DNA of 64,000 nucleotides from Aedes albopictus (Eukaryota > Arthropoda > Insecta > Diptera > Culicidae): positions 288,916,089 through 288,980,088 of the forward strand of contig NC_085138.1 in assembly GCF_035046485.1 (NCBI RefSeq). The letters are read 5' to 3'. The notes beneath the pieces were generated by a model. That model was not told where the DNA came from. It made no database searches and saw only the letters and a program-made list of their open reading frames with translations. The translations under genes were made by a program, and so were the position numbers. This document shows positions 1 to 64,000 of the stretch, one piece after another (within the stretch, counting starts at the first letter, position 1; each line of letters starts with the position of its first letter).

Positions 1-117
1 TTTTTAGATTCGAGGTTCATCAGACTCTCAGTTTTGGGAAAGCTTTGAAATGTGCGTTTGGAAACAGATAACATATTTTCTGCAATTCAGTGTCATAATT
101 TCTATTTTATATTTCTC

Positions 118-445
118 ATTTCAGTATCATAATGGCCAACTTTTCCGTACCGGTTCATAATGCAACTGAAATGAGTTGTATAATGAAAAATAGTTGCATA
201 ATGTTCATAATGCAACTCATTTGAGTTGCATTATGAACATTATGCAACTCAAATGAGTTGCATTATGAAAAAATCATTGCATAAAATTTTGTATGGAACT
301 CGTTGCAAAACTCGATTTTTTCAGCACTTTTCGTATTTATCCAACTCGGCAAGCCTCGTTGGATAAATGTACGACTCGTGCTGAAAAAATCAACTTTTTG
401 CAACTCGTCACATAAATAACTATTGTTATCATTTAGTATTTTTAT
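118..445. repeat. Foldback repeat with stacked palindromes
   Basis: Two adjacent near-perfect palindromes built from ATGCAACTCATTTGAGTTGCAT-like units lie at about 190-268, followed by an imperfect inverted repeat at about 301-412 (arms contain GATTTTTTCAGCA and its complement, around a TTATCCAACTCG/CGTTGGATAA core). The whole stretch can fold on itself. No coding potential or target duplication was identified. It is probably the end of a foldback element or MITE. Confidence 0.6.
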
Positions 446-600
446 GTTATCGCGATAGACCAAAATTATCGATAACTAAATTCGTTATCGTCTGGTTATC
501 ATCAATTGAAGAAGATGATAACAAAAATAACAAAATGATAACACTGATAACACAGTTTATTATCAAAGTCATATCACTTTGTTATCCGCCTTTGCTCGGG
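421..600. repeat. Cluster of GTTATC/GATAAC repeats
   Basis: About ten copies of GTTATC or its complement GATAAC occur in about 180 bp, in both orientations. This looks like the subterminal repeat array of a MITE, but terminal repeats could not be placed. From 600 to 1010 nothing recognisable is seen. Confidence 0.4.
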
Positions 601-1009
601 TGTGCAGTCTCAATTTTCAACCAAATGAGCTCAAATTTTGGGAGAAGGCATAGAATCTGATTTCGAATCGAATAAGCGGTGTGGAGCAAAAACGATTTTT
701 TGAACCACGCTAAAGCAGAGCTGAATAATATCAGATTTCTCTGTTGACTGCTTGAGCACCTTCACTAACACTGGGGGCTGATCAATATCAACACGATACT
801 AACAAGCTAAGATATAACTTTTAACACAATCACAGATCACTTTGCGGTCTTCGATAAAGTCTTTTCTGCTCATTCTTGATTATGTTTTATTGACCGTTGA
901 AAACAATAACGTAGTGAGTATAGTGAGACGTCTGTTTGTATGTGGGTTTAATTTGGCAAGATTTTGTTCTCTTACACATATTTATCGCTTGCATTGATTT
1001 TATTTATTT

Positions 1010-1400
1010 TCGTAGTTCCGGCGAAGCACCAAACACTGGTTGTGCAACCCTACCGGTAGTCTCTAATGTGGTATGAGCCTATTTTCTAGTTAACCGTTCC
1101 TCAGGTTATTTAAAAGTCGTGATGTGATGTGTCGCATGGTACATTTGGTTACTTTCGATGCGATACTGGAACAGGTTCCGGAGCACCACCAGGTTTACCA
1201 AATATTGAGACTATTTTATTGCTAACGTACATTAGGTTACCTGAAAAACACGTTTTGATTTATCTTATGCATGGGTACAGATCACTTTTACATTTGACCC
1301 CTTCCGGTGGGACACCCAGAACTGGTTTCGGGACACTACCGGTTATCTAAAATGGTCTGAAGCTATGTTCTTACGAATCGATCATCGTGTTATCAAAAAA
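1010..1400 (+). repeat. Diverged copies of the ~150-bp GGAACCGGTTCCGG tandem family
   Basis: Two to three diverged units contain the landmarks CCGGCGGGACACC-like, GGAAC(C/A)GGTTCCGG, CACTACCGGT and ATGGTCTGA...TTCTTGCTAAC. The same units form long arrays at 16.8-17.8 kb and 45.5-47.4 kb. The Feilai SINE that follows interrupts this fragment. Confidence 0.6.
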
Positions 1401-1654
1401 GGGTCTCTAGTTGGCCTAGTGGTTGGATCGCCAATCCGGAAACGGCGAGTTCGATTCCCGTTCCGGTTGGAAAAATTTTCTGGACTTCCTGGGTATTGTG
1501 TATCATTGTACTTGCCTCACAATATACAAATTCATGCAATGACAGGCAAAGAAAACCCTTCAATTAATAACTGTGGAAGTGCTTTAAAGAACACTAAGTT
1601 GAAGAGAGGCAGGCCAATTTCCAATGCGAACGTCGAGCCATAAAGAAGAAGAAA
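1401..1654 (+). mobile_element. Feilai-type tRNA-derived SINE
   Basis: A pol III promoter is visible: an A-box-like TTGGCCTAGTGGTTGG at 1411-1426 and a B-box-like GGCGAGTTCGATTCCCG at 1444-1460. The body ends in AAAGAAGAAGAA. The element is flanked by an 11-bp target duplication with one mismatch (TTATCAAAAAA at 1390-1400, TTATCACAAAA at 1655-1665), as expected for LINE-driven retroposition. It matches the second copy at 23944-24445. The Feilai family of Aedes is recognised from the tRNA head plus the Feilai body; the name is from memory. Confidence 0.8.
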
Positions 1655-1834
1655 TTATCACAAAATCTGCTGTTTGATGTACTGTCAAACCCCGCGTATC
1701 CATCACTCTTTAATACGACACTTTTTAATTTGTATCCCGCTCATTCGACTTTTGTCGAATTAAAAAATGATCAAATGTCACAGTGTCATACACTGTAAGT
1801 ACGGATGATCCGATATTGTGGTGTTACTCACACT

Positions 1835-3319
1835 CAGGGCCCGATTTACAAATGTGGGGGCCCGGGGCCACAGTGTTGTGGGGCCCTCTTTTTAAAGGAT
1901 ATTTTTTTTTCCTTGTAGAAAAATCCAGAAAATATGAAGAATTCTTCCATAAATTAGGGTAGTTATTGGAGAAATTATTCTAGCTTAATAAGCGTAACTA
2001 GAAAAAAAAGCAATCTAAGTAATACAGATATCCAGATATGAAAATCTAGTCTGAAGTCGATTGTAAAAGAAATTTTATCAAATAAATAACGCTTTATCCG
2101 AGAGTGTTCATATTATTAGATTCCATTGATCAAGTCGAAATTCATGAGAAAGTTCTTTAAGAAATTTAAAACTAGATTTTTGAGGAGACATTTTCGATAA
2201 ATTTCAAATAAAATGTATAGCGTTATCTTTGGGGCAGTTATTGCAAAAGCTCCAAATAGAATTTCTTGCGGAATCATTGATGAAATCTATAGAGTTGCTA
2301 ACCGATTACCAAGTTTCTTTTTTATGGAACTTGAGCATAAACATTTCTAACGCAACTTCGAGAGATGTTTCTGGTGTACGCGCAAAATAATTGTTAAGAA
2401 CTCTTTGTGAAACTTCAAGAGGCAAAAATCCATAGTGGTATTTTTAGCGGAAATTCTAATAAAAGCTGCTGAAGAAATTTCATCGGATATCCATAATGAG
2501 TTCTTGGTGGAATTTCTGTTTTATTTTGAATAGAATTATAAGTGAATTTCGCAATAATCTTTGACGGATGAATTTTTAGCCAATTAAAAAAAAATGTTTG
2601 CAAAACTTTAAATATTTCAGGATCTTTCAAGAATTTCTTCACAAATATCTACTGCAATTTTTATAAGGATCCTATGGATTTGTTAAGAGTTCGCCTTAAA
2701 TTACACATTTAAGCCAGGAAGAAAAATTCGTCATGAATTTAATCATATTAAAGAAAATCGGATTAGATCTTTGCAATAAAAAAATCCAGTCAAAATTCTT
2801 GCTAATTTTTTCAAAGAAATGTTTCAACAATTCTGGGTTTTGATTTGAATAATTCATAAGTTTGGTTAGTGGAATCGAACTCTACAACTCAAAAAACTTT
2901 TCTTCATTCGGATAGAAACACTTCCAAATCTTCAAAGAACTATATAGGAAATGTTTAGAAATAATATAAATAATTTTCGAAAGAAATAAACACGAATTTT
3001 CAGCAGAAACTTTTCGACTCTCTATTCCATAGAGTTTAAGATTTAATCCAAAACTCAGGTGAAGATGATCATTCCGAACCATACAAATCTTAACAACTTT
3101 CAGAAGAAGTTTTAAATTTTATAAAAAGGCAGATATCTGCTTCTTTCTAATTTGAAGCACAATATTTCACACACATCTTGATAGTAGACGTACTTGTGAT
3201 AAAAATTAAAGCAGGATGTTTCTAGCACTACTTTTTTCGATTCCCATTGGAAGTTAGATTTTGTGGGGGCCCCTAAAATGTGGGGGCCCGGGGCCATGGC
3301 CCCCTTAAATCCGGCCCTG
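1835..3319. mobile_element. hAT-type MITE, 1485 bp, CAGGGCC termini
   Basis: Termini are CAGGGCCCGATTTA (left) and TAAATCCGGCCCTG (right). Both ends carry subterminal TGTGGGGGCCCGGGGCCA blocks. The flanks are an 8-bp duplication with one mismatch (CTCACACT at 1827-1834, CTCACACC at 3320-3327), which fits the hAT superfamily. The interior is AT-rich with no open reading frame of note. It is a non-autonomous element. Confidence 0.85.
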
Positions 3320-3629
3320 CTCACACCCGCAGCGGCTTCTCGTGCAGCTGCTTCTCCCGAAAGTTCAAATTTAATGCTTTCCTACACCTGATCCGTTTGG
3401 TGATCAACCGCAGTGAACCTCGGATCGGAAGCCAACAATCGTAAAAAGAACAAGCTATCAATTCGTACCACCACAATATCTGTAAGATTGGTGTTCTAAA
3501 ACAAATCATACATTCTAAATAAAACTAAAATAGAGTTTGTTTATCGAATTAAAAGTTCTCGCAGGTTATTTGACAGCAATCATTGTCGAATTTCACATTT
3601 TACCACTTTCGGTTCACATTTTAGCACTT

Positions 3630-4140
3630 ACTGATTGTCCATGATATGGTCTTAGACTAGTTTCATGCAAATTGTTGATCAGTTTTCTTTAAAAGTCGCA
3701 AATTGATGTAATGCATGTGTGGGTTTGGTTCATTTGTGCATTTCACCAGTCTGGCGAGGCACTCGAATCTGGTTCCGGAACACTACCGGTAAATGTGGCC
3801 TGAGACTTTTTTCTTGCTGATCGTTCTTCGCGTTATCGAAGAAGCCGTTATTCAATGTGTGCGTTTGGTTCCGTTCGACATTTGACCACTTCCGTCGGGC
3901 CACATGGAATCGGTTTCAGCACACTATTGGTTTTCCAAAGTATGGTCTATGATTTTTTTTACTTGTTAACCGTTCATCAGGTTACCTAAACATCATTTAA
4001 TGTGTCGAATTTATGGGTTTGGTTCTCCTTTACATTTGACCACTTCCAATGGGGCAACCGTAATCGGTTGCGGAACACTACAGGTTGTCCCCAATATGGC
4101 CGGAAACTTTTTTTTGCCAAATCAAAATACCTAAAAATCC
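3630..4140 (+). repeat. Diverged ~150-bp tandem family fragment
   Basis: Repeated landmarks are TATGGTCT, TTGCTGATCGTTC, GGCGGGGCAC-like and CACTACCGGT. It is the same family as 1010-1400 and 45.5-47.4 kb. The segment 4190-4275 also recurs at 25340-25415, so this tract is a mosaic. Between 3328 and 3630 no feature is recognised. Confidence 0.5.
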
Positions 4141-4328
4141 GCGATTTGTTGTGTCACTTGCATGGGTTTCGTTTAGCTGTATTACCTGTATACCATATAT
4201 TTCGTTTAGCACGTATGAAAACAAAAAGAACGGAATCAATCGGTGTCGTAATTGCTTGTTTTCGAATAAGATGAATATGAATAACACTCTTAAACTATGG
4301 CAATTTACACTATTATCATTATACTAAC

Positions 4329-4428
4329 CTTCTCCTTTCAAAGTACATTGTCGAAGACTTGACTTTGTGATCTTTAACATCGCGATCGTTTTTTCGGCCA
4401 ACGACCGGAGCCGCTTGACCTTAGCTTT
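4329..4428 (-). CDS. Possible internal exon of an unidentified host gene
   Basis: On the minus strand a 100-bp open segment is bounded by a good splice acceptor (TTTGTTTCCAG just above 4428) and a plausible donor (G|GTTAGT below 4329). Only one frame is open, and it begins KAKVKRLRSLAEKTIAML, a basic, probably helical or coiled segment. The other two frames contain stops. No family is recognised. The flanking TEs sit outside the splice sites, as expected for intronic insertions. The Q-rich exon 1.5 kb upstream on the same strand could belong to the same gene, but the reading phases do not join directly, so an extra exon would be needed. A chance open segment with splice-like edges cannot be excluded. 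Confidence 0.4.
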
Positions 4429-4507
4429 CTGGAAACAAACGAAAAAATAAGTTTAGTAAATCAAAAACACGGCTTGATTTGGGGTTTGGTGGTTCAAATA
4501 CATACTA

Positions 4508-5379
4508 GGGTAAAAATATAATTTGGACATGCACGGCGATATATGTCTTGTTCCGGAGAGCTAATAAAAGTAGATACTTCTGAATATCGATTATTGTTGA
4601 AAATACGTTGAAAATACGCCTAATAATTAAGAGTTTACTTCAAAATTATCGAAAATGTAAATTATTTCACTAAAACCCCTCAAATGCACAGGTATGCAAG
4701 ACGACATACAATTCATAGCCACATATAATATTCACCTCACAATGGTTGAATTAATAATTGTAAGAAATTTAAAAGCTTTTTTGCAATGAAAAATGTTCAA
4801 TAAAGAAGCATTAGGCAGCCAATCTCTTAACGTACTTCTAGAACGCTTAAAATAGGAGGTGTCTAAAATACATTACACGTTTTCTACTGAAAATATATTT
4901 TGGTCATCTGACGAACTACATGGGGAAGCTGTGCGATTGCATACTTGGAGGCGTATTATGTGGTTCTGGCTATATTTCCTCCATTTTAACAAAAACTGTA
5001 ATAGTTTTTAAAATAGATGACTGTTAAGCGGAGAAATTTGATTATTTGTAAGAAAATATTTGTTAATTTATGCTACTTCCATGATTTAGCAGTACTCTTG
5101 GTTAAACATTGTAATAATTGCCCTGTCCAAATTATATATACCTGAGGGTGTCCAAAACATATATTCGATGTCCAAAATGCAATTCTAACAGGCGATTGGA
5201 AATTGTGATTTTCTCAGCTTAAAATGCTTTCGTTAAGGTTTTTGTCACCAGGAACGCAAAGTACAATCATATTATAAGCGTATTAGTAACTTTGCAAAAT
5301 AATCAATTGTTTTCTAAGGAAGCTAGGGTACGATTTTTCCAACGTTGTCCTCAGCCTGTCCAAAATACATGAATTACCG
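4508..5379 (-). mobile_element. TA-flanked TIR element (TTTGGACA family), diverged copy
   Basis: The element lies between TA dinucleotides at 4506-4507 and 5380-5381. One end reads GGGTAAAAATATAATTTGGACA, the other ends TGTCCAAAATACATGAATTACC (complement GGTAATTCATGTATTTTGG). It is a diverged, inverted relative of the 909-bp copies at 30596 and 32332. A central motif TTGCATACTTGGAGGCGTATT lies at about 4938-4957. There is no coding capacity. Confidence 0.75.
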
Positions 5380-5452
5380 TAATGCTTTTACCACAGACCA
5401 ACATACGTTACGAATAACAAATGTAAACTAAGTTATTATTGTTTACTTTATA

Positions 5453-5610
5453 CAGTAGACGTTCGCTCGGTGCAAACGGTTTAACTGCAAGTCCGCTAAG
5501 TGCAACAATTTTGCAGTTATCGCACCGCTATCCAACAGCATTTGACAACTGTTACGAATTACATTCGGTAACTGAAACGTTAACATGTTGCACTTACCGC
5601 ACGTCTACTG
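5453..5610. mobile_element. 158-bp TA-flanked MITE, CAGTAGACG termini
   Basis: The left end is CAGTAGACGTTCGCTCGGTGC and the right end is GCACTTACCGCACGTCTACTG. TA dinucleotides flank both sides (5451-5452, 5611-5612). Its terminal CGCTCGGTGCAA resembles the ends of the MITE at 45065-45285. It is Tc1/mariner-like by target choice. Confidence 0.75.
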
Positions 5611-5787
5611 TAGCAAGATGCAGCCGTTTCCTTAAAATGTTATCCACAAAATGTTTAGAGAACTCAAACAGGGGTTTAGAGAACAAAAACAGAGGATCGA
5701 TGACGAGAAATCGATAATGTCAGTTAGGCCCTAATGTAAAACCAGTACAAATATTAAATACAAATTTTTGGTAGAGTAAGGCCAGTA

Positions 5788-5921
5788 GTACACAGGGTCA
5801 AATATTCGACAAGGAAAGAACTCAAGAAACAACATCAGTTTGACACTATGGAAATTCGATCGAGTCAAACAAGATGTTTGAGCGTTGGTTTCTTTTTGGG
5901 CAAATATTTGACCCTGTGTAC
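5788..5921. mobile_element. 134-bp TA-flanked MITE, GTACACAGGGTCAAATATT termini
   Basis: The perfect terminal inverted repeat is GTACACAGGGTCAAATATT with its complement at the right end. TA lies at 5786-5787 and 5922-5923. It lies directly at the 3' edge (minus strand) of the Q-rich open frame, so it post-dates that sequence. Confidence 0.8.
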
Positions 5922-6163
5922 TAACAGCTTAAGCGATACTTCCCAACGCTTTCTCCTGCTTGCTGACGGGCCATTTTCTTTTTACCGTGCTGCCACTGCT
6001 GTTCATTCTGTTGTTGTTGTTGCTGATGGACGTACTGGTTTTGCAGCATCATACTATGGTAGTTCCTCAAGTTCTCGTAGTGCTGCTGCTGTTCACGGTG
6101 GAAAGCATGGTGTTGTTGTTGTTGTTGTTTATAATTCACATCGTCATGATAATAATTAGGGTC
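5921..6163 (-). CDS. Possible Q-rich host exon
   Basis: The minus strand has an 80-codon open frame with polyglutamine tracts (YKQQQQQHHAFHREQQQHY near the start, then HQQQQQQNEQQWQHGKKK). An upstream in-frame TAG immediately precedes the open frame and could be the AG of a splice acceptor (CAATAG|GACCCT). The frame ends at TAG at the border of the 5788-5921 MITE. A possible donor is AA|GTATCG at about 5950. CAG/CAA codons alternate and non-Q residues are diverse, which is more like a transcription-factor-type low-complexity exon than a simple repeat. No family is assigned. It may also be a broken gene fragment. Confidence 0.4.
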   Translation of the reverse strand, partial: DPNYYHDDVNYKQQQQQHHAFHREQQQHYENLRNYHSMMLQNQYVHQQQQQQNEQQWQHGKKKMARQQAGESVGKYRLSC

Positions 6164-7064
6164 CTATTGAATGTTAAATTCTGCTCTTATATTTTGTAAT
6201 ATTATCACAACAATAAGAAATATTCATTAAGAAATAGAAAACTGCCTAAGTGCCAGGGGGATGACGAAGGGCCAGAATAATCAATCCAGCATCCGATTCA
6301 GTATGGCGCCCAATGTTTTGTTTTGATTGCTTAATTCATGGAAAAATGCACTTTAAACATCGACACTGCTTCGCAATATCGTGCAAAGTGATAAAGAAAT
6401 ATAAACAATCATAAAAAACAACAACAATTTCGTTTGAAATGTGTGATTTTCGAAATAAGCACTAGCAACACACGAGCCGCACACTCGAAAATCAGAAGCA
6501 AGTTAGGGTAAACCGACCAGAAAGTGGGTACCAAAACGCTCCGTACCAAAAACGATGATCACGGAACTACAAATCAACCCAAATTTAAGTTCTTTTGACG
6601 CAATCCCACACCTCCGTGGAATTACTCAAACTTGCGTCAAGCAGCGATTGTGGTCACTAGGTAGTTCTCGTTTGATCGCTGCAAAAATTTTCACCCACCG
6701 GTAAGTTATTTTCACCCAGCGGAGGCCTTATTTGACGCAAATTTGCGTTTAGTTAAAATAACCCCAATTTGGCTTCTTCCACGGATGTGTCGGTGCTTCT
6801 CTCTTCGTTTTTGACATTAATCGTATGGGGAGAGGGAGAAAAGAACCCAATGCCACAGACAAACAGACGTAACACCTTGAACGATTTTCATGGAAATCCA
6901 TCGCCCAGTTCACACTACCATCACCTGGTGGAAAAGTTGCACGAATCACTGTGTTGTGCAATATCGTCAACAGAAGGCGCTAGTGTAAAACGTCAAACGC
7001 ATAGAAAACCGATGCGAGCGCCTCTGTTTTTAAGAGCCACAACTATGAAAATTTATAATGATCG
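6164..7064. other. No recognised feature
   Basis: Mixed sequence without a supported gene. Repeated TTGACGCAA and CGCAAATTTGCG words at 6597-6750 may be degraded transposon termini. The open frames seen here are short and lack splice-site or codon support. Confidence 0.3.
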
Positions 7065-7068
7065 TTAA

Positions 7069-7184
7069 CCCTTCAGCGCGCGCGCTGTTGTAAAAAGTAC
7101 AACACTACCAAAAAACCTCGCTTTTCGTATACAGCGCGAGCGCGGTGCAGTTTTGGATTGCTTGATGGCGCGCGTCCTGGAAGG
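7069..7184. mobile_element. piggyBac-like MITE, 116 bp, TTAA target
   Basis: TTAA at 7065-7068 and 7185-7188 flanks CCCTTCAGCGCGCGCGC on the left and GCGCGCGTCCTGGAAGG on the right. TTAA target plus CCC-led termini are the hallmark of piggyBac-mobilised elements. The stem is GC-rich, unlike the surroundings. Confidence 0.7.
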
Positions 7185-7194
7185 TTAAAAGCGT

Positions 7195-7330
7195 AGTCGT
7201 AGTTCTCTGGGCAAAGTCTACGCTCCATACAAATTTAAAAATTTTTGATGCACAAAAGTGTACGAGAGGGGGAGGGAAATGTTTTCTGAGATGACAACAA
7301 TTTGGTTCACGTGGTTTATAAATAGCTTGT
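7195..7330 (-). mobile_element. Degenerate Harbinger-like MITE
   Basis: This is a decayed relative of the better copy at 46890-47059. Shared blocks are AAGTCTACGCTCCATACAAAT, ACGAGAGGGGGAGGG and the end ATTTGGTTCACGTGGTTTATA. No intact terminal repeat or target duplication remains. Confidence 0.5.
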
Positions 7331-7734
7331 ATGCTCGGTAGTTTCAGAATTTGCTCGAGCCTCCTCCTATGTTGTGATAATCTTTTCGGCATTGGCCAAG
7401 GATAATTCGCCTTTGCTTACCAATTGTTGCTAAGGTTCTTGTCTTTGATACCAGCTATTAAGCGGATCCAAAATAGCAACATCTTTGAAATGTTCAAATC
7501 CGCAAAATTCGACTTGAAGCTTTAAGTTTAAAATAAAATCCTCTGTGCTTTCATGTGGATTTCGTACTCGGGTACCTACTTAATTGGTACCTCTGTACCA
7601 GATCCGGGTCAGTTTTATCAAGGTGATTTTTAAGCTCAGTCACAATACCACCCAGTGCTGCCTGTTTAAAATTTCCAGTAGGTGTAGGGTATACAAAAAT
7701 TTGAATTCTGAGAAAAATACTGGGTCACTCATTG

Positions 7735-8103
7735 TTATAAAATAAGCCATTTAGTCTTCCTCCTTAAAGTCTTTTGTCGTTCCAAGATAAGATTCCAAAA
7801 AGTAATTAAAAACGGTTGTTTTTCTTTTGGAGCTAAATTATAGAAAGCGGCAACAGACCAAAGATTTGGTCTGCTTGAACACCATGTGACCTTTGGTCTT
7901 GTACCGCAGTGATACTCCTTCACGAGTTTACTCGCTGTCTCACGAGATTTATCGTCAAACTGCTGAGCGTTAGTTTGCTTTACATAGGATAGGATTTCCA
8001 GAATAACTGCGTACCGTCTGATGAGTTCCTCGGAAAATTCTTCAACTTTTTTCGGATTTAAAAAAAGAAGTAATGTGCCTGCTCCTCCAGAACTCAATAA
8101 GTC
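7735..8103 (-). pseudogene. Unidentified protein-like open frame without a start codon
   Basis: A 122-codon frame lies between an in-frame TGA (8104-8106) and a stop at 7735. It has no ATG near its beginning. Composition is protein-like: SEELIRRYAVILEILSYV, a KLVKEYHCGTRPKVTWCSS block with two Cys, then SVAAFYNLAPKEKQPFLI and a basic C-terminus LERQKTLRRKTKW. No catalytic motif or named family is recognised. It could be a transposon- or retrocopy-derived fragment, a host exon or a viral relic; the sequence alone does not decide. Confidence 0.35.
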
Positions 8104-8437
8104 TCATTTCAATCTTTAATCGACGTTGAACCAGTTTGTTTGTTCTTCTACTACTCTTTTCCGCTGTATTTATCTCTTTGTTGTAGATGCATAGCAAGTT
8201 GTTCATCTCTATTGGAGTTGCTTTGCATATGTGTGGATTTTGTGGATGTCATTGAATTTATTTATCGCCTTAAATTCAATTATGATGAATTGCATCTCAA
8301 ATGTCGCCTTGATGTTTCTTTCCTTCGTGTAAAAATCAAGAGAAGCCAGCTAATCTATTTGCTCAGTGATGTTCCTTTTTTTTTCTGCGACAAAAACAAT
8401 GTGAATGAGTACTGGATTCGAATAGGTCTGCAGGACC

Positions 8438-8640
8438 GTGATTTCGGGTGAAATTGATCGACGTGAGGGCAATTTTTATTTGTCAAAAATGAAGCTTCGA
8501 ACTTAAAACAATTTGTAGAAAATGATCATAATCTGGCTCAAGGGTTATTGAATGATAAGTTTACATGTTTGACAGTCAATTAGTCCCATATTTCTGTGAA
8601 ATTTAATATTTTCTGAAACTGCGTGTTTGGCGAATTACAA
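8438..8640 (+). mobile_element. Fragment of the ACCGTGATTTCGGGTG TA-element family
   Basis: It begins GACCGTGATTTCGGGTGAAA, matching one end of the complete element at 51134-52128. The body (GATCATAATCTGGCTCAAGG) matches 29600-29720. The other end is missing, so this is a truncated copy. Confidence 0.6.
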
Positions 8641-9770
8641 AGACACTTTCATTTTTTGACGTAGGACTACGTCTTTATTTTCTATTCCGGGGTACACTTT
8701 GCAAAAACCAAAAATCGACCGCGTCACGAAATTATGAAAGATTTCAAACGTTAATAACTCAAAAAGTAAACGATGGATTTTTCGGATAATAGCTCGAATC
8801 GATGGGAAAACTGCACAACAATTTTCTACAATACTTGAAAGTTACTATTTTCAATCATAAACTATTGAAAAATTGAAAATTGTTGACCCATCTTTTCACT
8901 GACCAATCACGTGCAAGCAGAATTTTGGATTTTTCCTTGCGGTATAAAAGCATTCTGCTTCTTCTCATCTTCCATCAGTCTTCTTCGATGCTTCGACGAG
9001 AGCGCATCAGCGGAGCGCCCGTGGAGTATAAATTAAAATCTTCTTCTCCTTTTCGCTCAGTGTTCTTCCGTGCGTCGTCGAGTGCGGAGGGTCGGCGAGA
9101 GCGCTTTTGCGTTTCGCTTGCTCTGCCCATTCTTCACCAGACTGTCGAGCGTGGCAGACGGACGGACGCTGCCAACCGAGCAGTAGCGGCGGCGGTGAAA
9201 TCAAATTTTCATCATCGGAGCGTGCGTCATTTGCACTTGCAACAACGGAGCCAGCACCATCGTCGAAGAAAGTGATCAAGCAGATTTGATTTTGCGAAAT
9301 TAAATTTAAACAGTCCTTCTAAGGGCTAGAAATCGAATTTTCCACAGGAGTTAATACCGAATTTTCAACAAGCGCCGACATTTTGAAACAAACCACTGCA
9401 AAAGCGCCGCTGGGCGCGGTAGATGCACCGCCGGCAACCGAGATGGTGGCTCATTCGCATTTTCCCAGTGCGGCAGCGGATGGGAAGACAGCAACTGGGA
9501 ATAATTATTTACATCATCGGAGCTAACCCGGTCCCGCGTGAGTTGAAATTTCGACATCGAAGCTAGTATCTGCGATGAACAAATTCCTTCCTAAAGTTGA
9601 CCACATTATGGTTTCGTGAAATCAAATTTAAACCGAATTCTCCTAGAAAGTGCCGACATTTCAAAACTAACTTGAACGAATGCGTCGTGTGGAAATTAAA
9701 TCGCGCTTTCTTGCATCTATGATAGATTTGATTTTGAATCTGCCAAAGTAGAGTGATATTAAAGAATTAA
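8641..9770 (+). repeat. GC-rich promoter module, copy 1
   Basis: This dispersed module of about 1.1 kb also occurs at 22180-23940 (+), 48380-48795 (-) and 49920-50700 (-). The order is AT-rich upstream segment, CCAATCACGTGC, TATA/initiator pair, second TATA/initiator pair, GC-rich leader ending AGCAGTAGCGGCGGCGGTG, a GAAATTAAATTTAAAC segment with stem-loop AGTCCT-TCTA-AGGGCT (9312-9327), and a second GC-rich block GGTGGCTCATTCGCATTTTC. Open frames exist but are not conserved between copies. It could be the promoter and leader of a multicopy gene or of an uncharacterised retroelement. Confidence 0.6.
8913..9062 (+). promoter_or_regulatory. Tandem TATA/initiator core promoters
   Basis: CCAATCACGTG (about 8903) precedes TATAAAAG at 8943-8950 with an initiator TCAGT whose A is 8977. 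A second TATAAATT at 9027-9034 has an initiator TCAGT with A at 9059. Spacings of 34 and 32 bp are what pol II core promoters use. The same two pairs, at the same spacings, recur in copy 2 (22245/22279 and 22331/22363). Confidence 0.65.
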
Positions 9771-9939
9771 ATTAAATTAAATCTATATATATAAAAGTCA
9801 ATGTATGTATGTTTGTATGTTCGTATGTTTGTATGTTTATTTGTTTGTATGTATGTATGTATGTTCCAGCATAACTCTGGAATGCCTCATCCAATTTCAA
9901 CCAAATTTGGTATACACATTTGTTAGATTAAGGGGGTGG

Positions 9940-12900
9940 TTATAAGGGTATTGGAATTCAAGATGGCGGCTCGGGTTCCAAGATGGCGGCCAAAACGTCA
10001 GAATGCATGCTATTTAACGGTAAATCTTTTACGGATACTATGCATTGTGGGTATCTATCGATTGGGGTTGATGAGAAGAAGTCAAAAATTGATATTCGAC
10101 GCCATTTTGGGATCCAAGATGGTGGACCATAATCTAAGATGGCGGACTATAATCCAAGATGGCGGACCATAATGCAAGATGACGGCCATGGAATGGTGAA
10201 TTGAGCTATGGTACCATGCAATATGGATATCTATCGAACGGGCTTGATGAGTAGAAGTCAAAAATCAATATCCGACGCCATTTTAGAATCCAAGATGGCG
10301 GACTATAAATCCAAGATGGCGGCCATGAAATGGTGGTTTGAGCTATGATACCATGCAGGATGGGTATCTATCGATCGGGCTTGATGAGTAAAAGTAAAAA
10401 ATCAATACCCGACGCCATTTTGGAAGCCAAGATGGCGGATTATAAATCCAAGATAGCGGCCATGGTATGGAGAATTGAGCTATGATACCATGCAATATGG
10501 GTATCTATCGATCGGGCTTGATGAGTAGAAGTCAAAAATCAATACCCGACGCCATTTAGGAATCCAAGATGGTGGACTATAAATCCAAGATGGCGGCCAT
10601 GGAATGGTGAATTGAGCTATGGTGCCATGCAATATGGATATCTATCGATCGGGCTTGATGAGTAGAAGTCAAAAATCAATATCCGTCGCCATTTTGGAAC
10701 CCAAGATGGCGGACTATGAATCCAAGATGGCGGCCATGGAATGGTGAATTGAGCTATGGTGCCATGCAATATGGGTATCTATCGATCGGGCTTGATGAGT
10801 AGAAGTAAAAAATCAATACCCGACGCCATTTAGGAATCCAAGATGGTGGACTATAAATCCAAGATGGCGGCCATGGAATGGTGAATTGAGCTATGGTGCC
10901 ATGCAATATGGATATCTATCGATCGGGCTTGATGAGTAGAAGTCAAAAATCAATATACGACGCCATTTTTGAATCCAAGATGGCGGACTACAAATCCAAG
11001 ATGGCGGCTGTGGAATGGTGGTTTGAGCTATGATACCATGCAAGATGGATATCTATCGATCGGGCTTGATGAGTAGAAGTCAAAAATCAATATCCGACGC
11101 CATTTTGGAATCCAAGATGGCGGACTATAAATCCAAGATGGCGGCCATGGAATGGTGGTTTGAGCTATACCATGCAGGATGGGTATCTATCGATTGGGCT
11201 TGATGAGTAAAAGTCAAAAATCAATACCCGACGCCATTTTGGAATCCAAGATGGCGGACTATGAATCCAAGATAGCGGCCATGGAATGGTGGTTTGGGCT
11301 ATGATACCATGCAATATGGGTATCTATCGATCGGGCTTGATGAGTAGAAGTCAAAAATCCATACCCGACGCCATTTTGGAATCCAAGATGGCGGACTACA
11401 AATCCAAGATGGCGGCTATGGAATGGTGGCTTGAGCTATGATACCATGCAAGATGGGTATCTATCGATCGGGCTTGATGAGTAGAAGTAAAAAATCAATA
11501 TCCGACGCCATTTTAAAGTCCAAGATGGCGAACTATAAATCCAAGATCGTGGCCATGAAATGGTGGATTGAGCTAGATACCATGCAATATGAATATCTAT
11601 CGATCGGGCTTGACGAGTAGAAGTCAAAAATCAATATACGACGCCATTTTGGAATCCAAGATGGCGGACTACAAATCCAAGATGGCGGCTATGGAATGGT
11701 GGTTTGAGCTATGATACCATGCAGGATGGGTATCTATCGATTGGGCTTGATGGGTAAAAGTCAAAAATCAATACCCGACGCCATTTTGGAATCCAAGATG
11801 GCGGACTATAAATCCAAGATGGCGGCCATGAAATGGTGAATTGAGCTATGATACCATGCAATATGGGTATCTATCGATCGAGCTTGATGAGTAGAAGTCA
11901 AAAATCAATATACGACGCCATTTTGGAATCCAAGATGGCGGACTACAAATCCAAGATGGCGGCCATGGAATGATGGTTTGAGCTATGATACCATGCAATA
12001 TGGGTATCTATCGATCGGGCTTGACGAGTAGAAGTCAAAAATCAATATACGACGCCGTTTTGGAATCCAAGATGGCGGACTATAAATCCAAGATGGCGGC
12101 CATGGAATGGTGGTTTGAGCTATGATACCATGCAGGATGGGTATCTATCGATCGGGCTTGATGAGTAAAAGTAAAAAATCAATACCCGACGCCATTTTGG
12201 AATCCAAGATGGCGGACTATAAATCCAAGATGGCGGCCATGGAATGATGGTTTGAGCTATGATACCATGCAATATGGGTATCTATCGATCGGGCTTGATG
12301 AGTAGAAGTCAAAAATCAATATCCGTTGCCATTTTGGAACCCAAGATGGCGGACTATGAATCCAATATGGCGGCCATGGAATGGTGGATTGAGCTATGGT
12401 ACCATGCAATATGGATATCTATCGATCGGGCTTGATGAGTAGAAATCAAAAATCAATATCCGACTCCATTTTAGAATCCAAGATGGCGGACTATAAATCC
12501 AAGATGACGGCCATGGAATGGTGGTTTGAGCTATGATACCATGCAATACAGGTATCTATCGATCGGGCTTGATGAGTAGAAGTAAAATATCAATACCCGA
12601 CGCCATTTAGGAATCCAAGATTGTGGACTATAAATCCAAGATGGCGGCCATGGAATGGTGAATTGAGCTATTATACCATGCAATATGGATATCTATCGAT
12701 CGGGCTTGATGAGTAGAAGTCAAAAATCAATATACGACGCCATTTTAGAATCCAAGATGGCGGACTATAAATCCAAGATGGCGGCCATGAAATGGTGGAT
12801 TGAGCTATGATACCATGTAATATGGGTATCTATCGATCGGGCTTGATGAGTAGAAGTAAAAAATCAATACCCGACGCCATTTAGGAATCCAAGATGGCGG

Positions 12901-13968
12901 ACTATAAATCCAAGATAACGGCCATGGAATGGTGAATTGAGTTTATGATACCATGCACCCATTTTGCATGGTATCATAACTCAATTCACCATTCCATGGC
13001 CGTTATCTTGGATTTATAGTCCGTCATCTTGGATTCCAAAATGGCGTCGATCGGGCTTGATGAGTAGAAGTCAAAAATCAATGCATACCCAACGCTTTTG
13101 TGGAATTCAAGATGGCAGACTATAAATCCAATATGGCAGCCATAGAATGATGGTTTGAGCTATGATACCATGCAATATGGGTGTTTATCGATCGAGCTTG
13201 ATGAGTAGAAGTAAAAAAACAATATCCGATTGCATTTTGGGATCCAATATGGCGGACTGTAAACCAGATGCAATGCTGGTTTGAGCTATGATTCCATGCA
13301 ATATGAATACCTACTGAATCCAAGATGGCTGATAATAATCTAAGATGGCGGCCATGGAATGGAGGATTAAGCTATGATACCATGCAAAATGAGTATGTAT
13401 CGATTGGGCTTGATGAGTAGAAGTCAAAACTCAATACCCGACGCCATTTTGGAATCCAAGATGGCAGACTATAAACTCAACATGGCGGTCATGGAATGGT
13501 GGATTAAGCTATGATATCATGCAATATGGGTATCTATCGATCGGGCTTGATGAGTAGAAGTCAAAAATCAATATCCGACGTTATTTTAGAATTCAAAATG
13601 TTGGACTATAATTCAAGATGGCGCGCCATAATCCAAGATGGCGACCATGGAATGGTGATTTGAGCCATGACACTATGCATTATGAGCATCTATTGATCGG
13701 GATTAATAAATAGAAGTTAAAATCGATGTATGACGCCATTTTGAAATCAAAGATGGCGGACCCTAATCCAAGACGCCGGACCCTAATCCAGGATGGCGGG
13801 CCCTAATCCAAGATGGCGGGCATGAGCTATGATACCATGCAATATGGATATCTATGGATCGGGCTTGATGAGTAGAAGTCAAAAATCGATATGCCGGCAT
13901 TTTTAAATCCAAGATGGCGGACAATAAATCCAAGATGGCGGCCATGGAATGATGATTTGCACTTTAAT
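9940..13968 (+). repeat. ~137-bp satellite array, about 29 units
   Basis: The unit runs TATCTATCGATCGGGCTTGA, TGAGTAGAAGTCAAAAATCA, ATATCCGACGCCATTTTGGA, then ATCCAAGATGGCGG twice, CATGGAATGGTG, TTGAGCTATGATACCATGCA. Start-to-start distances of TATCTATCG (10228, 10364, 10502) give 136-138 bp. Units are 85-95% alike by eye. Each contains two copies of CAAGATGGCGGC or CAAGATGGCGGA. It lies inside a Helitron, where internal minisatellites are common. The array resumes at 20638 after the hAT-like insertion. Confidence 0.9.
12872..13050. repeat. Long hairpin inside the satellite
   Basis: One unit is followed directly by its own inverted copy. Arms 12872-12957 and about 12966-13050 are complementary over about 85 nt with few mismatches, around an 8-nt centre (CCCATTTT). 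The array orientation is reversed only in this right arm. Confidence 0.8.
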
Positions 13969-14225
13969 ATCATGCATAGTGATGTCGCAAATTAATCGAT
14001 TATCCCAACTAATCGATTAATCGTTCAACTAATCGATTAAATTTTAATCGAGTAGCGCCTTATTCGATTATTCCGATAATCGATTATTTGTTTCGATTAT
14101 TTCATCGATTATTAAAAAACGTGGTACACAGAAACAGTCATCGTACTCTACTCGCTTCCCGTCGATCATCTTTTCAACACTAGTTTGTGTTATGGGATAA
14201 AAAAAGAACACTAGACCGTAGGGAC

Positions 14226-14391
14226 CCTAGAAGTGATATAGTGAAGGAATTTTTGAAAAATATTGGAACGGGGCTTCACAGTTTATGACCATGGGAACTT
14301 GGGGTGTTCCTAGAAGTGATATAGTGAAGGAATTTTTGAAAAATATTGGAACGGGGCTTCACAGTTTATGACCATGGGAACTTGGGGTGTT
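14226..14391 (+). repeat. Perfect 83-bp tandem duplication
   Basis: The segment beginning CCTAGAAGTGATATAGTGAA is present twice head to tail (14226-14308 and 14309-14391), apparently without differences. A diverged single copy lies at 52326-52430 and an inverted one at 59265-59345. Confidence 0.85.
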
Positions 14392-14559
14392 CAATTGATA
14401 TGTTGTTTAGAACGTGCATATATTTAGGCGCTTTCGAATGCTCACAGCTTTTTAAAATAACATTTGTAGGGTTTTTTTTTACAAATCTCAATGTTGTCTG
14501 GATCAAGCAGCGCCAAAGTTTTGATTATGTTTTTTTCCAATGCATTGCCACTTGTTCTT

Positions 14560-14910
14560 GGTAAATCAATCATAATAGAATCTAAATCTGGTTTTGAACC
14601 TCTTAACAAAGCGTAGTTTTACGAAATAGAATCAATTCTGTAAATTGGAACAGGATTACACCAATAAACGCCTAAACGTATGTAATTCCATTGCAGAAAC
14701 ATGTCCCGTAAACAATCTGCTCTACATCAACGTTCTGACTATTTTTTTGAATAAAAGGCCACTTATTTTCGGTAAATCGATCATAGTAGATTCCAAATCT
14801 GGCCTTGAATCTCTTAATGAAGCGTTTATGAATTGGAATCATTTTTGTAAATTGAGACGGAAATCTCCATACACCGATAAACGCCTTAAAGTAGGCAATG
14901 CCCATGTAAA
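14560..14910 (+). repeat. Conserved CTCCAAATCTGGCCTTGAATC block, two copies
   Basis: Two related segments (14560-14690 and 14765-14905) read TCATAGTAGATTCCAAATCT, GGCCTTGAATCTCTTAA, TGGAATCA and end at AAACGCCTTAAAGTAGGCAA. Further copies are at 26150-26290 and, inverted, at 19640-19800. The block is part of the TA-element superfamily interior. Confidence 0.6.
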
Positions 14911-14974
14911 TTCAAGTAGATAGAAAAATAGAGCTGTTGTGTTAAAAATTTGTATAAAAACCCTAATTAATCCA

Positions 14975-17900
14975 CCTAGCGGTGATGATGCCTTTCTCGT
15001 GCTTTAAAATATCCTTTCAACAAAACTCAAGCGACGTGTTGATGACATTGACATAAATACAAAATGGAAACTGCTTGCTAAATCTACTCAATATGGATAC
15101 ATTTTATTTTAGCATAACATCCAATATTCAGAAAATATAATACAACGATCCAAAATTCAAACCAATCAAGTGTTATGAAGCCGCAAACTTTCGAAACGTT
15201 ATTTTAGATTTAGGGGGATTAGGGGCATAATGGACACCCGGGGCGAAATGGACACCCCTGCTATTGCCAAAACCGTTGACTTTTATGTAAAACTTTTAAT
15301 GCATAAGTGTAAAGGAACAAGGCATGGATCTATTTTTCAAAAGTACCATTTATATTGCTCCAAAATAACCAAAATATCATTGAAATTGAAATATGTTTTT
15401 CATATGGTGAAATTCTTATAATTTAGAAGCAGCATTAAATAAGGTATTACGAGTGTTGGATTGTGTCCACCATAAAAACAAGTGAATTGTTACCTTATCT
15501 ACATGTATACGAAGATTTAGAAATGGATAAAGTATTTTATTTTTGATCATAATTTACTTAAAATAGCAATTTTATTGTTGTAGTCGATTCGGGGCGAAAT
15601 GAACACTGGCAATTACGAATGGATGTACGTGCATTGCATACTGTTAGGCTTTTTAGAGAGTTTGGAAAAAATCAATCCGATTATTCTAGCCTAAAGTTTA
15701 TTTAATTAACTTTGATGTTATGTAAACTCGTCTAATATGAAGTATTATATCTGTGGTATTGATCTCCGTTGGCAAATTACTTAACTGGTCGATGTAACCA
15801 AAGAATTAGCAAAAAATATGCAGGGGTGTCCATTATGCCCCGATGGGTGTCCATTTCGCCCCGTGCCTTTCCTGCCAGCCCTGAAAAACACACGGTTTAC
15901 AATTCATTATTTCTTCACAATAAAGACATTCTACCTGCTGTAAATGATTGAAAGGCGTAGGAAACAAGTTAAAGCTTTATGTCTACTGATAATATGTTAA
16001 GTTTTACTCTGTTATACAGGCCTAACGTACTCATTTGCTTAGGGTGTCCATTATGCCCCTAATCCCCCTACCGGTCATCATTTTTTGACTCCGGATATCT
16101 ACCCCAACTAAACTAAGCGCCATCTTGAACATTGAGACACCATCTTGGATGTTCTGGTATTCATTTTTGGGCTCTGCACCTAAAATTACATAAAATATTC
16201 ACCGTTTCGAATTTTGGCATGTCGTTTATGATTTTCTGGTTTACCAGTTTTGGACAAATACCTGCATTCTTCCCCATTCAAACTATAGTTATATTGCAGA
16301 CCTTGTGAAACAGCGCACAGCTTGGGTTTTCTGATTACAAATTTTGAATTCTGGACATATTTCCATACAAAATATACCCATAATGCAAGAATTTAAAACC
16401 CTATCAAATAGGCGCAAACTTGAATACTGGTCCATTATCTTGGATTTTGGAGCGCTATCTTGGATACTCTGGAGGACTCCGAACATATTTCCCATACCAA
16501 ATACACTTATTTTACATAGTTTTAGAGCTCAAAATTCATTAAAACAGCCGCCATCTTCTGTTGACGCGATCAAATTCTTATATTTCCATTCAATGTTGAC
16601 CCATCCTGCTATAAATTTACACCTTAGGAATCTGGAATGGTACGATTTGATGAGATCGCTTTAGTTTTGTCTATATTTTGTTCTCTTTCATATATGAGAA
16701 CTTAGACCTATGCGTCACTGTTGTTCATACCTAACGTTTATCAGGCCGTTAAACGAAGCCACGATTTAATTTTTCACATGAACGTTGGTTCTGCTACACG
16801 ACAGCCAGTCTGTAATGTGCTCTAAGTCTATTTTCTTGCTAACTGTTCATCAGGTTATCGCAAAAGCCACGATTTGATGTGTCACATGCCTGAATTTGGT
16901 TTACTTTTACATTTGGCCTCTTCCGGCCACTCAAAACCGATTCCGAAACACTTGCTGGCCGTTCATTAGGTAATCTAAAAAGCCGCTATTTGATGTGATG
17001 CATACACGGGTTTGTTTCTCTTTCAGATTTGACCACTTCGGCGGGAACCCCGGAACCGGTTCCGGAACACTACTGGTTCAGATATGGTCTGAGATGATTT
17101 TCCTGCTCATTGTCCACCAGGTAATCGAAAATGCCGTGGTTTGATGTGTCGCATGTAAGGGTTTGGTTCACTTGTATATTTGGCCACGTCCAGCGGAACG
17201 CTTAGAACCGGTTCCGGAACACTACCGGTTCAGATATAGTCTGAGATGATTTTCCTGCTCATTGTCCATCAGGTAATCCAAAATGCCGTGGTTTGATGTG
17301 TCGCATGCATAGGTTTGGTTCACTTGTATATTTGGCCACTTCCAGCGGAACACCCAGAACCGTTTCCGGAACACTACTGGTTCAGATATGGTCTGAGATG
17401 GTTTTCCTGCTCATTGTCCATCAGGTCATCGAAAATGCCGTGGTTTGATGTGTCGGTTTGGTTCAACTGTATTTTTGGCCACTTCCAGTGGAACGCCTAG
17501 AACCGGTTCCGAAACACTACCGGTTCAGATATGGTCTGAGATGATTTTCCTGCTCATTGTCCATCAGGTAATCGAAAATGCCGTGGTTTGATGTGTCGCA
17601 TGTAAGGGTTTGGTTCAATTGTATATTTGGCCACTTCCAGCGGGACGCCTAGAACCGGTTCCGGAACACTACCGGTTCAGATATGGTCTTAGACTATTTT
17701 CCTGCTTACCGCTCATCAGGTTATCGAAAATGCCATGGTTTGATGTGTCGCATGCATAGGTTTGATGCATTTTCATATCTGGTCCCTTCCTGGGGTACCG
17801 TTCCGGAACACCTAAATGGCCATATCTCCGGAACGGCTGGACCGATCCGAACCATTTTCAATAGGAAACAATGGGACCAGATTCCGCGTCGAATGAACCG

Positions 17901-18140
17901 TCGGTCATTGAAATCGGTTGAGGTTTACTGCCAAAAAGTGATGTGAGTTTTTTTGTACACACTCACACATACACACACACACACGCACACACATACACAC
18001 ACACACACAGACATCACCTCAATTCGTCGAGCTGAGTTGATTGGTATATATGACTCGACGCTCCGGGGCTTCTATCAAAAAGTCATTTTTGGAGTGAACA
18101 TATAGCCTTTCCAGTACACTTAGTGTACGAGAAAGGCAAA
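14975..18140 (+). mobile_element. Long GCCTTTCTCGT-ended element with internal 150-bp repeats
   Basis: It begins TTAATCCACCTAGCGG with GATGCCTTTCTCGTGC and ends GTGTACGAGAAAGGCAAAA, so the ends form an inverted repeat of about 15 bp (TTTTGCCTTTCTCGT). Inside are a GCCATCTTG-rich segment (16.1-16.6 kb), about six ~150-bp units with GGAACCGGTTCCGGAACAC (16.8-17.75 kb), a GGAACGGCTGGACCGATCC block, a (CA)n tract (17955-18013) and AATTCGTCGAGCTGAGTTG. A homologue at 44030-47516 lacks the last 200 bp. No protein is encoded. Superfamily unknown. Confidence 0.65.
15213..16068 (+). mobile_element. TA element, ATTAGGGGCATAATGGACAC family, copy A
   Basis: An 856-bp element between TA at 15211-15212 and 16069-16070. 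The terminal repeat GGGGGATTAGGGGCATAATG is followed by ACACCCGGGGCGAAATGGAC, so the GGGGC...ATGGACACC phrase is present twice at this end. The right end is the inverted complement. Internal copies read CGGGGCGAAATGAACACTGG. The central motif TTGCATACTGTTAGGC lies at 15633-15650. There is no meaningful ORF. Confidence 0.85.
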
Positions 18141-18233
18141 AACTTCGAAAACAACTTAAATAAAGGAAACTTATTATGCGTAGCATATAATCATATGTTA
18201 ATGTACCGTAAAAATATATATTTTTCATAAATA

Positions 18234-18745
18234 CCGTAATCCGGGGTAACATTGATCAAAATTTACGATTTTTCTTTAGTAGTTCTCTTGTAGAAGCAAA
18301 CGTTACATGTTTTATACTTTTAAAACAAGTACTGGCAATCTTCGTTTGTGTTAGACTACTTTGAAAAGTATGTTCAAACTTTAAAACATTTTTAAACAAG
18401 TTTTTGATCAAATTTTTGATTTTGTTGATTTGGGGTAACATTGATCATGTCAGTAAACAATGTTCGTTTGTGTTGAAAACACCCTTATTAACTGAATTCG
18501 GGGTCCCTGATTTCGAATATGTTGTCCAAATTCATACAGCTTACCTACTTTTTAAGTTATTTTAGGATTAAAATCCTATAAACCAAGAATAACGCCTAAA
18601 GGAAGGCAATTACTTAGGAAGACTAATCTTAATAAATCGTCTATTTAATTGAAAAGGAGCACTTTCAGTTTGTTTCAGTTTTGTTGATGAAATTTAACTT
18701 TGACATGTCATGTTAAGTTAATACAATGATTTCGAACCTCAAATG
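18234..18745 (+). mobile_element. Left part of a CCGTAATCCGGGGTAACATT element
   Basis: TA then CCGTAATCCGGGGTAACATT at 18232-18253 matches the complete element 48976-49758 along its length up to TTCGAACCTCAAATG. There it is interrupted by copy B of the GGGGCATAATGGACAC family. The right part was not found after that insertion, so this copy is truncated. Confidence 0.7.
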
Positions 18746-18747
18746 TA

Positions 18748-19590
18748 GGGGGATTAGGAGCATAATGGACACCCGGGGCGAAATGGACACCCCTGGTTTT
18801 GCCGAAACCGTTGAGTTTTATGTAAAACTTTAAATGCATAAGTCTAAAGCAACAAGTCATTGTTCTATTTTTCAAAAGTACAATTTATATTCCTTCAAAA
18901 TAACCAAAATATCATTGAAATTGAAGTATGTTTCTCATATGGTGGATTTCTTATAATTTCGAAGCAGCAGCAAATAAGGTATTACGAGTGTTTGAGTGTG
19001 TCCACCTTATCTACATGTATCTACATGTATACGCAGATTTAGCAATAGATGAAGTATTATATTTTTGATCAGAACTTACTCAAAATAGCAATTTCAATGT
19101 TGTAGTCGATTCGGGGCGAAATTAACACTGGCAATTATGAATGGATGTACGCGCGTTGCATACTGTTAGGCGTTTTAGAGAGTTTGGAAAAAATCAATCC
19201 GATTATTTTAGCCTAAATTTTATTTAATTAACTTTGATGTTATGTAAACTCGTCTAAGATGGCGTATCATGGTATGGATCTCCGTAGGCAAATTACTTAA
19301 CTGGTCGATATGATCAAAGATACAGCATAAAATATGCAGGGGTGTCCATTATGCCCCGATGGGTGTCCATTTCGCCCCGTAACTTTCCTGCCAGCCCAAA
19401 AAAAACACACGGGTTACAATTCATCATTTCTTCACAATAATGACATTCTACCTGCTATAAATGATTGAAATACATAGGAAACAAGTTAAAGTTGTAAGCC
19501 AACTGATAATATGTTAAGATTTTGTCTGTTATACAGGCCTAACATACTCATTTGCTTAGGGTGTCTTGTCTATTATGCCCCCAATCCCCC
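18748..19590 (+). mobile_element. TA element, ATTAGGGGCATAATGGACAC family, copy B
   Basis: An 843-bp copy with TA at 18746-18747 and 19591-19592. Same order as copy A: double terminal phrase, internal CGGGGCGAAATTAACACTGG, central GCATACTGTTAGGCGTT at 19158-19174. Its right terminus is diverged (TGTCTATTATGCCCCCAATC). Confidence 0.8.
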
Positions 19591-19599
19591 TATATCCCC

Positions 19600-20510
19600 C
19601 TATATATATCACAAAATTTTAACAACAGCTTGAAATTAAATACCAGAGTATTGCATACTGTTAGGCGTTTATCAGGGTACGGAGGTTTCTGTTCTGTTTC
19701 AATTTACAAAATTGAATTCAATTTGTAAAAAAAAAATACTTCGTTAAGAGATTCAAAGCCAAATTTGGATTCTATTATGATTGATCTACCGGAAACAAAC
19801 GGCAATAACCATTATTTAACACAATCAATGGCTTATTAGCTAATTTTCCAAACGTGTCCGTCTTACCCACTCTACCGGTCCGTTTCAACCGCACAGTTGA
19901 AAAACATAACTTTGGAGATCACTTTTTAATTACCCTAAAAGTCAGAAAATCCAATTTAATTGCAAAATCGGTTTCCACACTGTAAAGTATTTTAGTTTAA
20001 GTATATTTTATGGGAATAAAATTTAAATTACCGGATTGTTAAACTGTCAAAATTGAGAGTTTCCTAAGCATAAAAATAAGCTATAAAAATACAAACAGAA
20101 CAGCAGATTGCTGCAGTCACCACGTTGCGAAACAATATCATTCACAAATGTTATCATAGCATATTCACGTTGTTCTTTAAAGTTTGTTGATTATCATACA
20201 ACGCGATTCATAAGAAGGCAGTGGAAAAGTTGTCCATCTCAGTTTACGTAGAGCAAATAGCAAGAATTTCTTTTGCACCGATTCTATGCATTCTTCATCA
20301 GTTTTCATATGGGGACCAAACAATACTACAATATTCAAGAATCGATCTCACAATGTATAATGTTTTGATAGTGTATGGATCGTGAAAGTTGATAGGCACC
20401 TACTACTAAATCGCCTTATAAACCCCAGCATGTTGGTATCTTTAATGCAGCCAAAACAAAGCGGATCGCTGTACCAGCGATAAACCGTGCAAATGTTTAA
20501 GAAAATACTA
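19600..20510. other. Mosaic interior of the hAT-like element
   Basis: It contains an inverted copy of the CCAAATCTGG block (19640-19800) with the motif TTGCATACTGTTAGGCGTTT at 19651-19670. The rest, up to the TAATCGATTA-rich right end, shows no recognisable gene. Confidence 0.4.
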
Positions 20511-20637
20511 TAATAAAAATAATCGATTACCAGGAATAATCGATTAATTATAGCCGATTAATCGAATCGATAATCGCCATGGCAAAACATAATCGATTAC
20601 CGACTAATCGATTATTTGAAATTTTGCGACATCACTA

Positions 20638-20990
20638 ATCATGCAATATGGGTATTCATCGATCGGGCTTGATAAGCAGAAGTTAAAATCGATATTTACG
20701 CCATTTTGAAATTCAAGATGGCGGACTGTAAATCTAAGATGGCGGTCATGAGCTATGATACCATGCAATATGGATATCTATCGATCAGGTTTGATGAGTA
20801 GAAATCAAAAATCGATGTTTGACGCCATTTTTGAATCCATGGTGCTGGACTATAAACCCAAGATGGTGGACCATAATCCAAGATGGAGGCCATGGAATGG
20901 TGATTTAAGCAATTTTACCATGCAATATGGGTATCTTAAATCGATATCGAACGTCATTTTGAAAACCAAGATAGCGGACCGTAAATCATT
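20638..20990 (+). repeat. Satellite array remainder
   Basis: About 2.5 diverged 137-bp units resume exactly at the hAT target duplication (ATCATGCAATATGGGTAT) and decay into single-copy Helitron sequence near 20990. Confidence 0.8.
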
Positions 20991-21055
20991 CGTTTACCAT
21001 AAAATATATAACAACCTCTGGCAATTTTTTGCGTTGTAACTGTATGGAGGACTGA

Positions 21056-21088
21056 GGAACATCGGCGGCAGAAAGCCGCCGATGTTCC
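21056..21088. repeat. Perfect 14-bp stem hairpin in the Helitron 3' half
   Basis: GGAACATCGGCGGC, loop AGAAA, then the exact complement GCCGCCGATGTTCC. A second smaller hairpin, GTCCGAC...GTCGGAC, lies at about 21191-21217. The rest of 21090-21840 shows no gene. Confidence 0.8.
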
Positions 21089-22179
21089 GAAAGTCCGATG
21101 CGCCGTGTTTGCGTCGATTCACTTCTAGGCGAACAGCATATCCAAGCATTTGCCCGGTAGAATGCGAACAGAGGTGTTATTCCTTTTTAAAGTCCGACGA
21201 GCGTAAGCGAGTCGGACAGCAAGCGTTTACATGTTGTAACGCAAATATATTTGTACAGATTAAGAAATTGATAGGTCACTGAGCACGCAACGAAAACTTA
21301 TTTGAAACGTCCATGTTTTCGTAACATTTGTCTATGGAACCTGAGATGTATAAAAGCTTAACACTTTTTCAAAGTGCCGTTGAGAAATGGTGAGAGCACA
21401 TGATTTAGCTTTAATTTATTTTGAACTGTTTGTTGTCAAAGCAAAACATGAAGAATCATGAGCTATGAAACTAATAAATTTAGCAAATACTATGTGGCCA
21501 TGTTGGCAGAAACGAAAATAAAATTCAAGTTATGGTATTGAACTTGATCTTCTCTCGTCAGCTTAGTCTTTTTCTTTTGAACACAGCTACTGTTTTTAAT
21601 TGAATGGCTTTTTTGATTTTCATTCTATAAATTTGTATGTTGTGCGGTCAATACAATGCCAAGCTATGCCGTACAAATGTATCATTTGATTTATAGTTTA
21701 GTAAACTAAGTATGCTTCGGAACTCTAGCTTTTTGACAGTATTTTCATATGGCTTTTATGTCACCTGGAATCTCTTCATCTTCAGCATAGTCTTCGGCTA
21801 TGATGGACTTCGCATTTGCTTCAATCTTCCTTAATAAACAAACCCGAGCAAAGCCGGGTCATTCAGCTAGTTATCTATAATTATCAATTTTCTTCAATTC
21901 ATACAACATTTAGGATTGAAGAATGAAAATGAAAATCGTTGACCGGTGTTGCCAAATTACAATATAATTTTCCATCGCAATAATTTGATTAATTTACACT
22001 GATTTGGCCAATAAGCCTTCAAGAAAATCGTATGAAACATAGTTTGTCAAGGATAATTTATAGATAATGAGCAGTCTACTTATTAGCAATAGTTTAATAA
22101 TGTTTAAGATTAAATAATATTAAATAACTATTAACTTGTGCTACATCTCTTTGATTGCAGGTAAATCTGCATGGCATCA

Positions 22180-23940
22180 CTGATTTTTACCCCTCTCTCG
22201 TCTAGCCAATCACGTGCGAGAGGGGAATCCAAATTTTTGCGGCGTATATAAGCTAACTGCTTCTTCTCATCTTCCATCAGTCTTCTTCGATGCCTCGACG
22301 AGAGCGCATCAGCGGAGCGCGCTCGTGGAGTATAAATTTAAATCTTCTTCTCGTTTTCGCTCAGTATTCTTCTGTGCGTCATCGAGTGCGGTGGGATCGG
22401 CGAGAGCGCTTTTGCGTTTCGCTTTCTCATTCTTCTCATTCTCCACACTGTCGAGCGCGGCAGACGGACGGACGCTGCCAACCGAGCAGTAGCGGCGGCG
22501 GTGAAATCAAATCACCGCCAAATTTTCATCTTCGCTCCGCGCGTGATTTGCATCGGAGCCAGCACCATCGTCGAAGCAACTCGTCCCCTTAGTGCTAGAA
22601 CTGGGTAACTCGAAAATCAGAGTTTCGAGAAAAACGACTTTGAAAATTTGACAATTTTTCATGCGGTTGTTCCAAAGGTATGGAGCCTATAAAATAATAT
22701 TTTTTTATTATTGATTGCTTACTTAGCTTCTACTCTTTCTACTACAAGAAAAAGTTTTGAACTATTTTGGTTTAAACCTTTGATTAAAACAATAAATAAT
22801 TGAAAAATTGTTGAGTTACCTAGTTATAGTACTCAAAATACAACACAAATAATGGAGGAGATGTTCTGAGATACCTAGTTTTTACCACTATTGATATCAT
22901 CTTTTCAGTTTTCTTGTTGCAGTTTGCAAATTTAAAAGGGTTCACATATTGAAATCAACGTGTAGTTACCGAATTTGCTAGGATGCCTGCTATATCACCA
23001 CATGACACCTCAAAATGTTCATAAAATAATCGTCTACGAACAATCACAGTTTTAGCTAAATCAATACAAGTAAAATATTTTAATTTTTTTGGCCTAAAAT
23101 GTAAAACAGTAGTAGATTTTCAATCTACTAACAAAAAAATGACTAGTTACATTTTCACGTCCAAGCGTCCGATAGATTTTAACCTGTGCGATTGGAAATA
23201 GATATGATTTTCTCAGTTACCTAGTTATAGCACTCAGTTCTTGTATTCTACACTGAGATACCTAGTTTTGAAACTGGTGAATATTTTCGTCGTTTTTAAT
23301 CATAATTCATTGGTCTTTGGATATATAATAGAGCTCAAAAAGCTCGATATAATGGTATATTCAACTCAAAAACGTCAAATTTCGAGTTACCTAGTTCTAG
23401 CATTAAGGGGACGAACTGATCTCCAGGATTTCAAGAAGATTTGATTTTGCGAAATCAAATTTAAACAGTCCTTCTAAGGGCTAGAAATCGAATTTTCCAC
23501 AGGAGTTAATACTAAATTTTCCTAGCAAGTGCCGACATTTTGAAACAAACCACTGCAAAAGCACCGCTGGGCGCGGTAGACGCACCGCCGGCAACCGAGC
23601 AGGTGGCGATGGTGGCTCATTCGCATTTTCCCAGTGCGGCAGCGGATGGGAAGACAGCAAATGGGAATAATTATTTACTTCATCGGAGCTAACCCGGTCC
23701 CGCGTGAATTAAAATTTCGACATCGGAGCCAGCACCATCGTCGAACAAATCTCTTCTACAAGTTGATCACATTTTGATATCGCGAAATCAAATTTAAACA
23801 GCCCTTGTGAGGGCTACAATTCTGAATTTTCTGCAAGAGTTATTACCCAATTCTCCTAGAATTAGGTGTCGACATTTCGAAACCAACTACTACGAAGGCA
23901 CCGTGCGGAAATTAATGGTTAACTCTTAAGTGAAATATCT
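22180..23940 (+). repeat. GC-rich promoter module, copy 2 (split by a MITE)
   Basis: Same order as copy 1: CCAATCACGTGCGAG at 22205, TATATAAG at 22245, initiator A at 22279, TATAAATT at 22331, initiator A at 22363, GC-rich leader, then the insertion 22582-23413, then GATTTGATTTTGCGAAATCA and stem-loop AGTCCT-TCTA-AGGGCT at 23466-23481. The downstream subunit is repeated once more with AGCCCT-TGTG-AGGGCT at 23800-23815. The alignment with copy 1 resumes directly after the MITE. Confidence 0.6.
22582..23413. mobile_element. 832-bp MITE, CGTCCCCTTA termini
   Basis: The left end is CGTCCCCTTAGTGCTAGAAC with GGTAACTCGAAA; the right end is the inverted TTTCGAGTTACC and GTTCTAGCATTAAGGGGACG. AACT flanks both sides (22578-22581, 23414-23417), a possible 4-bp target duplication. 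The phrase ACCTAGTT(A/T)TA recurs several times inside. Copy 1 of the host module is uninterrupted here, which confirms insertion. Confidence 0.8.
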
Positions 23941-23943
23941 ATC

Positions 23944-24445
23944 TTCTTCTTTATGGCACGACGTCCCCACTGGGACTTGGCCTGCCTCGCTTCAACTTAG
24001 TGTTCTTTGAGCACTTCCGCAGTTATTAATTGAAGGGCTTTCTTTGCCTGTCATCGCATGAATTTGTATATTTTGAGGCAAGTACAATGATACACCATGC
24101 CCAGGGAGTCGAGAAAGTTTCCCCGACCGGAACGGGAATCGAACCCGCCGTCTCCGGATTGGCGATCCATAGCCACGGGGGTGAATCTTCATCACAAAAA
24201 GAGCCGCTCGTTTGATTGCAGGACACTAGCGAACCTGGTGATGGAAAGAAAGCTTTTCTGTACAGCGAGCATAAGGCGGGAGCGAGGCACGCTTTGATGA
24301 TTTTTTATTTCTCCAAGGAAATTCATTCCAATCTGGTTCTCCAAGCCGAAATTTTACGACTTCCACCTCGAAACCTCACATTTGTTCGAAGATACACATC
24401 TGTTCTGTGCCATAGCCTTAACCACTAGGCTAACTGGAGACCCCG
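23944..24445 (-). mobile_element. Feilai-type SINE, minus strand, with an internal insertion
   Basis: On the minus strand it starts GGGGTCTCCAGTTAGCCTAG and ends GTGCCATAAAGAAGAAG. The B-box-like GGCGGGTTCGATTCCCG lies at about 24130-24150. The flanks are an 11-bp duplication with one mismatch (AAATATCTATC at 23933-23943, AAATCTCTATC at 24446-24456). The pol III boxes are separated by a 235-bp insert, so this copy is inactive. Confidence 0.8.
24175..24409. mobile_element. 235-bp insertion inside the Feilai SINE
   Basis: Compared with the SINE at 1401, 235 bp are inserted between the A and B boxes. An exact 8-bp duplication CCATAGCC flanks it (24167-24174, 24410-24417). Terminal repeats are weak, so the superfamily is uncertain (hAT-like by duplication length). 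Confidence 0.65.
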
Positions 24446-24960
24446 AAATCTCTATCGGTAGTTCTGAAAAGGACTGAATGGTTAATTGGTAGTAGACTTG
24501 GCATCAGTTTTGGAAAATTGATGTCCATTGCTTTCCTCTTGCCGATCGGATTCTAACTAACTCTTCTGCCTATTCACCAACCAATGTGCCCTTCTCGCCG
24601 AACGCCGTTCTTCAGGCTCTTCTTGACGAACCGTGCTAGTATCGCGTTTATAGTTGTTATATGTAGTGAAATCCAATTTGAACAGTTACCGAATTGAAAA
24701 CACGTAAATTCCAACATTTCAAAACCTACTAGTACAAAGCCGCCGTGCAGAAATTAATGATTAACTCTTGAGAGAAATTTCTATCGGTAGTCCTGAAAAG
24801 GACTGAATGGTAAATTGGTAGAGGACTTGGCAGCAGTCTTGTGAAATTTACGGCCATGGCAAAATTGTTTGAAATGCTTATGGAAGGAGTAAGGACATGA
24901 AAGAGTAATTTGCAGCAACAAACCTCCGTCGTAAGGAACTTATGCAATTCTAGGATATAA
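24446..24960 (-). repeat. Tandem copies of a stem-loop segment
   Basis: Two copies of TCTATCGGTAGTYCTGAAAA followed by GGACTGAATGGT lie at about 24452-24485 and 24780-24810. On the minus strand each folds as AGTCCT-TTTC-AGGACT followed by ACCGATAG, the shape of a histone-mRNA 3' stem-loop (6-bp stem, 4-nt U-rich loop, ACC after it). No histone reading frame precedes them. The segments belong to the downstream part of the promoter module. Confidence 0.4.
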
Positions 24961-25157
24961 TATCCCTTCTACAAGAATCATCACACTACTGAATCCAAGT
25001 CATCGTGGTCCTACGTCACCCTTTCGTACAACCCCTAGGGTTATACCCTTGTAGTTTTTTTTGTTACCGTTTAATGTTTATAGCTGCAAAGTGTTAGCTA
25101 AACCCGATTTCGTCATCAAAAGTTCTCTAAATATCGATATTTATGCATAAAATTGTA

Positions 25158-26843
25158 CCGTAAAACGGGGTATCTTTGATAATGCGGGTAACTTTGATAG
25201 TGCGGCAGGCATTGAGTAATTTATCTTATAACTAGGGCGTTGGTTCCCTTATTAAGCATGTGGCTCCCATTTTCATCCTACGAAAAACAAAGGATTGAAG
25301 TGCTGTTTGTTTTGTTTCTAATTTTTGTATTTTTTGTTAGAAGTGAGCACCCATGAAAACAAAAAGAACGGAATCAATCGGTGCCGTAATCGCTTGTTTT
25401 CGGATAGGATGAATATGGGAGCGTGAGATTACTGATGGCACACATACCCTATGATTTCTTTAGCTAGTTAAGAAAAAGGTCAACGTTAATCAATTCTATA
25501 CACATTGAAGTTCATCTTAGACGAATTTTCATTAAAATCTAGTTTATATACAACTTTTTGGGCAAAAAATAAAAATTGTTGATATTTTTGTCATTTATCA
25601 ACCAGTGGTGGAATTACTCGCATCGTGAAGCAATTCGCGAGTGTAAAGCCAACACAAGGTTTACTCACGATTCCGAGAGTAAACAGTGTGTGAGTTTATT
25701 CGCACCCGCCTGCTTCGTGAGTACGAAGCAAAACAAAAACAGAAACACTCATGAGGTTTTATTCGTGAAGACATAGTGGAGGTGCGGGAAGTGCATTTTA
25801 TTGTGGTTATAATAGCAAATCTAGTGATTATCCAACATAAACTAATGCTTTATGCTTCCTTGTTCCTGAAAAGCAGCACTGCCAGTCGTTAAAATGCGTT
25901 TTTCGTCAAAATGCAAAAAAACTCACGAAGCTTCGCGAATCACATGCGAGTGCTTGCCAGCTTCGTTTACTCACGAATAAAGAAGTGCGAGTATTCTCGG
26001 GCCGCTGTTGTTCGCGAGTATGTTTGTTTTGGTTAGTGTCTGCTCAGCTGCAATCTTCATCATTTTCCATCTCTGTTATCAACCCCTTCAAACAATCTGC
26101 TATACGACTTCGTTAAAACTATTTTTTCAATGAATGGACTTTTATTCTCGATAGATTCATCATAGTAGACTCCAAATCTGGCCTTGAATCTCTTAACGAA
26201 GTGTGTTTTTACGAAATGGAAGCAATTTTGTAAATTGGGGTATTAATCTCCATACATTGATAAACGCCTAAAAGTTTGCAATGCCCTTGTAATTTCATGT
26301 AGATAAATATGTGTTGTTCAAAATTTGTTAATAAAACATTAAAAACTACCCAAAAAAAGAAAACTAACCATGAATAGCATGTAATCAAATATTGATCTAC
26401 CGTTAAGCATTTATTATTACAAAGATAATGATTTTTGATAGCTAAATTTATTGTGTTTTGCACTCAATACTCAACTAACTCATTTTTATATGTAGAATTT
26501 AGTAAATAATCAATGTTTTGATATAAAAAATCTATCTAATATATTCCACAAGCCTTCGCTTATCATGTTCATACTCCTAAGATTTCAATTTGTGATTAGT
26601 TTTTGAGATTTGATGTGTTTTTAGGGCATTGTCAAAGTTACCCCAAAATGAAAATCTGATTTTCGATTATATGAAAAACTAAAAGTTATCCAAAATATTT
26701 CAGATTATCGAATCTTTTAATTGCAATTGATAACTGATACTCCAGTACTTGTTTTAAAAATATAAAACTCGGGGAAATACTGTTACATGTAAAAATATTA
26801 GGAAAATTCGCTGAAAAACTATCAAAATTACCCCATTTTACGG
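25158..26843 (+). mobile_element. TA element, CCGTAAAACGGGGTATCTTTG family, 1.69 kb
   Basis: TA at 25156-25157 and 26844-26845. The left end is CCGTAAAACGGGGTATCTTT and the right end is ATTACCCCATTTTACGG. The left end repeats its phrase: GATAATGCGGGTAACTTTGA. The interior holds the CCAAATCTGG block with AAACGCCTAAAAGTTTGCAA (26262-26281). At 25610-26020 an ACTCGC/GCGAGT-rich segment with CACGAATAAAG looks like another, unresolved insertion. Confidence 0.75.
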
Positions 26844-26845
26844 TA

Positions 26846-27060
26846 CTTTTGCTAAGGTAATGGCTTGTTTAGTATGCAAATTGTATAGTTTTTGGCGTTT
26901 TCTTTAGATTTATTAACTTAAATAATTAAGGATTTATCTAACTTGTATAACTTTTACAAAGCTTTTCGCATTCTGGGGTGGTTAATTCAGATGAAAAATT
27001 TATTTTCAGCACTTACAAAAACATTTCACTGACTGATCAATTTCACCCCGAAACTAAAAT
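26846..27060 (-). mobile_element. Fragment of the CCGTGATTTCGGGTG family
   Basis: It ends ATCAATTTCACCCCGAAACT and contains AGCTTTTCGCATTCTGGGGT, both matching 51330-51480 in reverse and 30020-30140. It is truncated at the left by the 25158 element. Confidence 0.5.
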
Positions 27061-27062
27061 TA

Positions 27063-28270
27063 GGGGTATTAGGGGCATAATGGACACCCTAAGCAAATGA
27101 GTATGTTAGGCCTGTATAACAGACAAAAACTTGACATATTATCAGTTGACTTACAACTTTAACTTGTTTCCTACGTATTTCAATCATTTACAGCTGGTAG
27201 AATGCCATTATTGTGAAGAAATAATGAATTGAAAACCGTGTGTTTTTTGGGGCTGGCAGCAAAGGTACGGGGTGAAATGGACACCCATCGGGGCATAATG
27301 GACACCCCTGCATATTTTATGCTGTATCTTTGAGAATATTGACCAGTTAAGTAATTTGCCAACGGAGATCAATACCACAGATATAATACTCCATCTTAGA
27401 CGAGTTTACATAACTTCAAAGTTAATTAAATAAATTTTGGGCTAAAATAATCGGATTGAATTTTTTCAAACTCTTTAAAACGCCTAACAGTATGCAACGC
27501 GCGTACATCCATTCATAATTGCCAGTGTTCATTTCGCCCCGAATAGACTACAACATTGAAATTGCTATTTTCAGTGTGTTCTGATCAAAAATATAATACT
27601 TCATCCATTGCTAAATCAACGTATACATGTAGATAAGCTAACAATTCACTTGTTTGTATGGTGGACACACTCAATCACTCGTAATACCTTATTTGCTGCT
27701 GCTTCGAAATTATAAGAAATCTACCATATGAAAAACATACTTCAATTTCAATGATATTTTGGTTATTGTTACGACATCGCAAGAGAGCACGACTGATCCA
27801 CCGGGCGGTCAGCTTTCGAGTGACAAAAGCACTTTAGATCAAAAATGTGTAGAACGAAAGTAAAACAGAGGGAAAACAATAACAAACACAGTTAAGATTT
27901 CGTTGGCAGTTAGCTGTTAGAGTAAAGCTACCTAAGATTTCTTTCATACTAAAAGCTAAAAGGTCGTGGTATATGCGAAGATAGGATACCAATTCTTGTA
28001 AGTTATATAAGATTTATTAGTATTTACAAGCTGTATTAATTTGAATACATTGTTTCAGTTTGAGCTGCCACAAAACAGTGCTGCTGCAAAAATATGGTTT
28101 AAATATCCGAACAGTTATTTTAAAGGAATAATAATGGTATTTTTGAAAAATAGAACAATGTCTTGTTCCTTTACACTTATGCATTGAAAGTTTTACATAA
28201 AAGTCAACGGTTTCGGCAAAAACAGGGGTGTCCATTTCGCCCCGGGTGTCCATTATGCCCCTAATCCCCC
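27063..28270 (-). mobile_element. TA element, GGGGCATAATGGACAC family, copy C (with solo LTR)
   Basis: TA at 27061-27062 and 28271-28272. The orientation is opposite to copies A, B and D. Without the 347-bp solo LTR and its duplicated 5 bp the element is 856 bp, the family length. The central motif AACGCCTAACAGTATGCAAC is at 27480-27499. It forms an inverted pair with copy D. Confidence 0.85.
27767..28113. mobile_element. Solo LTR, 347 bp
   Basis: It begins TGTTACGACATCGC and ends ATATCCGAACA (TGTT...AACA). An exact 5-bp duplication GTTAT flanks it (27762-27766, 28114-28118). Sister copies of the host element are uninterrupted at this point. The retrotransposon family cannot be named from the LTR alone. 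Confidence 0.85.
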
Positions 28271-28471
28271 TACAGATTTTTGGCTATCTGTTTGCATAGA
28301 GCCGCACCAGAGTGCAACTGCAATTAAGCCAGTCCGAGAATCCTACAAATGTTAATTTAAGCAACGGTGAGCATTTTCTTTATTTTATTCCTAATTCTTT
28401 GCAAAGTTTTGAAAACCTATGTAAGATTTATGCAGAACCAGAACTAGCCGCATTTCTATTTGTTCCGTATA

Positions 28472-29326
28472 GGGGGATTAGGGGCATAATGGACACCCGG
28501 GGCGAAATGGACACCCCTGTTTTTGCCGAAACCGTTGACTTTTATGTAAAACTTTCAATGCATAAGTGTAAAGAAACAAGTCATTGTTCTATTTATCAAA
28601 ATAACCATTTATATTCATTCAAAATAACCAAAATATCATTGAAAATGAAGTATGTTTATCATATGGTGGATTTCTTATAATTTCGAAGCAGCATAAAATA
28701 AGGTATTACGAGTGATTGAGTGTATCCACCATACAAACAAGTGAATTGTTAGCTTATCTACATGTATACGTAGATTTAGCAATGGATGAAGTATTATATT
28801 TTTGATCAGAACTTACTGAAAATAGCAATTTCAATGTTGTAGTCTATTCGGGGCGAAATGAACACTGGCAATTATGAATGGATGTACGCGCGCTGCATAC
28901 TGTTAGGCGTTTTAGAGAGTTCGAAAAATTCAATCCGATTATTTTAGCCTAAAATTTATTTAATTAACTTTGAAGTTATGTAGACTCGTCTAAGATGGAG
29001 TATTATATCTGTGGTATTGATCTCCGCAGGCAAATTACTTAACTGGTCGATATTCTCAAAGATACAGCATAAAATATGCAGGGGTGTCCATTATGCCCCG
29101 ATGGGTGTCCATTTCGCCCCGTACCTTTCCTGACAGCCCCAAAAAACACACGGTTTTCAATTCATTATTTCTTCACAATAATGACATTCTACCAGCTATA
29201 AATGATTGAAATACGCAGGAAACAAGTTAAAGTTGTAAGTCAACTGATAATATGTTAAGTTTTTGTCTGTTATACAGGCCTAACATACTCATTTGCTTAG
29301 GGTGTCCATTATGCCCCTAATACCCC
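28472..29326 (+). mobile_element. TA element, GGGGCATAATGGACAC family, copy D
   Basis: An 855-bp copy, TA at 28470-28471 and 29327-29328. It is very close to copy C in sequence (for example the CCCTGTTTTTGCCGAAACCG start) and lies 200 bp from it in opposite orientation. Central motif at 28893-28910. Confidence 0.85.
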
Positions 29327-29517
29327 TACGATAAATGATAACGCTGGTTGGAACTATATTTAAGGGAAAGCGGATGTATTGGATCATTGAGAATAAAGAT
29401 GGTATTACTTAGGTCAAATGTTTGACCAAAAACAAACCAATTTTCAAACATCATGATTTGATCGAATTACCATTAGTGTCAAACAGACGTTCGCTTTTTA
29501 GTTCATTCTTTGTCAAG

Positions 29518-30135
29518 TACCATGATTTCGGGTGAATTTGCCAGTGGAGTGAAAGTGATCGACGAGAGGGTCATTTTTATTTGTTGAGAATAACGTCTTA
29601 AACTTGAAACAATTTGTAAAAATGTTCATCATCTGGCTCAAGAGTTATTGAATGAACATTGAACATGTTTTACAGCCAGTCACATATTTTCCTAAACTGC
29701 CTGTCAACTTCAAAGACACTTTCAAACTTTTGTAGCTATGTCGCAAATGTAATGAATACTCAAATGAATGTTTGTAGCTGCCAAATATTCGGTAAACCCG
29801 ATTTCGTCATCAAAAATACTATATATACTTTGCATAAAATTGTACTTCTTCGGAAGTTCTAAATATTCAGTATTTAAATTGCATACTTTCAGGCGTTTTT
29901 TTTAAAGATTTAAGATTTAAAAAATGCACGCTTCTGATACACAGCGTGAGCAGCATGGCGTCGTCGCAGATAGTCAAAGACGCGACTGCTCGAGGATTCA
30001 ATTTCTAACTTTAATAATTAAAAACTTAGTAAACTTGTAAAAAATTTGCATAGCTTTTCGCATTCCGGAGTGGGTAATTCAGGAGGAAAAAATATTTTCA
30101 GCACTTACAAAAACATTTCAGATCAATTTCACCAC
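29518..30135 (+). mobile_element. CCATGATTTCGGGTG element, right end missing
   Basis: TACCATGATTTCGGGTGAAT at 29518 starts a copy related to 51134-52128. It contains GCATACTTTCAGGCGTTTT (29881-29899) and, after a ~90-bp foreign piece with CGTGAGCAGCATGGCGTCGT, the block AGCTTTTCGCATTCCGGAGT. No matching right terminus was found. Confidence 0.5.
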
Positions 30136-30595
30136 ATTAAAATTTTTGATTTATTTCAAATGATATTTTTGTAATGAAATGATTTGCAGTAGAACTTTTA
30201 TTCTCGTGAACTGAGGAAATCCATGGTCGTACTTGTTTTAAAGCATTAAATTTAAGCAATTTTCTAAAATTGAACTATTTTGTATAAATTTCAATGTTTG
30301 GACCAACGTCTCCTGTTAGGGTGAAACATAAGGAGAAATGAAGCCAATTTGAAATAGAAAGAAGCATCGTTAAATATATTTTAGAGAATTCATATCCATA
30401 ATAGTCATAAATTACATACAAATGAACGAAACTAAATAAAATCAATCATAATAATGACTTATTCAGAACAAAATGAGATTTGTTCAATTTTTCTTAGACA
30501 AAAAAAAAATCAAATAAGGCGACACAGCATAACTAGATTTCCTCTACGAACGATTTACTCGTATAGTTCATAATTTAGCATGTTTTTATTCAATA

Positions 30596-31504
30596 GGGTA
30601 ATTCATGTATTTTGGACAGGCTAAGGACAACGTTAGAAAAATCGTCCCCTAGTTTCCTTAGAAAGCAATTGAATATTTTGCAAAGTTACTAATACGCTCA
30701 TAATAGATTGTACTTTGCATTCCTGGTGACAAAAACCTTAACAAAAGCATTTTAAGCTGAGAAAATCACAATTTACAATCGCTTGTTAGAATTGCATTTT
30801 GGACACCGAATATATGTTTTGGACACCCTCAGGTATATATAATTTGGACAGGGCCATTATCTCAATGTTTAGCCATGGATACTGCTAAATCATGGAAGTA
30901 GCATACATTAACACATATTTTCTTGCAAATAATCAAATTTCTTCGCTTAACAGGCATTTAACTTGATAACTATTACAGTTTTTGTTAAAATCGAGGAAAT
31001 ATCACCAGACCCACAGAATACGCCTCCAAGTATGCAATCGCATAACATCCTCATGTAGATCGTCAGATGACCAAAATATATTTACAGTAGAAAACTTGTA
31101 ATGTATTTTGGACACCACCTATTTTAGGCGTTCTAGATGAATGTTAAGAGATTGGCTGCCCAATACTTCTTTATTGATCAGTTTTCATTGCAATAAGGCT
31201 TTTAAATTTCTTACAATTATCAATTCAACTATTTTGAGATGAATATTGTATGTGACTGTGAAGTGTATGTCGTCTTGCATACCTGTGCATTTGAGGGGTT
31301 TTAGTGAAATATTTTACATTTTCGATAATTTTGAAGTAAATTCTTAATTGTTAAGCGTATTTTCAACGTAAATCATCAGAATAGGGTCTGTTTGATCCAA
31401 CAATCGTTATTCAGAAGTATCTACTTTTATAAGCTCTCCGGAACAAGACATACGTCGCAGTGCATGTCCAAATTATATACATGTCCAAATTATATTTTTT
31501 ACCC
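30596..31504 (+). mobile_element. TA element, TGTATTTTGGACAGG family, 909 bp, copy 1
   Basis: TA at 30594-30595 and 31505-31506. The left end is GGGTAATTCATGTATTTTGG; the right end is CCAAATTATATTTTTTACCC, with the phrase CATGTCCAAATTATA present twice. The central motif TACGCCTCCAAGTATGCAAT lies at 31019-31038. By eye it differs from the copy at 32332 at only one position in 909. Confidence 0.85.
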
Positions 31505-31506
31505 TA

Positions 31507-32329
31507 CACTGCATCAACAATATTTTTCCACAGCATCAACACGAGTGATTTTGCTGGACACTGAATTAACGTACACATCATTACTATTGTCTCATTTGTC
31601 GGTTTTGGGGTGGTTCCCCATTTTCATTTTCGTCAGTCGTTGCGAAGCTTATGCGAGCAGTATGAGTAAGGAAAACAATTTTTGGAATATTATGATAACA
31701 ATGGAAAATCCTACAAACCACAGCATCGTGAGCTAATAAAAATGTTTTCATCGGTCATTCTTTCAAATTGGGAAAGGGGAAAATTTCTGCTTCCCAATTT
31801 TTTTTTAAAAGGACCCAAATGGTAGTGCGAGAGTTGGCAACTGAAACGGGGGAGTCTTTGTAGGTACGTCCCTCGAGAAGGAGGTATGCACCCGGGGGGA
31901 TTACTGTATATGCGATATTGAAACTTATTTATTTATTTATTTATTTATATCATTATATCATCAACTGTGTGCTATACCAATCATCTCGGCTTCTTGGGCT
32001 TGGCTTGATTGTGATGTCCGGGATAGGGATGCATCGAACGAGTGCTCGTGAAATATCGGACAAGCCGTGTTTAAGTAGAAAGGTTCTGAATTAAAACAGT
32101 TCATTTCTGAATGATCTGGAAGTATCGTGGACAGTTTTATTCCAGTGGACGTTTGTACAAGGAAGGCCAAGATTTTCTAAACGCTTTTTTTTAGCAAAGC
32201 CCCATTAGTTAGAATTGAAAAACCGCCTGTGGTGGCCAGAATAGCATAGTCGATACCTTTGTAGGCCGTTACAGCAATATTTTAGTTCTAAATCAATGTT
32301 GACTTCGGTAGACTCGTTCGTTTTTATAT
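31507..32329. other. Spacer between the twin elements
   Basis: It holds a (TTTA)n tract at about 31926-31950 and otherwise single-copy-looking sequence. No gene is supported. It separates the two 909-bp copies, whose outer flanks are unrelated. Confidence 0.4.
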
Positions 32330-32331
32330 TA

Positions 32332-33240
32332 GGGTAATTCATGTATTTTGGACAGGCTAAGGACAACGTTAGAAAAATCGTCCCCTAGTTTCCTTAGAAA
32401 GCAATTGAATATTTTGCAAAGTTACTAATACGCTCATAATAGATTGTACTTTGCATTCCTGGTGACAAAAACCTTAACAAAAGCATTTTAAGCTGAGAAA
32501 ATCACAATTTACAATCGCTTGTTAGAATTGCATTTTGGACACCGAATATATGTTTTGGACACCCTCAGGTATATATAATTTGGACAGGGCCATTATCTCA
32601 ATGTTTAGCCATGGATACTGCTAAATCATGGAAGTAGCATACATTAACACATATTTTCTTGCAAATAATCAAATTTCTTCGCTTAACAGGCATTTAACTT
32701 GATAACTATTACAGTTTTTGTTAAAATCGAGGAAATATCACCAGACCCACAGAATACGCCTCCAAGTATGCAATCGCATAACATCCTCATGTAGATCGTC
32801 AGATGACCAAAATATATTTACAGTAGAAAACTTGTAATGTATTTTGGACACCACCTATTTTAGGCGTTCTAGATGAATGTTAAGAGATTGGCTGCCCAAT
32901 ACTTCTTTATTGATCAGTTTTCATTGCAATAAGGCTTTTAAATTTCTTACAATTATCAATTCAACTATTTTGAGATGAATATTGTATGTGACTGTGAAGT
33001 GTATGTCGTCTTACATACCTGTGCATTTGAGGGGTTTTAGTGAAATATTTTACATTTTCGATAATTTTGAAGTAAATTCTTAATTGTTAAGCGTATTTTC
33101 AACGTAAATCATCAGAATAGGGTCTGTTTGATCCAACAATCGTTATTCAGAAGTATCTACTTTTATAAGCTCTCCGGAACAAGACATACGTCGCAGTGCA
33201 TGTCCAAATTATATACATGTCCAAATTATATTTTTTACCC
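32332..33240 (+). mobile_element. TA element, TGTATTTTGGACAGG family, 909 bp, copy 2
   Basis: TA at 32330-32331 and 33241-33242. Same length and orientation as copy 1. The one difference noticed is GTCTTACATACC here against GTCTTGCATACC there. Unrelated flanks directly outside the TA show separate insertion rather than segmental duplication. Confidence 0.85.
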
Positions 33241-33324
33241 TATTTATCATTGTTCGCAATATTATTTTATTTAATTTTGCCAATGATAAAGCTTTATCGA
33301 ATTTGGCTCTATTTCACTTTTACT

Positions 33325-33630
33325 AGGGGGTGACATTGGGCCAAACGCTAAGATTCAAACAAACCAATTCAATGTGAGAAAATATCGCATGCAAAGAATT
33401 AGCAAAAATGATTGAAATACGTAGGTGATATTTGTAAGGCAACTAAAATATGTTAAGTTTTTCTCTTTTATACAGACCTAGCGCACTCATTCGATTAGGG
33501 TGTCCATTATGCCTCTAATCTCCCTATGCATAAAATAATGTAAATACTCTCAGCTGTTTTAATTCACATTTGTAGGGTTCTCGTACTGATTGTATTGCTT
33601 TTGCAAGGCCCAAAGGCACCCTACCACCAA
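33325..33630 (-). mobile_element. Rearranged fragment of the GGGGTGACATTGGGCC element
   Basis: It starts GGGGGTGACATTGGGCCAAA and matches, inverted, both ends of 59608-62661: 33335-33400 with 62200-62262, and 33528-33625 with 60008-60110. Between them lies the end of a GGGGCATAATGGACAC element (33405-33527). So the nested pair existed before this copy was shortened by internal deletion. Confidence 0.6.
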
Positions 33631-33670
33631 AATGGATTAGGTATTTGTACTACAGCTCGATTAAATATGG

Positions 33671-33976
33671 TGTTCGCGCATCCCACGAACGCTGTCACCT
33701 AGACGCACTCAGCCGCAGCAGCGTATATTCAACTAGAGTAGTTTTTGTCTGTGTTTTCTTCTGCTGCTAGTAGCAAGCAGCCCGACGACTATTGTCGTAG
33801 TCGATCAGGGCTGCGTGGTGCTAGCTTGCCAGCGCATCCTTTTGTCATAGAGCAGGGAGCACTGCCTCTCTGTGGTGCGCAATAAAACTTAGTCAAAAGT
33901 AGTTCATCGTTACCTTTTCCTCCGGGTGATTAGGGCACAACATGGGATGGGACCTGATCAACCGCTGGACGAAACA
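33671..33976 (+). mobile_element. 5' LTR of a BEL/Pao-type retrotransposon
   Basis: It begins TGTTCGCGCATCCCACGAAC and ends GACGAAACA, immediately before the primer-binding site. A polyadenylation signal AATAAA lies at 33881-33886. The 306-bp length and TGTT...AACA ends are typical. A 3' LTR is not present in the window, so the element is truncated. Start and end were chosen from the TG/CA rule and the primer site. Confidence 0.65.
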
Positions 33977-33977
33977 T

Positions 33978-33995
33978 TGGTGCCGTAACCAGGAT
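33978..33995 (+). other. Primer-binding site, tRNA-His type
   Basis: TGGTGCCGTAACCAGGAT is complementary to the 3' end of insect tRNA-His including CCA, with one mismatch (A where the tRNA predicts G). It begins one base after the LTR. It primes minus-strand reverse transcription. Confidence 0.65.
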
Positions 33996-34786
33996 CTCGG
34001 TCGGAAAACGTTCTGGAAGGTTCTTTTGACATCCGCCATTGCAATCAATCATTTGCAATTGCAGAACAATCCACCGCTGTGGTCGCACCATTACATTCGT
34101 CATCCCTGAAGACGCTGTTGTATTGCTGTTGCTGCTAATTGAATTAGATTCAAGGCTCGATTTATCGGTCCGATTATCTTCCCAGGGTCTCACAGGTACC
34201 CTTTAGATCGTTTGTTTCCTCCATTCGATGCACTTTTGTCATTCCTGATACTTTGGACTCTGCGTTAACTGCCTCTACGAGCAACGTGCATCACGCGGGA
34301 AAGTTGCGCCATTGCTGTGGGTGATTCCGCGAAAACCTTCGCTTCGCTATCACTGTTAAGCCCTCCGACGTCATCTTTTCTAGCAACCGACGACCCTGCT
34401 GATTGAATGTTAATTGGGTCATCCTTGGCCATTGTTACGTCACTCCGACTGTTACTGATCGCCTTTTCGGGACTCTACAGGCTGGTGTCTATTCCGTAAG
34501 GCCCCTTTGGATTTTCGGACCATCTCCGACACCGTACCGAATCGAAAAGGAGATTGGTGGATAGTGCTTCGATTTCGTTCAGCTCTCACGCCATTTTGAG
34601 GAAGGCTTCGGCACCAACCAACAATCATCCGCTGATTTCCATTCGCTTTTTGAAGTCGATTCCTGCCAGACACTACGACGCCCTGTAACTATTTCGGCGA
34701 TTTGGATCACGAATAGCGTGGACGGCGCTCGAGACTGTTCTGCTTAACGTTTTTGATAATTCAGGGTACGCTTTGCCTTGGAAAAG

Positions 34787-34854
34787 GTGAGTACCTTTCC
34801 CAAGTGGTTAAATTTCCAAACGTCCGGTCTACCGTGGTCTTTTTTTCTGGACAG
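34787..34854 (+). other. Probable intron in the retrotransposon leader
   Basis: A 68-bp segment starts AAAG|GTGAGTACC and ends TGGTCTTTTTTTCTGGACAG. Donor, polypyrimidine tract and acceptor are all near consensus. It lies about 45 bp upstream of the gag start. If used, it would give spliced and unspliced leader RNAs. Confidence 0.55.
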
Positions 34855-34899
34855 ATCTCGCCGACTCCAACGATCGTTTTGAGTTGTCGAGCCTCTACC

Positions 34900-35199
34900 A
34901 TGGCGGACTACGAGGTGCTCATCGGGAGGAGAGACACGCTGCTTGCTACTTTGGGTCGGGCAGAGACTTTCGTCGCCAACTACGATGCAGGACGGGACCA
35001 AGGCCAAGTACCGCTGAGACTGAACCACGTCGACAACATCTGGATTAACCTCGAATCGGTGCAGGGCCAGCTTCAGGATACGGAGAGATCAGCAGAAGAT
35101 CAATCAAATTTAATTAACATCTCCAACAAAACAACTGCACCAGCTGCGCGGCTACAGGGAGTGTGCGATTCGAGTGCATTCTGTTACGATGAGGACTAG
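34900..35199 (+). pseudogene. gag: N-terminal fragment of BEL/Pao gag
   Basis: ATG at 34900 (ACCATGG context) opens 99 codons: MADYEVLIGRRDTLLATLGR, then a DAGRDQGQVPLRLNHVDNIW helix-rich stretch and LESVQGQLQDTERSAEDQ. This RRDTLL...VRL...W..LE.VQ..L pattern is the start of BEL/Pao gag (a ~500-residue polyprotein portion in intact elements). The frame stops at 35197-35199, and no capsid, zinc knuckle, protease or RT follows, so only the first fifth remains. It forms part of the LTR element beginning at 33671. Confidence 0.6.
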
Positions 35200-36150
35200 T
35201 CAGCGCCACATACGTAGTAGAACAGAGAGAGAGAGAGAGAGCCGAAGTTTCTGAGCGTCAATCTTAAGTTACTTTACTGTGCGTAAATTGTGATATCAAT
35301 TCAGGAAGCTTAACAAGCGAAAAAAGAAGTGATACCGATGAGAAGTGCGTGCCACAGATTGGGAATTGGTCGAATGGAAGAGTGTCGGTTAAAAAATGTC
35401 CAATGGTCAAGTGATTTCGCAACGCGTCGGGAAGTGATGCAACCGAGAACACCCACAATAGGGGTAATGCAGGAATTGTTCTGTTCTTGGGATGTGCAAT
35501 GTCAAGGTGGGAACGATCCGGAGGGGAAACAGAATGCCATACAATTTGCCATAACCGCCAGTAGCATGGTGCAGCAGCAGAACGAGACGGTGATTAGTCA
35601 ACGATCATTATACCGGGATATTGCTGAATCGCAATAATGAAACAAACGCCGAACGAGTCCGAGCAACCCGAGACACAGACTCCGCCCTTAGTCGATGCCC
35701 ACCAATGCGTGAGTAAACTCAAATTGGCAATCATCATCATAACGCACGAACCCCACCAACCGTTGCCAAATCGGTTTGAAAATGACAACCTATCCTCTCG
35801 GTGAACAGTGGGTTGATATATTTAGCAACCAGATCCAACCGTTGCTATCGCGATGTATATCATCTTCTTTACGATTTCAATCTGAATAACAAACTAAAAC
35901 AAGACAGCTTTCTACAAGCAAAATATGATCTTTGATAATCTTCAAAACTGTTGTTCTCTCATGCATTTCAGATTGCGTTTGTCACAATTGAAAACATTGA
36001 AGATAAACTTTAATGCCGGGCGAGGTTTGAACGGTGAATTTCTTTACCAGAATATACGAAAACTTTCTTGAATTTTTCACCTGGAACGTGGAAATGTCTT
36101 CGGCAATCAGGACCTGCAAGGCCCAAGACGAATAAAAAATAGGTGGCATA
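35200..36150. other. Remnant DNA after gag
   Basis: (GA)n at 35223-35241, then moderately GC-rich sequence that may be decayed retroelement interior. Several short open frames overlap without motifs. From 35900 on it is AT-rich and unrecognised. Confidence 0.35.
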
Positions 36151-36675
36151 CAATTAATGAAAGCGTCCGCAAAGAATGCTTCTCCAAAAGTCACTCCGCA
36201 ATTCTTCAGCAATTCCTTCAGGGATTTCTCAAGGAATTCCATGGGGAATGTCTTATGGTTTTTCTTGAGGTTCCTTGAGATTCTTCTAAAAATTCCTTCA
36301 GAGTATCTTCAGGGAATCCTCGAGAGTTTCCATCAGGGGTTTTTTAGTCATTTCACTAGGAAACCCTCCAGAAGTACCTTCTGAGACCGGTCCGTCAGGA
36401 GTTCCGTCTGGGATCCGTCTTGAAGATCATTCAAGGATTTCTCTAGAAATTTCGTGAGGAATTCTTTCGGAGCATCCTCACCGTTTTTTTTTTTTGATTT
36501 TCAAGGAATTGCCTCGGCGATTCCACCAGAAATTCCTCTCGGGGATTCCTCTAGGAATGCCGGATTTCTCCATGAATGCCTTCGGGAATTCGCTCGTGGA
36601 TTCCTCCAGGAATGCCCAAGGGGATTCATCCTGGAATTCCCTCAGGGATTGCTCTCGGTCTTCCTTCAGCGATTC
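36150..36675 (+). repeat. GGATTCCTCAGGAATTCC minisatellite, part 1
   Basis: Irregular ~15-bp repeats of GGATTCCTYCRGGAATTCC read as IPxGIPxE-like peptides in several frames. The tract is interrupted at 36676-36677 by a Tc1/mariner insertion and continues at 38951. Confidence 0.8.
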
Positions 36676-36769
36676 TAAAGGCCGTTCATACCTGAATCCG
36701 GACACAGAAAAAATATTCTAGAAAAACAACAGCATGTTTTTGATCCATATTTTTTAATTCATATTATAA

Positions 36770-37364
36770 ACAAATGTAATACTCAACACCACAGCATATA
36801 GACTTATATGGATTTACGCGCACTTTCTTGTTTACACCTTTCGTGAATCTTTTCACGGTGAATTTGTCGATAAGCAATATGTCACTGAGAAAAAAAATTA
36901 TTGGATCGTTGGCACCTCTACACTGCTTTTTGAGGTCGTCCTTCATCATAGACCAGTAATAGACCAGTATGATTTGATTCGTCGCAGCTGTGGATGGTTT
37001 GGTGGGTAACAATCCTTGGTTACATAAGCAACGTTGTTTTGATGGTACCAAGTGATTGTATCTTTAACGTAATGGCAAATGGCCAAATCTGACCAGAACA
37101 AGGTCACATGTTTTTTTTTGTTCAGAAAAGAGACACTTTTGGCGGCATTCTTCCGGAAAAATCTCATCGTATATTTTGTTACAAAAATCTGAAGTTTTAG
37201 CTCTCACGAACATATTGCTTGCCATACTTAATATCTTTCGGGGAATTTGGTTTTAAATTTTCGTTTCAGACGTTCAGGATCTTCTTTATGGTAAGTTTGT
37301 TTTGTTAAAATCCTGTCCTGTGAAATATTTGAACTTTTTTGAGGCAGTATGTTTCATCGTCCAT
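36770..37364 (-). pseudogene. Tc1/mariner (DD37-type) transposase pseudogene
   Basis: On the minus strand MDDETYCLKK at 37364 carries the first catalytic Asp in a MDDETY block. After a frameshift in an A-run it continues KFKYFTGQDF. Further on, WSDLAICHYVKDTITWYHQN holds the second Asp in an F-W-x-DLA-x-CHY block, followed by PPNHPQLRRIKSYWSI, where the usual RPIE has become RRIK, so the third acidic residue is lost. Another frameshift follows before MMKDDLKK. This block order is that of mosquito ITmD37E-like transposases (about 340 residues when complete); the N-terminal DNA-binding half is mostly missing. Clearly non-functional. Confidence 0.75.
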
Positions 37365-37520
37365 TACAACTCAACGGAATTTTGGGAGGATTTGTTAATA
37401 AAGAATACGTATTTTCAAAGCTTTTGTTCAAAACAGATTTCCTACGTGCTAACTCAGATGGTGCCATCCTGAATACGGAAGGTGATTTGGAGATCAATGT
37501 ATTTTATTTTCGTTCGTATA

Positions 37521-38847
37521 GAGTAATGCGGGGCAAAAGTTCGCACGGGGCAAAAGTTCGCAGTGGGTCTTTCTCTGAACACGAGTTAAAACCCCAAACA
37601 AATTTGTATGGGTTCGATACATAGTCAGGCCAGTTACTCGTCAACAAAAATTGAAACGATTTCGTTATGGTGTGGCAGAGTTTTGCGAAAAAATGTGTTT
37701 CTAGGTGTTTTGATATAATTTTTAGGCTTTTGGAATAAGAATTTGTAGTAACAGGAAGAAGAAGAATCTCTTAACCTCTTGATGCCGGAGAATTGTAATT
37801 CCATAGTAGTTTGAGAGGTGCACTCGAATAAACAATAAACTACTAGTGCTTCTTGCAGAAAGGGACATTGTTAAAACCTTGACGGTGGGGCAAAAGTTCG
37901 CAGTAGCTGTGGGGCAAAAGTTCGCACTAGATTTCTGAATGTAGCACATCAATATAATTACAGAATCTCTGAAGCAATGATGGCTTCGTATAGTAACTAC
38001 TATATATGTATAATATGTGTGGTATGCACCCTAAAATCGTTCCGGCAGAGGGTTTAACTAAGTTTTGTAAAGATCGATTGTAAGGCAAATATTATGTTCA
38101 CCCATTTAAATCAAGAAATTAAAAATGGCTAAAACATTTTAAAACATTTTCTTCGTCATCCTCGTCGAGTCTTTTCGTATGTTTCTGAAGGTCATGTTAT
38201 GTTCATCTACTCTACCGGGGATTTTCATAGTTTAGTTTGTAAATTCACAGTTATAATTCATCACTATTCTGACGGAGATAAGATTCGATTACGGTCCCGT
38301 TCAATAGTTTTGCAGCATATTTGATTTTTTTTTTCAAGTATTTTGTGCAACACGTATCTCTTTGATTACCCCACAATGTATTTTGATAGCTTCAGTAATG
38401 CTGGAAAGGACAGCTTCAAGTTAATAGTTGTGGAAGTCTTCATAAAATACATTGTAAACCAAAGCTGAACACCAGGTCGTATTCCAGTTGGGCCGTAATG
38501 CTAAGAACAGAAAGAAACAGATTTCACGGCTAGAGTGAAAGGACGAACATGAATTACCATGAAATAAATGAACAACACACTAATAAACTACGCTGTTCAA
38601 GGTGCGAACTTTTGCCCCGCATAATGCGAACTTTTGCCCCCACTATGGGGCAAAAGTTCGCATTGGAGTATTTGTATTAAAAATTGTATTACTAAAACTA
38701 CGAATAGAACGTGAAAAAATCTAGTACTACGTTTTGAAGGTTACATGATAGGGACCCGTTTAACGAAGAAAAACGATATTATTTTCTTTTCGTTTGATAG
38801 CTATTTTATGAAGTCTGTTAGGTGCGAACTTTTGCCCCGCATTACTC
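37521..38847. mobile_element. TA element, GAGTAATGCGGGGCAAAAGTT family, 1327 bp
   Basis: TA at 37519-37520 and 38848-38849. The left end is GAGTAATGCGGGGCAAAAGTT, directly followed by CGCACGGGGCAAAAGTTCGC; the right end is the complement. The phrase GGGGCAAAAGTTCGCA occurs again internally near 37887, 37911, 38607, 38628 and 38645. No ORF of note. Nested in the Tc1/mariner relic. Confidence 0.85.
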
Positions 38848-38950
38848 TATGTATCAGTCTTCAGCATAGAAAGTTTCATCCCATTCCGTGGTAATTTGAC
38901 TAAGAAACAGGATAAATACGTTGTCCGGATTTTGGTGTGAACGGCCTTTA

Positions 38951-39130
38951 CCAGGTCTTTCCATCCGGGATTCCCCCGATAATTCGATTCGGGATTCCAG
39001 CGAGAACTCCATCCGGGATTATTCGGGAATTACTCCCAGGATTCCCCGCGAATAGCTCCCGGGATTATTCTAGGATTCCCCCGGAAATTCCTTCCGAGAT
39101 TCCCCCGGGAATTACATCTGGGATTCCCGA
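38951..39130 (+). repeat. GGATTCC minisatellite, part 2
   Basis: It continues part 1 after the Tc1/mariner insertion, with units such as GGGATTCCCCCGGAAATTCC. Confidence 0.8.
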
Positions 39131-39555
39131 CTAGAAAATTATAATAAAAATATATCATAATCGATCCTAACAAACCGTGATATTTATAACTCATTCTGAT
39201 ATAATATTGTTCAACATCCTTGGTGTTTTCAAAGTACTATAACTCAATTATATCACATTATGTTTTAAATGGTGTTTGATAATTCATTGTATTATCGTTT
39301 AATTTACAATTACAAAATTGTATCAAATTTTGATAGAAACTAGTAATTCTGAGGCAAAAAATTATATCACATTTTGTTATAATTTTGATATGATTGTAAC
39401 AAAATAGGTTATAATCTTGATTAGAGCAGTGCACTTTTTGTTACAATTTTAGTTATTTTAACATCATCCTGCATCTAGTCTATAACAATATATGTTATAG
39501 AGAAATATTATAAAATCATAACATAATATGATATAAACTTGATATAATTTTCTAG
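39131..39555. mobile_element. 425-bp MITE with CTAGAAAATTATA termini
   Basis: The left end is CTAGAAAATTATAATAAAAA and the right end is GATATAATTTTCTAG, complementary over 13 bp. The interior repeats ATTATATCA/TGATATAAT words, so it is largely self-complementary. If TA is the target, the ends are GAAAATTATA between TA dinucleotides. It lies in the minisatellite. Confidence 0.7.
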
Positions 39556-40110
39556 ACGGGTTCCCCCGGGAATTCCTTCCTGGATTCCCCCGGAAATTCC
39601 TTCCGGGATTCCCTCGACAATTCCTTCCGGGAGTCCGCAGAAGTTCCTTTCGGGATTTCCTCTGGAATTCCTTCTGGAATTCCCCCGGCAGTACCTACAA
39701 AGTTATCCTCAGAAATGAATTCAGAGATTTTTCCAGGGCATGTCTTCCGGATTTTCCCGGCATTTCCTTTCGGAATTTCTCCGTGAATTCCTTTCGGGAT
39801 TTTCCCGGGAATTCCTTCTAGGATTAACCTGGGCATTATCCTGAGAATTCTGGGATTCCCCTGGCAGTTCCTACGAAGATAATTTTAGAAATGCTTTCAG
39901 GGATTTCTTCAGAAGTACTGTCATGGAGTCGACTCATCATCAATAAATTCATTCAAGGATATCTCCAGTGTTTCCTTCAAGGAGTTCTACCAAGGATTCT
40001 TCCAGGCGTTTCTTCAGGGATTCCTTCAAGGATCTCTCCAGGGATTCCATCAGAGATTCCTCAAGAAATTTTTCAGGGATTACTCCAGAAATTTCTCCAT
40101 GGATTAATAA
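39556..40110 (+). repeat. GGATTCC minisatellite, part 3
   Basis: Same units as parts 1 and 2, grading into GGGATTCCTTCAAGGATYTC. Open frames in it are repeat artefacts. Confidence 0.8.
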
Positions 40111-43100
40111 ATTCAAACAAAACACTTGAAGAATCATCATCATTCTAGAACTTTCGTACAATTGAATACAATAAAATGAGTAACTACAAATGATGTTGTC
40201 ATTTATTTGCTTCTCTGTATTTTGTTAGCTATATGAAGTACTACTACCAACCACCGGAGCAGAGATGAGCTGGTATTTTACCAACGATGATGTGAACGCA
40301 CGGTGCGAAAACGGGTGGCTATCAGAACTGAAACCGATTTGTACACGTCTACTACTCACCGACTTACTACGCACTGCACAATGGTCCACGAACCAGTTTT
40401 ACGAGGAAAGTTGCATGCAGCGCCTTCAAATGATTTTTTAGACAAATATGGTCTTCTAAAAATAAGGTCCTCTTTCAAATGTGCATGAAAATTAGGGTGG
40501 TCCTTATTTTCAAAGAAATTCTTAACCAAACTTTTTTATTTGCAAGAATAACTGTATACATTCTTCGGGAAAGTTATAGATCTATCAATTTTGAGCAAGT
40601 TGAATTTTACAACTGGGTATTACAAAAATATTCGCTGAGTGTGCTATTGGATACCTTGTAAAGGTACTGTAAAAATCGTTATTTCCAATGTAAATTATTT
40701 GAACCTTTTTCGATGCAGAATTGAACCCAGGATTCTACACGCCAGGCTTGTAGATTGAAGGAGTTGAAGAAAGCATCCATACAAAGCGTATAGTTTGCTG
40801 CAAACAAACCATAGACACCGATGACAGCCGATAATTTTAAATCGATTGGAAGGCCATTCTCGCAGACATCTCCCGATTGTGCTTTGAAGAGATAATCATA
40901 GCAATTGAGAGCCGATCAATAAAACTATTTTCATAACTCAATTTAAAATAAATCAAAGCAACGGATTCCAACTGAATGGCAAACAAAGCGCGACGGTGCA
41001 TGTGCCGCTGACCACGACCGATCAGCGACGACGATGGCAATCTTCGAAAGACCGCGCACTCGGTGGGAGATGGACCAATCTTGCCACGGACCACGGACAT
41101 CTGTAGCCCCTACCCCGCCGGTGGCGGATGGCGTGTCGAGACGGAATGTGACATGTGCGCGAACAAATTGCTTGCAATTGCGTTCCACCGTTTTGCGAAA
41201 GGAGAACAATTGCCATTCTCTTTGTGGGTTTTCGATCATAATCGTCGGGGTGGGGTGTTTAGGGCGGTCGGCGTGCGGACGGAAAACTAGAATTATAGAA
41301 GCTACGACCAGCTCAGCTTGGGCTATGGACGAACAGAATCAAACAATCGATTAGAGATCGCGGAACGCTACATGGTGGGATGAAATGATAATCTTCCGCT
41401 GGATGGCGACGATGCTGATCCGGAACGAGATGGGGTAGATAGATTGTGCAACAATTGAGAGTCTATTGACAAAGCTATCATAATACTGTGGGCAAGATCC
41501 ACTGTGTGTAGACGATGGTGGTCTTTCCAGACGTTCCTAGCGGTGCAAGGGAACGGCTACAGGTGCATGGCGAGTTATATCGTAATAATGGAATAATGGC
41601 GTTTAATCTAATTATCGTCTGGCGATCGGTAATCGATTTGTTATTACGACAATCCAGGGCAATTAATGCACAATTGAGTGAGATCCGGAAGAATGGATCC
41701 GAGAAGATATTTTTAGATCTGCACTTCATCTATTTACGTAAACACTATTTACTAAGCAACTATGAAGGTGTTAGTCATAATGTGATCCTTTAATTTGGAA
41801 ATTGCTCAATTTAATTAAAATAATCCCACTAGCGACCATTTTTAGATGGCAAAATTGTGGTTTTTATCTAATCACACTCTTGGCTTAAATAACTTTCAAA
41901 TATAATGTTTGCCTAAACGAATTACCTTTTGTAAGGCAGAAATACGTCTTCACCCCATTCATTCACCGAACAAAATCCAGTTCGGATAGCTGCAACCGTT
42001 GCACTAGATTAGGTCTTGATTTCGATAAATTATTTTTCTCAGCATGAAAACTGGATTGGTCGAACGAACGCCTTAGTTCGTTGGTCGATCCGCTCGTTCG
42101 CAACACGATGGCAGAGGGTCTCACAATTTCTTTTCCTCCGCGGTATCAACTTAGACCCGATGGATACCTCTTCTGTAGCTAGCTGTTAGGCCGATTGGCG
42201 CTGAGATATGATTAATTCTCTGAATGGTGGCCGCCGCCGTGGGCTCCTGCCGGGAAAATTGCAAGCTAAACAACACTTAATTAGCACGTCGGTGGAATCA
42301 GGTGTCGTGGATTTTGATTTCTCAATCGAGTTTGTCTGTCTGAGTTTGGTATTTGCTGAATTGAGGTGATCCATTTAGCTTCGGTGCAGGAATTACAGAC
42401 ACGTGCCGTAGGATAACGAATGTTTCAAGAGGTTTCTGGTTTATGTATAAAAAATAATTGAACGTTAATAAGTCTAAAATAAAGCTACCCTCAAATATCT
42501 CAAGTCTCAATTAGACCACACGAAAAAGTTCATAATGTTCAGCGGCATTTAGAAAGGAATTCACTTGCCATTCTTCCATTTGTAGATTTATGAGTCAATG
42601 GGACACACCAGAGCTAAATACCACCGATCCCAGTCGCCATCTCCATTCGCAGCAGTATGGAAAACAGTTATGGGAAAAATGTGCCCACCCCTCCTGCCAG
42701 CATTGCCGCCGAGCGTGGCATAAATCCACCAATGTTCCCCGTTGAAATTATTATCTATTCATATCTCAAATTAAAACCCGCTTACATCCCATAAATTGCC
42801 GCATATCAACAATGTTAATGCTGAGAAATATTGTCACATGAATGGATGGCAAATAAATAAATAGTCCAGAATTGGACGCTAAACTCCCTTTTTTCCTGTC
42901 CCGGATTGGCATGAGCTACTGGTTTTCCTTCTTTTCTCATTGATCTTTGAGGCTGGGTTGGAATACATATGCGGGTTACGTTCAAGCATTATAGATGTTA
43001 TACTAAATGCACGTGGAATGATACATAATGACGGTAGATGATGGGAATATTCGGATTAGTGTATAGGATACAAGTTCGAAGCAACAGCATTTGCACAAGA

Positions 43101-44029
43101 AATGTATCCAATATGTAACAATATTAAATATCGCTGAAATTTACAGTTGTCTTTATATTCTGTAAAATTGACAAACCGAAAGTACTCGCGGATGTTTTGA
43201 AGTAAGTGATATCGAACGATTAACATTGGTTTAGAAGCATCCTATATATACAAAACAAATGATAGAGCAGGTGCAACATTTATCCTTATCAACAGCATCC
43301 ACGTTGCTACACAAGACATCATACACAAACAAACGTTGAAGTAGTATGGGGCAGTCCAGGAACCACGTACACCAAATTTCGATATCCGACCTAGCAGAGC
43401 TTTGACAATGTCTGTTCTTGAATTCCGCTCTTCTAATTGAAGCTGCTCATGCATACACGGAATAAAACGATGGATTGACACAATTCAGAAGAGTATTTCA
43501 CTTAGAATGTCAACCTTTAATATTTTTCAACGTTTGCATCAGACTGCTTTTCACGTTTTCGAACATTTCACCACATTTCCAGTGGAAAAGTGGGAGCATT
43601 GTTTGAATTTTTACTCTGAGCTCTACGTCCGTTCACATAATATTCTGCAACGTAATCCATGAAGGCATCCATTGACTGTGTGCAATTGTTCCCAAGCTCT
43701 TAAAATGCTTAAGGAACTAGTTCAGGAATGTCTTTGGGTGGTTAAAATGCCAACGCAACAACCTTTTTATAAAAAAAATAGAAGTGTATGACTTTTTCCA
43801 AACATATTTTGGTTCAAGTGGAAATAGCATCCATGGATTAGGAAAAGCCTGTTTTAGCGTTCATGGAGGCCATCTCGCAATCTATTATTATAATATGTGG
43901 GTCAAGCTGGCAGTGTAGTTTGTCGGCGATATTAGGCGTCAAACTACTAAAAGCCGATTTGTAGGTGCTTAAGACATGATCACCAATACCTATTTTCTCA
44001 GTTTATCTTAAAAAAAAAAACAGATTAAT
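40111..44029. other. Mostly single-copy-looking DNA without a supported gene
   Basis: This is the longest stretch not matching other parts of the window. It has moderate GC patches at 40960-41300, 41470-41720 and 42560-42720, and homeodomain-type words (TAATTA, AATTAATG, TTTATTA) at 41600-41680. Short open frames lack splice sites, domain motifs or strand bias. A degraded Harbinger-like segment may lie at 43345-43395 (CCACGTACACCAAATTTCG). It could be intergenic or intronic host DNA with regulatory content; that is inference. Confidence 0.4.
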
Positions 44030-44186
44030 TCACCCTGTGGTGATAGTGCCTTTCTCGTCGAAAATGTACTCGTGATCTTTCCGTCGACGTTAGCCAAAAT
44101 GTTCCTGAATCATTTTATATAGAAAAGCACAATTTTAACTTTCAAAAAGCAACAATTTTTGCTTTCATCGATTTGGGAAACTTTTC

Positions 44187-44610
44187 GGGTTTTGTACTAT
44201 TTGGGCAGGTGTACCTATTTTGGGCACTTGCCGCTACATAAGTGACCCGATTTTGTCAGCCCCTTTTCGGAACACATTTATTGCTCTATTCAAAAACTGT
44301 AACAGTTTTTCAAACTTTTTATCCCTCTATGTTCTGCATCTGAGCAGTAGTTTGATGATAGAAATTAATAAATTGCATAAAATGTGACGGTATGAGAGCA
44401 AAAAGTTTGTCGCAAAATGGGGATGACAAAATCGGGTCCTTACTGTATAACTAAGTCAATTGCAAACGGATTGATTTGAATTTTTGTATAGAATTAGGCA
44501 CGTACAGTATCTAACTTTGTACAAAAACTCAAATCAATCCGTTTGAAATTGACTTAGTTATAGCGGCAAGTGCCCAAAATAGGTACACCTGCCCAAATGG
44601 TACAAGACCC
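44187..44610. mobile_element. 424-bp foldback MITE, GTACCTATTTTGGGCACTTG ends
   Basis: Long inverted ends: TTTGGGCAGGTGTACCTATT with TTGGGCACTTGCCGCTA on the left, complemented at 44560-44605. The right side has CCC|TA. A second inner inverted repeat (AACTAAGTCAATTGCAAACG and complement) lies at 44450-44570. Together most of the element can form a hairpin. Confidence 0.75.
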
Positions 44611-45064
44611 TATTCCGTACAACAGAACATAATTAAAAAATATCAGACCTCTCAGTTGACTGCTTGACCATCTCACCCCTAATCGTGCATTAGGGGTCAT
44701 TATGACCCCTTTCTTTTCACTACGGCAGCGGGGTGAGCGTCAGCTAATGCATGAAAAAGATTGACTTTATTCACAATCACAGATCACTTTGTGATCCTCG
44801 ACAAAGTTTTAGCACACTTTAGGCTATATTTTAGTATCATTGGTAACACGATTCATGTGAAATTTGACCTCCTTACGAAAAAATGCAGAAAATGGAAATT
44901 TTCAATTCAAATTTCAAACGCAATGAGAAGAGCAAGGGCTCAACCAGCCGCACCCAAATTGTGAGCAATAATTTTAGAAGCAAAAGGAGATTGAAGATTG
45001 AAACAACTTTATTCGGTGTTGATGCGATCAAATTATATTTTTTCCACGTTGTTCCATCCTACTA

Positions 45065-45285
45065 CAGCGCCTGTTCGCTCGTTGCAACATGTTTACATTG
45101 CAACGAGCGAACGCCATTCGCTAATTGCAACGTCATTCTGACACTAAAGTGCATCGAAATGCACTCACAGCATGACCGACAGCACACATTTGACACTTGC
45201 TTGCTTTTTAATTGCAAATACTTGTCAAATTTTGCAATTAGTGGACTTGCAACTAAAAAGCGTTGCAACGAGCGAACGGGCGTTG
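45065..45285. mobile_element. 221-bp MITE, CTGTTCGCTCGTTGCAAC ends
   Basis: The left end CAGCGCCTGTTCGCTCGTTG is inverted at the right end as CAACGAGCGAACGGGCGTTG. The paralogous element at about 16612 reads CATCCTGCTATAAATTTACA without the insertion, which gives an empty site at TA. Another internal CAACGAGCGAACG copy is at 45099. Confidence 0.75.
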
Positions 45286-46889
45286 CATATATTTACACCG
45301 CAGAAATCTGAAATGGTGTGATTTGATGAGATCGCCTTGGTCACGGTTTTGTTCTCTTGCATATATGAAGGCTTTGACCATTTCTTCGCTTATAATCTTA
45401 CCCAAAGTTTACAGGCTATCAAAAAAGCCACGATTTGATTTATCGCTTTAACATTCATTTTGATCACTTTTATAATTCCGCTATTTGATGCGCAGCTTAC
45501 ATGGGTTTTGTTCAATTTTACGTTTGGCCACTTACGGCGGGACACCTGGAACCGATTCCGGTTGTCTCACATATTGACTGAGACTATGTTCTTGTCAACT
45601 GTTCATCGGGTTACCTAAAAAGCCGAATATTAATGTGGTCTGACGCTATTTTCTTGCTAACCGCTTGGCAAATTTTTGAAAAAGCTGCGACTTTAGGTGT
45701 CGCATGCACGAATTTGGTTCACTTCTATTTAATCACTTTCGATGGAACACCCGCAACCGATTCCGAAATACTATTACTAGTTCTAGATGTGGCCTGAGAC
45801 TATTTTCTTGTTGATCGTTCATAAAAAAACGCCGCTATGGTTTGGTTCCCTTCTATATTTTACCACTTCCGGCGGCTTGCTCGTCTTATCACCAGTTCTG
45901 GAACACTACCGGTTCTCTCAAATATGGTCTGAGATTATGTACTGGCTAACCGTTTATCATGTTACTGAATAAGTCATTGATATGTCGCATGTATTGGATC
46001 TCTTTTACATTTAACCATTTCTGGCGGGACACCCGGAATTGGTTCCGTAACACAGTGATATGGGTTGCATCTATTTTTTTGCAACTGTTCATCATGTTAC
46101 CTAAAAAGCCACGATACCTCAATGCTTGGGTTTGGTTTCACTTCCGGCCCGGAACCGGTTGCGGAACACTACCGGTACTCTCTTAAATTGTCTGATCCTA
46201 TTTGCTTGCTAACGTTTATTAGGTTATCAAAAAAGCCGCGCTTTGCTGTGTCGCATGCATGGGTTTGGTTCAATTTTATATTTAGCCGCTTTTGGAGTAA
46301 AACCCGGAACTAGCTCCGGCACTACTGGCAGTCCCTAATGTGGTCTTAGCCTACTTCCGTGATAAGCGGTCATCAAGTTGTCGGAAAAGACATGATTTGA
46401 TGTGCCGCATGCATAAGTTTTGTTCACTTTTATATACGGCCATTTCCGGCGGGACACCTGGAATCGGTTCCGAAACACTACCGGTTCAGATATGGTCTAA
46501 GTCTTTTTTATGCCAACCTATCATTATCAAAAAAAACCGCGCTTCGATATGTCGCATGCATGGGTTTGGTTAATCTTTATATTACGCCACTTCCGGCGGG
46601 ACACCAGGAACCGGTTCCAGAACACTACCGGTTCAGATATGGTCTGAGACTATTTTCTTGCCAGCTTTCAATAGGTTATCAAAAAAGCCCCGCTTTGATA
46701 TGTTGCATGCATAGATTTGGTTCACTTTTATATTTGACCACTTCCGGCGGGACACTAGGAACCGGTTCCGGAACACTACCGGTTCAGATATGGTCTGAGA
46801 TTGTTTTCTTGTTAACTGTTCATCAAGTTATCGAAAATGCCGTTGTTTGATGTGTCGCATGCATGGGTTTGAATCACTTTTATATTTTA

Positions 46890-47059
46890 GGGGCTGTTCA
46901 TAAACCACGTAGACCAAAATTTGGCCATCTCAGACCCCCCCCTCCCCCCTCGTAGACTTTTGTCCATACAAAAAATTTGAAATTTGTATGGAGCGTAGAC
47001 TTTGGCCAGACCCCCCCCCCCCTCCCCCCAAAAAGTCTACGTGGTTTATGAACGGCCCC
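46890..47059. mobile_element. 170-bp Harbinger-like MITE, TTA target
   Basis: The left end is GGGGCTGTTCATAAACCACG; the right end is the complement with one change. TTA is duplicated at 46887-46889 and 47060-47062, as for PIF/Harbinger (TWA). The interior has two C-rich runs (46937-46958, 47011-47030) and an inverted CATACAAAAAATTTG / AAATTTGTATGG centre. Confidence 0.8.
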
Positions 47060-47516
47060 TTACCATTTCCAGCTGAAAATCCGGAACCGGTTCAGATATG
47101 GTCTCAGACTATTTTCTTGCTAACTGTTCATCACGTAATCGAAAAAGCCGCGATTTGATGTGTCGCATGCATAGTTTTGGATCACTTTTATATTTGGCCA
47201 CTTCCAGTGGGACATCCGGAACCGGTTCCGGAACACTACCGGTTCGGATATGGTCTGAGACTGTTTTCTTGCTAACTGTTTATTAGGTAATCGAAAATGC
47301 CGCAGTTTCATGTGTCGCTTGTATGTGTTTGTTACATTATTATGTAAGGCCCCTTCAAAGGGTACTGGTCCGGAACACCTTAATGGCCATAACTCTGGAA
47401 CGGCTGGACCGATCCGAAGCATTTTCAATAGGAAACAATGGGACCAGATTCCGCGTCGAATGAACCGTTGGTCATCAAAATCGGTTGGTGTTTACTGCCA
47501 AAAAGTTGGAGGGGTT

Positions 47517-48379
47517 GTATACTAGACACGACCGCAAGTCTGACGTTGAATAACGTCCGGTTATGCATTACTTTCAATTATTGAATGCTGTAATTGACAT
47601 TGCTAAAGACTGTGATGCGACATTTTGACTTAATTTAGTTTTATTGTAGACGGTGATTGATAGTGCACCGCATAGCATCTCTAGGTTCCATACCTCACAT
47701 TTCGAGTAAATGTCAAATCCTTCAATAATCCTCTTTGAGTTGTTTTTTGAGCAGTGTTTGACGCCAGATTGATGCAGATTTCAGAAACTCTCCCACAATA
47801 TCAATGCTTTTGCTGGTTTTTGAAATTTTGAATGGACGCGACAAGACTTGACCTGCGAAGTAGTTGGTTTTAACATATTTCCATAAACGAATTTATCAAA
47901 ACTATTTAATAATCTTTACCTATAACAGAATTGTCTTTGTAACCGTTCATTTTATAAGAATTTAAACTGATGCAATCCAACAGATCATTCAAAATGCAAA
48001 TCATCAAGCTTTTGCTAATTGGTGAACTGAATTTACCAATAGTTAATTAAATAACTAGAATTTTCAGATATCGTACAGTTTTCTTCTAGATTGTGTGGCA
48101 AAAATGGGCATAGAAGTGTTCAATTTTTGCGGAGACAACACACATTGAAATTTGGCTGGGATATATCAAGGATGTTACAAGAATCTAATATATTTCCACT
48201 ACTCCGTTTGCAAAGTTTATGCTATGGTTTTGGACTTAACTGGTTTTGACACATTTGTGACCTGGCGCGTCGTCTAGGAAAATTATTCGGGTCACTCTTG
48301 TGGGGAACATTTTTGAAGCCCTTAGAATGGCTGTTTAATTTTATTTGTTGTACAATAATCGTTCAATTATTGCATGGGG
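47517..48379. other. No recognised feature
   Basis: AT-rich sequence; neither repeats shared with the rest of the window nor convincing reading frames were seen. Confidence 0.3.
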
Positions 48380-48795
48380 TGAAAATCGGTAGTTATGCCA
48401 ACCAAATCCAGAACGGCATCGGTGGCGTTGACTTCGATGGGGGTTTTGCGATGGCGATGCTGCGCAAACTCGGAGCAAAAGCAAGCCCTCGTTGTTGCTG
48501 CGCACCAGTTTAAACTGGCTGATTGCTCCACTGGCGCCAGGTACAACGATGCTTAGGAGAGCGTAACGGCCGACAACCACCGCGCTCGGCTTGTCAAAGC
48601 ATACTGATGGAAAACGCAAACGGATAAACTGGCTAGCTCTCCTTTCCTTCTATGTGATCCCCTCGACGGGTCAAGAAAGAATGATGGAAGATGAGAAGAA
48701 GCAGTTTGCTTTTATACGGCACAATGGCCTGGTTTCCCCTCTCGAACGTGATTGGTTAGATGTGAGGGGAGTAAAATTCAACGATGCCATACAAA
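48380..48795 (-). repeat. GC-rich promoter module, copy 3 (5' part only)
   Basis: On the minus strand: CCAATCACGTTCGAGAGGGG, TATAAAAGCAAACTGCTTCT (TATA at about 48709-48716), TTCCATCATTC, a GC-rich leader with GCCGAGCGCGGTGG. The downstream stem-loop part is missing. Confidence 0.55.
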
Positions 48796-48975
48796 TTTAT
48801 CTGCAATAATTTATTGTAGCGGAATAATAAAATATACTTAAATGATTATTATTGGCCATTGCCAAATCAGTAGGTAGGCTTAGGATGAACCAATATTATA
48901 ATGTTTAGTAAGGAATGGCAGTATATAGTACAAAAGTCATGTATTTTCGACCAAAATGTCTAAAGATTACAGATA

Positions 48976-49758
48976 CCGTAATCCGGGGTAACATTGATCA
49001 GAATTTTCGATCTTTCTTAAATAATTCTCTTGTTAAAGCAAATGTTACATATTTTATATTTTTAAAAGAAGTACTGGCCCTCTGAGTTTGTGTTAAGCCA
49101 CTCGAAAAAGTATTGTAAAACTTTAAAACATGTTTAAAAGGGTTTTTAAATCTAATTTTTGATTGTGTTGATTTGGGGTAACATTGATCATATCAGTGAT
49201 CAATGTTCATTTGTGTTGAAAATACACTTACTTACTAAATTCGGGGTCGCTGATTTCGAATATGTTGTCTAAATTCTTACAAATAATGTACTTTTTAAGT
49301 TATTTTAGGATTAAATTCCTCTAAACCACGAATAACGCCTAAAGGTAGGCAATGGCTTAAGGAATTGATAGTCGACTTTTAATAAATCGTAAATTTTACT
49401 GAAAAATAGCATTTTCATGAAAGTTTCGTTTATTAAATCCAACTCTAGGATATCATATTGAAGTAATACAGTGATTTCGAACCTCATATTATATCTAGTA
49501 TTCACGCCAAGCATGAATGTTTGACAGTGTAACTCATTGCGTTACGAAACACAGTTATGGAAAAATCGATTTAATTCAATGTTTATGAAATTCAATTTTC
49601 ATGAATTGCATGTCATTTAATAGCTAAATGATAGCAGATTACGATATACCATTCCATAGTAGAAACTGATTCAATGTAAAATGCTTGTTTGAAGATTTCA
49701 AGGGGTGGGTCAAGACGATCAATGTTACCCCGCTGATCAATGATACCCCGGATTACGG
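48976..49758 (+). mobile_element. TA element, CCGTAATCCGGGGTAACATT family, complete, 783 bp
   Basis: TA at 48974-48975 and 49759-49760. The left end is CCGTAATCCGGGGTAACATT and the right end is GATACCCCGGATTACGG. The phrase GGGGTAACATTGATCA recurs at 49184-49199 and, inverted, at 49718-49733. The central motif AACGCCTAAAGGTAGGCAAT lies at 49334-49353. It serves as the intact reference for the copy split by the Helitron. Confidence 0.85.
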
Positions 49759-49919
49759 TATTTGAAATTCTTATTGAAATTTGGCAACGCTGGTTAACAG
49801 TTTTCATTTTTCAGCAAACCTGCCATTTTTCAAAGTTGTAGAAATTTCAAGCAGATTTATGGTGCGCGCATAAGTTTAGGCTTGTGTTACCGTATCTTGA
49901 ATATAGAATAGATTCTACA

Positions 49920-50700
49920 TCAAGCGGATAAAATATTCCCAGTTGTTGCCATGGCCATCCGCTACCGCACTGGGAAAATGCGAATGAGCCACCGCCGCGG
50001 CTGCTTCTAGATGGTTGCTGACGGTGCTCTCGAAGTAGGTTTCAAAATGATTGCAGGAATTCGAATCAACTCTTACGTGGAATTTAGAATTATAGCCCTA
50101 ATAAGGGCTATTTAATTTTGATTTCACAAAACCAAACCGCGTTGCTGCCGTGTCGTCGGCGCCCATTCGCTTCCGTACTGGGGAAATGATAAATTATTCC
50201 ACCACCGCCGCTGCTGCACGGTTGTCGTCGGTGCGTCCGTCCGCTCACCGCGGTCGACAGCGTGAGAAGAGAATGATGAGCGAAAATGCAAACCGAGCTG
50301 TGCTCCTCCGTCTCTGATCCGGAAAACGAGCTGCCGCGCGCGAAGAGGCAACGACCACCGCGCTCGGCTAGTCAAAGAACACTGAAATGAAAACGCAAAC
50401 GGAGCAAACTGCACAGCTCTCTGCCGATGCGTTCTCCTCGAGGTGTTGATGAAGAATGAAGGAAGAGGGGAAGGCGCTCGACGGAAAAGTCCAAAACTGC
50501 GCTCGAACGTGATTGGCTGGATAAAACATGGGTTCACTTTTCCCAAATTTTCAATAGTTTGTTGTTGAAAATCAATAGTAACCTTAGATAGATTCGATGC
50601 GTAGATAAATTTGTGATCAATTCATGCAAAAATTTTGAAAATCCATCAAGAAATGGCAGAGTTATTAGCGGTCAAACTCTAACCACTTTTCGTTACATGC
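49920..50700 (-). repeat. GC-rich promoter module, copy 4
   Basis: On the minus strand: AT-rich upstream part, CCAATCACGTTCGAG, GC-rich leader with TTTTCATTTCAGTGTTCTTTG, GTGCAGCAGCGGCGGTGG, GAAATCAAAATTAAAT and stem-loop AGCCCT-TATT-AGGGCT (50094-50109), then GGTGGCTCATTCGCATTTTC. The TATA box next to the CCAAT motif is degraded here. Confidence 0.55.
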
Positions 50701-50754
50701 TCAAATTTTCGGTTTTCTGAAGTTACACCCCTATATGTTGCCGAAGGACGTTAT

Positions 50755-50940
50755 TCAACGTCAAAAGTGATGTGAGTTTTTTTGTACACATACACATACA
50801 CACACACAGACATCACCTCAATTCGTCGAGCTGAGTTGAATGGTATATGTGACTCGACCCTCCGGGCCTTCTATCAAAAAGTCATTTTTGGAGTGAACAT
50901 ATAGTCTTTCCAGTACACCTAGTGTACGAGAAAGGCAAAA
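50755..50940 (+). mobile_element. 3' end fragment of the GCCTTTCTCGT-ended element
   Basis: It matches 17935-18140: GTGATGTGAGTTTTTTTGTA, a (CA)n tract, AATTCGTCGAGCTGAGTTGA and the end GTGTACGAGAAAGGCAAAA. The body is missing. Confidence 0.7.
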
Positions 50941-51133
50941 AAAACGTATTTTGGCAAATACAAATCAAACTGTTTGTAGAAATAATAAAGTTTTCGACTC
51001 AAAATAATAATTGTTTTGTATATTTAAATAATGATAGAAACAACCGATTTACCGGTTCGTTGTCAATTAAACCACAAAACTACATTTTCAAACAACTAAT
51101 TGTTCAGTTCGACAATCGTGTTGATTCAAACTA

Positions 51134-52128
51134 CCGTGATTTCGGGTGAAATTGATCACTTTTCGCAGTTTTCCGCGTCTAATTTTTGAATGTTTGTCGA
51201 TATGGTTAAATTCAATGCTTTAAAACAAGTACGACCATGGTTTTCATCAGTCAACGAGGTTGAAACTTTTATTGCAAATCATTTCATTAATAAATATCAT
51301 TTTAAATAAAAAATCAAAAATTTTACTTTCTGGGTGAAATTGGTCAGTCAGTGAAATGTAACTTAACCACCCTAGAATGCGAAAAGCTATGCAAAACTGT
51401 TACAAGTTTACTAAATTTTTAATCATTTAAGTTTAAAGTTTAATAAATCGAAAGAAAACGCCTAAAAGTATTCAATTTTCTCACTAATTATGTGTATCAA
51501 TATTGCACTTCCGAAAAAGTGCAATTTTATGCATAAATTACAATATTTATAGAACTTTTGATGACGAAATTGGGTTGAGCGAACACTTGGCAGCTATAAA
51601 CATTCATTCGAATATTCATTACATGTGTGATACAGCTACGGTAACATAAGTTTGGAAGTGTCTATGACAGCGTTTCTCAAACTATGGGTCGCGACCCACT
51701 GATGGGTCGCGGGTTGATTTTTGGTGGGTCGCGAAGGCTTGGGCATTATCGTCTTACTTAATTTATGTCAAATTGTATTGTTTGTCATTATTAAAATTTT
51801 TAAACTGTCTTCTTTTCGCTTCAATGTTTGAAACTTTGAAGCTTCATACCAAGAATCAGCAAAAATTACCAACTTTTAACAAGAAACCCCCGAACGCTTG
51901 TGATCCGTACCGAATTATTTGTTTATTTCTTTCGAGGTTTAGTGAAGCTCATCAGAAAAGCTGAATAAAAGATTACAATAAAACAGAAGTAAAGTAATGT
52001 CGTTTTCGTTTTTGCGGCGGTGCTACACCGCTTCGTGGCCATTTTTCACTAATTGTATAAAGTTTAAAGCGTTATTTTTAACGAATAAAAATGGACCTCT
52101 TCTCGATCAATTTCACCCGAAATCACGG
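51134..52128 (+). mobile_element. TA element, CCGTGATTTCGGGTGAAATT family, 995 bp
   Basis: TA at 51132-51133 and 52129-52130. Ends are CCGTGATTTCGGGTGAAATT and its complement; the phrase TGGGTGAAATTGGTCA recurs at 51331. The central motif AAACGCCTAAAAGTATTCAA lies at 51456-51475. It contains one end of another element at 51666. Confidence 0.8.
51666..51740 (+). mobile_element. One terminus of a hAT-like element
   Basis: CAGCGTTTCTCAAACTATGG followed by GTCGCGACCC and repeats of TGGGTCGCG is the terminal pattern of a widespread animal hAT group. The other end was not found, so it is a solo terminus or a degraded MITE. Confidence 0.5.
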
Positions 52129-52860
52129 TACGTGGTTTTTTTTTACCGTGTTCATGCACCGTCTTCACACCAATCAGCAATAGATGATTGGAAACACTCT
52201 TTCGCCTTCCACAACTAGCCTACCTCTTCCAGCTGCATAATTGAATATATCCCATCTTTGTACCTTAGATAATACTGCTCGACAAAATTTTACAAAATTT
52301 GGTGTTGTGGCATGAGAAACTAAAGTGCAGCGGTTTGGGACCCTAGAAGTGTCATAGTGAAAGAATTTTTGAAAAATATTGAACCGGGCCTTCACAGTTT
52401 ATGACCGAAGTTTGTATGGAGAACTTGGGGTGTAAAATTGATATGTTCATTAGAACATGCCGAGCATATATTTAGGCGTTTTCGGTACCGTAAAACGGGG
52501 TATCTTTGATCAGCGGGATATCATTGATCGGCTTGACCGACCTCACGAAATGTTCGAACAAACATTTTTGATTTAAATAGTTTCTGCGCACGAATGGTGT
52601 TTCGTAATCTGCTGTTATTTGGCTATCCTGTTATTGAGTTCATATAGATATTCTTAAACATTGAAAAAAAAATCGATTTTTCCTTAACTGTGTGTCGTGA
52701 CGCAATGAGATACACTGTCAAACATTCATGCTTGGTATGAATACTAGATACAATATAAGGTTAGAAATCCCTGTATAACTTCAATATGATATCCTAGACT
52801 TGGATTTAATGAACGAAACCTTTGTGAAACTGCTTTTTTATAGTAAAACTAGGTGGCCCG

Positions 52861-52876
52861 ACGTGGCTAGCCACGT
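52861..52876 (-). terminator. Helitron 3' terminal hairpin
   Basis: ACGTGGCTAGCCACGT is a perfect 16-nt palindrome ending 8 nt before the terminal CTAG. In Helitrons such a hairpin marks the end of rolling-circle transposition. Confidence 0.85.
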
Positions 52877-53184
52877 TTGCTTCAATTCGACGTTTTTAGT
52901 CTTCAGCCAATATATCATTCAAAGATTTGACTCACATATACATTATTTTACATAGCTCATTTTAACTTCTAAAAGCTCATACTATGCGTATCCGTGAAAA
53001 TCATAGAGAAAATTACGCCATAAACTGCGCGCGCAAAGAAGCCTGTGGCAACTGACAGGTTTGGCACATCATCTGAATTCGCGCAAGTCTAATCAAAGCA
53101 GAACCAATTAAGTTCGAAGGTAAAAGGGGTTTGTTTAGGTTCAAAAATAAAATAAGTTTTGACTTGTCTTACTTTTTAAATTAT

Positions 53185-53190
53185 TTTATT
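53185..53190 (-). terminator. Polyadenylation signal of the Helitron gene
   Basis: AATAAA on the minus strand, about 75 bp after the stop codon (53262), in an AT-rich 3' UTR. It is the only such hexamer close to the stop. Confidence 0.5.
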
Positions 53191-53261
53191 TATCGAATAT
53201 GCTTTACACGTTAATTGGGTCAATGCTTACATATAGTTTGAACGGTGAAATATAAAAAGTC

Positions 53262-56200
53262 CTAATTTGAAAACACCTCTTTAAAAACTATGTTTCTTGT
53301 AAACCAATGTCCATTTTCATTGATTCCTTGTCCCTCCATGTTTTCAATGTAGAGCTTTATAAAATCAGGATACCTTGTACGTGATAAAGCAACATACAAC
53401 TGCCCATGGGAAAACACAGGACTACTTAAGTGAATTCCAACGCGTTCAAATGTTTGTCCTTGTGCCTTATTGATCGTCATTGCAAAAGCTGGTATGATGG
53501 GATATTGACGCCTCCTCAAGATAAATGGATAATTTGAATCGCTGGGTGCAAAGTCAATTCGTGGAATACACACAGTATCTCCATTGTGAGATTCAGACAT
53601 GATTTCACAAACGACGAAGGACTCGTGAAGTTCCCGTACCATCATTCTTGTTCCATTGCATAAACCTATCCTGGGGTTAAGATTACGCAACAGCATTACT
53701 ATCGTGCCCTTTTTCAAGCACAATACATGAGGTGGGACACCCGATGGATTAAGTGTGTACAGGTACTCCACAGGATATGCATTCACATCATTTGCATCCT
53801 CACTTTCTAAAGAATCAGTGCTGTAGTAAATCTTCGCGGTCCCTTCTTGATTATCAATTATTTTTTGATTGATTTGTAGAATGTCTTTGTTAGTTGGAGC
53901 TAAAATCACACGCTTGGACAGTTCCGCTGGAGTGAGGCTGTTCATGTTTCTTCCAAATACTGTTTCAATCAAGTTTGTTCGTTCAATCATGTTCTGTGGA
54001 ATCTTAACTGAATCAGCGTACAAACCTTCGTCTTGCGACAAATTGCTATCGCCTATATCAAGCAACCATTGATTGAAACCTGTATTATCCACGCAGCGCA
54101 TGTTGCAAACCAAAGATATCGTCTCAAATAGTGCCCATAGTGGACTTGATTTTAGGCATGCTTCTACGATTTCCGCTCGTTGTCCCTTAGGAATGACAGG
54201 AAGTGTTTGGCGCCAGTCGCCTCCAATCACAATAGCTTTGCCACCAAAGGGCAATTCTGGGTTGACCAGATCACGTAGAAGCATATCAATACAGCGAAGT
54301 CCTTGCTTTGGTAGCATGGTTATTTCATCTATGATAATGAGAACTGATTTCTTTATATCCTCACCTTCTTTAGAGCCTTGCCTGATCTTTGATACTGATG
54401 TTTCAGTGATAGGAACTGGTAGCTTGAATCCTCGATGTACTGTTTGACCTCCTTTAATAAGGGTTGCAGCTATCCCAGTTGTAGCGTAGGAAAGAACGAT
54501 TTGTCCACGACTTTTTATAAAGCTGATCAATGTGTTGTATAAATAGGTTTTTCCTGAGCCACCAGGACCATTGAGGTAGAATAATTTTTGGCTTCTGGAT
54601 TCATCAACACCACACATAATTTTTGTAAAGGCATTTAGTTGAAAGTCGTTAAGAGTAGATATTTTCCGTTGTGCTTCCGCAAGTTCTAGCTCTGTATTCA
54701 CAGGCTCTTCGTGAATATTGTTAACAAAATCAATAGGTTCAGGTAAGCCGAAAGAAGAGCACTTCATTCCGTGCTGGTTGAGATTTCCTTGTAGATCATG
54801 GAGAGCCAGATTAACAGCAGTCTGATGATCATTATGCCTTGAAAAATCTAAGCACATATGAGATACATACTTTTCCCATAATGCTAAAGCATTACTTGGC
54901 GAGCAGAACACACAAATTAACGCGAATGTCTGTCGAATTTGTGAAGGCATGAGAAAAATCACTGCTTCATCTAAACATTTCTCCCATTCTGCATCTGAAG
55001 AAAGGAGGTTCAATTGGATTGCTGCTTCCTTAAATGTTGGGTACACGATACCATTGATGGTACGAAGGTGTTCAAAACTTATGGCTCCTGACACATGAAG
55101 CAGCAAAAGTCGTAAACAAAACCGTTCGTAATCTTGAAGTCCAACAGTATACATCCTTGCAACAATCCTGGCTCCCCGTTGTCGACGTTTCCATGAACTG
55201 TGATTGAAGACGTAATGTTTTGGGATTTCTGTGTAATGATACTGATTGGCAGTTGGGTCCTCTTGGTTTAGTTGAAACCACGCAAGAAGTTTTGTGCTGC
55301 GATTCAGTGCTTGATCAAGAGCTTCCTGTTCATTTCCTGGCTCAAAAATGATTTGTTGTTGGTTCGGCAAATGTACAGGAAGTCGAATGACCGCGTGTGA
55401 TCTGTCATGCATGGGAAACTCAAGCAATCTCCACATTGCTTCCGGTGCGCTGACATATCGTGCATTGAGATAAGTAGCAATTTCATCATGTATCATTCTT
55501 TGGTTATCTCCAGTCCCAACAACAACATTTGCACAATCAAATCCTTTGTACACATACTTATAGATATACTTAACAGCTTTAAGTGATGTGCACACCTCGG
55601 TATTGATATGGGCATTGTACTTTAGTAAACAATATTTGTTATACGGTACAACATAACGATTATCTAAATCTCGATTATCAATCACAACCGTTATATCACG
55701 ACGGCGGTACAGTGGATAACCATTTGCATTAGTAGCTGTTTGCGTTTGAAGTTGTTTTGGAAATTGTTTTTTACATTCTCCATTCTCCATGCACGGGGCT
55801 GACAGATTATTGGAACCGCAAGGACCATGTATCATAAACTTTGTAACTGCTTCGAACAGGATTGGATCTTGCTCACGATCGGGTATTTCAGCACATACAA
55901 CTTCATCTATACGCTGTGAAGTCTTGAACTTGTCGGTTTCATCTAATACTATCAGTATGTGTGCATGTGGAAGGCCTCGTTTTTGAAACTCTATTGTATA
56001 TATATAAGCAACGCATTTTCCCAAAACATGATTAACCGTTACGTCCCCCATCAGTGCCTTGAGCTTCAACCTGAACACTCTAGCTACCAAATCTGGTCGA
56101 TCGCACGCTGCTTCAAAGCTTCTCAAATTATGCTTAATCTCATCCCAGTTTGGATTCGCTGTAAATGTGATGAAAAGATCAGGTGGACCATGCTTTCCAA

Positions 56201-57840
56201 ATATTGCCATAGCATCCTGGAGCCGCTCCCGCATGTTCCGCGGAGATCCTTCAAAGGATGATGGTAATATTACCGGAACTCCTGCTTGCAACCCAGCAAT
56301 CTCAGCAGCATTCGCAACATGATCCGCTAGTCCTTGATATAGTTCTGCCCGTAATTTGTTCTGCTTGCATCGAACAAAGTTCAAATTGTTGGCTTCAACT
56401 TGTAGGTATGAATCTACGATCCACTGTTGAGTAAGTTTTCCAGCACTAATGATTGGATTAAATGTATCACGTATTGCTGTTTGTGCGACCTTGTATTGAA
56501 GCATGCTAACCTTCGATCTGCTTCCTAGTGATGCACCTAAAAAATAAAATAGTATGAATTGAAAAAGTGAGTAGATAAATGAGAAAATATGTTGGCTTAC
56601 CTGGATAAGAATCACATTGCCAATTCGGTTGCCAGCCTGGTTCACCGTAGGGATAAAAGATTGCATACGTCATGGGATCAAGATTGGGGCTTAAGATATT
56701 GATGTTGACAAATTGTTGAGCCTCATCGCGTGGATTTCTTGGATAAATTCTAATATCACGTTCAAATGGAGGCTCTCCATCTTCGTCTACAAACACCATC
56801 GCGATTTCATTCGAATTTGGGAGATTATACCGCCTTTGATCAGATTGACGGTCACGACGTATTACCATGTTAACAACTGGTATTGCTTGTTTGTTAACTA
56901 TTGATTTCAATCGTTCTCGTTCTTCAATCTCCCGAAGCATTTGGTACGACGTAGCAAGACGATTATGTATACGAAAAAATCGGTCAATTGCTCTAATTAC
57001 TTCCAAACAACAGCCCTCGTTTTCTCTCGCAACAATCCTCTGCTCCGATGCTTGTGAGCTGTCGACGACATACAGCTGAGCGAATTTTCTCGTTTCTCCT
57101 AATGGTGGGTTGATATGCGTTGTACGATGATGTATAGTACCATGAATCCTGAAAGCATACGGCCCATTGCCAGGAGCATCAACTATTTGAGCGCCCATTG
57201 AAGCAAATGACATGGCTGAGTTATACGATCGAATATGCTTTCTGAAATTCTTATGATGGGGGTTATTCGGATCAGTTAGAAGTGACGTCAAAAATGTAGG
57301 ATACTGCAGCACATTGCCGTTGACGTCTACGGGTGTGGGCAATTTAACTTTCCCTTTATGACAACATGAATTAAATTTCTTGTCAGCAGGGAGTTCTTTG
57401 GCAAAATTTCTAGAACCACAGAACTGACACATACTATTCATTGGTCCACAATCATGTCGAAGGAGTTCAGTAGAGAAGGTAACTTGCCGATTCACAGATG
57501 CCCGTTGCTGATCTAAAGAAGCATTTCGATAAACGGTTTGCCTGTACCGTCGAGCCTGCGTCTGTTCAACAGTTTCCAAGCTACGGCGAAGGGTATGCAT
57601 TTCTCTATCGTACAGTCTTCGATTCTGTGATAGAATATCATTTTCTTGCATTCGATGTAGCCTATGGGACACTGCATTTGCTAACTGACGTTTTCGCTTT
57701 TGATCAGGAGTTTCACGTAAACGCTGAATTTGTTTTGACATCCGGTAGCACAATCGAATTTCAGCAGGGCTACAGCGGGCACGACAATTTCGTTGCCGCT
57801 CTCTGTTCAAGCGCCTTTTCTTAGAAGTCGGTGACTCCAT
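53262..57840 (-). CDS. RepHel: Helitron RepHel protein (HUH endonuclease-helicase), two exons
   Basis: Exons 57840-56601 and 56536-53262 join around a 64-bp intron to 4515 nt, 1504 residues, without stops. The join reads CDSYPG|ASLGSRSKV, normal for the family, while reading through either exon edge gives non-homologous tails. The protein nicks and pastes single-stranded DNA by rolling-circle-like transposition and unwinds it. Seen: basic N-terminus; Cys cluster at 131, 138, 141, 159-160 (zinc-finger-like); Rep motif FITFTANPNWDEI at about 535-547; HUH motif GLPHAHIL with His 604 and 606; KYIYKYVYKG with the tyrosine pair at about 737 and 741; Walker A GPGGSGKT 1070-1077; Walker B IIIDEIT about 1147; GGDWRQTLPV about 1185; TINKAQGQTF 1434; LYVALSRTR about 1460 (Pif1-type helicase). 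All catalytic residues are present. No extra OTU or AP-endonuclease domain. Length is normal. Probably functional. Confidence 0.92.
56537..56600 (-). other. Spliceosomal intron in the Helitron gene
   Basis: A 64-bp segment GTAAGCCAAC...CTATTTTATTTTTTAG with consensus donor and T-rich acceptor. It splits a Gly codon (phase 1). Its removal restores the frame, since 64 is not a multiple of three and exons 1240 + 3275 nt are. Confidence 0.88.
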
Positions 57841-58083
57841 GTTTGGTGAATTACAATCACTTTTATTTTTAACACACAGTTGAGTCCTTTCTCACTATCC
57901 TTTTTTCTGAACTTGCACCTTAACTTGTTCACTTAAACGCTTTTGCACTTGATACACTTTCAATTTTTAAACTTTATCACACTTTTACTTTGAGGCACAC
58001 AACTTGAACGTTTGCCGGTTCAATAAATACTGATGTATCTGTGGGGCGTGTGCTCCTTTATATAGTATCCAAAATGGGAAAAG

Positions 58084-58116
58084 GAATATTCTCGACCATT
58101 CCGTATTTTTCTGGAA
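58084..58116. promoter_or_regulatory. Heat-shock element array 1 (proximal)
   Basis: In-register triplets every 5 bp on the plus strand: GAA 58084, TTC 58089, GAC 58094, TTC 58099, TAT 58104, TTC 58109, GAA 58114. Five of seven match the alternating consensus exactly, and GAC at 58094 is one base off. It lies about 55-85 bp upstream of the predicted start site. Confidence 0.7.
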
Positions 58117-58147
58117 AGTGCCTTTGGAGAGACAAATGCTTCCGATA

Positions 58148-58175
58148 GAAAGTTCTAGAAAGTTCGAGAGGCTTC
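58148..58175. promoter_or_regulatory. Heat-shock element array 2
   Basis: GAA 58148, TTC 58153, GAA 58158, TTC 58163, GAG 58168, TTC 58173: six alternating units in perfect 5-bp register, one with a single mismatch. This is stronger than the minimal three-unit element HSF trimers need. Confidence 0.8.
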
Positions 58176-58228
58176 CATACTTAAGGTTCGAAAATTGTAA
58201 CGTTGAAGGTATCTAAATGAATACACAG

Positions 58229-58246
58229 GAACATTCCCGAACATTC
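58229..58246. promoter_or_regulatory. Heat-shock element array 3 (cut by the gap)
   Basis: GAACATTCCCGAACATTCC: GAA 58229, TTC 58234, GAA 58239, TTC 58244, four perfect units. The assembly gap starts at 58248, so the array may continue. Confidence 0.8.
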
Positions 58247-58247
58247 C

Positions 58248-58747
58248 NNNNNNNNNNNNNNNNNNNNNNNNNNNNNNNNNNNNNNNNNNNNNNNNNNNNN
58301 NNNNNNNNNNNNNNNNNNNNNNNNNNNNNNNNNNNNNNNNNNNNNNNNNNNNNNNNNNNNNNNNNNNNNNNNNNNNNNNNNNNNNNNNNNNNNNNNNNNN
58401 NNNNNNNNNNNNNNNNNNNNNNNNNNNNNNNNNNNNNNNNNNNNNNNNNNNNNNNNNNNNNNNNNNNNNNNNNNNNNNNNNNNNNNNNNNNNNNNNNNNN
58501 NNNNNNNNNNNNNNNNNNNNNNNNNNNNNNNNNNNNNNNNNNNNNNNNNNNNNNNNNNNNNNNNNNNNNNNNNNNNNNNNNNNNNNNNNNNNNNNNNNNN
58601 NNNNNNNNNNNNNNNNNNNNNNNNNNNNNNNNNNNNNNNNNNNNNNNNNNNNNNNNNNNNNNNNNNNNNNNNNNNNNNNNNNNNNNNNNNNNNNNNNNNN
58701 NNNNNNNNNNNNNNNNNNNNNNNNNNNNNNNNNNNNNNNNNNNNNNN
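58248..58747. other. Assembly gap (500 N)
   Basis: Exactly 500 undetermined bases, probably a placeholder length. It hides the Helitron 5' end and about 80-90 bp of the host TA element. Open frames running through the N's are artefacts. Confidence 0.98.
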
Positions 58748-58964
58748 TAATAACTCAAAAAGTACATAACTCGTAAGAATTTGAACAACATACCTATTTG
58801 AAATCAGAGACCCCAAATTTAGTAAGTAAGGATATTTTCAACACAAACGAATTATGATCACTGACATGATCAATGTTACCCCAAATCAACAAAATCAAAA
58901 ATTAGATTAAAAAGTTTATTTTAACATGTTTTAAAGTTTCACAATACATTTTCGAGTAGCTTAA

Positions 58965-59078
58965 CCCTTTGGAGCCGGAGGGGTCATATATGACCCCGGC
59001 GATGAAACCGAGCATAACAAACGTGTTCGACACCAGCGAGGTTGTGTCGACAGCGGCGAAAATATCGGCTCCAAAAGG
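58965..59078. mobile_element. piggyBac-like MITE, 114 bp, TTAA target
   Basis: TTAA at 58961-58964 and 59079-59082. Ends are CCCTTTGGAGCCG and CGGCTCCAAAAGG. The reference copy at about 49103 reads GTTAAGCCAC without the insertion. It also holds a palindromic GGGGTCATATATGACCCC. Confidence 0.85.
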
Positions 59079-60110
59079 TTAACACATACTTAGAGGCCCC
59101 GTACCTCTTAAAATATATAACATGTAACGTTTGCTTTAACAAGAGAATTATTCAAGAAAGATAGAAAATTTTTACCAATGTTACCCCGGATTACGGTACT
59201 AAGGTTAGTAGCGTTATTGTCTAACGCCTAAATATATGTTCAGCGCTTTCAAATGCACATATCAATTGAACACCTCAAGTTCTCCATACAATCTTCGGTC
59301 ATAAACTGTGAAGGCCCGGTCCAATATTTTTAACACTCTTTCACTATGACACTGCCCCTATAACAATAGTGTTGAACGGTGTAATTATTACATAAATTTT
59401 CAACTTAGAAACATAGCTGCCAACAAAACAGTAGCGCCTATCTCGGAATGGTGGTCCTCGGGTGAACTACTCGTATACTCTTCCATGCGCATTTGTAGCA
59501 TGTAAACTTTGGTATCCAAGCAACCTTCCAATAAAGGTTTGCGAATAGTAATCAATATACTCAGCAGGAAAACGTTTTATAAAATTCTGGTGAAAAGCAG
59601 GTACCTACCGCCAGTCGGGGTGACATTGGGCCTGGGGGGTAACTTTGGGCCAAAAATCAAGAAAGATGTTTCGCTCAAAATACTAAAATTCATCAAAGTG
59701 ATTATCAAAAAGTGGATGGTATACGGTAAATATAACTTGCGTTGACCATCCGATGTAGAAAAAAGTCACATTTAGTCAATTTTCTATTAAGAAAACTTGA
59801 TGTGAATTGTATGCTTAGGCGTACTGTACAGTATCGTTGTTTTAAAATTCCCAGCAGAAAACAGCTGAAAACCGAACATGTAATGCATTACAGTTTTCTC
59901 GGTGTGTTGGGTAGTTGTTTTGAAAAGTATAATGAGTTTTCTTGGTTTTGTATGCTATTCTGCATGAAAAACTTATTTACTCAAGCTGTAGTACAAATAC
60001 TTCGTTTTGGGGGTGACTTTGGGCCATACAAAAGCAATGCAATCAGTACGAGAACCTTGCAAATGTCAATTAAAACGACTGAGAGTATTCACATTATTTT
60101 ATGCATAATA

Positions 60111-60966
60111 GGGGGATTAGGGGCATAATGGACACCCTAAGCAAATGAGTGCGTTAGACCTGTATAACGAAGAAAAACTTAACATATTATCAGTTGACTT
60201 ACAACTTTAACCTGTTTCCTCCGTATTTCAATCATTTACAGCAGGTGGAATGTCTTTATTGTGAAGAAATAACGAATTTTAAATCGTGTGTTTTTTTGGG
60301 CTGGCAGGAAAGGTGCGGGGCGAAATGAACACCCATCGGGGCATAATGGACACTCCTGCATATTTGATGCTAATTCTTTGGTTACATCGATCAGTTAAGT
60401 AATCTGCCTACGGAGATCAATGCCACAGATATAATACTCCATCTTAGACGAGTTTACATAACATCAAAGTTAATTAAGTAAACTTTAGGCTAAAATAATC
60501 GGATTGATTTTTTCCAAACTATCTAAAACGCCTAACAGTATGCAATGCACGTACATCCATTTGTAATTGCCGGTGTTCATTTCGCCCCGAACCGACTACA
60601 ACATTAAAACTGCTATTTTAAGTAAATTCTGATCAAAAATAAAATACTTCATCCATTGCTAAATCTCCGTATACATGTAGATAAGGTAACAATTCATTTG
60701 TTTGTATGGTGGACACACTCCAACACTCGTAATGTCTTATTTGCTGCTGCTTCGAAATTATAAGAATTTCACCATATGGAGAACATATTTCAATTTCAAT
60801 GATATTTTGATTATTTTGGAGCAATATAAATGGTACTTTTGAAAAATAGAACCATGACTTGTTGCTTTACACTTATACATTAAAAGTTTAACATAAAAGT
60901 CAACGGTTTCGGCAAAAACAGGGGTGTCCATTTCGCCCCGGGTGTCCATTATGCCCCTAATCCCCC
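60111..60966 (-). mobile_element. TA element, GGGGCATAATGGACAC family, copy E
   Basis: An 856-bp copy, TA at 60109-60110 and 60967-60968, inverted relative to copy A. Central motif AACGCCTAACAGTATGCAAT at 60528-60547. It is nested at the same site as the partial copy at 33405-33527, so the two larger elements descend from one nested ancestor. Confidence 0.85.
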
Positions 60967-61225
60967 TACGGTTTAAAATATTGGAAATAAATGTTAGATT
61001 CATGCAAAATTAAATTTCACGCATATCAGTTGCTAGGCAGATGATAAAGAAATATTACTTTCGTCTTTTGAGAATGTTAGTTGGAGTTATATTTATAGGA
61101 TAGTGGATATATTGTGTAGGAACGTTGATCGTTTACAATGAATGTGGTAAAATTGTCGCGTTTGTTTGTCTGTGATGTTATTTTGAAGTGACTAGGCACT
61201 GATAGGTTGTGGGCAAGTATCTATA

Positions 61226-62177
61226 CAGGGTGTTAGGTTCCTGAGTGCAAACTTTTTAAAGGGTGATAGAGGACCATAAATGGTGAAAAAAATTGTTCTA
61301 CGCATATGGTCAAATCTCAACCGTTACGTAGTTATTGAACTCCCCATGTTTTTGACTCTTATTGCCTTAACTGGCTATTATTTTAAAATGGTCAAACTTA
61401 TCGCACTTTTTTAACCCTTATTCGAAAGATTATTGAATTTTCTATCAAATGGCATCGGTTTAGGTTTAGTTAAATAACTAAGTTTTCTAGAGCAAATTGC
61501 CTAAAAGTTGTGTGTTTTAATTCGTTTTTGTCAATTATCTTTGAAAAATGCGTAATAATTTAAAATTCTTTATTTGGCAAAGTTGTGGCCCCTGTTTCAC
61601 TCGACATTTCGTACTTTGACATCAAACTTCTATCTCTTATCGTTTTCTTGCAATTTTGATTTAAACGTCGCATTTCAGATCAGAAATTTGCAATCGTCAT
61701 GGAAAGCACTTTTTTGCGCACCGTGCCACACATTCAAATCGAAATTGCAAGAAAACGATAAGAGTTAGAAGTTTTGCGTCAAAGAACAAATTGTAGAGTG
61801 GAACAGGGGCCACAACTTTGCCAAAGAAAGAATTTTAATTTATTACGCATGTTTTAAAGATAATGGACATAAACAAATAAAAACACACTATTTTTAGCTA
61901 GTTTGCTCTAGAAAACTTAGTTATTCAGCTAAACCAATCGGTTCAAAAATGCCATTTGATAGAAAATTCAATAATCTTTCGAATAAGCGTTAAAAAACTG
62001 CGATAAGTTTGACCATTTTAAAGTTATAGCCAGTTAAGGCAATAAGAGTCAAAAACATGGGGAGTTCAATAACTACGTAACGGTTGAGATTTGACCATAT
62101 GCGTAGAACAATTTTTTCACCATTTATGGTCCTCTATCACCCTTTAAAAAGTTTGCACTCATGAACCTAACACCCTG
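61226..62177. mobile_element. 952-bp near-complete foldback element
   Basis: TA at 61224-61225 and 62178-62179; ends CAGGGTGTTAGGTTC and complement. Arms 61226-61663 and about 61736-62177 (about 440 nt each) are complementary over their length with few differences, around a ~72-nt loop. No ORF. A transcript through it would form a ~440-bp duplex. Confidence 0.9.
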
Positions 62178-62407
62178 TATATTTGATAGTTTCGATTTTC
62201 AAGCGATATTATCTCACATTGAACTGTTTTGTTTGAATTTTAGTGTTTGGCCCAATGCTATATCATTGTCAAAATTAAAGTTAAAGCATTTTTACTTTAA
62301 ACAATCCTAAACAGTATAAAAATGAACGTGTCTACCGAATACAACATTGTTTTAGAGCTAAGATATTGTTGTAACGACCTACAACACACTTAGAAAAAAA
62401 CACCGAC

Positions 62408-62600
62408 TTCGGTAATATTTTACCGAAATCTCAACCGTTAAGTTTTTTACCGGAAAAATTCGGTGACGTTTACCGAACTTCGTTAAAATTTGACAGATAA
62501 ACGATAACATTTTACCGAAATTTGGTCATTTTTACAGGATTTCGGTAAAAAACCATTACCGAACGCTCAACAGTTGAGATTTCGGTAAAAATTACCGAAC
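62408..62600. mobile_element. Small MITE, TTCGGTAA...TTACCGAA
   Basis: The left TTCGGTAATATTTTACCGAA is followed by ATCTCAACCGTT, and the right side has AACAGTTGAGAT with TTCGGTAAAAATTACCGAA: inverted ends of about 31 bp. TTACCGAA/TTCGGTAA recurs inside. The target duplication is unclear. Confidence 0.65.
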
Positions 62601-62904
62601 GCGACTAGCTGTGAAAGAGATGTACTATGCAATTTTGGCCCAATGACACCCCTACTGACGGTAGTCTCAGAATCTACATTGGTACGTCGTCTTAATTACA
62701 GTTGGGATTCGTTATACACGGTGGGTGGTACATATGCTAACACTGATTTTTTATCAGCTCGCGCGATTTGGAGACGTGGCAGAAGGGATGAGACGCAGTG
62801 GCCTTTTCAAACGATGCCGTAGTTTGCAGCATTAATTTTAAAGACGAAGATTTTCTGAAATCCACGTTGCAAGTCGCAAGGGTGGGAGTTACTTAGATTG
62901 TAAA

Positions 62905-63974
62905 ATGCAAAAAAAAAAATCAGCTCAATTTATTTATAGGGTGAGATCGACAGTTGTACCTTCTTTGGACTGCAATATCGTGGAGCGTAACTCACTTCCA
63001 GACTCCCTAAGTTCGATGGGTGTTGATGTCGATCAATTGGCCACTTCAAATGAAACATCTAAAAAAAAAATGTTATTGGATCACTCAATGTATGTGGTGG
63101 GAGAACTTGAGATCGACGGCACATGGGATTCCACGCCAAACATACCGTTGGTGATACGCAGATCCCGTGAGGACCTCAATAATACTTTCCAGCATCTGGA
63201 CTATAGCTACTGCTCTGTCCAGAATGCCTACAGGATCGTGATGGCTAAGTCGAAAAGTGTAATGGCTCCTGCAGAGCAATCTCCAGAGACGTTAGAGGGG
63301 ATCATCGAGGGACTTTTTCAGCGCCATGATCCTAGTCCTTGGCCATTTTCGTAGGACAGCCGGGGACTGGGGTTGGCGATGAGGAGAGGGTCATTGATGT
63401 GGAACTTGCGAGGATAGCAAAGCCCCTTAGCGTAGGTACGGCTCCAGGTCCGGATGGAGTTCCGAACCTGGCCTTAAAAGTAGCTATTGCAGAGGCTCCC
63501 GAGATGTTCAGAGCTGATATGCAGAAATGCCTGGACGAGGGACTTTTCCAAGAAGTATAGAAGAGGCAGAGCCTTATTCTATTGCCAAAGGCGGGGAAAC
63601 CATCAGGAGACCCGTCGGTATATAGATCAATATGCTTGATCGACACGGCAGAGAAGATGCTTGGAAAGATCATCCTCAATCGAATATTGAGACACACCGA
63701 GGGTGTGAATGGTCTCTCGGGTGGCAAGTACGGCTTCCTGAAGGGGGGGGGGGGGTCAACTGTAGACGCAATCCTGTCGGTTACAAAAAATCGTTGGTTA
63801 CTAAAAATCTGGATGCAAGGACCGCGTTCTATAGCGCCAGTTAGCCGGCTACTTATTGCCGATGCGCTCCTGCGTCTGGGGATACCTAGGTACCTGTACA
63901 AGATTCTCGGAAGCTACTTCCAGAATCGAGTGCCTACTAGTTTACGACGTGGGAATGTCATGACGCCACTCTAA
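62905..63974 (+). pseudogene. Decayed non-LTR retrotransposon reverse transcriptase
   Basis: Recognisable from about 63215: RIVMAKSKSVMAPAEQSPET and FQRHDPSPWPF (linker before RT), then after a frameshift near 63340 APGPDGVPNLALK, a TAG in place of Trp at 63558 (GLFQEV*KRQS), LPKAGKPSGDPSVYRSICL, and YGFLKGGGG, where a 13-G run replaces the usual Arg codon, STVDAI. A further shift separates NLDARTAFYSAS (first catalytic Asp region) from ADALLRLGIPRYLYKILGSY. The YADD block is absent. The pattern is that of R1/jockey-like RTs. The N-terminal 100 residues of the open frame are not recognised. Confidence 0.75.
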
Positions 63975-64000
63975 TCACGAATTTAACCTTAAAACCCCAA

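What the first reader, a model, noticed from the sequence alone, without database searches (positions are those of the whole stretch)
58084..58246. Intact Helitron driven by an hsp70-like heat-shock promoter
Seen: three arrays of GAA/TTC triplets in strict 5-bp register (seven positions, six units and four units) within about 220 bp upstream of a TATA box plus initiator, and an A-rich leader, ahead of an unbroken 1504-residue RepHel gene. Known: HSF trimers bind alternating nGAAn units, and Helitrons that spread heat-shock elements have been described in Caenorhabditis. Inference: this mosquito Helitron captured or evolved a heat-shock promoter for its own transposase, so heat would trigger transposition, and its offspring would scatter heat-responsive sites. 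Chance occurrence of a 6-unit plus a 4-unit array in register is very unlikely.
Basis: partly seen in the sequence, partly recalled or inferred. Interest (0 to 1): 0.9.

Follow-up and report, generated by a model that had tools for sequence, protein, structure and literature searches.

The report
Mosquito Helitrons loaded with heat-shock elements
A jumping-gene family in a mosquito genome carries clusters of heat-shock switch sequences, both in front of its own mobility gene and inside many recently copied offspring, so heat may switch it on and it may have spread heat-responsive switches through the genome.

Summary
Three heat-shock-element (HSE) arrays lie at 58084-58247, upstream of a TATA box and initiator on the minus strand, ahead of a RepHel gene that gives 1504 residues after one 64-bp intron. 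Three such arrays in 164 bp are far beyond chance. A related repeat copy fixes the Helitron 3' end at 52849; the 5' end lies in a 500-N gap.

The larger result lies outside the window. A second, broken copy (L003) keeps a seven-position HSE array 89-121 nt from its 5' end. That terminus (31 nt) occurs 91 times exactly, mostly on non-autonomous Helitrons by the 29 examined. All 29 carry at least one HSE-like array and 26 a strong one, at 24-50 times the density of their flanks. Some copies are 99.8-99.9% alike. Of 84 perfect six-unit HSEs in 1.34 Gb, 50 were listed: 41 share one core and 22 were tied to this family.

Capture of an hsp70 promoter is not supported. HSF binding, heat induction and heat-driven jumping are untested. 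The kind is known in Caenorhabditis (PMC6927752), whose authors found no such enrichment in the other genomes they scanned. This looks like an insect instance.

The parts
52849..58247 (-). visible part of the Helitron insertion (5' end lies in the gap to the right)
   Evidence: related repeat copy aligns up to exactly 52848 and again from 58749
52849..52852 (-). Helitron 3' terminus CTAG, followed by T on the minus strand
   Evidence: sequence, boundary, same end in L003 and non-autonomous copies
52861..52876 (-). subterminal palindrome ACGTGGCTAGCCACGT
   Evidence: sequence; DNA folding alone not better than shuffles, z -0.37; shared by L041, L067 and L003, and in part by L066 whose slice began inside it; L066 whole
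53262..56536 (-). RepHel exon 2 (Rep and PIF1-type helicase domains)
   Evidence: Pfam, Helraiser alignment, splice
56537..56600 (-). predicted 64-bp GT-AG intron
   Evidence: no RNA evidence
56601..57840 (-). RepHel exon 1 (N-terminal part; no Pfam match on its own)
57841..58031 (-). putative A-rich 5' leader
   Evidence: sequence; start site inferred
58029..58033 (-). initiator-like TCAGT
58056..58064 (-). TATA box TATATAAAG
58084..58116 (.). proximal HSE array, seven positions, five perfect
58148..58175 (.). middle HSE array, six units, five perfect
58219..58247 (.). distal HSE array, four perfect units plus one GAA in register, cut by the gap
   Evidence: similar array in L003
58248..58747 (.). 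assembly gap (500 N) that hides the Helitron 5' end and about 89 bp of host repeat
52486..52848 (+). left part of the host repeat interrupted by the Helitron
   Evidence: 81% to 49760-49394 reversed
58749..58965 (+). right part of the interrupted host repeat
   Evidence: 86% to 49304-49092 reversed
49092..49760 (-). related repeat copy without the Helitron (empty site)

Best explanation
This is a rolling-circle transposon (Helitron) whose RepHel gene has a TATA promoter with three HSF-type heat-shock-element arrays. Most likely working: heat or protein stress makes HSF trimers bind the arrays; RepHel mRNA rises; RepHel copies its own element and the many non-autonomous elements that share its two ends. 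These elements each carry several more arrays, starting about 90-160 bp from their 5' ends, so the family has sown HSF-type sites through the genome. Shown by sequence: the arrays, core-promoter motifs, gene, 3' boundary, shared termini, HSE enrichment in the family and recent copying. Inferred: HSF binding, heat induction, mobilisation of the non-autonomous copies by this RepHel, and any effect on nearby genes. The arrays most likely belong to the Helitron family itself and were not taken from hsp70.
For: Arrays beyond chance. L003 has an array of score 32.9 at 89-121 nt from its 5' end, and its 5' terminus is that of the non-autonomous copies. Array density in the first 700 bp of 29 copies against their upstream flanks: 145 in 20.3 kb against 13 in 43.6 kb at score 16; 69 against 3 at score 21. 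The 3' palindrome and CTAG are shared with the autonomous copy. In ten representative copies TTC-NN-GAA spacers are mostly TG, TA, GA, CA while GAA-NN-TTC spacers are free, and GAA/TTC stand out at +5 spacing. Perfect six-unit HSEs: 84 in the genome, 0 for the backward control; 22 of the 50 listed tied to the family. Helraiser-like RepHel with HUH, paired tyrosines and Walker A. Precedent with ChIP and RNA in C. elegans (PMC6765114 passages; PMC6927752).
Against: No RNA, ChIP or heat data here. The full three-array promoter is a single copy, and its conservation could not be tested beyond the distal array. 28 of the 50 listed six-unit sites were not tied to the family, and nine of 50 have another core. 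Three of 29 copies (L044, L049, L057) have no strong array. More distant Helitrons of the same genome lack arrays near their genes, so this is not a property of Helitrons in general. The window's 5' end is unseen.
Confidence: 0.65

Rival explanations
1. The arrays are internal minisatellite-like repeats of the Helitron that look like HSEs but have no HSF role.
For: Many arrays sit in repetitive elements, and some are 10-bp tandem-like. L003 shows a (GAA)n expansion beside its array. Non-HSF satellites can give perfect six-unit HSEs: nine of the 50 listed sites have other cores, several of them simple-looking.
Against: GAA-NN-TTC spacers are variable (13 different pairs) while the units are kept, and GAA/TTC far exceed other trinucleotides at +5 (66 and 65 against about 12; the ten copies are related and the units were looked for, so this is not a clean test). 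In the window the arrays sit just upstream of a TATA box and initiator.
Confidence: 0.2
2. HSF binds the arrays but the element is silenced or unable to move, so heat does not raise transposition.
For: Only one copy with this promoter in the assembly, its 5' end unseen, and the other close copy broken. piRNA silencing of mosquito transposons is usual (recalled).
Against: Non-autonomous copies 99.8-99.9% alike over up to 1 kb with different 5' flanks and head-to-tail tandems point to recent copying; the RepHel frame is open.
Confidence: 0.3
3. The Helitron captured a host hsp70 promoter and leader.
For: Same layout (HSE, TATA, initiator, long A-rich leader); ACTATATAAA shared with five of six hsp70 promoters; 41-bp alignment with L070 through the HSE core, 0 of 200 shuffles as good; L069 and L074 2 of 200.
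Against: Upstream similarity of the other three promoters is 6, 22 and 41 of 200 shuffles; leaders 9 to 191 of 200. No second match of the promoter in the genome. Family members without this promoter carry arrays of their own. An old, eroded capture is not excluded.
Confidence: 0.1

Closest known systems
HSE-bearing Helitrons of Caenorhabditis (Helitron1_CE and others; PMC6927752, PMC6765114)
   Same: HSEs ahead of the autonomous Rep-helicase gene, and clustered HSEs in non-autonomous copies across the genome.
   Different: Another host phylum; the proof by ChIP, RNA and hsf-1 knock-down exists only there. Whether the two share an origin was not tested. The listed best protein matches of this RepHel show no Caenorhabditis name among the 120 shown, many of which are unnamed.
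Helraiser (bat Helitron, 7lcc)
   Same: RepHel aligned over residues 49-1132 of the longer ORF with HUH, paired tyrosines and Walker A region.
   Different: No HSE promoter is known to me for it (recalled, not searched).
Inducible hsp70 promoters of the same genome (C1:316.5 Mb)
   Same: HSE upstream of TATA, initiator, leader of about 180-200 nt, A-rich.
   Different: Weaker arrays (best 12.7-19.0 in six promoters against 23.7-27.5), leaders not alike.
ONSEN of Arabidopsis (heat-activated retrotransposon; listed, otherwise recalled)
   Same: Works alike: a transposon that answers heat.
   Different: A retrotransposon; not a relative.

Membership tests
Helitron (RepHel type) | HUH Rep domain with paired tyrosines | tested here: met
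   Helitron_like_N; GLPHAHIL and KYIYKYVYKG aligned to Helraiser
Helitron (RepHel type) | PIF1-type helicase in the same protein | tested here: met
   PF05970 and PF21530
Helitron (RepHel type) | 3' CTRR preceded by a palindrome, followed by host T | tested here: met
   CTAG at 52852-52849, boundary by empty-site copy; palindrome present, though the fold is no better than shuffles
Helitron (RepHel type) | 5' TC preceded by host A | tested here: inconclusive
   In the gap for the window copy; TC after ATTAA in L003, A before TC in 28 of 29 non-autonomous copies, the other follows a CTAG
Helitron (RepHel type) | Insertion between A and T without target duplication | tested here: inconclusive
   One junction seen exactly (A|T), the other hidden by the gap
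Heat-shock element | Three or more alternating nGAAn units in 5-bp register | tested here: met
Heat-shock element | HSF binding | not testable with these tools
   needs ChIP or CUT&RUN
HSF-responsive Helitron (Caenorhabditis kind) | HSEs in the promoter of the transposase gene | tested here: met
   (by sequence)
HSF-responsive Helitron (Caenorhabditis kind) | Clustered HSEs in non-autonomous copies, above background | tested here: met
   26 of 29 with a strong array
HSF-responsive Helitron (Caenorhabditis kind) | Transposase RNA induced by heat through HSF | not testable with these tools
   no expression data
HSF-responsive Helitron (Caenorhabditis kind) | Common descent with the Caenorhabditis elements | not tested
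   no Caenorhabditis RepHel was fetched
hsp70 promoter (captured) | Leader homologous to a host hsp70 leader | tested here: not met
   9 to 191 of 200 shuffles as good for six genes
hsp70 promoter (captured) | Upstream region homologous to a host hsp70 promoter | tested here: inconclusive
   0 to 41 of 200 shuffles as good; best match runs through the HSE core

The most novel reading that the evidence does not exclude
HSF acts on both sides of transposition. Heat makes RepHel from the HSE promoter, and the subterminal arrays on the non-autonomous copies let HSF open the very ends that RepHel must reach. Heat would then give synchronised bursts of rolling-circle copying and build part of a mosquito's heat response out of one transposon family, a convergent insect counterpart of the Caenorhabditis case.
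Probability: 0.3. Interest if true: 0.88.

Novelty: new member of a known kind. Interest (0 to 1): 0.74.

Why it matters
The Helitron-HSE link is described in Caenorhabditis, and its authors wrote that it may be restricted to that genus (PMC6927752). A second case in an insect would show that tying a transposon family to HSF is a repeatable strategy, and would make heat-driven transposition and rewiring of the heat response directly testable in a mosquito whose copies look recently active.

Tried and rejected
hsp70 capture: shuffle test against six promoters of the hsp70 cluster, not supported. The seventh fetched promoter, L075, had no HSE of score 13 or more and was left out of the shuffle test.

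Minisatellite origin: judged less likely from spacers, not excluded.

Helitrons in general as HSE carriers: the regions upstream of five other RepHel-like loci (L033-L037) had no array of 18 or more; L038 had one of 21.2, next to degenerate relics with similar ends.

Rfam scan of 52000-60000: nothing at gathering score. Viral contigs by RepHel protein: no relative; by 29-nt 5'-end pattern: none.

Copy number of the 3' end: never obtained, the machine was busy (DNA query; pattern query).

Literature: paper searches listed no paper that I recognised, by title or start of abstract, as reporting HSE-bearing Helitrons in insects; the library holds open-licence papers only and each listing showed 10 to 20 entries. 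Seen: PMC6927752 abstract, sections 6, 9, 12 and passages; passages only of PMC6765114, PMC3422177, PMC12062965, PMC6544945; all others as listings. Supplements were not read, so I do not know whether a mosquito was among the genomes scanned in PMC6927752.

Full report
Host. The window lies in a 1.344-Gb assembly of 1494 contigs. An hsp70 of that genome (L077) is 99% identical to 'heat shock protein 70 B2-like [Aedes albopictus]' and 87-93% to those of several other mosquitoes among the 120 matches shown. So the host is a mosquito, most likely an Aedes; no call names the species.

What is in the window. On the minus strand a RepHel gene runs from an ATG at 57840 to a stop at 53262, in two exons with a 64-bp GT-AG intron at 56600-56537; the spliced product is 1504 residues. 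The longer ORF has Helitron_like_N and PIF1 domains and aligns with Helraiser (7lcc) over residues 49-1132. Upstream are an A-rich leader, a TCAGT initiator (58033-58029), TATATAAAG (58064-58056) and three HSE arrays at 58084-58116, 58148-58175 and 58219-58247. The last is cut by a 500-N gap.

Boundaries. The window holds a relative (49760-49092, reversed) of the host repeat into which the element jumped. The two align up to exactly 52848; the relative then goes on with TTTACG while the window has CTAG and the Helitron palindrome; the repeat resumes at 58749. Everything from 52849 to the gap is therefore inserted DNA, the arrays included, and the 5' end lies in the gap with about 89 bp of repeat.

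Chance. The array scores (27.5, 23.8, 23.7) exceed the best of thirty 64-kb first-order Markov sequences (21.0). In 3.84 Mb of second-order Markov sequence there were 11 hits of 18 or more, 3 of 21 or more, none of 23.5 or more, and no pair of hits of 18 or more within 165 bp. One other window site (25902) also scores 23.8, so single arrays should not be over-read.

Second copy. A six-frame search with the RepHel exon-2 ORF (41 of 171 candidates scored) found one other close copy, L003, with one stop; it is 99.3% identical from 52847 to 56427. Its 5' part begins with TC after ATTAA and has an HSE array of score 32.9 at 89-121 nt, then a (GAA)n run joined straight to exon 2. The array resembles the window's distal array. 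TATA, the two proximal arrays and exon 1 are missing. The window's promoter region has no other match in the genome.

The family. The 5' end of L003 gave 821 first-look candidates; 40 were scored and all 40 matched. Thirty were fetched: L003's own site and 29 others. The 31-nt terminus occurs 91 times exactly, 0 for the backward control. A precedes TC in 28 of 29; the exception follows another element's CTAG. A CTAG end was found in nine of 29, with T after it in all nine; one further match (L064) was not a true CTAG and was dropped; 19 showed no end within the fetched stretch. The palindrome and CTAG match the autonomous copy. Several pairs are 99.8-99.9% identical over up to 1 kb with different 5' flanks, and head-to-tail tandems occur (L067; L076). 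This fits recent rolling-circle copying.

HSE load. In the first 700 bp of the 29 copies (20.3 kb) there are 145, 93 and 69 arrays of score 16, 18 and 21 or more. Their upstream flanks (43.6 kb) have 13, 4 and 3; the window outside the Helitron (58.1 kb) 5, 2 and 1; the other Helitron loci (166 kb, partly overlapping) 4, 1 and 1. All 29 have at least one array of 16 or more; 26 have one of 21 or more; L044, L049 and L057 have none of 21. One whole element in L076, 1768 bp from its 5' end to CTAG, has nine arrays of 16 or more including a perfect six-unit HSE; it follows a 50-nt stub of another 5' end.

Genome-wide. There are 84 perfect six-unit HSEs, 0 backward. The listing showed 50 of them (C1 and part of C2). 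Sorted by eye, 41 are one core or close variants and nine are not. Thirteen lie within 9 kb downstream of one of the 51 5' ends used (random mean 0.02), but only five of these within 1.8 kb, an element's length; the others would lie in neighbouring copies, and sites in clusters are not independent. Fourteen lie in the repeat around the L056 array (40 of 215 candidates scored). The union is 22 of 50; 28 were not tied to the family.

HSF-like or not. In ten representative copies TTC-NN-GAA spacers are TG 29, TA 16, GA 9, CA 6, others 6, while GAA-NN-TTC spacers spread over 13 pairs; TTC and GAA meet their complements at +5 in 66 and 65 cases against about 12 at other distances. The spacer preference fits the HSF consensus as I recall it. 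The copies are related, so this supports but does not prove.

hsp70. Promoters of the six-gene cluster at C1:316.5 Mb have the same layout with weaker arrays (best 12.7-19.0); five of six have ACTATATAAA, L074 does not. Leaders are not alike (9 to 191 of 200 shuffles as good); upstream, L070 beats all 200 shuffles, L069 and L074 198, the other three 194, 178 and 159, and the L070 alignment runs through the HSE core. Capture is not shown; an old, eroded capture is not excluded.

Mechanism and standing. Best reading: an HSF-switched Helitron that supplies RepHel to a large non-autonomous family which itself carries HSF-type sites. Binding, induction and mobilisation are inferred. In C. elegans the same arrangement is shown by ChIP and RNA, and Helitron1_CE induction depends on HSF-1 (PMC6765114 passages; PMC6927752). 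Those authors found enrichment only in Caenorhabditis among the genomes they scanned; I could not see their species list. The mosquito case is thus a new member of that kind. Whether it arose independently was not tested.

Noticed in passing
L076:1-1850; L067; L053: Head-to-tail tandem Helitrons: the 5' end of one element directly follows the CTAG of another.
   Followed up: partly
L044, L049, L057: A subgroup with the same 5' end but a different inside (repeated GCATTGGTGCATCG-like words) and no strong HSE array.
   Followed up: no
L038:5000-6150: Degenerate relics with similar Helitron ends and a palindrome ACGTGGCTAACCACGT, beside a RepHel fragment, with weak HSE-like sites.
   Followed up: partly
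window 60109-60968: Repeat with near-identical inverted ends of 29 bp, about 860 bp long, with five further copies or parts in the window (near 15211, 18745, 27061-28273, 28470), MITE-like.
   Followed up: no
window 61222-62181: Large self-inverted repeat of about 960 bp, 88% to its own reverse complement.
   Followed up: no
window 63000-63960: Broken reading frame that looks, by eye, like part of a non-LTR reverse transcriptase.
   Followed up: no
L003:1448-1506: (GAA)n run between the HSE array and exon 2, at the junction where exon 1 and the promoter are missing.
   Followed up: no
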